Source: Caldichromatium japonicum
Lineage (GTDB): Bacteria > Pseudomonadota > Gammaproteobacteria > Chromatiales > Chromatiaceae
DNA length: 64,000 nucleotides
Reading direction: 5' to 3'
Assembly: GCF_011290485.1 (NCBI RefSeq)
Contig: NZ_CP048029.1
Coordinates: 2,118,501-2,182,500, forward strand
Below, piece by piece: positions 1 through 64,000 of this stretch. The stretch's first letter is position 1. Every line of letters begins with the position of its first letter. The position numbers were made by a program, and so were the translations under genes. Below the pieces are notes generated by a model that was not told where the DNA came from, ran no database searches, and saw nothing but the letters and a program-made list of their open reading frames with translations.

Positions 1-636
1 GCGTCGCCCGCCGACAATAAAAGCGTTACCCGTATCCTTGACCTGCTTGAGCGCCTGCAACACATCCTGGGCCAACAGACGCAACTGGGCATCATCGACG
101 TCCGCAACCCCATCCCCATCCAGGTCCTTGGACCACAGGGTCAGGGTCACGATCGGGACGTCATCGATCCCTTTGCTGCGCACCAGGGGCGGCATAACCC
201 CTGGCGGGATCTTGTCCATGTTGGAGGCGAGCTTATCGTTGACCTTGACGAGCGAGGGTCCCATGGGCTCGCCGACCTCGAACTCGACGGTCACGATCCC
301 TTGGGCGCGCTGGGAGGCCGAATAGACGTGCTTGACCCCTGGGATCTCGCTCATGATCCGTTCAAGCGGCTGAATAGCCAGATTGGCCACCTGCTGAGCC
401 GAGGCGCCGGGATATTGCACGAAGATATCGATCATCGGGACCGAGATCTGCGGGTCCTCCTGGCGGGGGGTCATGATCAGGCCCAGAAAACCCATCATGA
501 GCATGGCCAGATAAAAGAGCGGTGACAGGGGCGAACGGATGAACAGGTGCGCCGTGCGCCCGGCGATGCCCAGGGCAGGCTTGCCCTTGGTATACACCGC
601 CTGCGTCTCCAGCGGTGGATCAAGATCTTGATTCAT
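1..636 (-). CDS. RND efflux transporter permease, N-terminal 212 residues (runs off window)
   Basis: Inner-membrane pump subunit of a tripartite RND efflux system. The open frame starts with ATG at 636 and continues past base 1, so only the N-terminal fifth of a roughly 1000-residue protein is visible. The first transmembrane helix lies around residues 38-56 (SPLFYLAMLMMGFLGLI) and is followed by the porter-domain start PRQEDPQISVP and PGASAQQVANLAIQPLE, both typical of AcrB/MexB/CusA-like permeases. The adaptor gene at 692-1846 is directly upstream on the same strand, so the two form one operon. Odd point: near residues 182-194 there is an acidic DLDGDGVADVDDA stretch resembling a calcium-binding loop, not a usual porter-domain element. 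Substrate cannot be told from sequence. Confidence 0.9.
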   Translation of the reverse strand, partial: MNQDLDPPLETQAVYTKGKPALGIAGRTAHLFIRSPLSPLFYLAMLMMGFLGLIMTPRQEDPQISVPMIDIFVQYPGASAQQVANLAIQPLERIMSEIPGVKHVYSASQRAQGIVTVEFEVGEPMGPSLVKVNDKLASNMDKIPPGVMPPLVRSKGIDDVPIVTLTLWSKDLDGDGVADVDDAQLRLLAQDVLQALKQVKDTGNAFIVGGRR

Positions 637-691
637 CGGTGCAATCCTGGTGATGGCCCAGAAAAGGGACTGAATCGATCAGATCTCAGAC

Positions 692-1846
692 TCAATGGTC
701 CGGCGTCGATTCCTTGGACCAGCCGGCGCTGACCCTGGGACCCGGATTGGCCAAGATGCGTTCGCCGGGGCGCAGACCGCTTAGGACCGTGACGAAGCCA
801 CCGCCAAGCTCTTCGCCCACGCGGATCAGCCGCAGTTGCGGCTCGTTTTGTTCATTGAGCACATAGACCCCGGGCAGGCTGCCGTTATAGCGGATCGCGC
901 TCTTGGGGATCACCGGGCTGGTGCGCGCGGGGGCCGTCTGATCCGGGATCAGGACCTTGGCATACATGCCTGGTTCCGAGACCCCCTGGGGCAGATCGAA
1001 CTTGACCTTGACCGTATGGCGCTGGGGATCGGCCATGGGGAAGATCTGGGCCACCCGCACCGGCACCCGCCGGTCGCTCGGCTCGATCTCGGCCTGGAGC
1101 ATCTGACCCTCGCGCAAGCCTGGGCGTAGACGGGCCGGCACATCGACCTCGACCTGGAGATATTCGACGTCAGCGAAGTTCAATAGCGGCTGGCCCGGCT
1201 GGACGGTATCGCCGACCTCAGCGTGTTTTTTGACGATCACCCCAGCAAAGGGGGCGATGCTGCGGGCGTCGCGGATCTTGGTATCGATCGCCTGGAGCTC
1301 GGCCTGGAGGCGCAGGATAGCGCTTTGCGCCTCTTGGATCTGAACGCCCGAGGCATAGATGTCTGCCGACCGCTCGACCCCTTGGTGACGATCGCCGACA
1401 AAGGCTTCAAGTGGCCGGGTGAACATCTGATCGAATAGATTAGGCAGACCCATCCCACCTGGTGCGGCGCGGGACTGGGGCGAAAAGAGCTCGCGATTAA
1501 ACTGGACGCTGGCATTGCGCAGCTGGGCATCGGCTGCCGCCATCTGGGCGAGCACCGCGCGCCGTTTGGCCAGCAATTCCTCATCGTCGATTGCGACCAA
1601 TACCTTGTCTTGCTCGAAGCGATCCCCTTCGCGTCCGGCGATGAAGTTCACCCGTCCCGGAAGCTGGGCGGCGAGCGTGACCTCCTTATAAGGGATCACG
1701 GTCCCTCCAACCGAGATCGTGGTCGCACCCTGGGCCTGCTGAACCACATAGACCTCGCCTGGCTGCGCTACTGTCCAGACGGGCAAGACAATCGCGAGAC
1801 ACGCGAACAGACAAGCGCCTAAGCGATCAAAACTTCGGCTCCCCAC
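692..1846 (-). CDS. RND efflux system periplasmic adaptor (membrane fusion protein)
   Basis: Periplasmic adaptor linking the RND permease to an outer-membrane channel. I place the start at GTG 1846 because GGAG lies 10 bases upstream and the protein then opens with a good signal peptide (LGACLFACLAIVLPVWTVAQ). A longer in-frame ATG at 1957 would add 37 residues with no signal character. The order of parts is typical: lipoyl half (LPGRVNFIAGREGDRFEQD), alpha-helical hairpin, second lipoyl half (APFAGVIVKKHAEVGDTVQPG), beta-barrel and a membrane-proximal domain ending GLRPGERILANPG. It precedes the permease gene on the minus strand with a 55-base gap. A decayed tnpB tail begins about 145 bases upstream, so native upstream DNA may be lost. 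Confidence 0.9.
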   Translation of the reverse strand: MGSRSFDRLGACLFACLAIVLPVWTVAQPGEVYVVQQAQGATTISVGGTVIPYKEVTLAAQLPGRVNFIAGREGDRFEQDKVLVAIDDEELLAKRRAVLAQMAAADAQLRNASVQFNRELFSPQSRAAPGGMGLPNLFDQMFTRPLEAFVGDRHQGVERSADIYASGVQIQEAQSAILRLQAELQAIDTKIRDARSIAPFAGVIVKKHAEVGDTVQPGQPLLNFADVEYLQVEVDVPARLRPGLREGQMLQAEIEPSDRRVPVRVAQIFPMADPQRHTVKVKFDLPQGVSEPGMYAKVLIPDQTAPARTSPVIPKSAIRYNGSLPGVYVLNEQNEPQLRLIRVGEELGGGFVTVLSGLRPGERILANPGPRVSAGWSKESTPDH

Positions 1847-1990
1847 GGTGGTAGCACTCCGATCGTTTTTGCATGGTTTGATAGTGTCGCCCAAAAGGCG
1901 ATGAGGCGGGCGGAAATAGTAGCTGCGCAGTATGCCTTCACACAGGATCTCGATCAATCACCGGCTAGGACGTATGGACTTAGCCAACCT

Positions 1991-2183
1991 GCTCTCAAGA
2001 AGGTGCGCAAACAGGCGCACTGTTCTCTTCCTGCCCCGAAATGCGGAGTGCATTCGTCTCTGACAGGCGTGACTTTCCCGACTACGGCAGAGACCCTCTC
2101 TGCTGTAGCGCCGCCGTTACCGGACGGACTCGCCCCGGGTAGGGCAGTTGCGGTTGCCAGCCGTTTGAGGTTGAGCGCGGCAT
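1991..2183 (-). pseudogene. tnpB: 3' remnant of an IS607/IS1341-type tnpB
   Basis: This 190-base piece matches, with few changes, the 3' ends of the tnpB remnants at 19491 and 36212. It encodes the [14 protein letters not shown] tail and shares the outer boundary CTGCTCTCAAG, probably the element's right end. It stops abruptly at GCGCGGCAT where IS630 copy A begins, and the rest of tnpB is not found on the far side of that element. A deletion therefore accompanied or followed the IS630 insertion. Non-functional. Confidence 0.75.
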
Positions 2184-2185
2184 TA

Positions 2186-3211
2186 TTGATCCGAAACCAA
2201 TGAACTTGTATTACGCGGCATCATGGAGCTTGGGATGCTGGAAGTAGCGCATGACGCGTTGGGGGGAATTGAGAAGGCGGCGCAGGTGGCTGACGGTCGC
2301 CTTCTTCAGATCGTCCTTGGCGCGGGAGGGCGCCTGCGCGGTGATGGTGGCCTTGAGCATCTCGTTGGGGTTCAGTGCTGGGCTGTAGGAGGGGAGGGAG
2401 GACGCCTCGATTTGATTGGCGCATGCAGCCAGCCAGGCCTTGACTGGCTTGGTGTGATGCACGCGCAGGTTGTCGAGGATGAGGAAGATCTTCTTGCCCC
2501 TGGCGTCCTTGACGAGCCGCTTCATGAAGTCGATCAGGATGTCGGCGTTCATCGCCCCCGCGAACGCCTTCCAAGGCACCTTGCCGCGGTTGGTCAGCGT
2601 CGAGATCACCGACAGGCCTTCGCGACGGTGCGTGACGCGAATCTCGGGCGTCTTGATCGCCGGCGCATAAGAGCGCCCGCGCACCTCGTCCGAGCGCAGC
2701 CCCGTTTCATCGCCCCAGTGGATTTCGGCGCCCTCGGCCTTGGCGCGCCGGGCAATGTCCGGGTAGGTCTCCTCAAGCCACGTCTTGCCCGCCGGCGGGC
2801 TTTGCTCATAGGCGCGCCGAATCGGTTTCTGGGGCGTCAATCCCCAGCGCACCATGTACTTGCCTTCCCCCTGCGGCCTGAGCTCGATGCCAAAACGGTC
2901 GAGGATCAACTGCCACAGCGCAAACGGCAGCTTCAGCTGATCCGGTGTCCCGTCGCACATGAGCTTGCGTATCTGGGCGTCCTGCTCCGCCAACAGCGCC
3001 CGCTTCTCACCCACCTTGCGCCCACCCCCCTTGCCCTGATGTCGAACACCCCTGCGCCCAACAATCCCCTCTGCGCGCCTATCGCTTCATACCTCCAGCC
3101 ACGCCGCCGCTCTTCGCGCGCCGCAAACGACAGCAATCTCATGTCTCGTCTTTCCATGCCCACGACATCAGGACAGCTCACTCAATTTCAAAAGCATGTG
3201 TTTTTTATCAA
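2186..3211 (-). mobile_element. IS630-family element, copy A (1026 bp)
   Basis: The ends are TTGATCCGAAAC and, inverted, TTGATAAAAAAC. The element is flanked by the dinucleotide TA at 2184-2185 and 3212-3213, the target duplication expected for IS630. The transposase frame runs 2211-3014 on the minus strand. Compared with copies B/D, a stretch of about 30 bases just upstream of the catalytic frame is missing, and 18 bases (codons for SRQAVR) are also lost. Inserted between a tnpB tail and the restriction locus. Confidence 0.85.
2211..3014 (-). pseudogene. IS630-family transposase (copy A), N-terminally broken
   Basis: The catalytic part carries the DDE set: Asp in EIHWGDETGL, Asp in FLILDNLRVHHTKPVKAW and Glu in PALNPNEMLKA. 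The helix-turn-helix N-terminus lies in another frame upstream (about 3020-3165, MSCPDVVGMERRDMRLLSF). The two frames are separated by a deletion that removed the CKGYGREGAQG segment seen in copies B and D. Six residues (SRQAVR) present in copy C are absent. It retains all catalytic residues but probably cannot bind its ends. Confidence 0.75.
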
Positions 3212-3237
3212 TAATTGCGTCCGGGCCAGCTTGGTCC

Positions 3238-4041
3238 ATGAACCGAAAAAGAGCGTCTGTGGCGACTGAGAAAGAGTTGTTGAAGAAGTTTTTAGACCCG
3301 CTGAAGGTCTGCAAGCGGTACAAGCCGAAGTTTGGTCAAGGAAATAAAAAAGAAGGCGTCTCCCTTTGTCAGTTCCTTGATCTGTACGGTGCTGATCCGT
3401 TCTATGTGTGGTGCGGACTGAACTCCGCACTGATGTATGCAGCCCACAAAGCCGCAGGCGGGATGACTTCCGTGTATCGGCAAGGGGTGCGAAAACCTCT
3501 TTTGTGAAATCATCATCGACTCCACGGGCTACTCGGACAGAAACAGCGCTGCATGGTCCTACAAGACCAAGACAAGCGCTGTAAAGGACAAGACGCTCTC
3601 ACTGGATGGACGGCTCCAGTTCGAGGACATCACGAACGCTGCGGTGAAGGCGCGAGTGAATGATTGGGTAACCGAATACTGTGGAATCCTCGGCGCGGAG
3701 GTTCCCGCCTACGCGCGGTGTTCGAAGTTCGGCAAGGTTACAAGAGCAAGGACAGCAAACGGCAGAACGGAGACATCGACAATATCGCCGTCGCTTGGGC
3801 ACAAGGCTATATGCCGGTGTTTGCGATTTTCTCCGGGCAGATTGACGACGACTTGGTCCTTCGCTACCGAAACAGCCGGGGCGGGATTTTGGTTGGTCGC
3901 ATAGACGGTGGATCGACCGTGTCCCTATTCGGCTTCTGCAAGGATGTCTTGGGCTTCGACCTCGCCGACTTCTTCAAGCGCAACTCGCCCACAATCCAGA
4001 AAGAAGTTCACGAAACGCTGGAAGCCTTGTTGAAGGCTTGA
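3238..4041 (+). pseudogene. Probable type II restriction endonuclease, two frameshifts
   Basis: Three consecutive frames read as one protein of about 268 residues. It opens with MNRKRASVATEKELLKKFL (ATG 3238), shifts near 3485-3495 at a GGGG run (continuing GCENLFCEIIIDSTGYSDR), and shifts back near 3705-3720 to continue VFEVRQGYKSKDSKRQNGD, ending at TGA 4041. The assignment as an endonuclease is inferred from position: it lies directly before a DNA methyltransferase, and the pair has normal RM spacing. The stretch EVRQGYKSKDSKRQNGD has the acidic and lysine residues expected of a PD-(D/E)XK nuclease, but I did not map a full active site. The compensating frameshifts make it inactive. No stop codons occur in the correct frames, so the decay looks recent. 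Confidence 0.55.
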
Positions 4042-4141
4042 CGTCGCCCCCCAATCCGTTAAGCAGCGCTCAGACCTCACGTTTAAGCATAACAAGTCGC
4101 TTGGACGTCACGGTTGGCTCCGGCTTACGCCGGCCTACTCT

Positions 4142-5239
4142 GTGAAGCTGGTCAAGGAAGTTATCGCCAGATTCCCCGCGGATGTGGCTGTGCTTGATCC
4201 GTTCTCCGGGACTGCGACCACGACACTTACTGCGGCGGAGCACGGCAATTCCGCGCTTTCGTTCGACATTAACCCGTTCTTGATTTGGCTTGGCAACGTG
4301 AAGTGCCGGTCGTACTCGGTTGAGCACTTAGCCTTCGTGCAAGACGGTGCCCAACAGGCTATCGGGCGGATTCCAGCCTTGATGAAGAAGGACAATTGGA
4401 CACCGCCATTGTTCAACATCGAGCGGTGGTGGTCAGCCGGTACGCTCAAGGTTCTAGCGGCGCTTCGAACAGGGCCTGTCGAAGTATTCGGAGAGCCCGC
4501 AGAGGATCGAACAGACGGTCTGGCGTGGGTCGCCTTCTGTCGGCTGGTGATTGAGACATCCGCAGCCGCGTTCAATCACGTATCCATGTCGTTCTCGTCG
4601 GAGACGACACACCACGAAGTCGAGCACGTGGCAGACTTGTATTTGGCCATTCTCGACGCCGTACTTGCATCTAGCGGTGCTCAGCTACAGGGTTGGGGGC
4701 AGGTTGTCGAGGTGGATGCCCGCGCCATTCCGGAAATGGGGCGGCGCTTCGGCCTTGTTGTGACCTCGCCTCCTTATCCGAACCGGATTAGCTACATCAG
4801 AGAGCTGCGCCCGTACATGTACTGGATGAAGTTTCTTGAAGAGGCTCGAGAAGCGGGTGAGATGGATTGGAAGGCGATAGGTGGCACGTGGGGGGTCGCC
4901 ACAAGCCGTCTCAATGGGTGGAAGCCGAACGGCAAGTCGCTTCCTGAAATTCTCACTGATACAGTTGGACGCATCGCAAAGAGCAATGGCAAGAATGCCC
5001 AGCTCATGGCGACCTACGTGCTCAAGTATTTCTACGACATGCACCTGCACTTGTCATCACTGCCGAACGTACTGGAGCCGGGCGCGGAGCTTCATTACAT
5101 CGTCGGGAATTCCAGTTTCTTCGGGAACATAGTCGATACTCCGGCCATTCTGACTGCCTCCATGCAGAGGCTCGGATACGAGGATGCAGCCTCAGTGATT
5201 ATACGCAAGCGCAACTGCAACAAGGCGCTTTTCGAGTAG
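4142..5239 (+). CDS. DNA methyltransferase of a type II RM system (5' end damaged or unclear)
   Basis: Modifies cytosine-N4 or adenine-N6 in DNA. Motif I is DPFSGTATT at residues 19-27 and the catalytic motif IV is TSPPYPNR near residue 207, the TSPPY form found in amino-methyltransferases of class beta. Only GTG 4142 is available as a start. The same frame upstream (4061-4141) encodes HNKSLGRHGWLRLTPAYS, which looks like the conserved family N-terminus, yet it has no start codon back to the stop at 4031-4033. Either the start was lost with the frameshifts in the preceding endonuclease gene, or the enzyme was translationally coupled to it. Specificity not assigned. Codon use is less GC-biased than neighbours, consistent with transfer. 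Confidence 0.7.
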   Translation: MKLVKEVIARFPADVAVLDPFSGTATTTLTAAEHGNSALSFDINPFLIWLGNVKCRSYSVEHLAFVQDGAQQAIGRIPALMKKDNWTPPLFNIERWWSAGTLKVLAALRTGPVEVFGEPAEDRTDGLAWVAFCRLVIETSAAAFNHVSMSFSSETTHHEVEHVADLYLAILDAVLASSGAQLQGWGQVVEVDARAIPEMGRRFGLVVTSPPYPNRISYIRELRPYMYWMKFLEEAREAGEMDWKAIGGTWGVATSRLNGWKPNGKSLPEILTDTVGRIAKSNGKNAQLMATYVLKYFYDMHLHLSSLPNVLEPGAELHYIVGNSSFFGNIVDTPAILTASMQRLGYEDAASVIIRKRNCNKALFE

Positions 5240-5424
5240 GACGTTTCCGCGCGATGGTCGGGATGACTACATTAGGGATGTACTTAGGGAAACGCTGATC
5301 AAGCATCCGCACAACGGCGATACGGGTTTTTATGGGCCTGGGCGGGGTGATTTTTGTCGCCCTGGCGACCCCCTGGCGACCTTGCCAGGCCGTTTTGTGG
5401 GCCGTTTGGCCCGCATTGGGCGCA

Positions 5425-5758
5425 TTATGGGCGCACCAACGCCGGCACGCGCCGCGCGGCCGGATACAGGTTGACCATCGCCAGCGCCGTCAAGGCGCGG
5501 TTAGCGTTCTTGACCATACCGCGGTAGCGCACCTTGGCCAACCCCCACAGGCGCTTGAGCACGTGAAACGGATGCTCGACCCGTGCCCAAGTGCAGCTTC
5601 TTGGTGCGGTTGCGCAGCCGCTCGGCCTCGTCCTCGCCGTCGGGCTTGCGCACGCACCGGTTGGTGAAGTCGCGCGCCTGGGGTGCTGCCGCCTTGATGA
5701 TGTCGCCGCAGCCCTGGTAGCCGCGGTCTGCGTAGACGCGCTTTTCGGCACCGTGTTA
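5425..5758 (-). pseudogene. C-terminal remnant of an IS5-family transposase
   Basis: The minus strand encodes a transposase C-terminus in two frames. One carries EKRVYADRGYQGCGDIIKAA with the second catalytic Asp, the other VEHPFHVLKRLWGLAKVRYR (catalytic Glu) and VKNANRALTALAMVNLYPAA. A frameshift near 5590 separates them. The N-terminal half is missing and sequence switches at about 5760 to a different, oppositely oriented transposase. Bases 5240-5424 between the methyltransferase and this remnant hold nothing I recognise. Confidence 0.7.
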
Positions 5759-5763
5759 GTTAG

Positions 5764-6807
5764 GTTTCGCTCGAGGAGCGTATCCCTGCCGATCACCCGA
5801 TCCGCAAACTTCGGGTGGTGGTCGATGCGCTGCTGCGGCAAATGGACGACAAGATCGATGCGTGTTACGCCAAACGGGGTCGCCCTTCGATCCCACCGCA
5901 TCGGCTGCTGCGCGCGCTTTTGCTGCAAGCGATCTACTCGATTCCCTCGGAGCGGCGCCTGGTCGAAGCGATCGAATTCAGCCTGCTCTACCGCTGGTTC
6001 GCGGGTTTGGGGTTGGACGAACCGGTGTGGGACCACTCCACCTTCTCGGCCAACCGGGAACGGCTTTTCAACCAAGAGATCGTGCAAGCGTTCTTTCGCC
6101 AGGTTCGTGACTATGCCGAACTGCGCGCGGTGCTCAGTCACGAGCACTTCTCGGTCGACGGCACCCTGATCGAAGCCTGGGCCTCGCACAAAAGCCTTGC
6201 TCCGATCGACGAAGACAAAGGGCCCAACCAGGGTCAAGGCAAAAACCCGACGGTCGATTTCACAGGTGAAAAGCGCAGCAACGCCACGCACCGTTCGACG
6301 ACGGATCCAGATGCGCGGCTTTTTCGCAAAAGCGCCGGGGACAAAGCGCACCTCTGTTACGCTGGGCACGTGCTCATGGAAAACCGAAACGGACTCGTGG
6401 TCGATGTCGAAGTGACGCTCGCAACTGGTACCGCCGAATATGAAGCGGCTGAAGTGATGGTGGAACGCTCGGTGCCGGCACACGCCAAGCTTGCGGCCGA
6501 CCGCAAATACGACGCGGCGAGGTTCGTTGCTGCGCTTCGACGCAAACACATCACCCCGCACATCGCGCGCAAGAAAGTGTGCAGCAACATCCCCGAAGCA
6601 CTGACCCAAAGCGAAGCGTACCGAACAAGTCTCCAAATGCGCAAACGCATCGAAGAGATCTTTGGTTGGGTCAAAACCGTGGGCGGGTTGCGCAAAGCGC
6701 GCTTTGTGGGATTGGCCAAAGTCAAAGTCCAGGCGCTCATTACCTTTGCGGCCTATAACCTCATACGACTTGCAAAACTGAGCGGCTGGCCGCTGAAAGC
6801 AACGTGA
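5764..6807 (+). pseudogene. IS5/IS1182-type transposase, 5'-truncated
   Basis: The frame reads VSLEERIPADHPIRKLRVVV and continues to TGA 6807, covering almost all of a 350-residue transposase. It begins immediately after a TAG at 5761-5763, so the first 15-20 residues and the left end of the element are gone, replaced by the opposing IS5 remnant. Catalytic candidates are Asp in SVDGTLIEAW, Asp in LAADRKYDAARF and Glu in RIEEIFGWVKTVGG. A GTG at 5815 could still start a shortened protein. The right end is probably within 6975-7005 (TTGTTCAACATCCTGCTAG); I could not pair it with a left end. Confidence 0.75.
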
Positions 6808-7057
6808 GTGAAAGGAGGGGAAAGTGTGTCTTGCGCACAGGAAAAATGACCGATTGGAGCAAAATTCCGACGCGATTCGCCCCTGATCACCGGTAACACG
6901 GTGCTCTGAGCAGGAAACACCTGCCAACAGCCGGAAAAAAACTCCCAGAAAAGGGGGTGGTCAGGGACGCACAGAGCATTTGTTCAACATCCTGCTAGCA
7001 GGCTGGTGAAATATGCGGGCTCGCCTTGGCGGCAGATACCATTGCGGAATAAGCGAC

Positions 7058-8705
7058 TCAGACCTTGAACTGGTTGACCGCGCTCTGCAAGGCCTCGGCC
7101 AGTTTCGCCAAACGCTCGGAAGTATTGGCGATGTCGGCCACCTCGTGGTTGTTCTGGTCCGACATCTGGGCGATGCGCTCCACGCCCTGGGCAACCTGGG
7201 CACTGGCCGTACTCTGTTCGTTCAACGCCACCGTGATCTCGCTCACCGCCGCGATGACCTGCTCTGTGTCTTCGCGGATGGCCGCCATGGACTGACCGGC
7301 CTGCTGCGCCAGTTGCACGCCCTGCTGCACCCGCGCAGAGCCCTGCTGCATGCCGCTCACAGCCTCGCTGGTCTCGGTCTGTATGGTCTGTATCATGTTG
7401 GATATTTGCAAGGTCGAACTGCTGGTGCGCTCCGCCAGCTTGCGCACTTCGTCGGCCACCACGGCAAAGCCCCGCCCCTGTTCCCCGCCCCTGTTCCCCG
7501 GCGCGCGCCGCCTCGATGGCCGCATTCAGCGCCAAAAGATTGGTCTGGTCGGCGATCTCCTTGATGACCTTGACGATCTCCGAAATCCGCTTGGATTCTT
7601 CGCCGAGCTGATTGATGGAGACGGAGGATACATTCACTGCCTCGGCGATGAGCTTCATCTCCTCGGCCGCGCTGTTGACGATGTTTTCTCCTGCCAAGGA
7701 AGCGTCGCCCGATCGCCGCACGATGTCATAGGTGCGGCGCGCATTTTCCGAGACATGCTCTATGCTCGCCATCATCTCTTCGGTGGCGGCCGCCATGCCG
7801 GCCGCCGCATCGCTTTGCGCCCGCGAACTGTCGGAAACCTTGCGCGAGGCGCGATGGAGATAATCGGAACTTCCGAACACCTCTTGCGCGCTAGCGATCA
7901 CCCGCTGGATGATGCCCTGGAAACTGGCCACCATTTCGTTGAAGGACTGTGCCATGGAACCGATCTCATCCTGCCGCCGCACCGGCACGCGCAGGGTCAG
8001 ATCGCTGGAAGTCTGGATATTGCGCATGGCCTGCTGCAACTCGGCCATGGGCAGGGTGATGCCGCGGATGATGGCATGCAGGATGAAGTAGATCAGCAAG
8101 GTCACGACGAGCACGATACCCATTACCCAGGCCATGCCGTTCAGGAAGATCGCCCGTATGTCATCGAGGTAAATACCAGAGCCCACGATCCAGCCCCAAG
8201 GTTCGAAACCCTGCACGAAGGAAATCTTGTCCACCGGCTTGTCCGCACCGGGTTTGGGCCACTGGTAGTCCACAAAGCCTCTCCCCTGTTTTTTCACGGT
8301 CTCGACAAAGGCCACGAACAGGCGCTTGCCATTCGGGTCTTTCAGGTCGCTGACATCCCGGCCATCCAATTCCGGCTTGATCGGATGCATCACCACCCTG
8401 GGCTGCATGTCATTGATCCAGAAATACTCCTTTTCCTGGTAGCGCAGGCCCTTGATCACCGCCAGCGCCGCCGCTTTCGCCTGCTCTTCGCTCAATTCGC
8501 CCTTCACCTGCAATCCATGGTAATGCACCAGGATGCCATGCACCGTCTCGACCAGATGCTGGGTCTTGACCTTGCGGTCTTCCAGCAAGGAACGTTGCTG
8601 CTCATAAACCAGGAAAGCCGCCACGGTCAGCAGACCGACGATCACGATGGCAATGATCGAGGAGAGACGGGTCTTGATACTCAGGCTCTTGAAAGATTCT
8701 TTCAC
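7058..8705 (-). pseudogene. Methyl-accepting chemotaxis protein, frameshifted by a 13-bp tandem duplication
   Basis: Transmembrane chemoreceptor: N-terminal helix (residues 14-31), periplasmic single-Cache domain (EKEYFWINDMQPRVVMHP, GFEPWGWIVGSGIY), second helix near residues 190-213, HAMP, and a signalling domain with hairpin tip around [20 protein letters not shown]. At the tip CCCCTGTTCCCCG occurs twice in tandem (7475-7487 and 7488-7500). The extra 13 bases shift the frame just after EQGRG, so the ATG-initiated reading derails, while the native end ([15 protein letters not shown] to NQFKV, stop 7058-7060) survives in the next frame. Removing one repeat restores a normal receptor of about 540 residues. 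As it stands the adaptor-binding tip is lost. IS elements lie on both sides. Confidence 0.85.
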
Positions 8706-8753
8706 GATGGGCTCCAGGTATCACAGCGGAAGATACGAGCCCAATTATAATTT

Positions 8754-9975
8754 GGGCACCTCGAAAAACCTCCACCAGAGCCTTGCTGGGTTAAACATGC
8801 TGTCATCTGATTTTGAGCCGACCTGACCGCCATGAAGAAGTGCCGCGCCATCAAGACGGACCTGTTTGCAGACTGCCAACAGCGGGAGAAGATCGACAAG
8901 TTGGGCGATCCATTGGTTGAGATAGAAGGCGCCATCGACTTGGAAGCCTTGGCGTTGGAAGTTGACCGCATGGCCCCGCGCTCGGTGAGTCTGCAAGGTG
9001 GCCGGCCACCGTTCCCCGCTGAAACCATGGTGCGCATTCTGGTCTTGAAACGCCTGTACAACCTGTCTGACGAGCAGATGGAGTATCAATTGCTGGACCG
9101 CATGAGCTACAAGCGCTTCTGTGGTCTGGCCCAAGCCGCCAACATTCCTGACCGGACGACTGTGTGGGTGTTTGAGAACCGGATCGGCGAAGCCGGCGCC
9201 AAAGCCATCTTCGATGGCCTCAGCGCGCAACTGCTCAAGAAGGGTTTGATCGCCCGGGGTGGGCAGATCATCGACGCCACGCGGGTTCCCGCGCCCCGGC
9301 AGCACTTCACCAAGGACGCCAAGGAACCGCTGAACGAAGACGCCATGCCCGCGGATTGGAAGCCGGTCAAGCGGCGCCAGAAGCATGGCAAGAGCCACTA
9401 TGGCTACAAGCTCACGGTCAACGTCGACAAGAGGTACAAATTCATCCGCAAGATCGTCACCGACACCACCAGCACCCACGACAGCCAGCACTTTGAGGCG
9501 GTCATGGACCCGGCCAACACCAGCCGGGAGGTCTTTGCCGACCGAGGCTATCCGTGCGAGGAACGAGAAGCCTGGCTGAAAGCGAACGGCTATCGGAACA
9601 AGCCGCTGTCTGAAGCGCAGCAGCGGCGCAACCATGGCATTGCGAAGACACGAGCCTGTGTTGAACATGTGTTTGCGGCCATTGCGCAGATGGGCGGCAA
9701 ACTGATCCGCACCATTGGTCAAGCGCGTGCCAACTTTGCGATGACGATGATGGCGGCCTGCTACAATCTGAAGCGACTGGCGTTCTTCCAGCGAGTGGGC
9801 ATCGTGCCCGCATAACGCCCAACATGGGCCGAATGGCCACCGCCCACTTCGGGGTAAAAACCGGGCAACGCTGCTTGAAAAAGCAGCGATTTGTTGAGGA
9901 AGTTGAGCCGGATTCAGTCAGTGGCATCGCGCTTTGACCGGGTCCCATCAAAATAGTGGGTTATTCGAGGTGCCC
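8754..9975 (+). mobile_element. IS5-family element, copy 1 (1222 bp)
   Basis: Terminal inverted repeats begin GGGCACCTCGAA (left) and, inverted, GGGCACCTCGAATAACCC (right). Copy 2 at 34004-35225 has the same length. Here the flanks do not match: ATTT on the left, TCGT on the right. TCGT is the complement of the ACGA duplication that surrounds copy 2, so this copy's right junction derives from the copy 2 insertion site. Confidence 0.9.
8832..9815 (+). CDS. IS5-family transposase (copy 1, intact)
   Basis: A 327-residue DDE transposase. The N-terminal DUF772-like region contains GRPPFPAETMVRILVLKRLY, and the catalytic residues are Asp in QIIDATRVPAP, Asp in EVFADRGYPCEE and Glu in TRACVEHVFAAIAQ. 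The frame is open from end to end, so the enzyme is probably active. It differs from copy 2 in the first few residues (KKCRA against KKRPA), where the two elements diverge. Confidence 0.93.
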   Translation: MKKCRAIKTDLFADCQQREKIDKLGDPLVEIEGAIDLEALALEVDRMAPRSVSLQGGRPPFPAETMVRILVLKRLYNLSDEQMEYQLLDRMSYKRFCGLAQAANIPDRTTVWVFENRIGEAGAKAIFDGLSAQLLKKGLIARGGQIIDATRVPAPRQHFTKDAKEPLNEDAMPADWKPVKRRQKHGKSHYGYKLTVNVDKRYKFIRKIVTDTTSTHDSQHFEAVMDPANTSREVFADRGYPCEEREAWLKANGYRNKPLSEAQQRRNHGIAKTRACVEHVFAAIAQMGGKLIRTIGQARANFAMTMMAACYNLKRLAFFQRVGIVPA

Positions 9976-10067
9976 TCGTTGGTGTTCTGTCGAACGCCAA
10001 ACAATTTCGCCAGATTTATGAGCTAATCAGATTCAATCTGATCAGTCATGACTCACCCCCTTTCTTA
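9976..10067 (-). mobile_element. Leader fragment of a tnpB element (duplicate of 33912-34003)
   Basis: A 92-base spacer between IS5 and IS630, identical in inverse to the spacer at 33912-34003. It includes the near-palindrome ATCAGATTGAATCTGAT, a potential hairpin of the kind found at IS200/IS605-group ends. At the other locus the continuing sequence leads into tnpB, here it does not, showing that this stretch was carried in with the IS block. Confidence 0.75.
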
Positions 10068-10998
10068 TTGATTAAGAAACACATGCTTTTGAAATTGAGT
10101 GAGCTGTCCTGATGTCGTGGGCATGGAAAGACGAGACATGAGATTGCTGTCGTTTGCGGCGCGCGAAGAGCGGCGGCGTGGCTGGAGGTATGAAGCGATA
10201 GGCGCGCAGAGGGGATTGTTGGGCGCAGGGGTGTTCGACATCTGCAAAGGCTATGGGCGCGAAGGGGCCCAAGGGCTCAAGGAAAGGTGGGTGAGAAGCG
10301 GGCGCTGTTGGCGGAGCAGGACGCCCAGATACGCAAGCTCATGTGCGACGGGACACCGGATGAGCTGAAGCTGCCGTTTGCGCTGTGGAGCCGGCAGGCG
10401 GTGCGGCAGTTGATCCTCGGCTGTTTTGGCATCGAGCTCAGGCCGCAGGGGGAGGGCAAGTACATGGCGCGCTGGGGATTGACGCCCCAGAAACCGATTC
10501 GGCGCGCCTATGAGCAAAGCCCGCCGGCGGGCAAGACGTCCGAGATTCGCGTCACGCACCGTCGCGAAGGCCTGTCGGTGATCTCGACGCTGACCAACCG
10601 CGGCAAGGTGCCTTGGAAGGCGTTCGCGGGGGCGATGAACGCCGACATCCTGATCGACTTCATGAAGCGGCTCGTCAAGGACGCCAGGGGCAAGAAGATC
10701 TTCCTCATCCTCGACAACCTGTGCGTGCATCACACCAAGCCGGTCAAGGCCTGGCTGGCTGCATGCGCCAATCAAATCGAGGCGTCCTCCCCCCCCTACA
10801 GCCCAGCACTGAACCCCAACGAGATGCTCAAGGCCACCATCACCGCGCAGGCGCCCTCCCGCGCCAAGGACGATCTGAAGAAGGCGACCGTCAGCCACCT
10901 GCGCCGCCTTCTCAATTCCCCCCAACGCGTCATGCGCTACTTCCAGCATCCCAAGCTCCATGATGCCGCGTAATACAAGTTCAGTGGCTTCGGATCAA
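10068..10998 (+). mobile_element. IS630-family element, copy B (931 bp)
   Basis: Ends are TTGATTAAGAAAC and, inverted, TTGATCCGAAGCC, flanked by TA at 10066-10067 and 10999-11000. It shares with copy D an in-frame 132-base deletion, the changes LCVHH and SSPPYS, and total length. Its outermost right-end bases differ from copy D and partly resemble copy A. Confidence 0.85.
10099..10973 (+). pseudogene. IS630-family transposase (copy B), catalytic Asp region deleted
   Basis: An N-terminal frame (from ATG 10099, MSCPDVVGMERRDM to GREGAQGLKERWVRSG) and a catalytic frame (MGEKRALLAEQD at 10287 to 10973) overlap but are out of phase. Between SPPAGKT and SEIRVTHRRE, 44 codons are missing compared with copy C. 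The loss lies between two copies of GCCGGCGGGCAAGACG and removes the first catalytic Asp (GDETGL). The product cannot be an active transposase. Confidence 0.8.
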
Positions 10999-11183
10999 TA
11001 GTAGCATAGAACGTCCATCATCCAGGGGAGGGCGAGGCCAAGGGCCTGCGCCGCTCAGTCCCAGGGGATGCAGGCATCAGGGATTAGGCCCATGCCGGCG
11101 GGGATGAGCTGCTCCCGTGCAGGGCAAAACCGCCCCCGGTCAGCGGTTCAATATAGCGAGGCTGTTGCTGCCTGCCCTGTCCT

Positions 11184-13070
11184 TCAAGGACGGAATTTGC
11201 GGCCCGGGAGGGGGGCGAAGGGATTGCCCCAGGCAGGTTTGAATCCCCGTTCTGCGGTCTCGTCGCGGCCTGGTCGGGCAGGGTTTTCCTGGGGGCGGGG
11301 GCGGTTTCGTCCGTCTTCTGCAAACCGGGTCTCGGGTTGGGCATGCAGCGGCCTGATCCGCAGGGCCTGGCCACGGATATGGACGCGTTTGAGATGTTGC
11401 AGGATCTCGCGCGGCATACCGGCTGGCAGGGCCACGAGCGCATGATCCTCATGGATCTCGATCCGTCCGATATAGCGCCCTGCAAGCCCAGACTCGTTGG
11501 CGATGGCGCCGACGATCTCCCGCGGGGTCACACCATGTTGCCGCCCAACCTCGATCCGATAGGGCACAAGATCCGACTCTGCGGTGCGTTCTGCACGGGG
11601 CTGGCGTTCATGGGCAAAACGGTCCGCGTGGCGCGGGCGTTCGCTCCAGCTGCGCTCTTCCTGCCGCTTAGCGCCGCGCTCACGCTGGCGGGGCTGGCGG
11701 TCAGAGGCATCCTGGCGCCGGCCGAATGCAGCAGGCGGGAGGTCTTCCTGGATATTGAGGGGCCGCTCGCGTTGGTTGAGATAGGCGAGTGCAGCGGCGA
11801 GGTCGAGCATCTCGATCTCTTGCTCTTGGTTGATCCGTGCAAGGAGACGGTAGAAGAAATCCAGGTCCTGTTCGAGCAGGGTCTTGCGCACCTCGGCGAT
11901 GAAACGATCGATGCGCGATTGGCTGAGCGCCGCCGCCGAGGGGAGCTCCATCGCCGGGATGCGCCGGCGGATGGTGCGCTCAATCGAGCGCAAGAGATTA
12001 CGTTCGCGCGGCTCGACCAGCAGAATGGCGCGTCCCGTGCGGCCAGCGCGTCCGGTGCGTCCGATCCGATGGACATAGGCCGCGGGGTCGGTCGGGATGT
12101 CATAGTTGATGACATGGGTGATGCGCTCGACGTCTAGGCCGCGCGCCGCCACGTCCGTGGCCACCAGGACATCGAGCTGGCCTTGTTTAAGACGCTCGAT
12201 GGTGCGCTCGCGCAGTTCTTGATTCATGTCGCCGTTGAGCGGCTCGGCAGCAAAGCCGTGCGCCTTCAGCAGATCGGCCAACTCTAGGGTCGCATTCTTG
12301 GTGCGGACAAAGATCAAGAGTCCGTCGAATACCTCTAGCTCCATGATGCGGGTGAGCGCGTCGAGCTTGTGGGGCCGGGTGACGATGCAATGCTGCTGGT
12401 CGATGGTCTCGACCGTCTCGGACTCGGCGGTGATCTTGACCTCAACCGGATCCACCAGACGCTGCTGGGCGACACGCCGGATCTCGGGCGGCATGGTAGC
12501 CGAAAAGAGCGCCACCTGGAGCCCCGGCGGGAGCTGATCGAAGATCCAGTCGATATCCTCGGCGAAGCCCATGTTGAGCATCTCGTCGGCCTCGTCCAGC
12601 ACCAGGGTGCGGATCGCCTCGAGGTTCAAGGTCCCGCGCCGGATATGGTCGATCACCCGCCCCGGCGTGCCGACGATGACCTGGGGATTGCGCTTGAGTT
12701 GGGTGAGCTGGTGCCCATAGCCCTGTCCACCGTAGATCGGCAGGACATGAAATCCACCAAGCCCATTGGCATAGCGTTGAAAGGCCTCGGCAACCTGAAG
12801 TGCGAGCTCACGGGTAGGGGTTAGGACCAGGACTTGGGGGCGCGGCAGATTGAGGTCGAGGCGATGGAGAAGGGGCAGGGCAAAGGCCGCGGTCTTGCCA
12901 GTGCCGGTTTGGGCCTGACCGAGGAGGTCGCGTCCGGCCAGGAGATGCGGGATACACTGGCTTTGGATTGCCGTCGGCGACTCATAGCCGAGCTTGAGCA
13001 CGCTCTCGACGATGATGGGAGAAAGACCGAGTGCGTCGAAGCCGACGCTCGTTGCAACTGGGGTGTCCAT
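11184..13070 (-). CDS. deaD: DEAD-box ATP-dependent RNA helicase DeaD/CsdA
   Basis: Unwinds structured RNA in ribosome assembly and mRNA turnover, especially in the cold. All helicase motifs are present: Q motif (GYESPTAIQSQCIP), Walker A AQTGTGKT, PTRELA, DEAD near residue 160, SAT, and HRIGRTGRAGRTG. After the helicase core comes a helical region, an arginine-rich low-complexity linker (about residues 440-485) and a DbpA-type RNA-binding domain (YRIEVGRQHGVTPREIVGAI). The tail is basic and again low-complexity. Its 628 residues match DeaD instead of the shorter RhlB/RhlE/SrmB. It is divergent from the mrp operon across a 192-base promoter region. IS630 copy B ends about 185 bases beyond its stop. 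Confidence 0.95.
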   Translation of the reverse strand: MDTPVATSVGFDALGLSPIIVESVLKLGYESPTAIQSQCIPHLLAGRDLLGQAQTGTGKTAAFALPLLHRLDLNLPRPQVLVLTPTRELALQVAEAFQRYANGLGGFHVLPIYGGQGYGHQLTQLKRNPQVIVGTPGRVIDHIRRGTLNLEAIRTLVLDEADEMLNMGFAEDIDWIFDQLPPGLQVALFSATMPPEIRRVAQQRLVDPVEVKITAESETVETIDQQHCIVTRPHKLDALTRIMELEVFDGLLIFVRTKNATLELADLLKAHGFAAEPLNGDMNQELRERTIERLKQGQLDVLVATDVAARGLDVERITHVINYDIPTDPAAYVHRIGRTGRAGRTGRAILLVEPRERNLLRSIERTIRRRIPAMELPSAAALSQSRIDRFIAEVRKTLLEQDLDFFYRLLARINQEQEIEMLDLAAALAYLNQRERPLNIQEDLPPAAFGRRQDASDRQPRQRERGAKRQEERSWSERPRHADRFAHERQPRAERTAESDLVPYRIEVGRQHGVTPREIVGAIANESGLAGRYIGRIEIHEDHALVALPAGMPREILQHLKRVHIRGQALRIRPLHAQPETRFAEDGRNRPRPQENPARPGRDETAERGFKPAWGNPFAPLPGRKFRP

Positions 13071-13262
13071 GATGGAGGGTTCTCAAAACGGCAGGGAAGG
13101 CGAGCCCATGGAGAAGGCCGATCGGCCAGCATAGGGTGGATCGCGGGAAGTAGATTATTATCTGCGGTAAGATCGGCTGAAACAAGGTCAGCGATGACGA
13201 ATTCAGGACACCTTAGGGCAACTTCAGGATGATTTCTGGGCCTATGACACAATTATCAAGCC

Positions 13263-16058
13263 ATGTCTTTACTGTTCACGATCCTCCTCCCGCTGTTCGG
13301 GGCGCCTACAGCCTTCTGGGCGTCCAGGTTCGGACGCATCAAGTCTGCTTGGACAGCGGGCATCATAACCTCGGGCGCTGTCCTTTGTCTGGTGACCGAG
13401 ATACCCTCAGTGGCTGCGGGCCAAACCCTGCTCTGGCATTTGGAGTGGGTCCCCATGCTGGGTGTCGATCTAGACCTGCGGCTCGACGGCTTGGGCCTCT
13501 TGTTTGCGCTCTTGATCCTAGCGATCGGGCTGTTGGTCATCCTCTACGCCCGCTACTACCTGCCGGAACGCGATGATTTGGGCCGTTTTTACGCCTATCT
13601 CTTGTTCTTCATGGGGGCGATGCTCGGTATCGTCCTCTCCGAAAACCTGATCCTGATGCTGGTCTTTTGGGAGCTGACCAGCCTCTCATCGTTTCTGTTG
13701 ATCAGCTACTCATACCGTAAGCGCGAGAGCCGGCAGGGGGCGCGCATGGCCCTGGCGATCACCGGCATGGGTGGCCTTGCCTTGCTCGGCGGGATCTTAT
13801 TGCTGGGCGAGGTCGCTGGCAGCCATCAGCTATCGGCGGTTTTGGTGCGCGGAGAGGCGGTCCGCGCCGATCCGCTCTATATCCCGCTGTTGATCCTAAT
13901 TCTGCTAGGTGTCTTCACCAAATCCGCACAGTGTCCTTTCCATTTCTGGCTCCCGCGGGCCATGGTCGCCCCGACCCCGGTCTCGGCCTATCTGCACTCA
14001 GCGACTATGGTCAAGGCGGGGATCTTTCTCTTGGCACGTTTGTTTCCAGTGCTCTCAGGTACAACCGCTTGGACCTGGCTCGTCATGGGTGCCGGCCTGG
14101 TGACCCTGCTGTTTGGGGCCTGGATCGCACTCTTTAAGCATGATCTAAAGGGACTGCTGGCCTATTCGACCATCAGTCATCTGGGACTGATCACCCTGCT
14201 GCTGGGGATGGGCACCCCCCTGGCCGCGGTCGCGGCGGTCTTCCATGTCTTCAACCATGCGACCTTCAAGGCTTCCTTATTCATGGCGGCAGGGATCATC
14301 GATCATGAATGTGGGACACGCGATATGCGCCGGATCAATGGGCTATGGCGCTTTATGCCCTATACCGGCACCCTGGCAATGGTCGCTGCGGCCTCGATGG
14401 CGGGTGTACCGTTGTTCAACGGCTTTTTGTCCAAGGAGATGTTTTTTGCCGAGACCGCCAACTTTGCCACGGGCCTGGACCATGGGTGGCTCCTTCCGCT
14501 CTTGGTCGTTATCGCTGGCGCCCTGGCGGTTGCCTATTCGCTGCGGTTCATCCACGACGTCTTTTTCAACGGCACACCCGTCGACCTGCCGCGCATGCCC
14601 CATGAACCGCCCTTTTGGATGAAGGTACCGGCAGCCGTACTGGTGGGGGCCTGTCTTTTGGTCGGCATCGTGCCAGAAGTGACGGTCGATCCTATCCTGC
14701 GTCTAGCAGCAGGAAGCGTCCTGCAAGGCCCGCTGCCTGAGTTTGACCTGGGCATCTGGCATGGCTTTGAGCTGCCTGTGGTCATGAGCCTGACTGCACT
14801 GCTGGCTGGGGTCTTTCTCTATGCGCTGCGCCGCCGCCTATTCCGCCTGGCTGCACGCCTAGAAAGGCGCATTGATGCAGGCATCCTCTATGAACGGTCG
14901 CTGGCCGAGCTCAGGCTGTTTGCAGCCTGGATCACGCGCCGGCTCGATGGCAGTTCATTGCAACAGCGCCTGTTGTTCCTGCTGCTCGCAGCTTTGGCCT
15001 TGGGTACCTGGGGATTCGTTGGCGCCAGCGCCCCTTTACTCGGCAGTCGCATCCTGATGCCGATCGATGGCATGAGTCTGATGATCACAGCAGGATTCAT
15101 TTTGGTCATCCTAACGACCCTCGGATTACAGAAACAACGATTCACAGCACTCATTGTGGTCGGGGCCTTAGGATTGCTGGTGTCCCTGGTCTTCGTCAAG
15201 TTCTCTGCCCCTGATCTGGCCTTGACCCAGCTCGTGGTCGAGATCGTGACCATCGTCTTGCTGCTGCTGGCGCTCTATTTTCTACCCCAGCAGAGTCCGG
15301 ACGAGCCGGGCCGGGTGCGGGTCGGACGCGATGCCCTGGTTGCATGCGCCTTTGGCCTGGGCACTGGGTTGCTGAGTATGAGTATACTGACACGCCCCTT
15401 TACTCCGATCTCGGGCTATTTCCTGGACAACAGCCTACCCAAGGGCGGGGGCGCTAATGTCGTCAATGTGATCCTGGTCGATTTCCGCGGTTTTGATACG
15501 CTGGGCGAGATCACAGTGCTGGCCCTCGCTGCACTCGCCATCCATGCCTTGCTCAAGGGGCTGCGTCTGCCGGGGTTGACACGGGATAACGAGGGGAGAC
15601 CCTGGAATTGGGACCTGCATCCAGTGATCATGGCGGTCCTGTCGCGTTTGCTATTACCCCTGGCCTTATTGGTCGCAGTCTTTATCTTACTGCGCGGGCA
15701 CAACGCCCCGGGCGGTGGCTTCATCGCTGGGTTGATCAGCGCTGTGGCTTTGATCCTGCAATATCTGAGCAATGGCGTAACCTGGACCCATCAGCGCCTG
15801 TCCGGCAACATGCTCCCCCCCATCGGCGCTGGGCTCTTGCTGGCCAGCCTAACGGGACTTGCCAGCCTCTGGTTCGGCCATCCATTCCTCACCTCGGCAT
15901 TCATCCATGTCCATTGGCCGATCGTCGGTGATTTTGAGCTCGTCTCAGCGATGCTGTTCGATCTCGGGGTCTATCTGGTCGTGGTCGGTGCGACACTTTT
16001 GATCCTGATCCAGTTGGGAGGCATGCATCGCGCCACCCATCCTGGCAAGCGAGGCTGA
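13263..16058 (+). CDS. mrpA: Mrp-type Na+/H+ antiporter, fused subunit A-B
   Basis: Largest subunit of the multisubunit Mrp/Mnh cation/proton antiporter, related to complex I subunit NuoL. The first 500 residues form a NuoL-like proton channel (FHVFNHATFKASLFMAAGII, conserved Lys/Glu in transmembrane helices). A middle section matches the MrpA C-terminal extension. The last 130 residues (GHNAPGGGFIAGLISAVALI) are the separate MrpB/MnhB domain of other species. At 931 residues it is therefore the fused A' form of a six-gene group 2 operon. It is followed by mrpC, D, E, F, G with 1-7-base gaps or short overlaps, implying translational coupling. Role: Na+ or K+ extrusion and pH homeostasis at the inner membrane. 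Confidence 0.93.
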   Translation: MSLLFTILLPLFGAPTAFWASRFGRIKSAWTAGIITSGAVLCLVTEIPSVAAGQTLLWHLEWVPMLGVDLDLRLDGLGLLFALLILAIGLLVILYARYYLPERDDLGRFYAYLLFFMGAMLGIVLSENLILMLVFWELTSLSSFLLISYSYRKRESRQGARMALAITGMGGLALLGGILLLGEVAGSHQLSAVLVRGEAVRADPLYIPLLILILLGVFTKSAQCPFHFWLPRAMVAPTPVSAYLHSATMVKAGIFLLARLFPVLSGTTAWTWLVMGAGLVTLLFGAWIALFKHDLKGLLAYSTISHLGLITLLLGMGTPLAAVAAVFHVFNHATFKASLFMAAGIIDHECGTRDMRRINGLWRFMPYTGTLAMVAAASMAGVPLFNGFLSKEMFFAETANFATGLDHGWLLPLLVVIAGALAVAYSLRFIHDVFFNGTPVDLPRMPHEPPFWMKVPAAVLVGACLLVGIVPEVTVDPILRLAAGSVLQGPLPEFDLGIWHGFELPVVMSLTALLAGVFLYALRRRLFRLAARLERRIDAGILYERSLAELRLFAAWITRRLDGSSLQQRLLFLLLAALALGTWGFVGASAPLLGSRILMPIDGMSLMITAGFILVILTTLGLQKQRFTALIVVGALGLLVSLVFVKFSAPDLALTQLVVEIVTIVLLLLALYFLPQQSPDEPGRVRVGRDALVACAFGLGTGLLSMSILTRPFTPISGYFLDNSLPKGGGANVVNVILVDFRGFDTLGEITVLALAALAIHALLKGLRLPGLTRDNEGRPWNWDLHPVIMAVLSRLLLPLALLVAVFILLRGHNAPGGGFIAGLISAVALILQYLSNGVTWTHQRLSGNMLPPIGAGLLLASLTGLASLWFGHPFLTSAFIHVHWPIVGDFELVSAMLFDLGVYLVVVGATLLILIQLGGMHRATHPGKRG

Positions 16059-16059
16059 A

Positions 16060-16395
16060 ATGGAAGCCCTATTGAGCCTGATGATCGGTACATTGACCGC
16101 AGGCGGTGTCTATCTGCTGCTGCGCGCTCGCAGCTTTGCCGTCGTCTTGGGGCTGGCCCTCCTGAGCTATGCGGTCAATCTGTTTTTATTTGCGAGCGGT
16201 CGTCTGATCCTGGGCGCTCCACCGATCATCGATCCGCGTGCAGGCCAGTACACCGATCCCCTGCCCCAGGCCCTCGTGCTCACCGCCATCGTGATCGGCT
16301 TTGCGATGACGGCCTTTGTGATCGTGCTGGCGCTTAAGGCATACGTCGAACTCAACAGCGATCATGTCGATGGGCGGACGGATCAGGAACTCTAG
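16060..16395 (+). CDS. mrpC: Na+/H+ antiporter subunit C
   Basis: A 111-residue, three-helix protein related to NuoK (SYAVNLFLFASGRLILG, DPLPQALVLTAIVIGFAMTA with the conserved PLPQALVLTAIVI block). It starts one base after the mrpA stop and ends three bases before mrpD. Part of the membrane module of the Mrp complex. Confidence 0.95.
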   Translation: MEALLSLMIGTLTAGGVYLLLRARSFAVVLGLALLSYAVNLFLFASGRLILGAPPIIDPRAGQYTDPLPQALVLTAIVIGFAMTAFVIVLALKAYVELNSDHVDGRTDQEL

Positions 16396-16398
16396 GCA

Positions 16399-17919
16399 AT
16401 GAGCCATCTTGTCATCGCCCCTCTCCTCGTCCCGCTCCTAGCGGGGATCGCCCTGCTCTTGCTAGGCCTGACCCTGTCATCGCCAGCGCGCCGCACCCTC
16501 AGTTTAGCGGCTGTCTGGGTCCAACTCCTGCTCGCCATCGAGCTTTGGCACCTCACCAGCGGCGGTGTCGTGTTGGTCTATCATCTGGGGAACTGGCCTC
16601 CACCCTGGGGGATCGTGCTGGTCGCCGACCGCCTGACGTCTTGGATGCTTGTGCTGACCGCGTTGCTGGCCCTGTTCGCCCTCCTTGACGCATTCCGCGG
16701 GACCGATCGCGCGGGGTGCCATTTCCACCCGCTCTTCCACTGGCAGCTCTTCGGGGTCAATGGTGCCTTTTTAACCGGCGATCTCTTCAACCTATTCGTC
16801 TTTTTCGAGGTCCTGCTCTCGGCATCCTATGCCCTGCTGATCCACGGCGGGGGTACCGAACGGGTGCGCGCTGGTCTGCAATTCGTAGTGATCAATCTCG
16901 TCGGCTCAACCCTGTTTCTCTTCGCTGCCGGCACCTTCTATGGACTGCTCGGGACGCTCAATCTGGCCGATCTAGCGCTCAAGATCGCTCAGATACCAGC
17001 CGATGACCAAGGGCCAGTGCGGGCTGCCGCCTTCTTGTTGTTCACCGTGTTTGCGCTCAAGGCGGCCCTTGCACCCTTGCACCTTTGGCTACCCCCGGCC
17101 TATGCCGCGACAAGTGCGCCGGTTGCCGCGTTCTTTGCCATCATGACCAAGGTCGGAGCCTATGCCCTGTTGCGCATCGAGACCCTGTTCTTTGGGGACA
17201 ACGCCGGCCCCTTGAGCGGGCTCTACGATGACTGGCTATTGATCCTGGGGCTCATCAGCCTCGTCCTGGGTGCGTTGGGCGCCTTGGCAGCCACCGCCTT
17301 GCGGCAACAGATCGCCCACCTGACCGTCGCCTCGGTGGGTCTAGTATTCGTGGCATTTGGGGTTGAAACGCGCGCAAGCATCGCGGCAGGGCTGTATTAC
17401 CTAACGCACAGTACCCTGGTAACCGCAGCCTTTTTCCTGCTGGCCGATCCGATCGCGCGCAACCGTGACTCCCTTGCCGATCGCTTGGCGCCCGGACCGG
17501 CCCTGGCTCAAGCAGGGCTACTGGGGGGGCTGTTCGTGGTGATCGCCATCCTGGTCGTGGGTCTACCACCCCTGTCCGGTTTTATCGGTAAACTTGGGAT
17601 ACTGAGCGCTGCCCTCGATACAGGCGACTGGCCCTGGATCTTCGGAGTCATTCTGTTCAGCAGTTTAATCGCCCTCTTGGCCCTGGCCCGTTCCGGGACC
17701 CTGTTATTTCTCCATCGGCGCCCCGCAGTCATGGAGGGGCGCGATCACCCCAAACCCATACCGGGGTACTTGCCTTGGCCGACCCTGGGATTGCTCATGC
17801 TCGCTCTGGCCTTGACGATCGGTGCAGGCTGGATGCTGGATGCAGCGCAGGCGCTTGCCGGCCAATTATGCGATGCGGGGGACTATCTCCACGCAGTCTT
17901 GCAGGTGGACCGACCATGA
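16399..17919 (+). CDS. mrpD: Na+/H+ antiporter subunit D
   Basis: NuoM/NuoN-like proton-channel subunit, 506 residues with about 14 transmembrane helices. Recognisable blocks are GDLFNLFVFFEVLLSASYAL near residue 130, FALKAALAPLHLWLPPAYA near 218, and the NuoM-like VVGLPPLSGFIGK near 392. The stop overlaps the mrpE start by 4 bases (ATGA). Confidence 0.95.
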   Translation: MSHLVIAPLLVPLLAGIALLLLGLTLSSPARRTLSLAAVWVQLLLAIELWHLTSGGVVLVYHLGNWPPPWGIVLVADRLTSWMLVLTALLALFALLDAFRGTDRAGCHFHPLFHWQLFGVNGAFLTGDLFNLFVFFEVLLSASYALLIHGGGTERVRAGLQFVVINLVGSTLFLFAAGTFYGLLGTLNLADLALKIAQIPADDQGPVRAAAFLLFTVFALKAALAPLHLWLPPAYAATSAPVAAFFAIMTKVGAYALLRIETLFFGDNAGPLSGLYDDWLLILGLISLVLGALGALAATALRQQIAHLTVASVGLVFVAFGVETRASIAAGLYYLTHSTLVTAAFFLLADPIARNRDSLADRLAPGPALAQAGLLGGLFVVIAILVVGLPPLSGFIGKLGILSAALDTGDWPWIFGVILFSSLIALLALARSGTLLFLHRRPAVMEGRDHPKPIPGYLPWPTLGLLMLALALTIGAGWMLDAAQALAGQLCDAGDYLHAVLQVDRP

Positions 17920-18407
17920 ACCGCTGGCTGCCGCACCCGTTCCTCAGCCTGTTGCTGGCCTTCATCTGGGTCCTGCTTGCCAACAGCCTCAGCCCGGGCC
18001 AGATCGCGCTCGGTGTATTGCTTGGCTGGTTGATCCCTCTGTTTACCAGTCGTTTCTGGCCGGAGCGCACGATCATCCACCATCCACTGACCTTGTTGGG
18101 CTTTGTCCTGATCGTTTGCGGCGACATCCTGATAGCCAATGTCCAGGTCGCCTGGCTGATCATCCGCGGACCCCGCCATATTCGGCCAGCCTTTGTCGTC
18201 GTACCTTTGGATCTGCGCTCTGAGATCGGCATCAGCCTCCTGGCCAATACCATCTCGCTGACACCTGGGACCGTATCGTCCTGGTTGAGCCCTGACCGGC
18301 GCTTTTTGGTCGTCCAGGGCCTTGATGTCCCTGACCCCGAAGCCCTGGTCGCTGTGATCAAGCGGCGCTATGAAACACCACTGCGCAAGGTCTTTGAGTC
18401 ATGTTGA
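17916..18407 (+). CDS. mrpE: Na+/H+ antiporter subunit E
   Basis: A 163-residue membrane protein with the MrpE signature (ANTISLTPGTVSSWLSPD) and N-terminal helices LSLLLAFIWVLLANSLSPGQ. Start chosen at the ATG overlapping the mrpD stop; an upstream in-frame start at 17775 would lie inside mrpD. The end overlaps mrpF by 7 bases. Confidence 0.93.
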   Translation: MNRWLPHPFLSLLLAFIWVLLANSLSPGQIALGVLLGWLIPLFTSRFWPERTIIHHPLTLLGFVLIVCGDILIANVQVAWLIIRGPRHIRPAFVVVPLDLRSEIGISLLANTISLTPGTVSSWLSPDRRFLVVQGLDVPDPEALVAVIKRRYETPLRKVFESC

Positions 18408-18670
18408 AGATTGCGCTCGCCCTTGCCTTCGCCCTGGTCGGCGGCGCCATTGCCCTGAACCTGTGGCGCCTCATCACCGGACCCTCGGCCTTAGATCGCA
18501 TCCTGGCGCTGGACACCCTATATGTGAATGCCATCGCCCTCCTTGTGCTTTTGGGCATCCATTTGGATTCGGCGCTCTATTTCGAGGCGGCGCTCCTGAT
18601 CGCGATGATGGGCTTTGTTGGAACGGTCGCCCTATGTAAATATCTCTTGCGCGGCGACATCATCGAATAG
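18401..18670 (+). CDS. mrpF: Na+/H+ antiporter subunit F
   Basis: An 89-residue three-helix subunit. GPSALDRILALDTLYVNAIA is the conserved MrpF core, followed by LYFEAALLIAMMGFVGTVA. Overlaps mrpE by 7 bases, and mrpG follows 7 bases later. Confidence 0.93.
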   Translation: MLKIALALAFALVGGAIALNLWRLITGPSALDRILALDTLYVNAIALLVLLGIHLDSALYFEAALLIAMMGFVGTVALCKYLLRGDIIE

Positions 18671-18677
18671 GTGCCCG

Positions 18678-19031
18678 ATGGCCGAATACCTACTGGCAGC
18701 CCTCATCCTGAGCGGTGGACTCTTCACCTTCATCGGGTCCTTGGGCCTGGTGCGAATGCCGGATTTTTATACCCGACTGCATGGTCCGACTAAGGCGACG
18801 ACCCTGGGCGTGGGAAGTCTATTGATTGCATCCATGCTCCACTTCAGCACACGCGAGTCGGGGTTGAGCTTCCATGAGGTGCTGGTGACCTTGTTTCTCT
18901 TCATCACCGCGCCGGTGAGCGCCCACCTCTTATCCAAGGCCGCCCTCCATCTGCGACTTCCATCGAGCGTCAGATTGCCGCGCCTGGTGATCGAGACGGA
19001 GCAAAACGACGGCCAGGTCAATCGCCCCTAA
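18678..19031 (+). CDS. mrpG: Na+/H+ antiporter subunit G
   Basis: A 117-residue subunit, last gene of the operon. The MrpG signature GSLGLVRMPDFYTRLHGPTK is followed by two more helices. The start is ATG 18678, seven bases past mrpF. Its TAA (19029-19031) overlaps the stop codon of the convergent moaE gene, so no room is left for a conventional terminator between them. Confidence 0.93.
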   Translation: MAEYLLAALILSGGLFTFIGSLGLVRMPDFYTRLHGPTKATTLGVGSLLIASMLHFSTRESGLSFHEVLVTLFLFITAPVSAHLLSKAALHLRLPSSVRLPRLVIETEQNDGQVNRP

Positions 19032-19483
19032 CCCGACCAGCGTTGCACGGCCCGGGCATCCGTCAGCCTGGCCTCGACCCAATGCTCGCCCTGATCGGTG
19101 AGCTCCTTTTTCCAGAAGGGCGCTCGGGTCTTTAGGACATCGATCAGAAACTCACAGGCGCGAAAGGCCGCCTCTCGATGTCGGCTTGCGACCCCTACAA
19201 AGACGATGGGATCGCCAGGCACAAGCCAGCCCACCCGATGGACGATCCTCACCCGCTCGACCGGCCAACGCGCCTTGGCCTCGGTGACTAAAGCGGCAAG
19301 CGACCGCTCGGTCATGTCCGGATAATGCTCGAGCAGCATGCGTTCGACGGTCCGCCCCGCGTTGCGGTCGCGCATGAGACCGACAAAAGTCACCACGGCC
19401 CCGATCTCGCCCTGGCTCAGCGAAAGCGCCGACTGTTCGGCCTGGGGATCAAAGGGCTCGGTCCGGATAGAGACCTCTTGCAT
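19028..19483 (-). CDS. moaE: Molybdopterin synthase catalytic subunit
   Basis: Large subunit of molybdopterin synthase. With the thiocarboxylated MoaD it converts cPMP to molybdopterin. The 151-residue protein starts MQEVSIRTEPFDP at ATG 19483 and carries the conserved GAVVTFVGLMRDRNAG, RVGWLVPGDPIVFVGVAS and the catalytic-lysine region LKTRAPFWKKEL. The frame stays open upstream into the IS607 remnant, but those residues are IS sequence. No moaD or other molybdenum-cofactor gene is adjacent: the IS remnant begins only 7 bases upstream of the ATG and has replaced whatever promoter, ribosome-binding site and partner genes were there. Expression is uncertain. Confidence 0.92.
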   Translation of the reverse strand: MQEVSIRTEPFDPQAEQSALSLSQGEIGAVVTFVGLMRDRNAGRTVERMLLEHYPDMTERSLAALVTEAKARWPVERVRIVHRVGWLVPGDPIVFVGVASRHREAAFRACEFLIDVLKTRAPFWKKELTDQGEHWVEARLTDARAVQRWSG

Positions 19484-19490
19484 GCCGTCG

Positions 19491-20287
19491 CTGCTCTCAA
19501 GAAAGTGCGCAAACAGGCGCACTGTGCTCTTCCTGCCCCGAATGCGGAGTGCATTCGTCTCTGACAGGCGTGACTTTCCCGACTGCGGCAGAGACCCTCT
19601 CTGCTGTAGCTCCGCCGTTACCGGACGGACTCGCCACGGGTAGGGCAGTTGCGGTTGCCAGCCGTTTGAGATTGAGCGCGGCATTGATGTCCCGATCATG
19701 GCGCGTGCCGCATTGAGGACACGTCCATTCCCGATCCTTCAACGCCAACATCTCATTCTCCCAACCACAGACCGAACACAGGCGGCTGCTCGGATCCCAG
19801 CGATCCGCAGTACGCGAAACGGTCGCACCAAGAATCTTGCCATCGAAGCACAACGCCTCGGTCATGGCGACCTCACCGCTCTTGGGCAGGCAAATGGTCT
19901 TGTCCGAGACGCGGAACTTGTCGTTAGCAACATAGAAGCTATCGTGGCACCGGCCTTTCTTCTTGAACTGAAGCGCGTGAGCCTTCTTTCCGGCCTTGAT
20001 ATCGGCAAAGAATCGATCCCAGGCTTTGGCAAGATCGGCAAACGGTTGGGCATGGGCATCAATCCGCGTTGGCTCTGATACCTTACTGCGCAAGCCAATC
20101 AACTCGCGGATTTGTGCCTCGCGACTGTTCGCGCCACCAGGATCAAACCCCCTTCGCGCTCCCAGCGTTGCAAGGTCTTGACCAAGACGCCAAGCCGCTT
20201 CGCCGCCTTGCCTGTGCCCATCATCGCGCTTTCCATGTGGAAAATTATCCACTATCACGCATAGCTTGTAATACTAGGGTTGGCTCC
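19491..20287 (-). mobile_element. IS607-type element remnant, internally deleted
   Basis: Bounded by CTGCTCTCAAG beside moaE and by GGGTTGGCTCC at the far side; the latter also appears at the end of the fragment at 49500-49655. It retains the first 35 codons of a MerR-like IS607 tnpA and, after a deletion, the C-terminal two-thirds of tnpB. Bases 20288-20335, up to IS630 copy C, hold nothing recognisable. Confidence 0.7.
19497..20236 (-). pseudogene. Fused remnants of IS607 tnpA (start) and tnpB (C-terminal part)
   Basis: From ATG 20236 the tnpA frame encodes a MerR-type DNA-binding helix-turn-helix ([20 protein letters not shown], then [14 protein letters not shown]). A frame change leads into tnpB residues [16 protein letters not shown], then the four-cysteine zinc finger ([21 protein letters not shown]) whose following [12 protein letters not shown] contains the last RuvC aspartate. 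The serine-recombinase domain of TnpA and the RuvC-I region of TnpB are absent, so neither protein can work. Confidence 0.7.
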
Positions 20288-20335
20288 TTCTGTAAAAAGC
20301 CGCTTCGCCCATCCCCTGCGCGACATGATCTATTA

Positions 20336-21312
20336 TTGATCCGAAACCAATGAACTTATATTACGCGGCATCATGGAGCTTGGGATGCTGGAAGTAGCGC
20401 ATGATGCGTTGGGGGGAATTGAGAAGGCGGCGCAGGTGGCTGACGGTCGCCTTCTTCAGATCGCCCTTGGCGCGGGAGGGCGCCTGCGCGGTGATGGTGG
20501 CCTTGAGCATCTCGTTGGGGTTCAGTGCTGGGCTGTAGGGGGGGAGGGAGGACGCCTCGATTTGATTGGCGCATGCAGCCAGCCAGGCTTTGACTGGCTT
20601 GGTGTGATGCACGCGCAGGTTGTCGAGGATGAGGAAGATCTTCTTGCCCCTGGCGTCCTTGACGAGCCGCTTCATGAAGTCGATCAGGATGTCGGCGTTC
20701 ATCGCCCCCGCGAACGCCTTCCAAGGCACCTTGCCGCGGTTGGTCAGCGTCGAGATCACCGACAGGCCTTCGCGACGGTGCGTGACGCGAATCTCGGACG
20801 TCTTGCCCGCCGGCGCATAAGAGCGCCCGCGCACCTCGTCCGAGCGCAGCCCCGTTTCATCGCCCCAGTGGATTTCGGCGCCCTCGGCCTTGGCGCGCCG
20901 GGCAATGTCCGGGTAGATCTCCTCAAGCCACGTCTTGCCCGCCGGCGGGCTTTGCTCATAGGCGCGCCGAATCGGTTTCTGGGGCGTCAATCCCCAGCGC
21001 GCCATGTACTTGCCCTCCCCCTGCGGCCTGAGCTCGATGCCAAAACGGTCGAGGATCAACTGCCGCACCGCCTGCCGGCTCCACAGCGCAAACGGCAGCT
21101 TCAGCTCATCCGGTGTCCCGTCGCACATGAGCTTGCGTATCTGGGCGTCCTGCTCCGCCAACAGCGCCCGCTTCTCGCCCACCTTGCGCCCACCCCCCTT
21201 GCCCTTGGGCCCCTTCGCGCGCCGCAAACGACAGCAATCTCATGTCTCGTCTTTCCATGCCCACGACATCTGGACAGCTCACTTAATTTCAAAAGCATGT
21301 GTTTCTTGTTAA
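20336..21312 (-). mobile_element. IS630-family element, copy C (977 bp)
   Basis: Left end TTGATCCGAAAC next to TA (20334-20335). The right end is degenerate (inverse TTAACAAGAAAC) and is not followed by TA, so that junction is altered. It has the full catalytic region but lacks the N-terminal DNA-binding part through a deletion between two GCGCGAAG repeats. Confidence 0.8.
20361..21227 (-). pseudogene. IS630-family transposase (copy C), DNA-binding domain deleted
   Basis: The longest catalytic version in the window (288 residues from ATG 21227), with GDETGL, LDNLRVHH and NPNEMLK all present and SRQAVR retained. Sequence encoding the MERRDMRLLSFAARE N-terminus is joined directly to GAQGQG by loss of about 120 bases, removing the helix-turn-helix. 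Probably a catalytically complete but end-binding-deficient protein. Confidence 0.75.
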
Positions 21313-21363
21313 GAATGCCGAGACCTGTGGTCACACCGGCCAAGCGAACAGCAGGAGAGTGCG

Positions 21364-22062
21364 ATGAAGATAAATCTCGCGATCTGGGTATTGGCAATGA
21401 TAGCGGGGATATGGTTGGTCGATGCCAGCGCTGAGGAATATATGAAACGCGGCGCGAGTGTCGAGGATTATGAGCAGGCACTGAACCGGCTCATGGAACG
21501 CAAACGCGGCCTGGTGACGGGACGCGAGCGTTTACCCGCAGCCGCGCCCCAGACACCCTCAGCTCCAGTTCAGCATGCGCCGAGCAGCGCCCGTCAGACG
21601 CAAACCGTCTCCGCCGCTCGCCGCCCGATGCAGTCGGCAGGCGCTAAACCCGTGCCCATTGCGGCAGCTTCAGCCGCTGCGGGTTCGGATATCTATCAGC
21701 CGTCGGCAAATTCCGCAGACTATGCCGACGGCGTCTCGATCTATTTCGGCTATGACTCGGCGCGCCTGACCACAGAGGCGATGGATGAACTCAATAAGCT
21801 CGGACAGGCGCTTAGCCGTCCGCAATTTAGCCAGGTCACCTGGTTGATCGAGGGGCACACCGATGCCATGGGCGCAGAGGATTATAACCAGCGGCTCTCG
21901 GAGCAGCGCGCCCAGGCTACCGAGCGCTATCTCGTCGAACGTTGCGGCATCGACCCGAGGCGGATCGTTACGATCGGCAAGGGCGAGCGCGAGCTCTATG
22001 ACCCCGAACACCCGGCGGCCAGCATCAATCGTCGGGTACGGCTGCGCCCGATCGGTGAATAA
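21364..22062 (+). CDS. OmpA-domain outer-membrane/peptidoglycan-associated protein
   Basis: A 232-residue exported protein: signal peptide (INLAIWVLAMIAGIWLVDAS), a short helical segment, a proline/alanine-rich linker (residues 55-115), then a C-terminal OmpA-like peptidoglycan-binding domain. The domain shows ISIYF-type start SIYFGYDSARLT, the core EGHTDAMGAEDYNQRLSEQR and closing NRRVRLRP. There is no beta-barrel, so it is a Pal/MotB-like tether and not a porin. The gene stands alone, convergent with the kinase at 22090. IS630 copy C ends 51 bases upstream and may supply or remove its promoter. Confidence 0.88.
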   Translation: MKINLAIWVLAMIAGIWLVDASAEEYMKRGASVEDYEQALNRLMERKRGLVTGRERLPAAAPQTPSAPVQHAPSSARQTQTVSAARRPMQSAGAKPVPIAAASAAAGSDIYQPSANSADYADGVSIYFGYDSARLTTEAMDELNKLGQALSRPQFSQVTWLIEGHTDAMGAEDYNQRLSEQRAQATERYLVERCGIDPRRIVTIGKGERELYDPEHPAASINRRVRLRPIGE

Positions 22063-22089
22063 GCGCGCAAGGCGTATACCATCCGCGTT

Positions 22090-23958
22090 TTATTCGCTGG
22101 TCGTAAAGAAGTAATAAGAAACCGCGCGCCGGTAGGGCGCATGAGGCGCAAGACCGTAAAAAAAGGTCTCCAATGCGGCCAAATAGTCAGCGGCAGGCTC
22201 GGATGGTAGCGAGCGCCAGCGCTCCAACAGCGGCGACTCGCTCCAGAGGGCCAAGATCAGGTTATTGCCATGCGGTCGCGAGACGACAAAACAGGCATCC
22301 GGGGTGCGGGTGCATTCATCGGCATCCTGGGCGCCGATGCGGATCTGCTTACCCGGGGCGATGAAGTTATCCGGCTGATCCGGATTGGGGAAGAGATGTA
22401 CGATCTGCTGGTGGCTATCCACAAAGTCCAGATAGAGATATCCCCCTAGAATGCCTGGGTTGATCACATTGAGTACCAGGTATTGATCCTCGTGATAAAG
22501 CCGGTCTGGGTTGTTGAAACTGAGAATCGGGGCACTGGGGTACTGATCAGATGCCGGCGCGAGGCGTTCTATCTGGCTGATAAGCTCACAGAAGGGCGCC
22601 GCAAAGGCCAGCGCACGGGTTTCGATGTCGAGCTTAGGATTCAGGGCGTGTAACTGATTGAGAAGCGCCGTCAATTGACCCGCATCGCGCAAGTAACCGG
22701 CTAGACCAAGCGTCTGAGTACCATAGAGACGCAATTCAACACGGGCGCAGTCCAGGTCGGCGAGATTGAGCCTCTTGCTGAGCACCTCGATGTCCGGCGC
22801 TTGTACAGGGGAAGGTGCAACGGCAGGCTGAGAGGGGTGGCGTTGATTGAGCATCATCCACCCAGCACCGAGCACGAGCGAGAGCACCACAGCACCGGCC
22901 GCAGACCATCGGGCCCAGTGCCAGGGGTGGGCAGGTGTATGGGCTGAAGGGGGCGCAGTCTGTTTCCGCTGTGGAGTGGAGCGCTGGTACGGTGCGGTAG
23001 CTGCTTGCTCGGGTTCGATACGCCTGCCTGGGGTTGGATGGACGACCTGCGTGCGTTCAGTGTCTGCATCGGCCAAAGATCCGGGCAAGGGGAGGGTATG
23101 GTCAGCCGAGTCAAACAGACCGCGCCAACTGGTTGCATCCTTGGGTCTCTTGTCTGGATCAAAGCTCAATCCCACCTCGATCGCCCGCAGAAAGACAGGG
23201 CTATAGCCCGGCCATTGGTCCTGCCAACCCGGTTCGAGCCGGGAGGGCGGAAGCTGGCCGGTCGCGGCGTAATAGAGGGTCGCAGCCAGGCTATAGACAT
23301 CGGTCCACGGGCCTTGCACCCCGTCATAGAGCTGCTCGGGCGCGGCAAAGCTCGGGGTATATTGGGCGATGATGCTCATCGCCCCGTTCGGGCGCTCGCG
23401 ATGCGCCGCCCCGAAATCGATGAGCACCGGCGATCCATCCTCGCGGATCAGGATGTTCGATGGCTTAATGTCGCGATGCCAGACGCCCTGGGCATGGGCG
23501 TGGGCCAGTCCATCCAGGAGCGGTAAGAGCAATTCCCGCGCCTCTGTTTCTGACAGTGGCCCGTGTTCCTTGAGCACCTCGTCCAAGGGCCGGCCGCGCT
23601 CAAAGCGCATGCACAGATACACCGTATCGTTTTCATAAAAGGCATCGGTGACCTGGACCAGGTTGGGATGCGGGCGTGGACGGGCGAGCTCGACCAGGGT
23701 CTGGCCCTCCTCCATGAACTTACGCTTGAGCCCCTCATAGATCCGCTCCTTGCCGGGCAGGGCGGCGACACGATGGCCCGCAACCCGGCGCGCAAGCTGC
23801 TCGGGTAAAAACTCCTTGATCGCAAAGGTCTCGCTGAGGATCTCGTGCTCGGCAGCATAGACGATTCCCACGCCCCCTCGCCCTAGGGTCTTGCGGATGA
23901 CTAAGGCATGCAGCCGCGTCCCAGGCGGCAAGGGGGCAAGATCAGGGGGCGCATCCAT
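22090..23958 (-). CDS. Transmembrane Ser/Thr protein kinase with C-terminal DUF4384-like sensor domain
   Basis: A Hanks-type kinase of 622 residues. Glycine loop GRGGVGIVYA (26-35), Lys48 in AIKEF, catalytic HRDIKPSN (161-168) and DFG (181-183) are all present, so it should be active. A TPSF-AAPEQ activation segment precedes the APE motif. After a low-complexity linker comes one transmembrane helix (about 347-368). The extracytoplasmic part ends with LYHEDQYLVLNVINPGILGG and LFPNPDQPDNFIAPGKQIRI, the pattern of DUF4384 seen in other bacterial kinases. An FHA protein is encoded 4 kb away (28179), a possible phosphothreonine reader. Divergent from the TpsA remnant at 24018. Confidence 0.9.
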   Translation of the reverse strand: MDAPPDLAPLPPGTRLHALVIRKTLGRGGVGIVYAAEHEILSETFAIKEFLPEQLARRVAGHRVAALPGKERIYEGLKRKFMEEGQTLVELARPRPHPNLVQVTDAFYENDTVYLCMRFERGRPLDEVLKEHGPLSETEARELLLPLLDGLAHAHAQGVWHRDIKPSNILIREDGSPVLIDFGAAHRERPNGAMSIIAQYTPSFAAPEQLYDGVQGPWTDVYSLAATLYYAATGQLPPSRLEPGWQDQWPGYSPVFLRAIEVGLSFDPDKRPKDATSWRGLFDSADHTLPLPGSLADADTERTQVVHPTPGRRIEPEQAATAPYQRSTPQRKQTAPPSAHTPAHPWHWARWSAAGAVVLSLVLGAGWMMLNQRHPSQPAVAPSPVQAPDIEVLSKRLNLADLDCARVELRLYGTQTLGLAGYLRDAGQLTALLNQLHALNPKLDIETRALAFAAPFCELISQIERLAPASDQYPSAPILSFNNPDRLYHEDQYLVLNVINPGILGGYLYLDFVDSHQQIVHLFPNPDQPDNFIAPGKQIRIGAQDADECTRTPDACFVVSRPHGNNLILALWSESPLLERWRSLPSEPAADYLAALETFFYGLAPHAPYRRAVSYYFFTTSE

Positions 23959-24017
23959 CGTCTATCCTTGGTGATAGGGTGCGCAGCGCGCACCCGCTGG
24001 ATTCGAGGTTGGGGCAA

Positions 24018-24310
24018 ATGGGGGCGCAGACATTGAATACGCAAACGCCATCCTTGGCAATGGCACTGGGCCTCTTGATCGCCGCCGCGCTGCTCAATGC
24101 ACTGGACGCCCAGATTCTGACTGATGGGGCGGTGGGGCCGATGGTGGAGCTATCGGGTCGGGAGATGACGGTAGGTGCGGAGCTGGGGACGGTGCGTGGG
24201 GCCAATCTGTTTCATAGTTTTAGCCGTTTGGACATTGGGGAGGGGCAGCGTGCGACCTTTACGGGGCCTGAGCACATTCAGAATGTGATTGGGCGGGTGA
24301 CGGGGGGTCG
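24018..24310 (+). pseudogene. TpsA-type filamentous haemagglutinin exoprotein, N-terminal remnant
   Basis: About 97 residues of a two-partner secretion exoprotein: signal sequence MALGLLIAAALLNALDA, then the TPS domain (QILTDGAVGP, NLFHSFSRLDIGEGQRATF, IQNVIGRVTGG). In intact TpsA proteins RVTGG marks only the first tenth of a protein of 1000 or more residues. Here homology ends at about 24310, where antisense tamB-like sequence begins. The gene is therefore truncated and its repetitive passenger is lost. A matching TpsB transporter is at 31193-32959. Confidence 0.75.
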
Positions 24311-24986
24311 GGTCTTGAAACGGCGATGGACCCAAAAATACTGGGCTGGCATCAGATCCCACATCGCCGCTCGGGAAGGATGCATCGATCCAGATGCTCG
24401 CACCAGCGGATGCGCACCAGACAGGCAAGATGCCTGCGCAAGGCGGTCCAAACCACCCCTGGCTGAGGACCGCAACCCCCAGCCCGCTTCGTATTCCATA
24501 TAGACCCTGGGCGCGATATAGGTCCCGACAGCAAGCCTCGCCTGGGCCCAGCTTCCCGTCAAGGGCATGGATGACCAGGGTATCGATACGGGTGTCATGC
24601 GCCCCCCCTGCCCCGCCAGCTCGACCGCGACATCCATGAGCCCCCCTGCCCGCGGCCTGACCGGCAAGACGATAGGTAAAGCTCTGGAGATCCCCTTGGG
24701 CAGCAAAGGTGCCGGCATTGCTGTGAATCTCAGGCGCACCGGTCACTGGCCAGCGCAGCCCTTGCCAATCGCCCTCGAGGATAAAACGAGGCATCGGCTG
24801 GCCAAGATCCAGTTCCCCGCGCACCCCAAGCCTCGCCTCGACCTCGGGGAGCGTGCAGGCGAGGTACTGGATCAAGAGGCGCTTTCCTTTGCACAATTTT
24901 GCATAACCCGCCAGCAGGCCAGAAGCCTTTTGCCCTGCACAACAGCAAGTGGGGTTGCCCCCCGTTTCTTGATTGCCGCTCATCAA
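24311..24986 (-). pseudogene. Collapsed remnant resembling the C-terminal part of tamB
   Basis: The minus strand encodes fragments in shifting frames that resemble TamB-type translocation module proteins: GQPMPRFILEGDWQGLRWPV, then NAGTFAAQGDLQSFTYRLAG, then DTRIDTLVIHALDGKLGPGE, and in another frame VGTYIAPRVYMEYEAG, like the TamB C-terminal barrel motif. Frame changes occur near 24700 and 24550 and there are no long intact repeats, so this is a decayed, internally deleted gene. Recognition rests on motif style only. Confidence 0.4.
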
Positions 24987-25101
24987 ATTGCCGCATCACT
25001 GCGTCTTAGGTTTATCCTATCTCTGAAACCCAGGGGTCTGGCGCAAGTTTCCAGGCCCCGTCGATTCACTGTCACGTGCTTGGTATCGCGATGATTCATC
25101 C

Positions 25102-25551
25102 ATGAACAAATATCCATCTCGGCAGACGCCCCTGACACCCCGCCTTACCCGCGGCTTTACCTTGGTTGAACTCTTGGTGGTCCTGGCCATCCTGGGTCTC
25201 TTGGCCGGTTTGGTAGGGCCCCAGGTGATGAAGTTTTTAGGCAGTTCCAAAAGCAAGACGGCCAAGCTGCAAATCGAAGATCTGGCGGCAGCCTTGGATC
25301 TGTATCGTCTTGAGATTGGACGTTATCCGACCGAGGCCGAAGGGCTTAGGGCATTGGTCGAAAAACCTGGAAATGTGCCGAACTGGAATGGCCCGTACCT
25401 GAAGAAAAAAGAGGTGCCGAAGGACCCCTGGGGCTTCGACTACTATTATCTGTTCCCTGGACAGCACGGGGCCTTTGATATCTGGTCGCTCGGTGCCGAT
25501 AACCGCGAGGGCGGCGAGGGCGAGAACGCCGATGTGACGAGCTGGGATTAG
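25102..25551 (+). CDS. gspG: Type II secretion system major pseudopilin
   Basis: Main subunit of the T2SS pseudopilus. The prepilin peptidase site is TRG followed by FTLVELLVVLAILGLLAGL (Glu5 of the mature protein present). The C-terminal half has the GspG hallmarks YPTEAEGLRALVEKP, DPWGFDYYYLFPGQHG and the calcium-loop region FDIWSLGADNREGG. Its 149 residues are normal. First of five pseudopilin genes in a row with gaps or overlaps of a few bases, but gspC-F, L, M and N are not in this window. Confidence 0.95.
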   Translation: MNKYPSRQTPLTPRLTRGFTLVELLVVLAILGLLAGLVGPQVMKFLGSSKSKTAKLQIEDLAAALDLYRLEIGRYPTEAEGLRALVEKPGNVPNWNGPYLKKKEVPKDPWGFDYYYLFPGQHGAFDIWSLGADNREGGEGENADVTSWD

Positions 25552-25557
25552 TGTTCG

Positions 25558-26022
25558 GTGTCGAGGTGTCACCGAGGCTCAGGGCGCGGCTTCACCCTGG
25601 TCGAGCTGCTGGTGGTGATGGCGATCGCGGCGCTGATCATGACCGCCATGCCAGCGCTGTTATCCGCCGCGCTACCGGGGATGGAACTCAAATCGTCTGC
25701 CCGCCAAACCGCTGCGACCCTGCGGCTTGCGCGCGAGCTCGCTATCCAGCGCGGAGAGCCTATCGCCGTGATCATCGACCTCGAGGGGCATCGGCTGACG
25801 CTCCCCGGCAAGCGGCCCCTAAGCATCCCTGAGCGCTTGGATCTCAGTTTTGAGATCGCTGGCTCTGAGTTGATCGATGCCCAGCGCGGCACCATCCGTT
25901 TCTTTCCTGATGGGAGCTCGACGGGGGGACGGCTGACCCTGGCCTATCGCGGCCACGGCTATCAGGTAGGGGTGGCCTGGCTAACGGGGCGGATCGCGCT
26001 CGATACCTGGTCCGAGCGATGA
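25558..26022 (+). CDS. gspH: Type II secretion system minor pseudopilin GspH
   Basis: A 154-residue minor pseudopilin starting at GTG 25558, six bases after gspG. Peptidase site GRG before FTLVELLVVMAIAALIMTA, followed by LARELAIQRGEPIAVIIDLE as in GspH/FimT proteins. The 3' end overlaps gspI by 4 bases. Confidence 0.9.
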   Translation: MSRCHRGSGRGFTLVELLVVMAIAALIMTAMPALLSAALPGMELKSSARQTAATLRLARELAIQRGEPIAVIIDLEGHRLTLPGKRPLSIPERLDLSFEIAGSELIDAQRGTIRFFPDGSSTGGRLTLAYRGHGYQVGVAWLTGRIALDTWSER

Positions 26023-26414
26023 GGCTAGAACAACAGGGCTTTTCCCTGCTCGAGATCTTGGTCGCTTTCGCGATCCTGGCCCTGATGCTGGGGGTGCTGC
26101 TCGCGATCTTCGGGCGCGCGACCCAGACGACCATCGCCGCGGCCCAGTATACGCAGGCCGCAACCCTGGCCGAGTCCTTGCTCAATCGCGTCAGCCATGA
26201 CATCGCCCTAGCACCCGGGGTGCTTTCCGGTGAGACCGCAAGCGGCTTTAGCTGGGAGCTCACCCTGGTCGAGCTCGACCTGACCGAGGCGTTCGGGACG
26301 AGCGAATTACCTGTCATCCCTTATCGCGTCGATGCTCGGGTGCTCTGGATCGATGCCGGACGCCCGCGGCAGGTGACCCTCTCGACCTTAAGGCTTCGCC
26401 TGTCCCAACCCTGA
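26019..26414 (+). CDS. gspI: Type II secretion system minor pseudopilin GspI
   Basis: A 131-residue pseudopilin with prepilin site QQG before FSLLEILVAFAILALMLGV. It overlaps gspH by 4 bases (ATGA). GspI normally forms the pseudopilus tip with GspJ and GspK, both encoded next. Confidence 0.9.
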   Translation: MRLEQQGFSLLEILVAFAILALMLGVLLAIFGRATQTTIAAAQYTQAATLAESLLNRVSHDIALAPGVLSGETASGFSWELTLVELDLTEAFGTSELPVIPYRVDARVLWIDAGRPRQVTLSTLRLRLSQP

Positions 26415-26418
26415 AACG

Positions 26419-27165
26419 ATGGCTGAAGACCGAGTGAAGGATCCATGTTGGTGCGGGGGGGCGATCAGGCAAAAGGGAGGCCAGGGTCGCCCCATCCCCC
26501 ATGAGCGCGGCCTGACCTTGATCGAGCTCATCATCGCCTTGGCGATCATTGGACTCATCGCCTTATTGCTCTTTTCGGGTCTAAGGCTCGGCGGGCGGTC
26601 TTGGGAGGCGGTCGATACCGCGAGTGAACGCTTTAGCGCCCTGCGCCTGGCCGATGGCTTTGTGCGCCGCACGCTTGCACAATTGCGTCCCGCCTCGGCA
26701 CCCTATGACGGTCAACAGGTCCAGGTCTTTGCTGGTGAAGCTGGGCGAATCGAATGGGCGTCACCGCTCTCGGACCAGGTTGGATTGCCGGGGCTCTATA
26801 TCCTGCGTCTACAGCAAGAGGGTGATAACCTGGTTTTGACGCGCTGGTTGCTCCATCCCGAGCTCTTGGCTGCTGGAGAGGATGTCCCCGCTTGGGTACC
26901 GCTGACCGAACAGGATGAGGCTGAACTCGCCGGCCTGCCGGTCGAGATCGATCGCGCCGGCGGTGCCTTTGGGCGTACGCTATTATTGAGCAATGTCAAC
27001 CGGTTCAATCTCGCCTATTATGGATGGGCCGATGGCGACAGCGAACCGGGCTGGCATGAGACCTGGGTCGGTCAAACCCATCTGCCGGAACTGCTCCAAA
27101 TCCGCTTAGAAACAAACGAACAGTCCTGGCCTGAGATCATTCTGAGACTACCCGATCAGAGCTGA
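26419..27165 (+). CDS. gspJ: Type II secretion system minor pseudopilin GspJ
   Basis: A 248-residue pseudopilin with site ERG before LTLIELIIALAIIGLIALLL. The leader before the cleavage site is unusually long (about 31 residues, including CWCGG), so the true start may lie further downstream; no better codon with a ribosome-binding site was obvious. Starts 4 bases after gspI. Confidence 0.9.
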   Translation: MAEDRVKDPCWCGGAIRQKGGQGRPIPHERGLTLIELIIALAIIGLIALLLFSGLRLGGRSWEAVDTASERFSALRLADGFVRRTLAQLRPASAPYDGQQVQVFAGEAGRIEWASPLSDQVGLPGLYILRLQQEGDNLVLTRWLLHPELLAAGEDVPAWVPLTEQDEAELAGLPVEIDRAGGAFGRTLLLSNVNRFNLAYYGWADGDSEPGWHETWVGQTHLPELLQIRLETNEQSWPEIILRLPDQS

Positions 27166-27166
27166 A

Positions 27167-28189
27167 ATGCCGCGGGAAAGACCGATTCGCCTCCCAAATC
27201 CTCTTTGGTGGGTTGCCGGGCCTTCCCGGTCAGTTCCCTTTTCCAAAGAGCAGAGGGCCGTGCGGCCCTTACCTAGCCGTGTGCGCCAAGGTGGCATTGC
27301 CCTGATGCTCGTGATCTGGGGGCTAACGCTCCTGGTGGTCATCGCCCTGAGCCTCACCCTGACCCAGCGCACCGAGATCGCCCTCTCCGCCAATCAGGTC
27401 GAATCGGCGCGTTTTCGCACACTTGCCGAGGCTGCAACCGCCTATACAGCACTGCACTATCTGACACCCGCTGCCGAGGCCGATCAGGGGCAGGAAACCG
27501 CCTGGTTACCGGATGGCCAGACCCGTACCTGGTCATTTGCCGGCCATACCCTACTCCTCCAGGTCTTCGATGAATCGGCACGCTATGATCTCAACCAGGT
27601 GCCCCATGAGACCCTGCGCCGGTTGTTGACCGTCTTGGGGGTCGAGGATGCCGAGGCCGATGCGCTTGCGGCCAGGATCATCGACTGGCGCGATCCGGAT
27701 GAGCAGAGGCTGCTCAATGGTGCCGAAGACCCTGATTATCGGCAAGCCGGCCGGCCCTTCGGCGCCAAGGACGCGCCCTTTGAGACGGTCGAGGAACTCA
27801 AGCAGGTCCTGGGCATGACACCCGAGATCTATGCCCTGCTTGCACCCGAGGTCTCGGTCGATGGCGGCTCGCTCCAGCCCAATGAGCGTTTTGCCTCGGC
27901 GGCAGTGTTGGCGACACTGAGGGGCATTAGCCTGGAGGAGGCGTTCGAGCTCATCGCCGAGCGCAATCAGACGCAAAGGGAGAGCGGGGCAAGATCACTT
28001 GATCGCGGCGGTCCGGTCTATCGCCTAAGGGTGAGTATTCAAACAGGTGGATCAAACCGCCGGATAGAGATACTCTTTCAGTTAATAGTGGGACAGGATC
28101 CGCCCTATCATGTGATCTGGCGCCGCTACGATCTCTTTCTAGGACAGTTCCGAGAAGGTGGCGACGAGGAGTTGAGCCATGCAGGATGA
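27167..28189 (+). CDS. gspK: Type II secretion system minor pseudopilin GspK
   Basis: Tip pseudopilin of 340 residues. After a long basic leader the hydrophobic segment GGIALMLVIWGLTLLVVIAL lacks Glu5, as is usual for GspK. The GspK domain follows with DESARYDLNQVP, IDWRDPDEQRLLNGAED and the helix-hairpin-helix-like FETVEELKQVLGM. Starts one base after gspJ. An in-frame GTG at 27260 would give a normal-length leader but has poor spacing to AGAGGG. Its 3' end overlaps the FHA gene by 11 bases. Confidence 0.9.
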   Translation: MPRERPIRLPNPLWWVAGPSRSVPFSKEQRAVRPLPSRVRQGGIALMLVIWGLTLLVVIALSLTLTQRTEIALSANQVESARFRTLAEAATAYTALHYLTPAAEADQGQETAWLPDGQTRTWSFAGHTLLLQVFDESARYDLNQVPHETLRRLLTVLGVEDAEADALAARIIDWRDPDEQRLLNGAEDPDYRQAGRPFGAKDAPFETVEELKQVLGMTPEIYALLAPEVSVDGGSLQPNERFASAAVLATLRGISLEEAFELIAERNQTQRESGARSLDRGGPVYRLRVSIQTGGSNRRIEILFQLIVGQDPPYHVIWRRYDLFLGQFREGGDEELSHAG

Positions 28190-28811
28190 GAACGCTGCAG
28201 CCATGTCTGGAGACCAAACCTCCGGGGTGGGCAAACTGCCCGCACGGATAGAGGGGCTGATCAACGCCTCGGGCCGTGCCGATCCACGCCTGCTGGAGCG
28301 TGTCGCTGCAAGCTGCTCAGAGGCCGAGTTTGTCCGTTTTATGCGCCATCCGGTGCTTGTTGGATCTGCAATCCAAGCAGGCCTGCTCTACCGACAAACA
28401 GAGACCACAACTGCTATCAACAAGACCTTTGTTTTTACCCTTACCGATCAGGACCCTCTGGAAGGCTCACCCGAGGCGATCAAACGGGCCATCTATCTCT
28501 TGACCAAACGCCCAGACGCATCCACAGCCACCCATCTATTGACCATCGGTCGCATCAGCGACAACGACCTGGTGATCCCGGACATGTCGATCTCTAAGCG
28601 CCATGCGATCATCGAGATCATGCAGGACGGCTACTGGATTCGGGATTGCGATTCGACCAATGGCACCCTGGTCAATGACATCCCGGTGGGTCATAAACCC
28701 GTGTTGCTTCAGGATGGTGATATCATCTCGCTGGCGCGTTATGAGTTTGTATTTCTCACGCCGGCATCGCTCTATGCGCGACTCGTCACATCCAGTTCCC
28801 AACCAGGATAA
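28179..28811 (+). CDS. FHA-domain protein
   Basis: A 210-residue cytoplasmic protein whose C-terminal part (about residues 118-195) is a forkhead-associated phosphothreonine-binding domain: LLTIGRISDNDLVIPD, SISKRHAIIE and DSTNGTLVND carry the GR, S..H and N-G signature. The N-terminal 110 residues are not recognised. The start overlaps gspK, so it is co-transcribed with the pseudopilins. Its 3' end overlaps the convergent CHAT gene by 26 bases. It may read phosphorylation by the kinase at 22090; this is inference from proximity. Confidence 0.88.
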   Translation: MQDENAAAMSGDQTSGVGKLPARIEGLINASGRADPRLLERVAASCSEAEFVRFMRHPVLVGSAIQAGLLYRQTETTTAINKTFVFTLTDQDPLEGSPEAIKRAIYLLTKRPDASTATHLLTIGRISDNDLVIPDMSISKRHAIIEIMQDGYWIRDCDSTNGTLVNDIPVGHKPVLLQDGDIISLARYEFVFLTPASLYARLVTSSSQPG

Positions 28812-31182
28812 AGGCCGCCCAGTCGCTGGGGCGTGCGGTCTTGGGGTCGGCGAGCAGTGACCGCTGCGCGATCTGGAGCGCGCGCACCCGGGTCATACCC
28901 GGTTGTTTGAGTTGCTCATAAAAGATCCCCATGAGCCGCTGGGTGGTGGCATCGCCGACCGGCCACAACGACCCCAGGGCGCTGCGTGCCCCCGACTGGA
29001 TGGCGATCCCGCTTAGGCCTAAGGGCGTGCGATCATCGCCCTCGGCGGTCTGACAGGCGCTCAAAACCAAAAGTTCGATGGGTTCTGCGGCAAGCTCCTT
29101 GGGTTTGAGCAAGGAGGCCAAGATCTTCATGTCGAGCTTGCGGTCATAGGTGAGGATGAAGTTCTCCTCCGGCGGCCCCTGGAACAGCCCATGCGAGGCG
29201 ATGTGTACCACGCGATAGGGCTGGCCGCTCACCTCAGAGGTAAAGCGATTGAGGACGAAGTCCTGATCGCGCAGCGCCCGCCCCGCCACCCGCTGGGCGA
29301 GTTGGTCGATCTCCTCGGCAACACCAGGCAGCGAGAGCGCAGCGATCTTCTCATGGGTCGGGGCGCGCGACGGCCCGCTCCCCCGCTGCCGCTCGCTTGC
29401 ACCGCGCACCCTGACCGAGATCCCGCGCCGCTCCCCTGTCTCTGCCGTTGCGCCGCGCCTGCGGTATTGCTCGATCAGGGCATCCACCCACCAGCCGGGC
29501 AGCTCATCGACCACCGGACCCGGCTTGCTGAGACCGGCAAGCAGGACGCGCACCTCACCCTGTTTGAACGATTCCGGTTGCAACAGCTTCAGGCCGGGGA
29601 CGATGGCCACGGCATAGCGTTCGATCAGATAGCCCTCGGGCGAGCGCAATGCCGCTAGGGGCACGGCGCGTAAGGGTCCATCGGGGACGAAGACCAGGGT
29701 CTCGATCGCCTGGGCCTGCAAAAGGTCGGCGATAGGGGCGATCAACCAGTCATAAAGCTGCCTGGATTCGGCCTCAGCCGGCTGGTCATAGCGCAGCTTG
29801 AGCGCCAGGATCTCGGCGGTCAGCGCCACCTGCTCGCGCCCAACCGGCACGGTCGCCTGATCGAGCCGCCGACCCGTGCTGACCAAAAGCTCCAGGCGGT
29901 CATCCAGGATGACCGGATACAGGACTGCCGTCCGCGGGGCCAGGGTCTCGATCTCCTTGCGCAGCGGCAAGATACAGGCATCGCGGAAATAATCGCGCAG
30001 CTCGTCGAGCTTGAGCTGCTCGACGGTCTCGCGCCCCTCGCGCAGCAGGGCCTGGCGTTCGGTCTCCTGCGCAACCCCAGGCGCCTCCTGAAACAACAGA
30101 TCGGCCAGACCCAGATACAGGGGCGAGAGGGTCTCGCGAAACGAGGAGCGACCCTCGGCATATTCGATCGGGATATCCGAGCGGATGCGCTGGAGATGAT
30201 CGACTGCCCGCCTGTAGGCCGCAATCGCCCGCTTGCGCTCGCCCTGAGCGCGCAACAGGCGCCCCAGCCGCCACTCCCACTGATAGCGCAGGTCATAGGC
30301 GTTGAGCGGTGCGGCGGCGATCGCCCGTTCGCTGAGCCGGCGCGCCTCGGCAAGCCTGCCCTCAGCCTCCAGCAGCTCGCTTGAGACGCCGAGGGCCTGC
30401 GACTGGGTGCGCAGGCGACCCGAACGCTCGGCGCGCTCCGCTGCTATCGATAGGGCAGTCTTCGCCATCGCCTGCCCTTCCCGCCCCAGCCGGCGCGCGA
30501 CCTCAGCTAGCCTCAGCCCCAGATCCGCTTGCTCGGCCGGATGGGGCAGGCGCTCGATCAGCGCCTCGGCCCCCTTGAGCTCGCGCATCGCCTGCGCTGT
30601 ATTCGGTGACTGACGGGCAAGGGCGATACGCACTGCAGCGCTCAATGCCAGGTCTTCGGTCCGCTCCGCCGCCGTCAGCGCCTCGCGATACAGCCTTTCC
30701 GCCTCGGCGGACCGCCCCTGCCCCCACCGCAGATTGCCGAGCGCATGGGCGCTGCTTGCAATCAGGATCGGGCTGTTCAGCTGACGCGCCTGTTCCAAGG
30801 CCGATTGCAGGAGCTCCTCGGCCTCTAGGGTACGCTGCTGCTGGGCGGCTGTTTGGCCCTGGGCCTGAAGCGCGGCGACGGCCAGGGCATCTAGACCTGA
30901 GGCGCTGGCCAAGGCCTTTGCCTCGGCGAGGTCGCGCTCAGCATCTGGGTAACGCCCGAGCGCGCGATAGGTCTCACCGCGCTCGATCAAGGCCTTGATG
31001 CGTTCGGCGACAGGCGCTTCGGGGTCCTGGATGACCGCGCCCCATCGACCGAATGCAGATGTCTGCTCATCGCCCGCCGCAGAGAGCGCTGAGACCGCGG
31101 CCCTTTCACAGCTCGGCGCGGCATGAACAGCGGGCAGAAACAGGATCAGAAACGGGATCGACTGCCAAAACCGCTTCAGCAT
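28786..31182 (-). CDS. Exported CHAT-domain (caspase-like) protein with TPR region
   Basis: A 798-residue protein with a signal peptide (FWQSIPFLILFLPAVHAA). Residues 45-400 are helical TPR repeats (RYPDAERDLAEAKALA, LGNLRWGQGRSAEAERLYRE, AYRRAVDHLQRIRSDIP). Residues 430-798 form a CHAT domain, a clan CD cysteine peptidase fold related to caspases and separase. The catalytic pair is His664 in VVHIASHGLF and Cys710 in LLVLSACQTAEGDD, both intact. It follows the tpsB gene with a 10-base gap, an arrangement that implies co-expression and possible secretion or surface proteolysis linked to the two-partner system. Its substrate is unknown. Confidence 0.9.
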   Translation of the reverse strand: MLKRFWQSIPFLILFLPAVHAAPSCERAAVSALSAAGDEQTSAFGRWGAVIQDPEAPVAERIKALIERGETYRALGRYPDAERDLAEAKALASASGLDALAVAALQAQGQTAAQQQRTLEAEELLQSALEQARQLNSPILIASSAHALGNLRWGQGRSAEAERLYREALTAAERTEDLALSAAVRIALARQSPNTAQAMRELKGAEALIERLPHPAEQADLGLRLAEVARRLGREGQAMAKTALSIAAERAERSGRLRTQSQALGVSSELLEAEGRLAEARRLSERAIAAAPLNAYDLRYQWEWRLGRLLRAQGERKRAIAAYRRAVDHLQRIRSDIPIEYAEGRSSFRETLSPLYLGLADLLFQEAPGVAQETERQALLREGRETVEQLKLDELRDYFRDACILPLRKEIETLAPRTAVLYPVILDDRLELLVSTGRRLDQATVPVGREQVALTAEILALKLRYDQPAEAESRQLYDWLIAPIADLLQAQAIETLVFVPDGPLRAVPLAALRSPEGYLIERYAVAIVPGLKLLQPESFKQGEVRVLLAGLSKPGPVVDELPGWWVDALIEQYRRRGATAETGERRGISVRVRGASERQRGSGPSRAPTHEKIAALSLPGVAEEIDQLAQRVAGRALRDQDFVLNRFTSEVSGQPYRVVHIASHGLFQGPPEENFILTYDRKLDMKILASLLKPKELAAEPIELLVLSACQTAEGDDRTPLGLSGIAIQSGARSALGSLWPVGDATTQRLMGIFYEQLKQPGMTRVRALQIAQRSLLADPKTARPSDWAAFILVGNWM

Positions 31183-31192
31183 AGCAAGCCCC

Positions 31193-32959
31193 CTAAAAAT
31201 CAGCCTGGACGCGGAAATGGATGCCGTCGTCCTGGAGGTCGTGTTCGGTATGTTCCGGTCGGTCTTCTAAGGCATAACCGTAATAGCACTCGGCGCGCAG
31301 TCGGTCCTGGACGGTCCAGATCGCGCCGATGCCGATGGAGGCGACCTCATCGCGCACGCTGAATTGCCCATGCCGCCAGGCCCCACCTGCATCGGCAAAG
31401 GCCGCAAGCTGCAACTGCTGCAGGGTGTCGCCAAAGACCTTGCCCTCCCAGAGCGGATGCCGGACCTCGAGCGAGAACACATAGCCGCTGTCGCCAACCA
31501 GGGTATTCTCGCGATAGCCGCGCACCGTGTCGGCGCCACCGACCGCAAAACGCTCGAGCGCAAGCAAGGGCTCACCAGCAAGCTGGATGCTTGCGCGCAG
31601 GATCAACTGAGTTCCACGGTCGGCCAGACGCCAGACGGCCTGCCCTTGCCCGAGCCAGGCGAAGAAACGGCTATCGGGTATATCCCCCGCATGGATGGTC
31701 GCACCAAGGGCATCGACCCCGAGGCTTGCGGTCGAGCGCAGGGCGAAGGCGCGTTCGGGCGAGCGCTGGGTATATTCTTGGACCAGACGCACCGCCGCGA
31801 CCTTGCTTTCACCATCCACTGACCCCTCAGAGAATGAAAAGGGGATGCCCAAGAGCCGCGTTTCGTTGATTGCCAAGGAGGCAGCAAGCCTGAGCGCGAG
31901 GCTGTCGCGGCTGGTCTCCCAGAGCGGATGCGAGAGGGCAAGCTCAAACCTTCGGGTCTCGCTCTCGATATCGAGCTCATCTAAGGGCTCTTCCAAAGGC
32001 GAGGCGTCGCTGCGGTCATAGCGCAGCGACAGCCGGGTATTGCGCGCATTCAAGGGCAGCGCCCAGCCGATCGCTCCCTCCTTGCCCTCGCTGGTATAGC
32101 CATGACCGAGATAAAGCTCCAGGGCATCCCCAAACCCATTGAGATTGCGCAAGGTCCCGCCGATATAGAGACTATTAGAACCAGTGCTCGGCGGGCGGTA
32201 GTTGTCGGTACGCAGATACAGCTCCCAGGGGCGCGCGCGGGTGACGGCAAGATCGAGGATAGCAGTTCCCGGCTCCGGGCCCGGGATCAGGGTGCCGTTG
32301 AGACGCTCGATCAAGGGATCTTGCAGCAGGCGTTGGAAACGTTCTTGCAGTTCGTTGCGATTAAAGGGCGCCTTGGTATCTGGGTTAAGCCGACCAGTAA
32401 GATATGACGCCCGCAGCCGCCCCTGACCGTTCACCCGGATCTCAGAGAGATGCCCAGCGATGATCTGAAAAACCACCACACCCTCGTTTGCGGTCTGACC
32501 AGGCTTAAAGATCATCCCTGAGTTGAGATAGCCCTGATCGACATAGTGCTTGGTCAGGCGATAACGCAGCTCTTCGAGATCGGCGAGGGTGACCGCCTGA
32601 CCGATGAATGGCCGGTAGATGGGTTCAAGCCCATCTCGGGGCAGGCCCTCGCCACCCTCGAAGCGCACCTCGCGTAACAACATGGTTGGCTCAGAAGGCA
32701 AGGCCGCTGCGGAGATAGGCCGCACCTTGCGCTCCCTGCTGGGGGGCCCAGCTGTCTGATCGATCGTCCCTTGAGGGCTACACCGCGCCGCGTTTGACCC
32801 TTGGCACTCGGTCGCTGCAGTCTCTTGCCTTTGACGCTCGATGGCCGCTGCCCCCTGATCAGCAGGCGCTGCGCCTTCAGGCAGCGTCTGGGCAAAGGCT
32901 GCGACCGCAGCCAACCAGAGCATGGCACTAGGCCAAAGACCGTTGAGAGGGATGTGCAT
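31193..32959 (-). CDS. TpsB-family outer-membrane transporter (ShlB/FhaC/HecB type)
   Basis: Outer-membrane translocator of a two-partner secretion system, 588 residues. A signal peptide (MLWLAAVAAFAQTL) is followed by a low-complexity linker and a POTRA pair (LLREVRFEGGEGLPRDGLEP, then VVFQIIAGHLSEIRVNGQGR). A 16-strand barrel follows, containing the VRGYREN motif of the Omp85/TpsB loop L6 and ending with the C-terminal aromatic HFRVQADF. First gene of the unit with the CHAT gene. IS630 copy D starts 21 bases upstream of its ATG, so its promoter has been displaced. Likely substrate was the TpsA now truncated at 24018, though CHAT proteins linked to TpsB genes may also be cargo. Confidence 0.92.
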   Translation of the reverse strand: MHIPLNGLWPSAMLWLAAVAAFAQTLPEGAAPADQGAAAIERQRQETAATECQGSNAARCSPQGTIDQTAGPPSRERKVRPISAAALPSEPTMLLREVRFEGGEGLPRDGLEPIYRPFIGQAVTLADLEELRYRLTKHYVDQGYLNSGMIFKPGQTANEGVVVFQIIAGHLSEIRVNGQGRLRASYLTGRLNPDTKAPFNRNELQERFQRLLQDPLIERLNGTLIPGPEPGTAILDLAVTRARPWELYLRTDNYRPPSTGSNSLYIGGTLRNLNGFGDALELYLGHGYTSEGKEGAIGWALPLNARNTRLSLRYDRSDASPLEEPLDELDIESETRRFELALSHPLWETSRDSLALRLAASLAINETRLLGIPFSFSEGSVDGESKVAAVRLVQEYTQRSPERAFALRSTASLGVDALGATIHAGDIPDSRFFAWLGQGQAVWRLADRGTQLILRASIQLAGEPLLALERFAVGGADTVRGYRENTLVGDSGYVFSLEVRHPLWEGKVFGDTLQQLQLAAFADAGGAWRHGQFSVRDEVASIGIGAIWTVQDRLRAECYYGYALEDRPEHTEHDLQDDGIHFRVQADF

Positions 32960-32980
32960 TCGATCACCCTGATGTGCTTA

Positions 32981-33911
32981 TTGATCCGAAACCAATGAAC
33001 TTATATTACGCGGCATCATGGAGCTTGGGATGCTGGAAGTAGCGCATGATGCGTTGGGGGGAATTGAGAAGGCGGCGCAGGTGGCTGACGGTCGCCTTCT
33101 TCAGATCGTCCTTGGCGCGGGAGGGCGCCTGCGCGGTGATGGTGGCCTTGAGCATCTCGTTGGGGTTCAGTGCTGGGCTGTAGGGGGGGGAGGACGCCTC
33201 GATTTGATTGGCGCATGCAGCCAGCCAGGCCTTGACCGGCTTGGTGTGATGCACGCACAGGTTGTCGAGGATGAGGAAGATCTTCTTGCCCCTGGCGTCC
33301 TTGACGAGCCGCTTCATGAAGTCGATCAGGATGTCGGCGTTCATCGCCCCCGCGAACGCCTTCCAAGGCACCTTGCCGCGGTTGGTCAGCGTCGAGATCA
33401 CCGACAGGCCTTCGCGACGGTGCGTGACGCGAATCTCGGACGTCTTGCCCGCCGGCGGGCTTTGCTCATAGGCGCGCCGAATCGGTTTCTGGGGCGTCAA
33501 TCCCCAGCGCGCCATGTACTTGCCCTCCCCCTGCGGCCTGAGCTCGATGCCAAAACAGCCGAGGATCAACTGCCGCACCGCCTGCCGGCTCCACAGCGCA
33601 AACGGCAGCTTCAGCTCATCCGGTGTCCCGTCGCACATGAGCTTGCGTATCTGGGCGTCCTGCTCCGCCAACAGCGCCCGCTTCTCACCCACCTTTCCTT
33701 GAGCCCTTGGGCCCCTTCGCGCCCATAGCCTTTGCAGATGTCGAACACCCCTGCGCCCAACAATCCCCTCTGCGCGCCTATCGCTTCATACCTCCAGCCA
33801 CGCCGCCGCTCTTCGCGCGCCGCAAACGACAGCAATCTCATGTCTCGTCTTTCCATGCCCACGACATCAGGACAGCTCACTCAATTTCAAAAGCATGTGT
33901 TTCTTAATCAA
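32981..33911 (-). mobile_element. IS630-family element, copy D (931 bp)
   Basis: Ends TTGATCCGAAAC and, inverted, TTGATTAAGAAAC, with TA duplications at 32979-32980 and 33912-33913. Inserted between the start of tpsB and the leader of a tnpB element. It has the same internal deletion as copy B. Confidence 0.85.
33006..33880 (-). pseudogene. IS630-family transposase (copy D), catalytic Asp region deleted
   Basis: Same state as copy B: an N-terminal frame from ATG 33880 and a catalytic frame from ATG 33692, out of phase, with the 132-base deletion that removes GDETGL. Shares the changes LCVHH and SSPPYS with copy B; the last bases before the left end follow the copy A/C/D pattern instead. Confidence 0.8.
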
Positions 33912-34003
33912 TAAGAAAGGGGGTGAGTCATGACTGATCAGATTGAATCTGATTAGCTCATAAATCTGGCGAAATTGTTTGGCGTTCGACAGAACACCAA
34001 CGA

Positions 34004-35225
34004 GGGCACCTCGAATAACCCACTATTTTGATGGGACCCGGTCAAAGCGCGATGCCACTGACTGAATCCGGCTCAACTTCCTCAACAAATCGCTGCTTTT
34101 TCAAGCAGCGTTGCCCGGTTTTTACCCCGAAGTGGGCGGTGGCCATTCGGCCCATGTTGGGCGTTATGCGGGCACGATGCCCACTCGCTGGAAGAACGCC
34201 AGTCGCTTCAGATTGTAGCAGGCCGCCATCATCGTCATCGCAAAGTTGGCACGCGCTTGACCAATGGTGCGGATCAGTTTGCCGCCCATCTGCGCAATGG
34301 CCGCAAACACATGTTCAACACAGGCTCGTGTCTTCGCAATGCCATGGTTGCGCCGCTGCTGCGCTTCAGACAGCGGCTTGTTCCGATAGCCGTTCGCTTT
34401 CAGCCAGGCTTCTCGTTCCTCGCACGGATAGCCTCGGTCGGCAAAGACCTCCCGGCTGGTGTTGGCCGGGTCCATGACCGCCTCAAAGTGCTGGCTGTCG
34501 TGGGTGCTGGTGGTGTCGGTGACGATCTTGCGGATGAATTTGTACCTCTTGTCGACGTTGACCGTGAGCTTGTAGCCATAGTGGCTCTTGCCATGCTTCT
34601 GGCGCCGCTTGACCGGCTTCCAATCCGCGGGCATGGCGTCTTCGTTCAGCGGTTCCTTGGCGTCCTTGGTGAAGTGCTGCCGGGGCGCGGGAACCCGCGT
34701 GGCGTCGATGATCTGCCCACCCCGGGCGATCAAACCCTTCTTGAGCAGTTGCGCGCTGAGGCCATCGAAGATGGCTTTGGCGCCGGCTTCGCCGATCCGG
34801 TTCTCAAACACCCACACAGTCGTCCGGTCAGGAATGTTGGCGGCTTGGGCCAGACCACAGAAGCGCTTGTAGCTCATGCGGTCCAGCAATTGATACTCCA
34901 TCTGCTCGTCAGACAGGTTGTACAGGCGTTTCAAGACCAGAATGCGCACCATGGTTTCAGCGGGGAACGGTGGCCGGCCACCTTGCAGACTCACCGAGCG
35001 CGGGGCCATGCGGTCAACTTCCAACGCCAAGGCTTCCAAGTCGATGGCGCCTTCTATCTCAACCAATGGATCGCCCAACTTGTCGATCTTCTCCCGCTGT
35101 TGGCAGTCTGCAAACAGGTCCGTCTTGATGGCGGGGCGCTTCTTCATGACGGTCAGGTCGGCTGGAATTCAGGTGACGGCAAGTTTATTCCGGCAAAGGG
35201 CTGATCAAGGTTTTTCGAGGTGCCC
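34004..35225 (-). mobile_element. IS5-family element, copy 2 (1222 bp)
   Basis: Bounded by GGGCACCTCGAATAACCC and, inverted, GGGCACCTCGAAAAACC. Perfect 4-base duplication ACGA at 34000-34003 and 35226-35229. It sits in the leader of the tnpB element, 11 bases before the tnpB start codon. Confidence 0.93.
34164..35147 (-). CDS. IS5-family transposase (copy 2, intact)
   Basis: A 327-residue DDE transposase, identical as read to copy 1 apart from the first few residues (KKRPAIKTDLF). The catalytic Asp-Asp-Glu (QIIDATRVPAP, EVFADRGY, RACVEHVFA) is intact. With matching target duplications this copy is the best candidate for a complete, active element. Confidence 0.93.
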   Translation of the reverse strand: MKKRPAIKTDLFADCQQREKIDKLGDPLVEIEGAIDLEALALEVDRMAPRSVSLQGGRPPFPAETMVRILVLKRLYNLSDEQMEYQLLDRMSYKRFCGLAQAANIPDRTTVWVFENRIGEAGAKAIFDGLSAQLLKKGLIARGGQIIDATRVPAPRQHFTKDAKEPLNEDAMPADWKPVKRRQKHGKSHYGYKLTVNVDKRYKFIRKIVTDTTSTHDSQHFEAVMDPANTSREVFADRGYPCEEREAWLKANGYRNKPLSEAQQRRNHGIAKTRACVEHVFAAIAQMGGKLIRTIGQARANFAMTMMAACYNLKRLAFFQRVGIVPA

Positions 35226-35236
35226 ACGAGTAAGCC

Positions 35237-36212
35237 ATGCAACTGACCCACAAAATCGCCCTTTGTCCGACGCCTGAGCAGGCGGTTTACTTCACCTGCG
35301 CCTGCGCCTGCGGCGCGGGGCGGTGTGTCTGGAATTGGGCGCTTGCCGAGTGGAAATGGCAAGATTCTTGGTGCGACCGTTTCGCGTACTGCGGACGCTG
35401 GTTCGTCGCCATTCAGGTTGAAGTGGCCGATGCTGCGTTCTATCGCAGGCGCATGAAACGACTGGTGTTGACCTGGGCGTTGAGGCGGCGGCCAGGCTTT
35501 CCAATGGCGAGTCTGTTGAATCTCCTCTGCGCTTCGTCGTCTCAGGATTCGAGGCAGACGGCTTTCTTGCAAGGTTGAGGCGGCCAAGGTCGGGGCTGGG
35601 TTTGCGCCAAGTGCCAGACTGCCAAAAGGCACAAGGCTTCCGATCTTGAAGAATCGAAGGAAATCCTCTGCGATGTTGGCAAGGCTGCACGCACGCATTG
35701 CCAATGTCCGAGCGGACTTCACACATAAGCTCACGACCCAGCTCTGCCGCGAAAACCAAGGGGTGGTGATTGAGGATTTGAACGTCAAGGGCATGCTGGC
35801 GAACGAACGGCTTGCCCGCGCCATCAGCGACCTGGGCTTTGGCATGTTCTGCTTGCAGATGGAATACAAGGGGAAATGCTACGGCGTCTGGTTGGTTTTA
35901 GCTGATCGCTGGGATCCGAGCAGCCGCCTGTGTTCGGTCTGTGGTTGGGAGAATGAGATGTTGGCGTTGAAGGATCGGGAATGGACGTGTCCTCAATGCG
36001 GCACGCGCCATGATCGGGACATCAATGCCGCGCTCAATCTCAAACGGCTGGCAACCGCAACTGCCCTACCCGTGGCGAGTCCGTCCGGTAACGGCGGCGC
36101 TACAGCAGAGAGGGTCTCTGCCGTAGTCGGGAAAGTCACGCCTGTCAGAGACGAATGCGCTCCGCATTCGGGGCAGGAAGAGCACAGCGCGCCTGTTTGC
36201 GCACTGTCTTGA
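35237..36212 (+). pseudogene. tnpB: tnpB, RNA-guided nuclease gene broken by deletion and frameshifts
   Basis: Starts as a normal TnpB (MQLTHKIALCPTPEQ, CVWNWALAEWKWQD), then jumps by deletion to [15 protein letters not shown] and continues in different frames. All RuvC elements are still encoded: GVDLGVEAAARLSNGESVE (RuvC-I, near 35466), VVIEDLNVKGM with the catalytic Glu (near 35765), the zinc finger [21 protein letters not shown] and the last Asp in DRDINAALN. Frameshifts between these blocks prevent a full protein. An internal ATG at 35646 opens the C-terminal 188 residues. The 3' part is nearly identical to the other tnpB remnants and would contain the guide-RNA scaffold in an active element. 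Confidence 0.75.
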
Positions 36213-36891
36213 GAGCAGGCAGCTCACTGAACCCGCCCAGCCGCCGGCTTTGTTTCAAGATCCACCAGGCGCGGCGCTGTAGCGACTCCGAGGGGCGATC
36301 GGGCTGGTGATGGCCCGGCGCCGGCAAGACCCCGATTAAGAGCGCAGCCTGTTCAGCGGTCAAGGCGGCGGCTAAGCAATTGAAATAACGCCGGCTCGCT
36401 GCCTCTACCCCATAGGTCGCCGGCCCGAATTGGGCGATATTGAGATAGACCTCGAGGATACGCTCCTTGGGCCACACGAGCTCGATCAAAAGCGCAAGCC
36501 AGCCTTCCAAAAGCTTTCGTCCCCAGCCCGAACCCGGCCAGAGAAAGAGGTTTTTGGCGGTCTGCTGGCTGATGGTGCTTGCCCCGCGCAGCCGCCCCCC
36601 TTGCCAGTATCTGCGCAGGGCCGCGCGGATCTCGATCGGATCGAGGCCGAGATGAGTGAAGAAGCGCTGGTCTTCGCTGGCGATGGCCGCCCGCTTGAGG
36701 CTTGCTGGGATTTGCCCCCAGTCCACCCATTGATAGCGGTCAGCAGGCGGCCTCTGCCCCAGGCGGGCGGATGCAATGGCCTGGCGGATCATGAAGGCCG
36801 ATGCCGGCGGGTCGATCCAGCGCAGGACCAAAACCGGCACAAGGCTCGCAAGGACCCCCAGGACCAAAAGACGCGACCCCCAGCGCATCAA
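36145..36891 (-). CDS. mtgA: Monofunctional peptidoglycan glycosyltransferase, C-terminus replaced by IS sequence
   Basis: Polymerises lipid II into glycan strands at the inner membrane. An N-terminal anchor (LLVLGVLASLVPVLVLRWI) is followed by a GT51 domain with the catalytic IASEDQRFFTHLGLDP, GASTISQQTAKNLFL and KERILEVYLNIAQFGPATYG motifs. Native sequence runs to about RRLGGFSE; the last 20-25 residues ([19 protein letters not shown] and following) are read from the 3' end of the adjoining tnpB element, ending at a TGA inside it. The lost native tail is short and outside the catalytic domain, so activity may be retained. The frame overlaps the tnpB remnant by 68 bases. Confidence 0.9.
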   Translation of the reverse strand: MMRWGSRLLVLGVLASLVPVLVLRWIDPPASAFMIRQAIASARLGQRPPADRYQWVDWGQIPASLKRAAIASEDQRFFTHLGLDPIEIRAALRRYWQGGRLRGASTISQQTAKNLFLWPGSGWGRKLLEGWLALLIELVWPKERILEVYLNIAQFGPATYGVEAASRRYFNCLAAALTAEQAALLIGVLPAPGHHQPDRPSESLQRRAWWILKQSRRLGGFSELPALKTVRKQARCALPAPNAERIRL

Positions 36892-37130
36892 GACAGGCCA
36901 CCTGCCCCCTTTTGCCTCTTGAGACTCTCCTCGCTACAACCCTGGACACGCTCCACCCTGCCCTTGCTGCACCCCGCAGGGAGGGGTGCGCCGCTGCTGG
37001 GCAGCGGGCAGGTCTTGCCTGCGGCGCGATCAGGAGGCAGCAGCATCCTGCAGGATGCTGCGCGCCCTGAGTTAATCGCGCCTGCGCAGTATGATGCAAT
37101 CTCCGGGATGCGACACATAGCCTCTAAACC

Positions 37131-37598
37131 ATGCTCTATGCCCTCCTGAAGACCATCCATCTCCTCGGCGTGGTGCTGCTCGTCGGCAATGCCGTGGTGA
37201 CCTTGATCTGGAAGCTCGCCGCCGACCGCACCCGCAATCCCCAGCTCATCGCCTTTGCCCAGCGTCTGGTGACCTTGGCCGACTGGTGGTTTACGGTCGG
37301 GGGGGTGGTCCTGCTCATGCTCGGCGGCTATGGGGCGGCGGCAGTGGCGCATCTGGACCTATGGCGGCTCGATTGGTTGCTCTGGGGGCAGGTGTTGCTG
37401 GTGCTTTCAGGGGCGCTGTGGTTGGGTATCCTGGTGCCGGTGCAGGTCCAGCAGGGACGTCAGGCGCGCTCCTTCGCTGCAGGCGGACCGATCCCGGCGC
37501 GCTACTGGCAGGCGGGCCGGCGCTGGACGGTCTGGGGGATCTTGGCGACCCTGCTCTTGGCGGTCGCCATCGCCTTGATGGTGTTTAAACCAGTGTAG
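37131..37598 (+). CDS. DUF2269-type integral membrane protein
   Basis: A 155-residue protein with four predicted helices (LLKTIHLLGVVLLVGNAVVT, WFTVGGVVLLMLGGYGAAA, LLWGQVLLVLSGALWLGIL, WGILATLLLAVAIALMVF). The opening histidine-containing helix KTIHLLGVVLLVGN is typical of the DUF2269 family. Function unknown. Followed after 43 bases by the BASS transporter gene on the same strand. Confidence 0.75.
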   Translation: MLYALLKTIHLLGVVLLVGNAVVTLIWKLAADRTRNPQLIAFAQRLVTLADWWFTVGGVVLLMLGGYGAAAVAHLDLWRLDWLLWGQVLLVLSGALWLGILVPVQVQQGRQARSFAAGGPIPARYWQAGRRWTVWGILATLLLAVAIALMVFKPV

Positions 37599-37641
37599 GC
37601 TATGCATCACCTATCTCAATGTCCCTCTGGCGAGCCGATCC

Positions 37642-38604
37642 ATGCGCGAAGCATTCACCCCCCAGCTCCTCCTCACCCGTTGGTTTCCCCTCTTGGCCCT
37701 GATCGCCGCTGCCTTGGGCTTTGCCTTTGCCCCCGTGATCAGCCCGTGGCGCGCAGCGGTGATGCCCTTGTTGGGGATGGCGATGTTCGGGATGGGCATG
37801 ACCCTCAAGCCGTCCGATTTCTTAGCGATCGTGCGGCGGCCTGGGGTGGTCGTCCTGGGGGTCGGTCTGCAATTCGGACTGATGCCCCTGCTCGGTTGGG
37901 CGGTGGGTCTGGCCTTGCACTTTCCGCCTGAGCTATTGATCGGGATGGTGCTGGTGGGGGCCGCGCCCGGGGGGACGGCATCGAATGTGATCTGTTATCT
38001 GGCGCGCGGCGATGTCGCGCTCTCCATCACCCTGACCGCAGCCTCGACGCTTTTGGCCGTAGTCATGACGCCCACCATGACCTGGGTCTATGCGCGTGCC
38101 TGGGTCGAGGTGCCGATCCTGGAGATGTTGCGCTCGATCGCCTTGGTGGTACTTGTGCCTGTGGGCCTGGGTCTCCTCGTCCGCAGGCTGGCGGGGAGGG
38201 TCCCGTGGCTTGGCGATTGGATGCCGCTGTTGTCAGTTGCGGCGATCCTCGTCATCATCGCCATGGTGGTCGCCCTCAATGCCGGGCGGCTTGTTTCGGT
38301 CGGCGGCTTGTTGCTGGCGGGAGTGATCCTGCACAACGCATTGGGTCTTGGGTTCGGCTATTGGGGTGCGCGGGCGTTTGGTCAGGACTTGATCCGCGCC
38401 CGCACCCTGAGTATCGAGGTCGGGATGCAAAACTCTGGGCTTGCGGTCGCCCTGGCGCTCCAGTCATTCGCCCCGGCCTCGGCTCTGCCCGGGACTCTGT
38501 TTTCGGTATGGCATAACCTCTCAGGCGCCCTGCTCGCCACTTGGTGGGCGCAGCATCGGCTCAACGCCCCCTCTTCTAGTCAGACAAGGCATCGATCCCT
38601 ATGA
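37642..38604 (+). CDS. Bile acid:sodium symporter (BASS) family transporter
   Basis: A 320-residue, about 10-helix inner-membrane transporter. Diagnostic blocks are LGMAMFGMGMTLKPSDF near residue 50, GAAPGGTASNVICYLARGD near residue 108 and EVGMQNSGLAVALALQSFAP near the C-terminus, all strongly conserved in the BASS/SBF family. Likely sodium-coupled uptake of an organic anion. The substrate is not determined. Confidence 0.9.
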   Translation: MREAFTPQLLLTRWFPLLALIAAALGFAFAPVISPWRAAVMPLLGMAMFGMGMTLKPSDFLAIVRRPGVVVLGVGLQFGLMPLLGWAVGLALHFPPELLIGMVLVGAAPGGTASNVICYLARGDVALSITLTAASTLLAVVMTPTMTWVYARAWVEVPILEMLRSIALVVLVPVGLGLLVRRLAGRVPWLGDWMPLLSVAAILVIIAMVVALNAGRLVSVGGLLLAGVILHNALGLGFGYWGARAFGQDLIRARTLSIEVGMQNSGLAVALALQSFAPASALPGTLFSVWHNLSGALLATWWAQHRLNAPSSSQTRHRSL

Positions 38605-38609
38605 AAGCC

Positions 38610-39227
38610 TTAACGCAGGGGAACCAACATCGGGTTTTGACCGTGACGCCTAAGGAGCTCGCTGACCTGCTGGGCCTGCTCGCGGCTGGCATAGGCGCCG
38701 GCGCGCACCCGATAGGCGGTCTTGCCGTTGGGGAGGGTCGCCGTCTGGATGCTGGCGGCGATCCCCATCTGGGCGAGCTGGGCCTTGAGGCGCTCGGCAT
38801 CGGCGGCGCGCCCGAATGAGGCAACCTGGACCAGATAGGTCCCGCTAGCCGGCGCATTCGGTGTTGGTACGCCCTGCGCCGCGGCGCCTGGGTTGGGCGA
38901 TTGGGCGCTGACGGCAACGGCCTGCGGTGGCTGGGGCAAGGGGGCTGGTGGTGGCGGTGGAGGTGCCTTGCTGATATCGACCTCGGCCTCGCGCAGGATC
39001 TTTTCATAGACAAAGGTCGGCTGGGCCGCCGGACGTTCGGCCTGGGTCGCAGGCGCCGTCTCTATGTCTGGGTTGTCGCGTGGGGCTAGAATGCTTGAGC
39101 TCGCCACCCCCAACGCCATCCCCCCGATCAGCCAACCGAGACAGGAGCGGTTTGGTTTGCGGCGGATCGGTGGGGTCGAGGGTGGGGAGGGTGGCGGCGG
39201 TTTGGCGCGATGATAGTCTTTGGGCAT
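38610..39227 (-). CDS. SPOR-domain cell-envelope protein (FtsN-like layout)
   Basis: A 205-residue bitopic protein: short basic, proline-rich cytoplasmic start, one helix (LGWLIGGMALGVASSSIL), a proline/alanine-rich periplasmic linker, and a C-terminal SPOR domain (YLVQVASFGRAADAERLKAQ, YRVRAGAYASREQAQQV) that binds denuded peptidoglycan at division sites. It is shorter than E. coli FtsN. It lies directly after argS with a one-base gap, in the common gammaproteobacterial order priA-argS-SPOR. Confidence 0.88.
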   Translation of the reverse strand: MPKDYHRAKPPPPSPPSTPPIRRKPNRSCLGWLIGGMALGVASSSILAPRDNPDIETAPATQAERPAAQPTFVYEKILREAEVDISKAPPPPPPAPLPQPPQAVAVSAQSPNPGAAAQGVPTPNAPASGTYLVQVASFGRAADAERLKAQLAQMGIAASIQTATLPNGKTAYRVRAGAYASREQAQQVSELLRRHGQNPMLVPLR

Positions 39228-39228
39228 C

Positions 39229-41010
39229 TCACATGCTCTCCGGCGCCGAGACCCCGAGCAGGTTCAGGCCGTTGCGCAGGACCTGACGGATCGCAAGGAT
39301 CAGCTTCAGGCGGGCATCGCGCAGCCGTCCATCCTCGACCAAGAACGGATGGGCGTTGTAATAGGCGTGAAACTCGTTGGCAAGCTCGCGCAGGTACTGG
39401 GTGAGCTGATGGGGCTCGGCCTTGAGTGCCGCCTGTTCGACGACCTCAGGATAGCGGCTCAAGACGCGCATCAGGGCCTGTTCGTGCGTCTCGCTCAAGA
39501 GCTCCAGATGGCGCTCGCCTGGGCTGAGCTCCACCGCGATCCCGCGCTCTGCCGCTTGGCGCAGCACGGCGCAGATGCGGGCATGGGCATATTGGACGTA
39601 ATAGACGGGGTTGTCTGCCGACTGCGACCTGGCGAGGTCGAGATCGAAGTCCAGGTGCTGTTCGCAGCGGCGCATGACATAAAAGAACCTGGCGGCATCC
39701 CGCCCCACCTCGCGGCGCAGGGCGCGCAGGGTCACAAATTCTCCCGAGCGCGTTGACATCTGGACCTTTTCCCCGCCGCGATAAAGCACCGCAAACTGCA
39801 CGAGCAGGACATCGAGGCGGTTTGGGTCCTTGCCGAGTGCCTGCAGGGCCGCCTTGACCCGCGGGATATAGCCGTGATGGTCGGCGCCCCAGATATCGAT
39901 GATGCGATGAAACCCGCGCTCGAACTTATCGAGGTGATAGGCAATGTCGGAGGCAAAATAGGTCGTCTGACCATTTTCGCGCACCACCACCCGGTCCTTT
40001 TCATCGCCGAAGGCGCTTGAGCGAAACCACAGCGCCCCGCCATGCTCATAGACATACCCTGCCTCGCGCAGGCGCTCGATCGCGCGATTGACGAGCCCCC
40101 GTTCGGCCAGCGAGCGCTCCGAATACCATTCCTGGTAGGTCACCCCAAATTGGGCGAGGTCCTCGCGGATGTCATCGAGGATGGTATTGAGGCCGAGCTC
40201 AAAGACATAGCGATAGCGGTTATCGCCCAGGAGACGCTTGGCTGTGGCAATCAGGGCATCGATATGCGCCTCCTTGTCGCCGACCTGGTCCTGGGGCTCG
40301 CCCTCGACCGGGGCGTCGGGCGGCAGGCCACGGAAGACCTCTTCTGCATCCACGCGATAGGTCTCGCCGTGCTCGCGGTGCAGGGTCGCAGCGATGTCCC
40401 AGACATAGTCGCCGCGATAGCCGTTGCTCGGAAAGCGCAGCACCTCGCCGCAGAGCTCGAGATAACGCAACCACACCGAGGTGGCGAGGATATCCATCTG
40501 CCGCCCGGCGTCGTTGACATAGTACTCGCGGTGGACATCGAAGCCGACCGCCTCGAGCAGATCGGCGACCACCGCACCATAGGCCGCCCCGCGTCCATGA
40601 CCTACATGCAGGGGGCCGGTCGGATTGGCTGAGACGAACTCGACCTGGACCCTTTGGCCTGCACCGATCTTGCTTCGCCCATACCCTGGACCCTCTGCTA
40701 GGATCTGGGGGATCACCGAGCGATAGGCAGACTCGGTCAGAAAAAAATTGATAAACCCAGGCCCCGCGACCTCGACTCGCGCCACCCAAGGCGAGCTCGG
40801 CAGGCGAGCGGTGATCTGCTCGGCGAGTGCGCGCGGTTTCATCCTCAGGGGTTTGGCGAGCAAAAGCGCCAGATTCGTCGCCAGATCCCCGTGGGCGGGG
40901 TCCTTGGTGCGCTCGACCTGGATCTCTGGCGGTTGATCCAGGACAATCTCCCCCTGTTCGATGAGCGAGTTCAAGGCGGCGGAGAGGAGCTGGGCGATCT
41001 CGTGCTTCAT
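39229..41010 (-). CDS. argS: Arginyl-tRNA synthetase
   Basis: Class I aminoacyl-tRNA synthetase charging tRNA-Arg. Start placed at ATG 41010 ([20 protein letters not shown]); an upstream ATG at 41076 adds 22 residues not seen in the family. It shows the N-terminal additional domain, the HIGH box as [11 protein letters not shown], a KMSKS-like [12 protein letters not shown] and a DALR anticodon-binding C-terminus ending [14 protein letters not shown]. The 593 residues are normal. Located between priA and the SPOR gene. Confidence 0.96.
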
Positions 41011-41119
41011 GCAGTGGTTTCTTGACGGCTTGGAGATGGAGGGCAAGGGACGCAGCGTCCCTGCCCGGGTGCCCAAAGGGCGATGGAGATGGTTAAGGAT
41101 AACCGAGCTTGCGGCTGGT

Positions 41120-43399
41120 TTACATCAGATCGCGCGGGTCGACGTCGATAGACCAACGCAGGCCTTGCCTGCAAGGGAGGGCGCGCACCTGCGGCATCCA
41201 GTCCCTCAGGAATCTCTGGAGCAATGGGCGCCTGGCACATTGGAGCAACAATTGGGCGCGATGGCGCCCGGCGCGCCGTTCCATGGGGGCAGGTACCGGC
41301 CCGAGCAGCAAGACCGATGCGGGCTCGGCCCCAAGCCGTTCGCCGAGGGCCCTGGCCTGCTGTAAGAACCCCATGGCCTGCTCGAGTTCAGGGCCCTCAG
41401 CACGCAGCAATGCCAGGTGGCTGAATGGCGGAAGCGCTGCCTCGGCGCGCTCGGCAAGCGCCGCGCGGGCAAAGCCCAAATAGCCTTCGCGCAGGAGAGA
41501 TTGCAACAAGGGGTGCTCGGGGTGCCTGGTCTGGAGCACCACACGCCCTGGGCGCTCGGCACGTCCGGCGCGCCCGGCGACCTGGACGATCAACTGGGCG
41601 GCGCGTTCCGCCGCGCGAAAGTCAGGTGCATAGAACGCCTGATCGAGCTCCAATATCCCGACCAGGGTCACCCTGGGCAGATGATGACCCTTGGCCAGCA
41701 TCTGGGTGCCGAGCAGGATCTGCACCTCGCCGCGGCGGGCGGCATCGAGCACCCGCTCCAGCGCCCCACGCCTGCGGGTACTGTCGCGATCGAGCCGCGC
41801 GATCTGCGCCTCGGGAAAGAGTCGGGAAAGCTCGTCTTCCAGGCGTTCGGTCCCGCGGCCGAGCATCCGCAGGTCCAACCCCCCACAGGCCGGACAGCGC
41901 TCGGGGAAGGGGCATGACCAACCGCAGTGATGGCACCACAGGCGGTGGTCGGCGAGATGCAGTGTCAGGCGGGCATCGCAATGCGGGCACTCGCCCACCC
42001 AGCCGCAGGAATGACAGGTCAACACAGGGGCATAGCCGCGGCGATTGAGAAAGAGCAGGACCTGATTGCCGGCGTTGATCTCCGTTGCGATCTCGGCGCG
42101 CAGGCGGGGGGCCAGCCCAGCGGCGAGCGGCTGATTGCGGATGTCGAGCAGGGCAAGCTCAGGCGGGCGTGCCCCACCTGCCCGTTCGGTCAGGCGCAGC
42201 CAGGCATAACGCCGAAGCTCAGCGTTGCGCAGGGTCTCGAGCGAGGGCGTGGCCGACCCCAGGACCACCGGACAGCCGAGGAGCTGGGCACGGCGCACCG
42301 CGAGATCCCGCCCCGAATAGCGCAGCCCTTCTTGTTGCTTGAACGAATCGTCGTGCTCCTCATCGACTAATATCAGCCCCAGCCGCGGGATGGGCGCCAA
42401 GACCGCCGAGCGGGTGCCGAGGATCAGCCTGGCCGAGCCGCGCGCCGCATTGAGCCAATTGTTAAACCGCTCGCGCTCGGGCAGGGCCGAGTGGAGCACG
42501 GCGATTGGCCCTGGCAGACGGGTCTGGAGGCGTGAGTACAGCTGAGGGGTGAGTGCGATCTCGGGAACGATCAACAGGACCTGCTGGCCGCGGGCGATGG
42601 CCGCCTCGGCGAGCCGGATATAGACCTCGGTCTTGCCGCTGCCGGTCACCCCTTCGAGTAAAAAAGCCTGGAAGCGCCCCCAGGATGCCTGGACCTCTTG
42701 GACTGCCGCCGCTTGTTCAGGTGTCAGACAGGGCCCAGGGGCGGGATGAAACACCTGTGGACCTTCGGGGGCCGCTGGCAGCTCGACCTCGGCGATCAGC
42801 CCCTTGGCGCGCAGGGCGCGCAGGATCGATCCGAGCTCGCCGATCTGCGACTTGAGATCGCTGAGCGCCAGACCCTGGGGTGCGTGGCGTAGGATCTCGA
42901 GCAGGGCGTGCTGGCGGGGGGCGCGGTGGAGGGCCTTGGGGTCCAACATCCAGCCCGCCTCGGTCAGCCGCACCCCCGGCCGAGTCGGCTCGGGCAGGGG
43001 ACCGGGCTTGCGCAATGGCCCAGGCAGGGCGGCGAATAGGACCTCACCGAGCGTCTGCTGATAATAGGCCGCGGCCCAGCTTAGGAGCGCAAGGTCCAGC
43101 TCACCGAACAAGGGGGCAGGGTCGAGCAGACATTCAATCGCTTTGAGCCGCTCGGGGGGATGGGCGCTTGCCTCGGCAAACCCAATGAGGACCCCAACCT
43201 GTCGGCGTCGGCCTAGAGGGACCAGGAGGCGAAGCCCTGATCTGAGTGCTGCGCGATGGATCCCGGGCGGCGGCAGATAGTCCAGCGCCTCGAAGAATGG
43301 CCCTGCGACTGCAACCCGTAGGATGGGACTACTGTATTCGGAATCGGTTGAATTGCCCTGGCGCTGATCCAGCGTAGGGTCGGTCGGTTCAAGCGACAT
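41120..43399 (-). CDS. priA: Primosomal replication restart helicase PriA
   Basis: 3'-5' helicase that reloads the replisome at stalled forks. Start placed at ATG 43399 ([14 protein letters not shown]); an upstream ATG at 43474 is less likely as it overlaps the divergent HNH gene. The 759 residues contain the N-terminal DNA-binding domain, Walker [18 protein letters not shown], and eight zinc-binding cysteines in [15 protein letters not shown] and [19 protein letters not shown]. Helicase motifs V-VI ([25 protein letters not shown]) are intact. Divergent from the HNH gene, with 73 bases between start codons. Confidence 0.96.
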
Positions 43400-43472
43400 C
43401 TTGCCTTCAGTGGTTTGCGCCTTGCACACAAGTCGGTATGATGGATACAGGTCATCTCTGTATGCACCGACC

Positions 43473-44075
43473 ATGTCCTTGCTGACCCAACAGATCCTGC
43501 GGGCGACTCAGTCAGGGATGCCTGTGGAATGGATCGATTATCGCGAGGCAGCGCGGCTGTATGTCCTTGGCCAGGTCGCCTACGCCTGCGGCGATCCACT
43601 ATTTGTCCTACGCGGCGGGATCAATGCCAGTACCCGTCGGCAAAGCCAATTGCAGATCCATTCGATCATCGCCACCTGTGGCTCACATCATAACCTCGAA
43701 CAACAGCTCCGCCCCGATTATTCCCCGCCGCTGTCCAATCGCGCCCTCTTCAAGCGCGATGATCATATCTGTCTCTATTGCGGCCAACGTTTCCCCGCAC
43801 GCCTGCTCTCGCGCGATCATGTCCGACCCTTGAGCAAAGGGGGGCAGGATGTCTGGACCAATGTGGTCACCGCCTGCGTGCGTTGTAACAACCACAAGGC
43901 CGGGCGTACCCCAGAGGACGCGGGCATGGAGCTCCTTGCTGTCCCCTTCACCCCGACCCATGCCGAATACATCTATCTTATGGGGCGCCATATACTGGCC
44001 GATCAGATGGTGTTTCTGCGCGCCCACTTTCCCCGATCGAGCCCTTTGCATCAGCGGTTAAAAAAACTAGTATGA
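43473..44075 (+). CDS. HNH endonuclease family protein
   Basis: A 200-residue protein starting at ATG 43473 (MSLLTQQILRATQSGMPVEW). The C-terminal half is a zinc-bound HNH nuclease domain: CLYCGQRF, DHVRPLSKGGQD and CVRCNNHKAGRTP provide two CxxC pairs and the catalytic DH. This arrangement resembles a family of stand-alone HNH proteins common in free-living proteobacteria and cyanobacteria; their role is unclear. The 3' end overlaps the fructosamine kinase gene by 4 bases. Confidence 0.85.
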   Translation: MSLLTQQILRATQSGMPVEWIDYREAARLYVLGQVAYACGDPLFVLRGGINASTRRQSQLQIHSIIATCGSHHNLEQQLRPDYSPPLSNRALFKRDDHICLYCGQRFPARLLSRDHVRPLSKGGQDVWTNVVTACVRCNNHKAGRTPEDAGMELLAVPFTPTHAEYIYLMGRHILADQMVFLRAHFPRSSPLHQRLKKLV

Positions 44076-44947
44076 CCCATTGGGAGCAGATCGCCGAGGC
44101 AATCGGCCAGGCCACCGGTGAGAACTTTGTGATCGAGCAGCAGCGCTCTGTCGGCGGCGGATGTATCAACCATGCCGCCGTCATCGAGGGCAACGGGCTT
44201 CGGTTCTTTGTCAAGCTCAACCGCGCCCAGGCGCGCGCGATGTTCGAGGCCGAGTGCGCGGGGCTCGATGAGCTGAGAAAGGCAGATGCCATACGGGTAC
44301 CGCGCCCGATCTGCACCGGGGTGGCAGGTGGTGAGTCCTTTTTGGCGATGGAATATCTAGACCTGAGCGGCAGGGTCGATGGCGCGCGCGCCGGTTGCCA
44401 GCTCGCTGAGCTCCATCGTGTCACCGCCGAGCAGTTCGGCTGGACGCGCGACAACACCATCGGTGCCACCCCCCAGATCAATACCCCGTATCGCGATTGG
44501 GCGAGCTTCTGGCGGGAGTGCCGCCTGGGGCCTCAGCTTCGGCTTGCCGCCGCCAACGGCTATGGGGGGCGACTCCAGCAGACCGGCGAGCGGCTGATGG
44601 AAAGTCTTACGGCCTTGCTCGACCATCGGCCCGCACCCTCGCTCTTACACGGCGATCTATGGGGCGGGAATATCGGCGCGACCCCAAGCGCTGAGCCGGT
44701 GATCTTCGACCCGGCGGTCTATTACGGGGATCGGGAGGCGGATCTGGCGATGACCGAGCTCTTCGGCGGTTTCGACGCGAGGTTCTATGCCGCCTATCGC
44801 GAGTCCTGGTCGCTCGATCCAGGCTATGGAGTGCGTAAGACCCTCTACAATCTCTACCATATCCTCAATCATCTCAATCTCTTCGGCGGCGGTTATCTCC
44901 TCCAGGCACAGTCCATGATCGAGCGCCTGCTCGCCGAGCTCTCTTAG
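44072..44947 (+). CDS. Fructosamine/ketosamine-3-kinase family protein
   Basis: A 291-residue kinase of the protein-deglycation family. It phosphorylates sugar amines on glycated proteins so that they detach. Visible motifs: the glycine-rich SVGGGCINHAAVIEG, catalytic LLHGDLWGGNIGAT and metal-binding FDPAVYYGDREADLAMTELF. Length and motif order are normal. Overlaps the HNH gene by 4 bases, implying co-translation. Confidence 0.92.
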   Translation: MTHWEQIAEAIGQATGENFVIEQQRSVGGGCINHAAVIEGNGLRFFVKLNRAQARAMFEAECAGLDELRKADAIRVPRPICTGVAGGESFLAMEYLDLSGRVDGARAGCQLAELHRVTAEQFGWTRDNTIGATPQINTPYRDWASFWRECRLGPQLRLAAANGYGGRLQQTGERLMESLTALLDHRPAPSLLHGDLWGGNIGATPSAEPVIFDPAVYYGDREADLAMTELFGGFDARFYAAYRESWSLDPGYGVRKTLYNLYHILNHLNLFGGGYLLQAQSMIERLLAELS

Positions 44948-45070
44948 TTCCTCAAGCTATCATTAAAATGACAATTATGTTAAAAGGACTGACCAAATAG
45001 AGATATGCGATAGCCGCCGGGCCGGCAAGGCGGTATGTCTCCCAACTTGTATATCGATCCCTTTTTTCAC

Positions 45071-45574
45071 ATGTCTCGCGAGCTCTTGTTACTGCGTCAC
45101 GCCAAATCCGACTGGGATTCTGGCGCGGCGAGCGATTTTGATCGTCCGCTCGCCAAGCGCGGCAAAAAGGACGCCCCCAACGTTGGCACCTGGCTGTATC
45201 ACGAAGGTCTGGTGCCGGACTATGTCATCAGCTCACCGACCAAGCGCGCCCGTCAGACGGCGATCCGGGTGTGTAAACGGCTTGATTTCAAAAAGGGCCA
45301 GATTGTATGGGAGCCGCGAGTCTATGAGGCAGATGTCCGGACCCTGCTAGACGTCTTGGCTAAGTGTCCGCGCCAGGCAGGTATCGTGCTGTTGATCGGC
45401 CATAATCCGGGCCTCGAGGAACTGTTGCTGTATCTGGTTGGCGACGAGGTCGAACCCCCTGCCGATGGAAAGCTTCTGCCAACGGCAACAGTCGCTCGTC
45501 TTGAGATGCCCGAAGATTGGACAAGCCTGCCTGCGGGCTGCGCCCACCTGGTCTCGATCACCCGCCCGCGTTGA
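45071..45574 (+). CDS. SixA-type histidine phosphatase
   Basis: A 167-residue phosphohistidine phosphatase of the branch-2 histidine phosphatase superfamily. It opens with LLLLRHAKSDWDSG (catalytic RHA) and has SSPTKRARQTAIRV and LIGHNPGLEELLLYL with the second His. Start at ATG 45071; an upstream ATG (45035) adds 12 residues with no family match. The AT-rich stretch 44955-44995 upstream probably holds its promoter. Confidence 0.9.
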   Translation: MSRELLLLRHAKSDWDSGAASDFDRPLAKRGKKDAPNVGTWLYHEGLVPDYVISSPTKRARQTAIRVCKRLDFKKGQIVWEPRVYEADVRTLLDVLAKCPRQAGIVLLIGHNPGLEELLLYLVGDEVEPPADGKLLPTATVARLEMPEDWTSLPAGCAHLVSITRPR

Positions 45575-45679
45575 AAGCTGCCTTGGAGGGATTACAATCT
45601 GGACCTGGGCTCAAACCCGGCCCCGGGTGCAAAGGCTTCCCAGTATTGCGCCCACGGCCAAGCAACCCAGGACCTTCCT

Positions 45680-46258
45680 ATGGCACTCTTGACCCTGATC
45701 CTTGGACTTGCACTCTTTCTCGGTACCCATTCTATCCCCATGGCTAGGCCCGAGCTGCGGGCGAGACTGATCGAACGGCTGGGGGTCATGGGTTGGCAGG
45801 GGATCTATAGCCTGATCTCACTGATCGGATTTATCCTGATCGTTCATGGCTATGGCGCAGCGCGCCTGCACTCCATCCCGCTCTATCTCCCCCCGGTCTG
45901 GCTGAAACATATCGCCTTGTTGTTGATGCTGCCGGTCTTTCCCCTCCTGTTTGCGGCCTATCTTCCAGGCCGGATTCAGAGCACGGTCAAGCATCCGATG
46001 CTGGCGGCGATCAAGCTCTGGGGAGCTGCCCATCTCTTGGCCAACGGGATGCTTGCAGATGTCTTGCTCTTTGGGTCGTTCATGCTCTGGGCGGTGGCCG
46101 ATCGCTTGTCGTTTCGCCGCCGCGAGCCGATCCTGGTGCGCGGCGCCCCGCCGGGTCCGGCCAACGACGGCATCGCCATCATCGGGGGGCTGGCGCTCTA
46201 TCTGGCCTTTATCTTTTGGCTCCATCGCGCCCTGATCGGGGTAGCGCCGATCGCCTGA
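45680..46258 (+). CDS. NnrU family membrane protein
   Basis: A 192-residue, five- or six-helix protein with the NnrU signature (LGLALFLGTHSIPMARPELR near the start; KHPMLAAIKLWGAAHLLANG mid-protein). NnrU proteins are linked genetically to nitric oxide metabolism in denitrifiers and are related to the isoprenoid isomerase Z-ISO. No nitrogen-oxide genes are nearby, so the role is open. Confidence 0.88.
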   Translation: MALLTLILGLALFLGTHSIPMARPELRARLIERLGVMGWQGIYSLISLIGFILIVHGYGAARLHSIPLYLPPVWLKHIALLLMLPVFPLLFAAYLPGRIQSTVKHPMLAAIKLWGAAHLLANGMLADVLLFGSFMLWAVADRLSFRRREPILVRGAPPGPANDGIAIIGGLALYLAFIFWLHRALIGVAPIA

Positions 46259-46282
46259 CTTGACAGGGGAAGCAGGTCCCCT

Positions 46283-46328
46283 TGAGGCAGGATTGCCTTC
46301 AGACCTGAGGCAGGATTGCCTTCAGACC
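46283..46328. repeat. Two tandem 23-bp repeats, each with a small hairpin
   Basis: The unit TGAGGCAGGATTGCCTTCA plus GACC occurs twice in tandem (46283-46305, 46306-46328). Each unit holds an imperfect stem (TGAGGCA and TGCCTTCA). It lies between the convergent nnrU and slipin genes, where it may act as a two-way transcription attenuator. There is no T-run. Confidence 0.6.
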
Positions 46329-46434
46329 AAGCCCTCATTTCAGTGAGGATGGAGGTGCCGGGTTTGCGGCTGCGCCATCAGTGTCCCTACGTCTCCCCCG
46401 TCATGAGGAGGAGGAAGAGATGGAGATTGACCGA

Positions 46435-47211
46435 TCAAGCCCCTCCATCCCCCCCTTGTTCTTGACCCTTGCGCGCGAGCAGGGGCTCGACCAGGTCAAG
46501 CGGCACTGGGAAGAGGATGGTTGTGGTCCGATCGGTGGCGATGGCGGTGAGGGTCTCCAAGAAACGCAACTGCATCGCTTGCGGTTGGGGCGCAAGGATG
46601 CGCGCCGCCTCCATGAGCTTTTCAGCCGCCTGTCGTTCACCTTCGGCGTGAATGACCTTGGCGCGCCGCGCCCGTTCAGCCTCGGCCTGACGGGCAATGG
46701 CCCGGACCATGGATTCATCGAGGTCCACGTGCTTGATCTCGACGTTGGAGACCTTGATCCCCCAGGCATCGGTCTGGGCATCGAGGATCTGACGGATATC
46801 GGCATTGAGCCGATCGCGCTCGGCAAGCATCTCATCGAGCTCATGCTGACCGAGGACCGAGCGCAGGGTGGTTTGGGCGAGCTGACTGGTCGCTAGGCGA
46901 TAGTCCTCGACTTGGATGATCGACTTGTCGGGCTCGATCACCCGAAAATAGACCACTGCATTGACCTTGACCGAGACATTGTCGCGCGAGATGACGTCCT
47001 GGCTGGGGATATCTAGGACCTGGACGCGCAGATCGACCCGCACCATCTGCTGGATGACCGGCACGACCAGGATGAGTCCAGGCCCCTTGACCCCGGTGAA
47101 ACGCCCGAGGCTAAAGATCACCCCGCGGGTATATTCGGGCAGGATGCGGATGCATGAAAACAGAAAGGCCAAGCCCAGGATGATCAGGGTAAAGAGGACT
47201 TGGGTCAGCAT
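46435..47211 (-). CDS. Slipin (stomatin/SPFH-family membrane protein)
   Basis: A 258-residue SPFH protein: one N-terminal helix (LFTLIILGLAFLFSCIRI), then ILPEYTRGVIFSLGRFTGVK, the PHB core with VDLRVQVLDIPSQDVISRDN and VKVNAVVYFRV, and a coiled-coil C-terminus (RQAEAERARRAKVIHAEGER). It partners with the NfeD protease encoded 10 bases upstream, a pairing conserved across bacteria and archaea and thought to organise membrane microdomains. Confidence 0.93.
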   Translation of the reverse strand: MLTQVLFTLIILGLAFLFSCIRILPEYTRGVIFSLGRFTGVKGPGLILVVPVIQQMVRVDLRVQVLDIPSQDVISRDNVSVKVNAVVYFRVIEPDKSIIQVEDYRLATSQLAQTTLRSVLGQHELDEMLAERDRLNADIRQILDAQTDAWGIKVSNVEIKHVDLDESMVRAIARQAEAERARRAKVIHAEGERQAAEKLMEAARILAPQPQAMQLRFLETLTAIATDRTTTILFPVPLDLVEPLLARKGQEQGGDGGA

Positions 47212-47221
47212 GCTGTACTCC

Positions 47222-48544
47222 TCAGGGCGGTCGTTGAACAGGTTCGATGATAAGCGTCAGCCCAGAGCGCCCTTTGACGCGGACCGGGGCGCCTGCGGGG
47301 ATGGCACACTCGGCTCGTGCCGACCAGACCTCGCCCTCGACCCGCACGCTGCCTTCCAGGGCCAGGTCGGTCAGGGCCGTGCCGACTGCCCCGATCAGTT
47401 GCTCGCTGCCGCTAACGACGGGTTGGACCTGGGCCTTGAGCGCTAGGCGGACGACGATCAAGATCAGGCCGGTGCTCGTAAGTGCAGCGCCTAGGATCAG
47501 CGCCAAGGGCACGGACATCACCTCCGAATCGATCAGGATCAATGAGCCGATGATGAAGGCCGCAACCCCACCCATCCCCAGGCCGCCGAGGCTCGGCGAG
47601 AGGACCTCGGCGATCATGAGCAAGACCCCAAGCCCGATGAGTGCCAGGCCGACATAGTTGACGGGTAAAAGCTGAAAGGCATAGAGTGCTAACAAGAGGC
47701 TTAAGGCCCCCAGGGTCCCAGGCAACACTGCGCCTGGATTGGCAAACTCATAGATCAGCCCATAGATCCCGATCAACATCAGGATATAGGCGATGCTCGG
47801 GTCGCTGATGATCGCAAGCATCCGGATGTGCCAATTGGGCGGCCGCTCGCTTAAGTGCAGGTCTTTGGTCGCAAGCAGGCGCTCCTCCTGCTGGATGCGC
47901 AGCCCGCGGCCATCGAGGGCCGCTAACAGCTCCTGCGGGTCGGCGGCGATGAGATCGATGACCCCAAGGGCGAGCGCCTCTTCAGCGCCAAGGCTTGCGC
48001 CTTCGCGCACCGCCCGTTCGGCCCAGTCGGCGTTTCGTCCATGCAATCTGGCGAGTGCGCCCAGATAGGCCGCGGCGTCGTTGATCAGCTTGGTCTCATG
48101 CGCGGTCTTTGCCTCGGGTTTGGCCTCCCCTTCTTGCAGGTGGGAAGGTGCAGGCAATCCACCGATCTGGATGGGGGTTGCGGCGCCGAGATTGGTCCCA
48201 GGCGCCATGGCCGCGACCGGACAGGACATCAGGATATAGGTACCTGCGCTGGCGGCGCGCGCACCTGTGGGCGCGACATAGCAGGCGACTGGGATCGGGC
48301 TTGCGGTGATGGATTTCACGATCGCCCGCATCGAGATATCGAGGCCGCCGGGGGTATCGAGCCTAAGGATCAGGAGACCGACCCCTTTGTCCTGCGCCGC
48401 CTCAAGTGTCTCATCGACATAGGCGGCGCTTGCCGGCCCGATGGGACCAGCCAGCTCGATCAGCCAGGCCTCGGCGCCTTGGGCCACCGACCCAGAGATC
48501 GAACACAACGCGCCTAAGATCAACAAAGCTCGCGGCCATCCCAT
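47222..48544 (-). CDS. NfeD1b-type membrane serine protease (ClpP-like + NfeD domain)
   Basis: A 440-residue protein from ATG 48544, with signal peptide (LLILGALCSISGSVAQGAEA). The N-terminal half is a ClpP-like serine protease (LLILRLDTPGGLDISMRAIV, catalytic-Ser region GARAASAGTYILMSC). Four to five transmembrane helices follow and then a C-terminal NfeD OB-fold domain. It cleaves hydrophobic C-termini of its slipin partner in studied homologues. IS5 copy 3 begins 42 bases upstream of the start, so the native promoter may be lost. Confidence 0.92.
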   Translation of the reverse strand: MGWPRALLILGALCSISGSVAQGAEAWLIELAGPIGPASAAYVDETLEAAQDKGVGLLILRLDTPGGLDISMRAIVKSITASPIPVACYVAPTGARAASAGTYILMSCPVAAMAPGTNLGAATPIQIGGLPAPSHLQEGEAKPEAKTAHETKLINDAAAYLGALARLHGRNADWAERAVREGASLGAEEALALGVIDLIAADPQELLAALDGRGLRIQQEERLLATKDLHLSERPPNWHIRMLAIISDPSIAYILMLIGIYGLIYEFANPGAVLPGTLGALSLLLALYAFQLLPVNYVGLALIGLGVLLMIAEVLSPSLGGLGMGGVAAFIIGSLILIDSEVMSVPLALILGAALTSTGLILIVVRLALKAQVQPVVSGSEQLIGAVGTALTDLALEGSVRVEGEVWSARAECAIPAGAPVRVKGRSGLTLIIEPVQRPP

Positions 48545-48586
48545 CTTTGAAAGATCGGTCGCTGGTTTGCAATTGGATTGAGCTAA

Positions 48587-49498
48587 GGGCACCTCGAATA
48601 ACCCACTATTTTGATGGGACCCGGTCAAAGCGCGATGCCACTGACTGAATCCGGCTCAACTTCCTCAACAAATCGCTGCTTTTTCAAGCAACGTTGCCCG
48701 GTTTTTACCCCGAAGTGGGCGGTGGCCATTCGGCCCATGTTGGGCGTTATGCGGGCACGATGCCCACTCGCTGGAAGAACGCCAGTCGCTTCAGATTGTA
48801 GCAGGCCGCCATCATCGTCATCGCAAAGTTGGCACGCGCTTGACCAATGGTGCGGATCAGTTTGCCGCCCATCTGCGCAATGGCCGCAAACACATGTTCA
48901 ACACAGGCTCGTGTCTTCGCAATGCCATGGTTGCGCCGCTGCTGCGCTTCAGACAGCGGCTTGTTCCGATAGCCGTTCGCTTTCAGCCAGGCTTCTCGTT
49001 CCTCGCACGGATAGCCTCGGTCGGCAAAGACCTCCCGGCTGGTGTTGGCCGGGTCCATGACCGCCTCAAAGTGCTGGCTGTCGTGGGTGCTGGTGGTGTC
49101 GGTGACGATCTTGCGGATGAATTTGTACCTCTTGTCGACGTTGACCGTGAGCTTGTAGCCATAGTGGCTCTTGCCATGCTTCTGGCGCCGCTTGACCGGC
49201 TTCCAATCCGCGGGCATGGCGTCTTCGTTCAGCGGTTCCTTGGCGTCCTTGGTGAAGTGCTGCCGGGGCGCGGGGACCCGCGTGGCGTCGATGATCTGCC
49301 CACCCCGGGCGATGAAACCCTTCTTGAGCAGTTGCGCGCTGAGGCCATCGAAGATGGCTTTGGCGCCGGCTTCGCCGATCCGGTTCTCAAACACCCACAC
49401 AGTCGTCCGGTCAGGAATGTTGGCGGCTTGGGCCAGACCACAGAAGCGCTTGTAGCTCATGCGGTCCAGCAATTGATACTCCATCTGCTCGTCAGACA
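48587..49498 (-). mobile_element. IS5-family element, copy 3 (truncated, 912 bp)
   Basis: Begins with the right-hand inverted repeat GGGCACCTCGAATAACCC and matches copies 1 and 2 up to GTCAGACA at 49498. It then switches to an IS607 fragment. About 310 bases including the opposite end and transposase start are missing. Cannot transpose on its own. Confidence 0.88.
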
Positions 49499-49499
49499 A
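48747..49499 (-). pseudogene. IS5-family transposase (copy 3), N-terminus deleted
   Basis: Retains residues from SDEQMEYQLLDRMSYKRF to the end (about 250 of 327), including all three catalytic residues. The first 75 residues have been lost at the junction with the IS607 fragment. Few differences from copies 1 and 2 (for example KKGFIARGG for KKGLIARGG), so truncation is recent. Confidence 0.85.
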
Positions 49500-49655
49500 T
49501 TCGCGCCACCAGGATCAAACCCCCTTCGCGCTCCCAGCGTTGCAAGGTCTTGACCGAGACGCCAAGCCGCTTCGCCGCCCTGCCTGTGCTCATCATCGCG
49601 CTTTCCATGTGGAAAATTATCACTATCACGTACAGTTTGTAATAGGGTTGGCTCC
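49500..49655 (-). mobile_element. Left-end fragment of an IS607-type element with the start of tnpA
   Basis: Encodes a MerR-like helix-turn-helix from ATG 49608 ([20 protein letters not shown], then [10 protein letters not shown]), truncated at IS5 copy 3. Its outer end has the same GGGTTGGCTCC boundary as the remnant at 20287. Compared with that copy it differs by a few bases and a small indel near TTGTAATA. Confidence 0.75.
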
Positions 49656-49659
49656 CTAG

Positions 49660-49940
49660 GCTCTTGTTCACAATTGCCTGAGGCGCTGCTGTGGATATTG
49701 CATACCTGCAGTCCCTGGTGTGACTTACCGCGCGGGTTTGGGAAATGGCATAGGCAGTCAGTCCGTGATCCCGCCCTGGGCCGACCGCCGCATCCTGCGT
49801 GCGTTCGACCGGTATCCCCAATAAGAGACGCCATCTGATAGAGCGCTTTTGTCCCCGCATCAAGCACTTCCGAGGCATCGCCACAGGCTAAGACACACTC
49901 GCCTCTGCCCTGGTCTGGCTGCTTTGATTGTGAACGGGCC
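49660..49940 (+). mobile_element. 281-bp MITE-like derivative of an IS5/IS427-type element
   Basis: Flanked by the direct repeat CTAG at 49656-49659 and 49941-49944, the target favoured by IS427-group elements. The ends are imperfect inverted repeats (CTCTTGTTCACAAT and, inverted, GGCCCGTTCACAAT). The plus strand still encodes a transposase C-terminus with stops (IPNKRRHLIERFCPRIKHFR, then GIATG), so it derives from an IS5-family element by internal deletion. The right CTAG contains the stop codon of dapE. Confidence 0.7.
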
Positions 49941-51074
49941 CTAGCACCCCAGCAACAGCCGTTCAAGGATGCGCTGATAGAGCCGGGGCAAGCGCTCGAG
50001 CTCATCGACCGCGATCCATTCATCGACCTGATGGATGGTGGCGTTGACGGGCCCCACCTCGACCACCTGGGCGCCGGTCGGGGCAATAAAACGCCCGTCT
50101 GAGGTCCCACCGCCGGTCGAGAGATCAGGCTCGGTCCCACACACCTCGCGGATGGCGGCGCGTGTGGCCTCGATCAGGGTACCGATCGGTGTCAAAAAGG
50201 GCAGGCCCGACAGTCGCCAGGCGATCTCATACTCGAAATCCCCTTGATCGAGGATGGCGCAGATACGCCGCTTGATGGTGTCCGGATCGATGGCGGTCGA
50301 AAACCTGAGATTGAACTGGGCATCCAAGCGCCCCGGGATCACATTGTCAGCGCCGGTGCCCATGCTGAGGTTGGCGATCTGAAAGCTGGTCGGCGGGAAG
50401 TATTCATTGCCCTGATCCCAGACCTCGGCACACAGGGCGGCCAAGGCCTGGACGCTGGCATGAAAGGGATTCTTAGCGCGCTCGGGATAGGCAACATGCC
50501 CCTGTTTGCCGTGGATGGCGAGAAAGCCAGTGAGACTTCCCCGCCGCCCGTGTTTGATCGAATCGCCCAATTGCTCGATGCTCGAGGGCTCGCCGACGAT
50601 GGCATAGTCGATGAGCTCGCCGCGTCTCTGGAGCCGTTCGATCACCTTGGCCGTACCATTGACCGCCGGGCCCTCCTCGTCGCTGGTGAGGAGACAGGCG
50701 ATCGAGCCCGGATGATCGGGATGGGCGGCGACGAAGGATTCGACCGCCACGACCATCGCCGCTAGCGCCCCCTTCATGTCGGCAGCGCCGCGCCCATAGA
50801 GCCGACCGTCGCGGATGACGGGATCAAAGGGGTCTGAGGTCCAGAGCTCATAGGGTCCAGGGGGGACGACATCGGTATGCCCAACCAGACAGACCAGCGG
50901 CGGCTCGATCCCGCGCCGCGCCCAGAAGTTGCTGACCTCGCCAAAGGGCATCGACTCGACGCGAAAGTCCATCTGGACGAGACGCTCGGCGATCAGCGCC
51001 TGACAGCCATGATCCTCAGGGGTCACCGAGGGGAGATGGATCAAGGCACGGGCAAGTTCCAAGACAGGCGACAT
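49941..51074 (-). CDS. dapE: Succinyl-diaminopimelate desuccinylase
   Basis: Zinc peptidase-like enzyme releasing LL-diaminopimelate from N-succinyl-LL-DAP. M20 motifs: LVGHTDVVPPG, RGAADMKGALAAM, LLTSDEEGPAVNGT, and GGTSDGRFIAPTGAQVVE. The 377 residues are normal. The stop codon TAG lies inside the CTAG duplicated by the adjacent MITE-like insertion. Eleven bases downstream of dapD and third in the dapC-dapD-dapE unit. Confidence 0.95.
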   Translation of the reverse strand: MSPVLELARALIHLPSVTPEDHGCQALIAERLVQMDFRVESMPFGEVSNFWARRGIEPPLVCLVGHTDVVPPGPYELWTSDPFDPVIRDGRLYGRGAADMKGALAAMVVAVESFVAAHPDHPGSIACLLTSDEEGPAVNGTAKVIERLQRRGELIDYAIVGEPSSIEQLGDSIKHGRRGSLTGFLAIHGKQGHVAYPERAKNPFHASVQALAALCAEVWDQGNEYFPPTSFQIANLSMGTGADNVIPGRLDAQFNLRFSTAIDPDTIKRRICAILDQGDFEYEIAWRLSGLPFLTPIGTLIEATRAAIREVCGTEPDLSTGGGTSDGRFIAPTGAQVVEVGPVNATIHQVDEWIAVDELERLPRLYQRILERLLLGC

Positions 51075-51085
51075 GGGACAGGTCC

Positions 51086-51907
51086 TCAGATATCGCGCAA
51101 GAGTTCATTGATCCCGACCTTGCTGCGCGTCCTCTCATCGACCTGCTTGATGATCACCGCGCAATAGAGGCTATGGCTGCCGTCCTTGGCGGGCAGGCTG
51201 CCGGGGACGACCACCGAGCCCGGCGGGATGCGCCCGTAGGTGATCTCACCGGTCATGCGGTTGTAGATCTTGGTGCTCTGCCCGATATAGACCCCCATCG
51301 AGATCACCGAGCCTTCGCCGATGATCACCCCCTCGACGATCTCGGAGCGCGCACCGATGAAACAATTGTCCTCGATGATGGTGGGCGCGGCCTGTACCGG
51401 TTCTAGCACCCCGCCGATCCCGACCCCGCCCGAGAGATGCACGTTCTTGCCGATCTGGGCGCAGGAACCGACCGTTGCCCAGGTATCGACCATGGTCCCC
51501 GAGTCCACATAGGCCCCGATATTGACGTATGAGGGCATGAGCACACAGCCGGGCGCGATATAGGCACCCTTGCGCGCCGTGGCCGGCGGTACCACCCGCA
51601 CCCCGGCGGCGCGAAACTCGCGGGCGTTGTACTCGGCATATTTCGCTGGGACCTTGTCGTAATAGTTGGTGAAGCCGCCTTTGATAAATGCATTGTCCTC
51701 GATGCGAAAATAGAGGAGGACGGCCTTTTTCACCCACTCATTGACCACCCAGTCGCCGTCGCGCTTTTCGGCGACCCTAAGCTCGCCGCAGTCGAGCCGG
51801 TCGATGACCTCGAGTACCGCATCGCGCACCTGGGTCTCGACCGTGCGAGGGGTGATCTCGGCGCGGCGCTCAAAGGCCGCCAGGATGATCTCTTGTTGAT
51901 CGCTCAT
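51086..51907 (-). CDS. dapD: Tetrahydrodipicolinate N-succinyltransferase
   Basis: Trimeric left-handed beta-helix acyltransferase of the succinylase lysine/DAP pathway. Start chosen at ATG 51907 ([15 protein letters not shown]). Hexapeptide repeats run through the middle ([24 protein letters not shown] stretch, then [20 protein letters not shown]), ending with the family-typical [17 protein letters not shown]. 273 residues, normal. Confidence 0.96.
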
Positions 51908-52013
51908 CAGGGTCTCCAATCAATCATGAAGCTCAATGGCTCGGGGTATTTTTCTGGTTCTGCCCAGCCCCAGCCTCCCCTCTCTGTAGGATGCGCAAGG
52001 CGCGCCCTCCTGC

Positions 52014-53234
52014 TCAACTCCCCGCCCGTTCCAACCGCTCGAGACAGGCGCGCATCCGCCAGGCGGCCTCGATACAGGTGGCAAGCGACGGGACCAGGGC
52101 GATGCGTACCCGGTCGGCGCCTGGGTCTTCGCCAGAGATACAGCGCGACAGAAACCGCCCGGGCAGGACGCTGACATGCTCTTGCGCATAAAGCAGACGC
52201 GCAAACTCGGTGTCCGCGATCGGGATCTTGGGCCACAGGAAAAATCCACCTGCTGGGATCGCGATCGGCAAGACGGGATCGAGGATCTCCTTGATCGCGG
52301 CAAACTTTTGCCTATACAGGGCGCGGTTTTCTTGGACATGGGCCTCATCGCGCCAGGCGGCTAGGCTGGCGTACTGGATCGGCGGCGGCATGGCGCAGCC
52401 GTGATAGGTGCGATAACGCAAAAAGGCGGCAACCAGCTCGGCGTCTCCAGCCACAAACCCCGAACGCAGCCCAGGGGCGTTGGAGCGCTTCGACAGGCTA
52501 TGGAAGACCAGGCAGTGTTTGAACGTCGTATTCCCGATCTCGGCAGCGACCTGCAACAGCCCAGGCGGCGGTCTGTCCTCATCCCAATACAGCTCGCTAT
52601 AACACTCATCCGCCGCAATCACAAAGCCATAGCGCTCGGCCAATGCGATGAGCTGCGCCAAGACCTCGCGCCCCAGCACCGCCCCGGTGGGATTACCAGG
52701 CGAGCAGAGATAGAGCAGCTGACAGCGCTGCCAGGTCGTGGCATCCACGGCCTCAAAATCCGGAATCAAGCCCCGCTCGGGGCGGCAGGGAAGATAATAG
52801 GGCTCAGCACCCGCAAGCAAGGCCGCCCCCTCATAGATCTGATAACAGGGATTGGGCATCAAGACCAAAGGGGCGCGGCTGCGATCGACGACGGCCTGGG
52901 CGATGGCAAATAACGCCTCGCGGGTGCCATTGACCGGCAGGACCTGGCGCTCGGGGTCGATATCGAGCGCCCTGCCATCTTGCGGACGAAAACGCCGCTC
53001 GATCCACTCGGCGATCGCCTGGCGCAACCCTGCCAGGCCTTGGGTCAGCGGATAGACGGCAAGCCCATCCAGATGCGCGGTCAGGGCCTCGACGATCAAG
53101 GATGGGGTCGGATGCTTGGGCTCACCGATCTGTAGTGCAATCGGGGCGCGGTCGGCAGGCGGCGCGATCCCGTGGAGCAAGGACCTAAGACGTTCAAAGG
53201 GATAGGGCAGGAGCCGGCTGAGCTCTGGGTTCAT
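52014..53234 (-). CDS. dapC: Succinyldiaminopimelate aminotransferase
   Basis: PLP-dependent class I aminotransferase making N-succinyl-LL-2,6-diaminopimelate. It has PVNGTREALFAIAQ, the YLCSPGNPTGAVL motif, and the PLP-lysine in SLSKRSNAPGLRSGF. Length 406. Position immediately before dapD and dapE supports DapC over other aminotransferases. A gap of 106 bases separates it from dapD. Bases 53235-53517 towards hemH hold no gene I can recognise. Confidence 0.93.
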   Translation of the reverse strand: MNPELSRLLPYPFERLRSLLHGIAPPADRAPIALQIGEPKHPTPSLIVEALTAHLDGLAVYPLTQGLAGLRQAIAEWIERRFRPQDGRALDIDPERQVLPVNGTREALFAIAQAVVDRSRAPLVLMPNPCYQIYEGAALLAGAEPYYLPCRPERGLIPDFEAVDATTWQRCQLLYLCSPGNPTGAVLGREVLAQLIALAERYGFVIAADECYSELYWDEDRPPPGLLQVAAEIGNTTFKHCLVFHSLSKRSNAPGLRSGFVAGDAELVAAFLRYRTYHGCAMPPPIQYASLAAWRDEAHVQENRALYRQKFAAIKEILDPVLPIAIPAGGFFLWPKIPIADTEFARLLYAQEHVSVLPGRFLSRCISGEDPGADRVRIALVPSLATCIEAAWRMRACLERLERAGS

Positions 53235-53517
53235 CGATCGGATTCGTCATCAAGAGATCCCCTACCCGGGCGCATGCGCTCCGGAAAGCAGGGATTTTTG
53301 GGGTTGGGCCAGGACAAGGGGGCTTACCGCAGCGAGCAGTTTGCATCTCGGGCCGCTGGCGATTCAAGGCAGATCACAGCCGTGGTCGGACCGCGCACCC
53401 TGACCCAATGCGCGCCAAGCCTTGCCCTTGAGGAGGGGGAAGACGTCAATGCCTGCCCTCCCCCGACCCGCAGCGGCATAGCAGGCCATGCAGGGCCAAC
53501 ATCCGCGTGCACTCCCT

Positions 53518-54624
53518 TCAACGCCCGCCCAAGGCCCGCGCCCGCTGTGCCCGCGCCTCGAGCCCTACGGCATCCAGGGCCGTCCCCGTCAACTCTGGCC
53601 AGCCGCTGCAATGGCGGACGACCAGTCTGGCCAACATCTCCAGATGCGCCGGATCATCATTGAGACAGGGGATATATTCATAACGCTCGCCGCCTGCGGC
53701 GATAAACCGCTCGCGGTTCTCGACCGCCAGCTCTTCGAGCGTCTCCAGACAATCGGCAGCAAAACCTGGCGCTGCAATCTGCACTGACTTGACTCCTGCC
53801 CGCGCCCAATCGGAGAGTACCGCATCGGTGTAGGGCCTCAACCATTCACCTTTACCCAGACGCGACTGAAACGCCAGCGCCCAGTGCCCTTCGGCCAGCC
53901 CCAGGGCCTCGGCGAGCAGACGTGCGGTCTTGTGACACTGACAGAAATAGGGGTCACCCTGGTCGAAATAGCGCTGCGGGATGCCATGAAAGGACAGCAG
54001 TAGACGCTCGGCCTGACCGTGCGCCGACCAATGGGCGCGGATCTTATCTGCCAAGGTCGCGATATAGACGGGTTCATCGCCATAGCCATTGACCAGCCGC
54101 AGCTCCGGCAGCCAGCGCCAGCGCATCAGGGTCTGCGCCGCCGCATCGAAGACCGTCCCGATCGTGGTCGCCGAATACTGAGGATAGAGCGGCAGGATCA
54201 GGATGCGGCGCGCATTGGCCAGGCGCAGGGTCTCAAGCCCTTGGGCAATCGAGGGCTCGCCATAGCGCATCCCTAGGGCCACCTGCACCGATCCCTTAAC
54301 CCGCTGATCAAGCAGCCGCTGCAGACCCTCTGCCTGCCGGCGTGCGATCGCCAAGAGCGGCGCCCCCGCCTCGGTCCAGATCGAGCGATACAGGCGGGCC
54401 GAACGCCCTGGCCGCCGGCGCAGGATCACTCCATGCAACAGCAACAGCCACGGCAGACGCGGCCCCTCGACCACACGCCGGTCGGACAAAAACTCGGCCA
54501 GATACCGGCGCACCGCCCCCACCTCTGGGCTTGCCGGACTGCCGAGATTGACCAGCAACACCCCCAGCCGCTCGGCGGCAGCATGGTCATAGTCGGGGGT
54601 GCCAACAAAGAGGCGCGTATCCAT
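53518..54624 (-). CDS. hemH: Ferrochelatase
   Basis: Inserts Fe2+ into protoporphyrin IX, the last step of haem synthesis. Motifs: LLVNLGSPASPEVGAVRRYL at the N-terminus, YPQYSATTIGTVFDA, LLSFHGIPQRYFDQGDPY with the catalytic His, and QSRLGKGEWLRPYTD plus AAPGFAADCLETLEEL with the catalytic Glu. The 368 residues are normal for the long proteobacterial form; no iron-sulfur cysteine cluster is evident. Confidence 0.95.
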   Translation of the reverse strand: MDTRLFVGTPDYDHAAAERLGVLLVNLGSPASPEVGAVRRYLAEFLSDRRVVEGPRLPWLLLLHGVILRRRPGRSARLYRSIWTEAGAPLLAIARRQAEGLQRLLDQRVKGSVQVALGMRYGEPSIAQGLETLRLANARRILILPLYPQYSATTIGTVFDAAAQTLMRWRWLPELRLVNGYGDEPVYIATLADKIRAHWSAHGQAERLLLSFHGIPQRYFDQGDPYFCQCHKTARLLAEALGLAEGHWALAFQSRLGKGEWLRPYTDAVLSDWARAGVKSVQIAAPGFAADCLETLEELAVENRERFIAAGGERYEYIPCLNDDPAHLEMLARLVVRHCSGWPELTGTALDAVGLEARAQRARALGGR

Positions 54625-54791
54625 CTAGGGTCCTGAAGATAGGCAAAGGATCTATTGAAGGCCTGAAGGCCATCCTAAACAATCCCTGCACCCTGAACAA
54701 TTCAGATCTGCGCCTTACACCCAGCCGCTGGGGCGATATCAAAAGAACTCGCTATATTTGCCCATGCGCATGCCAACGCATCAGCGCCGCC

Positions 54792-54853
54792 CGCCTTGTC
54801 ACAACCGCGGTGTGACAAGGCGCCGCCCTGTCACAGGCAGGAGTGTGACAAGA
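54792..54853. repeat. Cluster of TGTCACA/TGTGACA inverted repeats
   Basis: A perfect 11-bp stem CGCCTTGTCAC (54792-54802) / GTGACAAGGCG (54812-54822) with a 9-base loop is followed by a second TGTCACA...TGTGACA pair (54830-54850). It lies in the 640-base gap between hemH and the pilin gene, which otherwise holds no recognised gene. It could be a regulator-binding array or a terminator-like hairpin; no T-run follows. Confidence 0.55.
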
Positions 54854-55177
54854 CGACTGATCCGGCACCATACACCCTGGTCAAAAGGCTGTGCCCCATT
54901 TCGCCCGGCCAAAGGCTCGATCCGCCAGCCGCTCGTGCGCTGCCCCTCTGTCTTCTGTGACCCAGCTGGGTTGCGCCTCAGAAAACACTGGACCAGTCAC
55001 TGACCGTCATTGCGGTGCAAGCCGGCATCTAGAGACCTCCTGAGATCCGCCCTTCCCTCTGGAGGGGCTAGGATGAGGGGGTAGTCAAAACAACGCCTTA
55101 CACCCTCACACCTGCCCTTCTATCTTTGGGAAAGGCTGGAGAGATCGGGACGAAGACAAGCGGACTTGGGGTCAGGC

Positions 55178-55194
55178 TTGGCATACAATCTGCC
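55178..55194 (+). promoter_or_regulatory. Sigma-54 (RpoN) promoter of the pilin gene
   Basis: TTGGCATACAATCTGCC matches the -24/-12 RpoN pattern with exact GG-to-GC spacing of 12. It places transcription start about 60 bases before the pilin ATG, the usual distance for PilR/RpoN-controlled pilA genes. A GGGAG ribosome-binding site precedes the ATG. Confidence 0.7.
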
Positions 55195-55264
55195 TATTCT
55201 TAGGCCAGAAGTCTGGTGATCCAGGCTTCGCTGCGAGCAGTCATCAATCCATGGGAGATCCATC

Positions 55265-55684
55265 ATGAAACGCTATGAAGCCGGCTTCACCCTGATCGAA
55301 CTCATGATCGTGGTGGCCATCATCGGTGTCCTGGCGGCGATCGCCTTGCCCGCCTATCAAGACTATACCTTTAAGGCCCGTGTCTCCGAACTGACCCTGG
55401 CCGCAAGCTCGGCGCGCACCTGTATTACCGAGATCACCCAGTCGGCTGGCAAAGGCGCCAACCTGGAAACCTGCGACAATGACTTCAGCCGGACTCAATA
55501 TGTTGATTCGCTGACGGTATCAAACACTACTGGTGTCATCAGAGCGGTTGGCGTCAGCGCCAAATTCAATAACCAAAACGTGCAAATCACCCTGACCCCC
55601 TCCTTCAGCGGCAGCTATCACATCAGTAAATGGACCTGCACGGGTAGCCCGAACAAGTGGATGCCCGGTTCCTGCCGTGGCTGA
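55265..55684 (+). CDS. pilA: Type IV major pilin
   Basis: A 139-residue prepilin with short leader MKRYEAG cut before [20 protein letters not shown] (Glu5 present). Two cysteine pairs are visible: C53/C70 and C125/C137, the latter forming the C-terminal D-region loop. The mature domain contains one N-glycosylation sequon, N87-T-T89. It has its own sigma-54 promoter and is followed by a terminator and then by glycosylation genes on the same strand. The leader length and the C-terminal loop mark it as a type IVa pilin and not a T2SS pseudopilin. Confidence 0.93.
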
Positions 55685-55712
55685 TCAAATCGTCTAGGTT
55701 CATCTAGTCCTT

Positions 55713-55741
55713 AAGCCCTGTGTCGAGCAGGGCTTTTTTAT
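55713..55741 (+). terminator. Rho-independent terminator after the pilin gene
   Basis: Stem AAGCCCTG / CAGGGCTT with a 7-base loop followed directly by TTTTT. It separates abundant pilin mRNA from the glycosylation genes starting 10 bases later, which are probably reached by read-through. Confidence 0.85.
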
Positions 55742-55751
55742 TGTTAAGGCC

Positions 55752-57674
55752 ATGCGCGCTCCCTCACCTATATCATTGGTGCTCACCAGCCTGGTCGCTG
55801 CATCCCTGACCCTATTGGCCTATTGGCCAGGGACACAGGGGGCACTTTATTATGATGACTATGCCTCGCTCAAGGACCTCAGCAAGACCCAAAGATGGGT
55901 TGATGCCCTCGGCTTCATCCTCTCTGGCGAAACCGGACCCTTGGGTCGGCCCATTGCCTTGGCGAGCTTTGTCCCGCAGGCCGCAGCCTGGCCCGATAAC
56001 ACCCAGGACCTGCTGGCGGTCAATGTCTTCATCCATGTCCTCAACGCCGTCCTGCTTGGCCAGCTCGTGTATATGGTCATGCGCCTGCGCCAGGCAGAGG
56101 GTCTGAGGGCTGGCTGGATTGCCCTCGGCGCCGCCTGGCTCTGGTCGCTCATGCCGCTCCTTGCCTCGACCAGTCTGATCCTGATCCAGCGGATGACCAC
56201 CCTGTCTGCGACCTTCTCGCTCCTCGGTCTCGTGGGCTTTGTGGCGGCCTATCCACTGCGCGCCCAGCGGCCTAGACTCGCCTTTTTGATTCAATATGGG
56301 GCCTTGGCGATCTTTACCCTTCTTGGTGTATTCACCAAAGAAAACGCCGCACTCACCCCTTTATATGCGTTATTGATCGATTCACTCCTGCTCAACCGCC
56401 TTACCTATCCCAAGCCCTGGCAATATCTCTCCAGGGCGATCTTATTGGCTGCCCTGGCATTGATCATCTGGTATCTGTCGCCGCTCCATCTGGATTGGTG
56501 GGGCATTAATGAAGATCGCGGCTGGTCGTCCTGGCAACGCCTGCAATATCAGGCCGTCTTGTTATGGGAATATGTCCGCCTCCTCCTTTCCCCCTTGCCC
56601 ACCGCCTTTGGTCCTTTCCATGATGTCCGTACCCTGAGCGATTATTCCTTTGCCCAATCCATCCTTGCCGCCTGTGCCTGGTGCCTTGCCATCGGCGCTG
56701 GGGCCTGGCTCCTAGTCCGTCAGCGCAATCCTTGGCTGCTGTTTGCCATCCTGTGGTTTCTCACCGGCCACCTGCTCGAATCGACGGTGATCAATCTCGA
56801 GCTGATGTTCGAGCATCGCAACTATCTCGCGGCCTTTGGCATCGCCTGGGCGCTCGCGGTCGCCGCCGCCCATGCGCCTGGACGCCTAAGCCGCATCGCG
56901 CCGGTCTTGTTTTTGGCCTTCGTCTGCATCAATGGCCTGAGCCTCTTTGCCATGACCAGACTCTGGGGCAACCCTGAGGCAGCAGCGGAGACCTGGGCGG
57001 CCCGTTATCCGTCCTCGCCGCGCGCCGCCATGCATGCCGCATCCATCCTGACCGCAGCCAGGGGTCCCCTTTCAGATCAGGTCGATAGGCTCGAATTGGC
57101 AAATGATATCCAGCGCGCCATCGTGATCCTCGATCGTACTGCTCATTACTGCCCAGACTGCGCCGACGTGCGCCTCAACGCCCTGCTCCTGACCTGTTAT
57201 CTTGCCGACCGCACCGATATTAAAAGACGACTTGATGATCTTATGCGTCTCATGCAACAGACTGGACGCATCAATGTATCAGTAGCCGATGCCTTCTTTA
57301 TCCTCGATAACTTGGTGAGCACTGGTCAATGCCCCACGCTCTCTCAAGATGATCTTCTTCGCCTGATCGACAGCATCGATCAGCGTTCAACCCCTATCTC
57401 GGCCCCCTGGTTGGCGCGGATCTTATTTGTGGGCGCCCGTATCCACTATGAAAATCAACGTTATGAGCAAGCATCACTGTTATTAGACAAGGCTGAGAGG
57501 GCGCAACCTCTGGCTCAGCCTATCCTTGAATATCAGGTCGATCTTTACAAGATGCTGGGTCGTCCAGATGAGGCATTGGCTGCCATTGAACGGCGTCGTC
57601 GGCTGGATCCCCAAAAGACAGGGATGACGGATCAATGGTTAGATGAGCTAGAACGATCGGTTAAAAACCCATGA
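55752..57674 (+). CDS. GT-C-type membrane protein with C-terminal TPR region (TMTC-like), first paralogue
   Basis: A 640-residue protein: 10-12 transmembrane helices, then a soluble TPR-like C-terminus (from about residue 430). The first extracytoplasmic loop has the acidic pair in ALYYDDYASL (D35, D36) and GPLGRPIALASF, as expected of GT-C glycosyltransferases. Later blocks TKENAALTPLYALLIDSLLL and LMFEHRNYLAAFGIAWALA resemble the layout of TMTC-type mannosyltransferases (acidic loop, KE motif, C-terminal TPRs). The soluble part begins with a CxxC (HYCPDCADVRLNALLLTC). It sits between the pilin and an STT3-like oligosaccharyltransferase and overlaps the latter by 4 bases, so a role in building or transferring the pilin glycan is likely. 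Wzy or O-ligase activity cannot be excluded. Confidence 0.75.
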   Translation: MRAPSPISLVLTSLVAASLTLLAYWPGTQGALYYDDYASLKDLSKTQRWVDALGFILSGETGPLGRPIALASFVPQAAAWPDNTQDLLAVNVFIHVLNAVLLGQLVYMVMRLRQAEGLRAGWIALGAAWLWSLMPLLASTSLILIQRMTTLSATFSLLGLVGFVAAYPLRAQRPRLAFLIQYGALAIFTLLGVFTKENAALTPLYALLIDSLLLNRLTYPKPWQYLSRAILLAALALIIWYLSPLHLDWWGINEDRGWSSWQRLQYQAVLLWEYVRLLLSPLPTAFGPFHDVRTLSDYSFAQSILAACAWCLAIGAGAWLLVRQRNPWLLFAILWFLTGHLLESTVINLELMFEHRNYLAAFGIAWALAVAAAHAPGRLSRIAPVLFLAFVCINGLSLFAMTRLWGNPEAAAETWAARYPSSPRAAMHAASILTAARGPLSDQVDRLELANDIQRAIVILDRTAHYCPDCADVRLNALLLTCYLADRTDIKRRLDDLMRLMQQTGRINVSVADAFFILDNLVSTGQCPTLSQDDLLRLIDSIDQRSTPISAPWLARILFVGARIHYENQRYEQASLLLDKAERAQPLAQPILEYQVDLYKMLGRPDEALAAIERRRRLDPQKTGMTDQWLDELERSVKNP

Positions 57675-59761
57675 ATCGACCCCTGCAGGCCTTGTATGCG
57701 CACTGGGAGTGGCTGGTTATTTTTTTTGCAGCCATCCTCGGGATTTATTGGCGGCTCATGGATTGGAGCCAATGGCCAAGGATCATCGATCCTCAGATAG
57801 GGGTAGCCTTACCCCTGCTGGGAAATGCCGATGGCTATTATTATCTTGGGCTCGCCCGTGACCTCATTGAAGGCCTATATGGGCAAACGCCTTGGCTGCG
57901 TGTCTTTCCTGAGCAGCCCCTGCGTCCGGAGCCCGCCCCATTGCTTGCAGTCATGACGGCCCTCATCAGCCGATGGACGGCAAGCCCGTTACAGGGCGTC
58001 GCTGCGGTGCTCCCCGCTATCCTCGGCGTCTTGATCGTCGTCCCTACTGCCCTGATCAGCCGTACGATCGGTAGCAAATGGCTCACAACCCTCTCCGCCA
58101 TCCTTGTAGTCCTGATCCCTTATTATGCCCAACGCAGTGGTCTGGGCTGGTATGATACAGATGCGCTGGTAGTGACACTGCCTTTGGCGATATCGGCAAT
58201 CGTTATCATCCTGCTCGATCATCCGAAAAACCCAAGGATCCTCCTCACAGGAGGTCTTTTTCTGATTGGCCTGGTCTTATTCTATTACCAGTGGTGGGAT
58301 CAGGCGCCGCAAATAGTGTTTCTGTTGTCCAGCTATCTAATGATAGCCTTATTAATCCTTGGCTGGCGCCAGGGTCATCTGAGGATAGCCGCGCTTGTCG
58401 GACTCTTATCGGTCATTGCCTTTTTGCCGATCTCATTAAACGAGGTCTGGCCACGGGTCTTTGGCATACTGAGCTATCTCGCTAAGACCCCGGACGCTGT
58501 CTTTTCTCCAACCGGCATTGCCATCGGAGAACAGCAGCCCCTTCCGCTTTGGCTTGGAATAAAGGCCTGTGCAGCAAATCCAGCGATGCTCGCCCTTGTA
58601 TTGTTTGGCATTACCTCTCTTGGCATCAAAAGGCCACAGGTCCCGCTACTTTTAGCGCCCTTTATCGTGATTGGACTCGCCGGCATTTTTGTAGCCGAGC
58701 GTTTTCTCATCTTCATGGCGCCAGTAATTGCGATTGGCCTGGTCGGAGCGATTGATTTTATATATACAAGGCTCAATAAGATATTTGCCTTGCCCCTTGC
58801 CATCCTCTTGGCAGCGGCGTTCTCTGCCGCACTCATGCTGGCGCGCGATGATCAGGCGATGTCGCAGCCGGTCATCCCCCTAGAGGTGATTGAGCCTATG
58901 TCGAGACTCTCCCACCAAATACCACAGGATGCAGTGATCTGGAATCTGTGCGACTATGGCTATGCCCTCACCTACTGGACCCGACGTCCGACCATCTGTG
59001 ATGGTTCATCCCACAGCCCTGCCCGCAGGACGTTCACGGCCTTTCCGCTCTATGCCGATACCACGCAACAGTCGGCGCGCTTTATCCATTTTTATCTAAG
59101 GCATGGTATCCAAGGCATGGATCGAGTCCTTCAGTATTTCCAAAACAACTGGCCGCGCGCACGTGATTTCATGCTCACCATATACAATATGCCGCCAGAA
59201 GAGGCCAAGGTATGGCTTATAAATCACTTATCAAGTCTTTCGGCAGACGAAGCCGCTCAATGGATTGAATTTTTATTCCCCAAACAAGAGCGGCCAGTTT
59301 ATATTATATTGGATCGCCAAACCATGCGTAACACCCACTGGTGGTACTGGTTTTCGACCTGGGATCCTCAAAGAAAAAAAGGGATACATCCTTATTATAT
59401 CCTGTTTCCTTATCTACCTGAGATACCCAAACAGGGTAGGATCGAAGACCCAGCAGGTCTATTCTGGATCGACTGGGAGCAAGGGGTTGTCCAGTTCCGC
59501 GGTCGTACTGAATATTTGCGATATCTCAATTGGATTGAAGATGGTAAACGCGATCAGATCGAATTCGATCATTCAGGCTACTGGATCATGGACATCCTGA
59601 TTTCAGATCGCTATGCAATCCTCCATGACCCACTGACCCACGGAAAGGTTGGTCACCTGCTTTATACCCAAACGATCGATTCACATCTTTTTGAACCAGC
59701 GATGATAACTGGCGTCGAGTTTCAAGCGTGGAAAGTCAGGCATCCTGACGATCCAAACTGA
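57671..59761 (+). CDS. STT3/PglB/AglB-type oligosaccharyltransferase
   Basis: A 696-residue membrane enzyme predicted to transfer a lipid-linked glycan to asparagine. About 13 helices precede a soluble domain (from about residue 395). Family motifs: first metal site NADGYYYLGLARDL (D54), second RSGLGWYDTDALVVTLPLA (D162, D164; compare SGYYDTDML of Campylobacter PglB), the EL5 glutamate in IAIGEQQP (E287; SVSEHQP in eukaryotes), and the signature region WNLCDYGYALTYWTRRPTIC followed by DGSSHS. The sequon-binding WWD is replaced by LCD at 426-428. It overlaps the preceding gene by 4 bases and lies 12 bases before the second GT-C/TPR gene. STT3 membership is well supported; acceptor and glycan are inference. 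Confidence 0.85.
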   Translation: MNRPLQALYAHWEWLVIFFAAILGIYWRLMDWSQWPRIIDPQIGVALPLLGNADGYYYLGLARDLIEGLYGQTPWLRVFPEQPLRPEPAPLLAVMTALISRWTASPLQGVAAVLPAILGVLIVVPTALISRTIGSKWLTTLSAILVVLIPYYAQRSGLGWYDTDALVVTLPLAISAIVIILLDHPKNPRILLTGGLFLIGLVLFYYQWWDQAPQIVFLLSSYLMIALLILGWRQGHLRIAALVGLLSVIAFLPISLNEVWPRVFGILSYLAKTPDAVFSPTGIAIGEQQPLPLWLGIKACAANPAMLALVLFGITSLGIKRPQVPLLLAPFIVIGLAGIFVAERFLIFMAPVIAIGLVGAIDFIYTRLNKIFALPLAILLAAAFSAALMLARDDQAMSQPVIPLEVIEPMSRLSHQIPQDAVIWNLCDYGYALTYWTRRPTICDGSSHSPARRTFTAFPLYADTTQQSARFIHFYLRHGIQGMDRVLQYFQNNWPRARDFMLTIYNMPPEEAKVWLINHLSSLSADEAAQWIEFLFPKQERPVYIILDRQTMRNTHWWYWFSTWDPQRKKGIHPYYILFPYLPEIPKQGRIEDPAGLFWIDWEQGVVQFRGRTEYLRYLNWIEDGKRDQIEFDHSGYWIMDILISDRYAILHDPLTHGKVGHLLYTQTIDSHLFEPAMITGVEFQAWKVRHPDDPN

Positions 59762-59773
59762 AAAATACCAAAA

Positions 59774-61675
59774 ATGAACACAAACAACCATCTTCGATTG
59801 GCATTCATCACGCTGATCCTTTCTGCGGTTTATTTCGCCTACCAACCTGCATTGATCGGTACTTTATTTTATGACGATTTTGTAAATATCGGTCGGCTCG
59901 ATCAGGTCAAAGACCTCTCATCGATGATCGAGTTTGTATTTGGCGGAACGGCAGGACCCACGGGCCGACCTATTGCGCTGGCAAGTCTTATTCCTCATGT
60001 CGCTGACTGGCCTAATAACGCCGCAAACATTTTAAGGGCCAACCTGTTCATCCATCTTTTGAATGGCATTTTGTTGTTTATACTGGCGAACCTGATCCTG
60101 CAACATCAAGAACAGATCGCAGAGACCCAGCGTTTCTGGATTGCACTCAGTGCCGCCAGCCTCTGGTTGGTGATGCCCCTCCTTGCCTCAACCACTCTCA
60201 TCGCTGTTCAACGCATGACCAGTCTTTCTGCCCTTTTTGGATTATTGGGGCTCATCGGTTTTGTTTCTGGTTATCGTTGGCAACACACTGATCCCAAAAA
60301 GGCGCTTGTTATCCAGTTGACTGGCTTAGCGATAGGCAGCTTGCTGGCAAGCCTAGCCAAAGAAAGCGGCGCGCTTTTTCCTATTTACGCCTTGATTATC
60401 GATACACTTGTGATTCGCCAACCAAAGATCCCAGCTTGGTTAAAACTTGCCAGACAGCTTCCACTCTGGGCATCGCTGGTATTTATCCTATTTTTTTTAT
60501 CGCCCCTGATGCAGGACTGGACAGCGACAGATGCCTCTTTTGGATGGTCGCCGCTTGCCCGTTTACAAACAGAGTCCGTGCTGCTTTGGAAATATCTGGG
60601 TCTTGCGTTGGCACCTCAACCGACTGCATTTGGCCCCTTCCATGACGATGTGCAAATCATTACCGGCTGGCCGGTATTTATCTCGATCGCCTCTTTCATG
60701 ATTTGGCTATTGGTTGGGTTTTTACTTCGGCACAAAACACCTTGGATACTTTTTGCGGCGCTCTGGTATCTAGGTGGACATTTACTCGAATCCACTGTAT
60801 TACCTTTGGAGCTCTTTTTTGAACATCGCAATTATTTGCCGATATTCGGCATCTGTCTCAGCTTAGCAGTGCTGGCCTGGGGTTTACCGGGATCGATCAA
60901 AAAGTGGGGGCCGGTGTTTTTTGGCATTTATATCTTATTACAAGCGGCCGTATTATATGGGTTAACCACCATCTGGGGCAATCCTTTAGAGGCTGGCGAA
61001 AACTGGGTCAAACGTCATCCAAACTCATCCCGCGCCATTCTACATTTGGTAGCTGGTTATCACGAGGAATATGGCAATCCCAGCTATGCATTGCTGTTTC
61101 TAGATAATATCAAAGGATGTAACGACTGCATCGATGTCAAGATGCAGGCATTGATCTATTCTTGCGGATTCGAAGAGCCCAGCCAGACGCGCCAAAGATT
61201 TGCAGATCTTGAAAGATTGGCCAGGAGAGGAAAGGCCTCTGTCGCCTTGTTGGATAGCCTCTATCTTTTTCATGATCTCGATCATAGACCCTGCCCTCCC
61301 CTTGAGCGTCAAGATCTTTTACACCTTATAAAGGATATTTTGGACAATCCGAACTTTGGCGCAAGTCGCTACCAGATCCATGCGCTCTATCATGCCGCGA
61401 TCTTCAGCGATCAACTCGGACTGAGCGAGGATGCATTAAAATATCTAAGAGAGGCTGAGCTGCTTGACCCGACAGTGATGCCGATCCTAAGGCTTCAAGT
61501 TGCAGTTTATGCCAAAATAGCCCGACTGGATCAGGCACTCGCTGCGATCGAGCGCAGGCGTCATCTTGCAAACCGCTCCCCAACAATTTCTGATACTGAT
61601 CTCGATCGGCTTGTCAGTGAAATCACGACCTCTCCACCAAACCCCGATCACTCAATTGAGAGACAAGCAAGATGA
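59774..61675 (+). CDS. GT-C-type membrane protein with C-terminal TPR region (TMTC-like), second paralogue
   Basis: A 633-residue paralogue of the protein at 55752: same order of blocks (LFYDDFVNIG with D34/D35; GPTGRPIALASLIPH; LLASTTLIAVQRMTSLSALF; ELFFEHRNYLPIFGI) and the same CxxC opening of the soluble part (KGCNDCIDVKMQALIYSC). The two are clearly diverged, so the duplication is old, and both have been kept on either side of the oligosaccharyltransferase. This gene and the 3' half of the STT3 gene are more AT-rich than neighbours. It overlaps the GT2 gene by 4 bases. Confidence 0.75.
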   Translation: MNTNNHLRLAFITLILSAVYFAYQPALIGTLFYDDFVNIGRLDQVKDLSSMIEFVFGGTAGPTGRPIALASLIPHVADWPNNAANILRANLFIHLLNGILLFILANLILQHQEQIAETQRFWIALSAASLWLVMPLLASTTLIAVQRMTSLSALFGLLGLIGFVSGYRWQHTDPKKALVIQLTGLAIGSLLASLAKESGALFPIYALIIDTLVIRQPKIPAWLKLARQLPLWASLVFILFFLSPLMQDWTATDASFGWSPLARLQTESVLLWKYLGLALAPQPTAFGPFHDDVQIITGWPVFISIASFMIWLLVGFLLRHKTPWILFAALWYLGGHLLESTVLPLELFFEHRNYLPIFGICLSLAVLAWGLPGSIKKWGPVFFGIYILLQAAVLYGLTTIWGNPLEAGENWVKRHPNSSRAILHLVAGYHEEYGNPSYALLFLDNIKGCNDCIDVKMQALIYSCGFEEPSQTRQRFADLERLARRGKASVALLDSLYLFHDLDHRPCPPLERQDLLHLIKDILDNPNFGASRYQIHALYHAAIFSDQLGLSEDALKYLREAELLDPTVMPILRLQVAVYAKIARLDQALAAIERRRHLANRSPTISDTDLDRLVSEITTSPPNPDHSIERQAR

Positions 61676-62550
61676 ATCATAACGGCCTGTATTCATCTAT
61701 CTCCATCATCCTCCCCGCCAAGAACGAATCGGCCTGTGTCGGGCCATTGCTTGCCAAAATCCGCGCGCTTTATCCTGAGGCCGAATTGATTGTGGTCGAT
61801 GATGGATCGACCGATGAGACGCCAAGGATTGCCGAGGCGGCAGGGGCGCGGGTGATCTCGCATCCCTATAGTCTCGGCAATGGGGCGGCGATCAAATCAG
61901 GCGCGCGTGCGGCCAGGGGTGAGGTCCTGGTCTTTCTAGATGCCGACGGTCAGCACGACCCGGCCGACATCCCCCGCCTGCTTGCACCCCTCACCCAAGG
62001 CTATGACATGGTCGTAGGCGCACGGCAAAGGGGCTCACAGGCCAACTGGGGGCGGGGGCTGGCCAACACCTTTTACAACGCCTTTGCCAGCCTGATGACG
62101 GGCCACCGCATCCAGGACCTCACCTCCGGCTTTCGCGCCGTGCGCACCCAGCGTTTTCGACAGTTTTTATATCTCTTGCCAAACGGTTTTTCTTACCCGT
62201 CCACCATCACCATGGCCTTTTTCCGGTCGGGTTATCCAGTGGCCTATGTGCCGATCCATGCCGGCCGACGCCAGGGCCGAGCCAGTCACATCAATCCCTT
62301 GCGCGACGGCGTGCGCTTCTTATTGATCCTCATGAAGGTCGCCACCCTTTATTCACCACTTAAGGTGTTCTTTCCAGTGAGCGCCCTGCTCTTTGTCACT
62401 GGCCTTGGCTATTACCTCTACACCTTCGCGACTATGCACAAGTTCACCAATATGAGTCTCTTATTGTTCACGGCAGCCCTGGTTGTCTTTATGATGGGTC
62501 TGGTCTCAGAGCAGATCACCGCCCTCTCTTACCGCGAGGGGGATCGTTAG
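61672..62550 (+). CDS. GT2 polyprenyl-phosphate sugar transferase (DPM1/GtrB-like)
   Basis: A 292-residue family 2 glycosyltransferase. The catalytic part has ISIILPAKNESACVGPLLAK, VVDDGSTDETP and the DXD-bearing VLVFLDADGQHDPADIP, then LTSGFRAVRTQRF. Two C-terminal transmembrane helices follow (VFFPVSALLFVTGLGYYLY, LLLFTAALVVFMMGLVSEQI). Enzymes of this type load a nucleotide sugar onto undecaprenyl or dolichyl phosphate, giving the donor used by GT-C enzymes. Last gene of the pilin-glycosylation unit. Bases 62551-62806 after it contain no recognised gene. Confidence 0.88.
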   Translation: MNHNGLYSSISIILPAKNESACVGPLLAKIRALYPEAELIVVDDGSTDETPRIAEAAGARVISHPYSLGNGAAIKSGARAARGEVLVFLDADGQHDPADIPRLLAPLTQGYDMVVGARQRGSQANWGRGLANTFYNAFASLMTGHRIQDLTSGFRAVRTQRFRQFLYLLPNGFSYPSTITMAFFRSGYPVAYVPIHAGRRQGRASHINPLRDGVRFLLILMKVATLYSPLKVFFPVSALLFVTGLGYYLYTFATMHKFTNMSLLLFTAALVVFMMGLVSEQITALSYREGDR

Positions 62551-62806
62551 GGGCGCGATCGCCAGTTCTTGGCGTCGCCCGATGATCGCTCGCCGGCTTT
62601 AGGGCGGGCTGGAGACCGGTCGCGGTCAGCCCTGGCTGATCAATGACTTGGGGCATCTATGGTCATGGGCCAATCTGAGCTATGTTTAAACCACGGCAAT
62701 GCCTATCTCTATGAGAAAGGCACCTTGAGACCGATCCCAGACGCAGCGGGCGTGCGGGAGCCCAGTCACGACTCCAAACCTCTTCAATCCCCCAGAGGAA
62801 GGACCG

Positions 62807-63472
62807 ATGTCGCATGTCATCACCCTGGTGCAGAAAAAACGCTCGCAACTGCAAGAGCGGATCTCTGAGCTTGGCGCCCAGGTCATTGCCGCCCTGCATC
62901 AATCGGTCGAATGTCTGCGTACCCAAGATCAAGCCTTGGCCCAGCAGATCAGCGCGGGCAATCGGCTCATCAATCACCAGCGCCGGTTGTTGGAACAGGA
63001 ATGTCTGGTGGCCCTGGCCGCCTTCAAACCCGCCGGCGAGGATCTGCGGACCATCGGCGCCTGCCTGGAGATGGCGTCGGAGCTGGAGCGGATCGGCGAC
63101 TACGCCGCCGATATAGCCCGTATCATTGCACGCGATGTCAAGATGCCCTTACCCGAGGGAGCGGTGGCCGCGATCATCGCTCTGGCCAATAAATCGATCG
63201 CCATGCTCGAGCAGACCCTGGCCGGTTTTCTCTCCCATGCCGATGAGTCGAGTCTGCGTGCCGCGGTTGCTAATGAGCCTCAGGTCGATCGCGACGAGGA
63301 TACCTTGACCGCTCAGATCCTGGAATGGATGCGCACAGAGCCCGAGTTTGTCGAGCATGGGACTTATCTCCTGTGGATCGCGCACAACTATGAGCGCGCC
63401 GCTGATCGCGCGACCAATATCGCCGAACGCGCCGTCTTTGCGGTCGCCGGCCATACGCCCGATCTGGATTGA
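62807..63472 (+). CDS. phoU: PhoU-family phosphate-signalling protein
   Basis: A 221-residue all-helical protein. It carries the PhoU pattern twice: ACLEMASELERIGDYAADIA near residue 86 and LLWIAHNYERAADRATNIAE near 187, each with the acidic ExxxD metal-binding motif. PhoU proteins restrain PhoR/Pst signalling. No pst or phoBR genes lie in the window, so it may be a stand-alone homologue. Confidence 0.85.
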   Translation: MSHVITLVQKKRSQLQERISELGAQVIAALHQSVECLRTQDQALAQQISAGNRLINHQRRLLEQECLVALAAFKPAGEDLRTIGACLEMASELERIGDYAADIARIIARDVKMPLPEGAVAAIIALANKSIAMLEQTLAGFLSHADESSLRAAVANEPQVDRDEDTLTAQILEWMRTEPEFVEHGTYLLWIAHNYERAADRATNIAERAVFAVAGHTPDLD

Positions 63473-63558
63473 CAGGCGGCGCCTGTGGTCCAGGTGCCCA
63501 ACCGACTGACATCTCTGGGTACACCCCAGGCCATCTTTCCGATCGCTCACCCCGGGAT

Positions 63559-64000
63559 ATGTCCTGCGAGCCTGACTCGATCCAAGTCCTCGATCCTTTG
63601 CGCCTGCCACTGCATGGTTCGCGTCTGATCGAGGCGAGCGCCGGCACTGGCAAGACCTTCACCCTGGCCCTGCTCTATCTGCGCCTGATCCTGGGTCACG
63701 GTGGGGATGCTGCCTTCGCCCGTCCGCTGATGCCGCCTGAGATCCTGGTGGTGACCTTCACCAAGGCCGCCACCGAAGAGTTGCGCGCACGCATCCGTGC
63801 CCGGCTCATCGAGATGGCCGCGCTCCTGCGTGCCGAGACGGCAGAGGACCAGGCCGATCCCCTATTGCTTGCCTTGCGCGACGCAATCCCAGCCGCCGAG
63901 CATCCCCATTGGGCGCAGCGTCTGCTGTTGGCCGCCGACTGGATGGACGAGGCGGCGATCCTGACCATCCATGCCTGGTGTTACCGGATGTTGCGCGAAC
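63559..64000 (+). CDS. recB: Exodeoxyribonuclease V beta subunit RecB, N-terminus (runs off window)
   Basis: The first 147 residues of a UvrD/Rep-type helicase. After SIQVLDPLRLPLHGSRLI comes Walker A EASAGTGKTFTLALLYLR, then motif Ia ILVVTFTKAATEELRARIR and motif Ic ILTIHAWCYRMLRE. The wording ASAGTGKTFTL and IHAWCYRML is typical of RecB. RecBCD degrades and repairs double-strand breaks. ATG 63559 is the first good start; the frame is open to the last base. Confidence 0.9.
   Translation, partial: MSCEPDSIQVLDPLRLPLHGSRLIEASAGTGKTFTLALLYLRLILGHGGDAAFARPLMPPEILVVTFTKAATEELRARIRARLIEMAALLRAETAEDQADPLLLALRDAIPAAEHPHWAQRLLLAADWMDEAAILTIHAWCYRMLRE

What the first reader, a model, noticed from the sequence alone, without database searches (positions are those of the whole stretch)
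55178..62550. Candidate pilin glycosylation locus built on an STT3-type oligosaccharyltransferase
A type IV pilin is followed on the same strand by GT-C/TPR protein, STT3/PglB-like enzyme, second GT-C/TPR protein and a DPM1/GtrB-like GT2, with overlaps or gaps of 12 bases or less among the last four. Gammaproteobacterial pilin loci usually carry PilO/TfpO (WaaL-like) or TfpW. An STT3-type enzyme beside pilA would be an unusual route to a glycosylated pilus. The complete set (donor loading, possible extension or transfer, ligase, acceptor) is in one place.
Basis: partly seen in the sequence, partly recalled or inferred. Interest (0 to 1): 0.82.

Follow-up and report, generated by a model that had tools for sequence, protein, structure and literature searches.

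The report
Pilus sugar-coating cassette with altered STT3
Next to its pilus-subunit gene, this bacterium (likely a purple sulfur bacterium) carries a rare relative of the enzymes that N-glycosylate proteins, found in the same gene order in two other genera but with a cysteine in the motif that normally reads the target site; it is predicted to put sugar on the pilus, probably by a different attachment rule than classical N-glycosylation.

The parts
55178..55193 (+). sigma-54-like promoter element TTGGCATACAATCTGC (GG-N10-GC) upstream of pilA
   Evidence: only match to the pattern in the 64 kb window, 0.20 expected, 17 of 100 shuffles have one or more (pattern chosen after reading the sequence); that pilA promoters are often of this type is recalled
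55265..55684 (+). pilA, type IV pilin, 139 aa, probable acceptor; one N-X-S/T sequon (NTT); C-terminal Cys-to-Cys loop [13 protein letters not shown] (disulfide presumed)
   Evidence: PF07963 and PF00114 over cut-off; pilin comparison
55713..55735 (+). terminator-like hairpin with T tail between pilA and the accessory genes
   Evidence: 9-pair stem, TTTTATTGTT tail (16 terminator-like sites found in the region, 7.1 expected); fold -16.2 kcal/mol, z -2.90
55752..57674 (+). GTC1: predicted GT-C glycosyltransferase (residues 1-432) with C-terminal TPR domain
57671..59761 (+). STT3/PglB-type enzyme with LCDYG in place of WWDYG and the clade-specific Cys427/Cys443 pair
59774..61675 (+). GTC2: second GT-C/TPR protein, paralogue of GTC1
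   Evidence: 40% identity over 648 columns to GTC1
61672..62550 (+). GT2 of the DPM1/ArnC/AglJ type, predicted polyprenyl-phosphate sugar synthase
   Evidence: PF00535 114.4 bits; AglJ model 134.9 bits, under its cut-off of 325; matches to solved ArnC and Dol-P-Man synthase

Best explanation
The locus is a likely pilin-modification cassette in which an STT3-family enzyme with a changed sequon-reading motif stands inside the widespread gammaproteobacterial set pilA, GT-C/TPR protein and GT2, and it is predicted to transfer sugar to the neighbouring pilin, probably not at a classical N-X-S/T sequon. Proposed steps: (1) the GT2 would load a sugar onto polyprenyl phosphate in the cytoplasm (inferred from family); (2) the GT-C/TPR proteins would use that donor in the periplasm to attach or extend sugar on PilA (inferred from fold and gene order; such GTCs occur mostly without STT3); (3) the STT3 enzyme keeps its metal-site acids, the TIXE glutamate and the aligned arginine (shown) and so is likely an active transferase, but the motif that reads Ser/Thr at +2 of an Asn sequon is L-C-D-Y-G, and its Cys is matched by a second clade-specific Cys (shown), probably a disulfide (inferred, distance not measured), so it likely recognises another acceptor, most simply PilA (inferred). 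The repeated pairing of STT3 relatives with a GT2 of this type suggests a polyprenyl-monophosphate rather than diphosphate donor, as in Euryarchaeota (inferred).
For: Gene order pilA-GTC-STT3-GT2 in the window, in T. bogorovii (L038) and in T. paradoxus (L166); in a fourth case GTC (P0011) and STT3 (P0003) both have a longest contig of 8,638 bases. The cassette without STT3 is common: relatives of the T. paradoxus GTC in 107 of 369 gammaproteobacterial genomes; of the 30 loci fetched there, 19 have a pilin and 22 a GT2 match in the short flanks. STT3 family and fold. D54, E287 and R344 are invariant in 71 distinct aligned STT3s, D162 and D164 in 68 of 71. Motif change: the second Trp of WWDYG is Cys in 7 of 7 clade members and 0 of 64 others; Cys443 likewise 7 of 7 and 0 of 64. 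C. jejuni PglB W458C (found three times), W457S and W458R are listed as inactive with strong production (PMC3527161 passages). No shared sequon: NTT at 81, none, NTS at 105 in the three linked pilins. A close relative of the window GT2 lies within 1.5 kb of STT3 in 21 of 54 genome-contig loci. A type IV prepilin gene lies within 5 kb in 7 of 15 gammaproteobacterial STT3 loci (6 by script, the seventh by Pfam), in 0 of 54 genome-contig loci and 0 of 20 random 12.2 kb stretches.
Against: No glycan, pilus or mutant data exist. The window pilin does carry one sequon (NTT), so N-linkage is not excluded. Only seven clade members are known; the pilin context is shown for three, one more shares a contig length with a GTC, three are unknown. 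One member (P0006, ACKQG) has also lost the Asp of the motif. The disulfide is inferred from co-occurrence. The GT2 belongs to the STT3-less cassette (81-85% identical in same-genus genomes G003, G005, G006 without detected STT3), so its presence here is not by itself proof that STT3 uses its product; 33 of 54 genome contigs STT3s show no close relative of this GT2 within 1.5 kb, though 8 of these have a weaker GT2 match (13 of the 54 have a flank under 1.5 kb). In T. bogorovii and T. paradoxus a GT4-type glycosyltransferase gene follows the GT2, which fits a longer, preassembled lipid-linked glycan better than a single-sugar donor; the window has no such gene at that place.
Confidence: 0.5

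Rival explanations
1. Classical N-linked pilin glycosylation: the STT3 is a PglB-like oligosaccharyltransferase that puts a glycan on Asn of N-X-S/T sites of PilA, as archaeal AglB does on archaeal pilins.
For: PglB fold over the whole length; catalytic acids kept; the window pilin has an NTT site and the T. paradoxus pilin an NTS site; archaeal pilins are AglB targets (PMC5131992 abstract passage).
Against: WWDYG is LCDYG, and Trp-to-Cys or Trp-to-Ser there inactivates C. jejuni PglB (passages); the T. bogorovii pilin has no sequon and the other two are at different places; the MI(V) motif is not recognisable at the aligned columns (alignment uncertain there).
Confidence: 0.17
2. The STT3-fold enzyme is not the protein ligase: GTC1 or GTC2 attaches the first sugar to PilA, and the STT3 relative adds further sugars to the growing chain, on the pilin or on a lipid carrier.
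For: GTC occurs next to pilA mostly without STT3, so GTC alone probably suffices for attachment; TfpW adds D-Araf homopolymers to pilin (PMC11841053 passage); several GT-C enzymes that extend glycans are among the fold matches (ALG9, ALG12, AftD).
Against: The enzyme keeps the TIXE-type Glu and the full PglB-like periplasmic domain, which GT-C extenders should not need (inference).
Confidence: 0.2
3. Passenger: the lower-GC segment was acquired together with pilA, and the STT3 acts on another envelope protein or not at all.
For: GC drop across the locus; STT3 is sporadic, 8 of 210 genomes of the family, with no match in the seven other genomes of the genus; one clade member has lost the motif Asp.
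Against: The same gene order in two families; D54, D162, D164, E287 and R344 invariant in all seven members.
Confidence: 0.13

Closest known systems
PglB of Campylobacter (bacterial single-subunit N-oligosaccharyltransferase; structures 5ogl, 6gxc, 3rce)
   Different: 17% identity over the structural alignment; WWDYG is LCDYG with a paired new Cys; DGGK is DGSS; the R331 position reads Ala if aligned without gap; sits in a pilA cassette with a polyprenyl-phosphate-sugar-type GT2
TfpW of Pseudomonas aeruginosa group IV pilin loci (GT-C arabinosyltransferase)
   Same: A GT-C enzyme that is a pilin accessory gene and glycosylates its associated pilin (PMC11841053 passages)
   Different: Here the accessory set has GT-C/TPR proteins plus an STT3-family enzyme; the TfpW sequence was not compared
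TfpO/PilO (Wzy_C/WaaL-like pilin O-oligosaccharyltransferase)
   Same: Pilin accessory gene that glycosylates its pilin (PMC11841053 passages)
   Different: No Wzy_C match among the five proteins; the one Wzy_C match of the genome lies at contig position 71,867-72,352, about 2.1 Mb from this locus in the contig's numbering
Archaeal AglJ/AglB N-glycosylation of Euryarchaeota
   Same: STT3 enzyme with a GT2 whose best NCBIfam match is AglJ; monophosphate-type donors are used there (PMC8342417 passage)
   Different: GT2 is far under the AglJ cut-off (134.9 against 325); Hfx. volcanii AglB has WWDYG (PMC5131992 passage)
DPY19 C-mannosyltransferase
   Different: Much farther in fold than PglB; Trp as acceptor here is only a lead

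Membership tests
STT3/PglB/AglB superfamily | PF02516 and core domain over curated cut-offs | tested here: met
   57.6 (24.5) and 29 (23) bits
STT3/PglB/AglB superfamily | Whole-length fold of TM domain plus periplasmic domain | tested here: met
STT3/PglB/AglB superfamily | Metal-site acids, EL5 (TIXE) Glu | tested here: met
   D54, D162, D164, E287
N-linking oligosaccharyltransferase (PglB class) | WWDYG motif that reads Ser/Thr at +2 | tested here: not met
   LCDYG
N-linking oligosaccharyltransferase (PglB class) | MI/DK motif | tested here: inconclusive
   aligned columns give T551, N554, W558, but this stretch is weakly aligned
N-linking oligosaccharyltransferase (PglB class) | NCBIfam ProtGlycPglB equivalog cut-off | tested here: not met
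   52.3 of 1300 bits
N-linking oligosaccharyltransferase (PglB class) | Sequon in the linked acceptor | tested here: inconclusive
   window 1, T. bogorovii 0, T. paradoxus 1 at another place
N-linking oligosaccharyltransferase (PglB class) | Transfer of glycan to Asn | not testable with these tools
   needs mass spectrometry or an in vitro assay
TfpO/PilO | Wzy_C domain | tested here: not met
   no match among the five proteins at E 0.1
TfpW | Sequence relationship of GTC1/GTC2 to TfpW | not tested
   TfpW sequence not fetched
GT-C glycosyltransferase (GTC1) | GT-C transmembrane fold | tested here: met
DPM1/GtrB-like polyprenyl-phosphate sugar synthase | GT2 domain and homology to solved ArnC/DPM1 | tested here: met
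AglJ | TIGR04182 cut-off | tested here: not met
   134.9 of 325 bits

The most novel reading that the evidence does not exclude
A small STT3 clade has turned from an Asn-sequon oligosaccharyltransferase into a pilin-dedicated glycosyltransferase: the Trp pair that reads the sequon is exchanged for a cysteine-locked pocket, the donor is a polyprenyl-monophosphate sugar from the neighbouring GT2, and the acceptor is a non-Asn site of PilA. The boldest form is C-glycosylation of the Trp in the pilin's C-terminal loop, which is present in 3 of 3 STT3-linked pilins and 1 of 33 other pilins of GTC loci (found after the fact).
Probability: 0.3. Interest if true: 0.87.

Novelty: new variant of a known kind. 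Interest (0 to 1): 0.66.

Why it matters
[quoted passage not shown] A clade that keeps the catalytic residues but has changed the sequon reader, and that is tied to one candidate substrate gene in three genera, would make the question 'what fixes the acceptor of an STT3 enzyme' directly testable with one enzyme, one small acceptor and one pair of cysteines. It would also add a further kind of accessory enzyme to the pilA-linked glycosylation genes TfpO and TfpW.

Tried and rejected
Considered and rejected: (1) N-linked glycosylation as the default reading, because of the LCDYG motif and the lack of a shared sequon; it stays as a rival. (2) A Trp in the pilin loop as an exclusive mark of STT3 loci: one pilin without STT3 (G354) has it too, so it stays a lead. 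(3) STT3 as part of the common pilA–GTC–GT2 cassette: it is absent from most carriers. STT3 matches were found in 3 of 55 relatives, 9 of 369 genomes of the class, one of them under the cut-off, 8 of 210 of the family by profile A1, 10 of 210 by Pfam, two of them under the cut-off (the order held the same number of genomes as the family), 1 of 47 of the T. paradoxus family. (4) A canonical TfpO gene in the locus: none.

Led nowhere: papers on STT3 next to pilin genes in Gammaproteobacteria. Nine searches bear on it; none of the listed titles and abstract starts describes it. One search listed 20 of 41 papers, so 21 were not seen; most subscription journals and bioRxiv preprints are not held; of four papers passages were read (PMC11841053, PMC5131992, PMC3527161, PMC8342417), of the rest only the listing. 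A tenth search was for the organism and did not settle its name. Synteny with phoU is weak: it lies by the GT2 only in the closest genome, G003. The Cys427-Cys443 distance could not be measured because model coordinates are not in the Python box. The genome-contig scan reached 54 loci, none of them carrying the clade's Cys motif.

Rows dropped before counts. Pilin linkage: 17 gammaproteobacterial genomes with an STT3 match were in hand; G474 (a 5.2 kb contig) and G185 (match under the cut-off) were left out, giving 15; three further matches (G425, G484, G515; two under the cut-off) were not examined. Flanks are clearly shorter than 5 kb on one or both sides for six of the 15 (G009, G347, G422, G215, G249, G348). 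The script counted 6; G586 was missed because the ORF start it takes lies about 95 codons too far upstream, and its pilin was shown by Pfam. Among the 54 genome-contig loci, 13 have a flank under 1.5 kb, two are gammaproteobacterial (L077, L095), and L095 is the same contig as G177 among the 15. In one search one of 37 pilins gave no reading. In one search the tree used 41 of 88 rows: duplicates, AglB-type rows and part of the genome contigs rows were left out; it warns of long branches meeting between L076 and the clade.
Full report
Observation. The five genes are where the finding puts them, on one strand, tightly packed after pilA. Pfam gives N_methyl and Pilin for 55265-55684, STT3 and STT3-PglB_core for 57671-59761 and a GT2 domain for 61672-62550, all over cut-off; the two GT-C/TPR proteins have no Pfam match over cut-off. 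The latter are paralogues, 40% identical. [quoted passage not shown] the mechanism itself was not in the passage I saw. GC content falls from 0.61-0.64 to 0.47-0.59 over the locus.

Organism. The window is part of one 2,989,870-base contig. Same-genus genome G007 has a contig of 2,958,290 bases, the length given for a Thermochromatium tepidum protein, so the window probably comes from a close relative of that purple sulfur bacterium (Chromatiaceae). Names for G030 (Thiocapsa bogorovii, 5,649,927 bases) and G586 (Thioalkalivibrio paradoxus, 3,756,729 bases) rest on the same kind of length match.

The added STT3. Matches to STT3 are rare in this group: 3 of 55 relatives, 9 of 369 in the class, one of them under the cut-off, 8 of 210 in the family, 1 of 47 in the T. 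paradoxus family. The window's own type is a clade of seven proteins found in two searches of a 5.8-billion-protein database (only candidates sharing most words were scored, so this is a lower bound), with full support in the tree (100/100). In T. bogorovii the order is pilA–GTC–STT3–GT2, with 556 bases before the GT2; in T. paradoxus it is the same. In both, a GT4-type glycosyltransferase gene follows the GT2; in the window phoU follows it. For P0003 and P0011 the only evidence is a shared longest-contig length of 8,638 bases. For the other three members the context is unknown. Same-genus genomes G003, G005 and G006 have the GT2 at 81-85% identity without a detected STT3; G003's contig ends inside its GTC, so absence there is unsure.

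Is the pilin link more than chance? Of 15 gammaproteobacterial STT3 loci examined, 7 have a type IV prepilin gene within 5 kb (6 by script; G586 by Pfam), against 0 of 54 genome-contig loci and 0 of 20 random 12.2 kb stretches of four of these genomes. Flanks are incomplete for some loci in both groups (see Tried and rejected). Three of the seven are the pilA cassette. Two Chromatiaceae cases lie beside minor-pilin genes: G009 (ComP_DUS-type pilin and PilX_N) and G548 (GspH-type pilin and PilY1). Two are AglB-type STT3s directly behind pilins with an MshA-like start; for G128 the neighbours T2SSE, T2SSF and PilN were domain-tested, for G347 the same layout was seen by ORF sizes only. The eight others show no prepilin. 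The window genome itself has N_methyl matches in only three clusters (nine matches).

The acceptor site is different. WWDYG is LCDYG in four clade members including the window's, WCDYG and WCDFG in one each, ACKQG in one. The second Trp is Cys in 7 of 7 clade members; in the 64 others it is Trp in 63 and Ala in 1. A Cys at 443, just before the DGxxH stretch, is likewise in 7 of 7 and 0 of 64, and these are the only two cysteines all seven share. I infer a disulfide across the old Ser/Thr pocket; the distance was not measured. In C. jejuni PglB, W457S, W458R and W458C (three times) are listed as inactive with strong production (PMC3527161 passages), and WWDYG with the DK/MI motif forms the Ser/Thr site (PMC8342417 passages). 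The enzyme as it stands would therefore be expected to fail as a PglB, while invariant catalytic residues argue that it is not dead. Other STT3s also vary at the first Trp or the Asp (SWGHG, NWGHG, SWDAG, SWTSG, DWGKG and others), so loosening of this motif is not confined to the clade, but the second Trp changed to Cys is.

Acceptor. The three STT3-linked pilins have sequons NTT (81), none, and NTS (105), so no sequon is conserved. In the C-terminal Cys-to-Cys loop they share a Trp, [KA]W[ML]PG[ST]C; among 36 pilins of GTC loci that could be read, 3 of 3 with STT3 and 1 of 33 without have it. This was noticed after the fact in related sequences and is a lead only.

Donor. The GT2 is of the DPM1/ArnC/AglJ type. 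Of 54 genome contigs STT3 relatives, mostly from MAGs named Deltaproteobacteria, 21 have a 52-62% identical relative of this very GT2 within 1.5 kb: 20 of them within 50 bases, two on the opposite strand, one a fragment at a contig edge; 33 do not, of which 8 have a weaker GT2 match. Euryarchaeal oligosaccharyltransferases use monophosphate-type donors (PMC8342417 passage). A polyprenyl-monophosphate donor is therefore plausible for this STT3 line, but inferred; the GT4 genes in two of the three loci speak rather for a longer glycan.

Verdict. The interpretation needs one change: this is best read as an STT3-family pilin glycosyltransferase with a changed acceptor site, not as an ordinary N-oligosaccharyltransferase. 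What is shown: gene order in three genera, family and predicted fold, kept catalytic residues, changed acceptor motif with a paired Cys. What is inferred: that PilA is the substrate, that the donor is a monophosphate, that the linkage is not to a sequon Asn, that the two Cys form a disulfide.

Noticed in passing
L052:8717-11302 (G128) and L053:497-3082 (G347): Archaeal AglB-type STT3 (AglB_core-like and AglB_L1 domains over cut-off) directly behind pilins with an MshA-like start; in G128 with T2SSE, T2SSF and PilN genes nearby, in G347 by ORF layout only; another gammaproteobacterial family.
   Followed up: partly
L058-L111, e.g. L058:9821-12930: STT3 next to a DPM1/AglJ-like GT2 in 21 of 54 loci, mostly MAGs named Deltaproteobacteria; a possible two-gene monophosphate-donor glycosylation module.
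   Followed up: partly
L121:1225-7093 (G009) and L122:1-11072 (G548): STT3 genes beside minor-pilin genes (ComP_DUS-type pilin and PilX_N; GspH-type pilin and PilY1) in two Chromatiaceae, with motif WWDYA and SWGHG.
   Followed up: partly
L051:8751-14690 (same contig as L095, Granulosicoccaceae): STT3 with DWGKG motif followed by GT2, an LPG_synthase_TM protein and a GT4 enzyme.
   Followed up: no
L041:6226-11201 (G007): Two nearly identical GT-C/TPR genes (99% identity) on either side of the GT2 behind pilA.
   Followed up: no
L038:13593-14822 (T. bogorovii) and L166:5505-6728 (T. paradoxus): A GT4-type glycosyltransferase gene follows the GT2 in both other STT3 cassettes, but not in the window.
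   Followed up: no
window 25102-26414: Three prepilin-like ORFs in a row, part of a four-match N_methyl cluster, probably type II secretion pseudopilins (label recalled).
   Followed up: no
L042:6382-7641 and L166:4339-5433: IS605- and IS200-type transposase genes near two of the pilA cassettes, in keeping with exchange of these cassettes.
   Followed up: no
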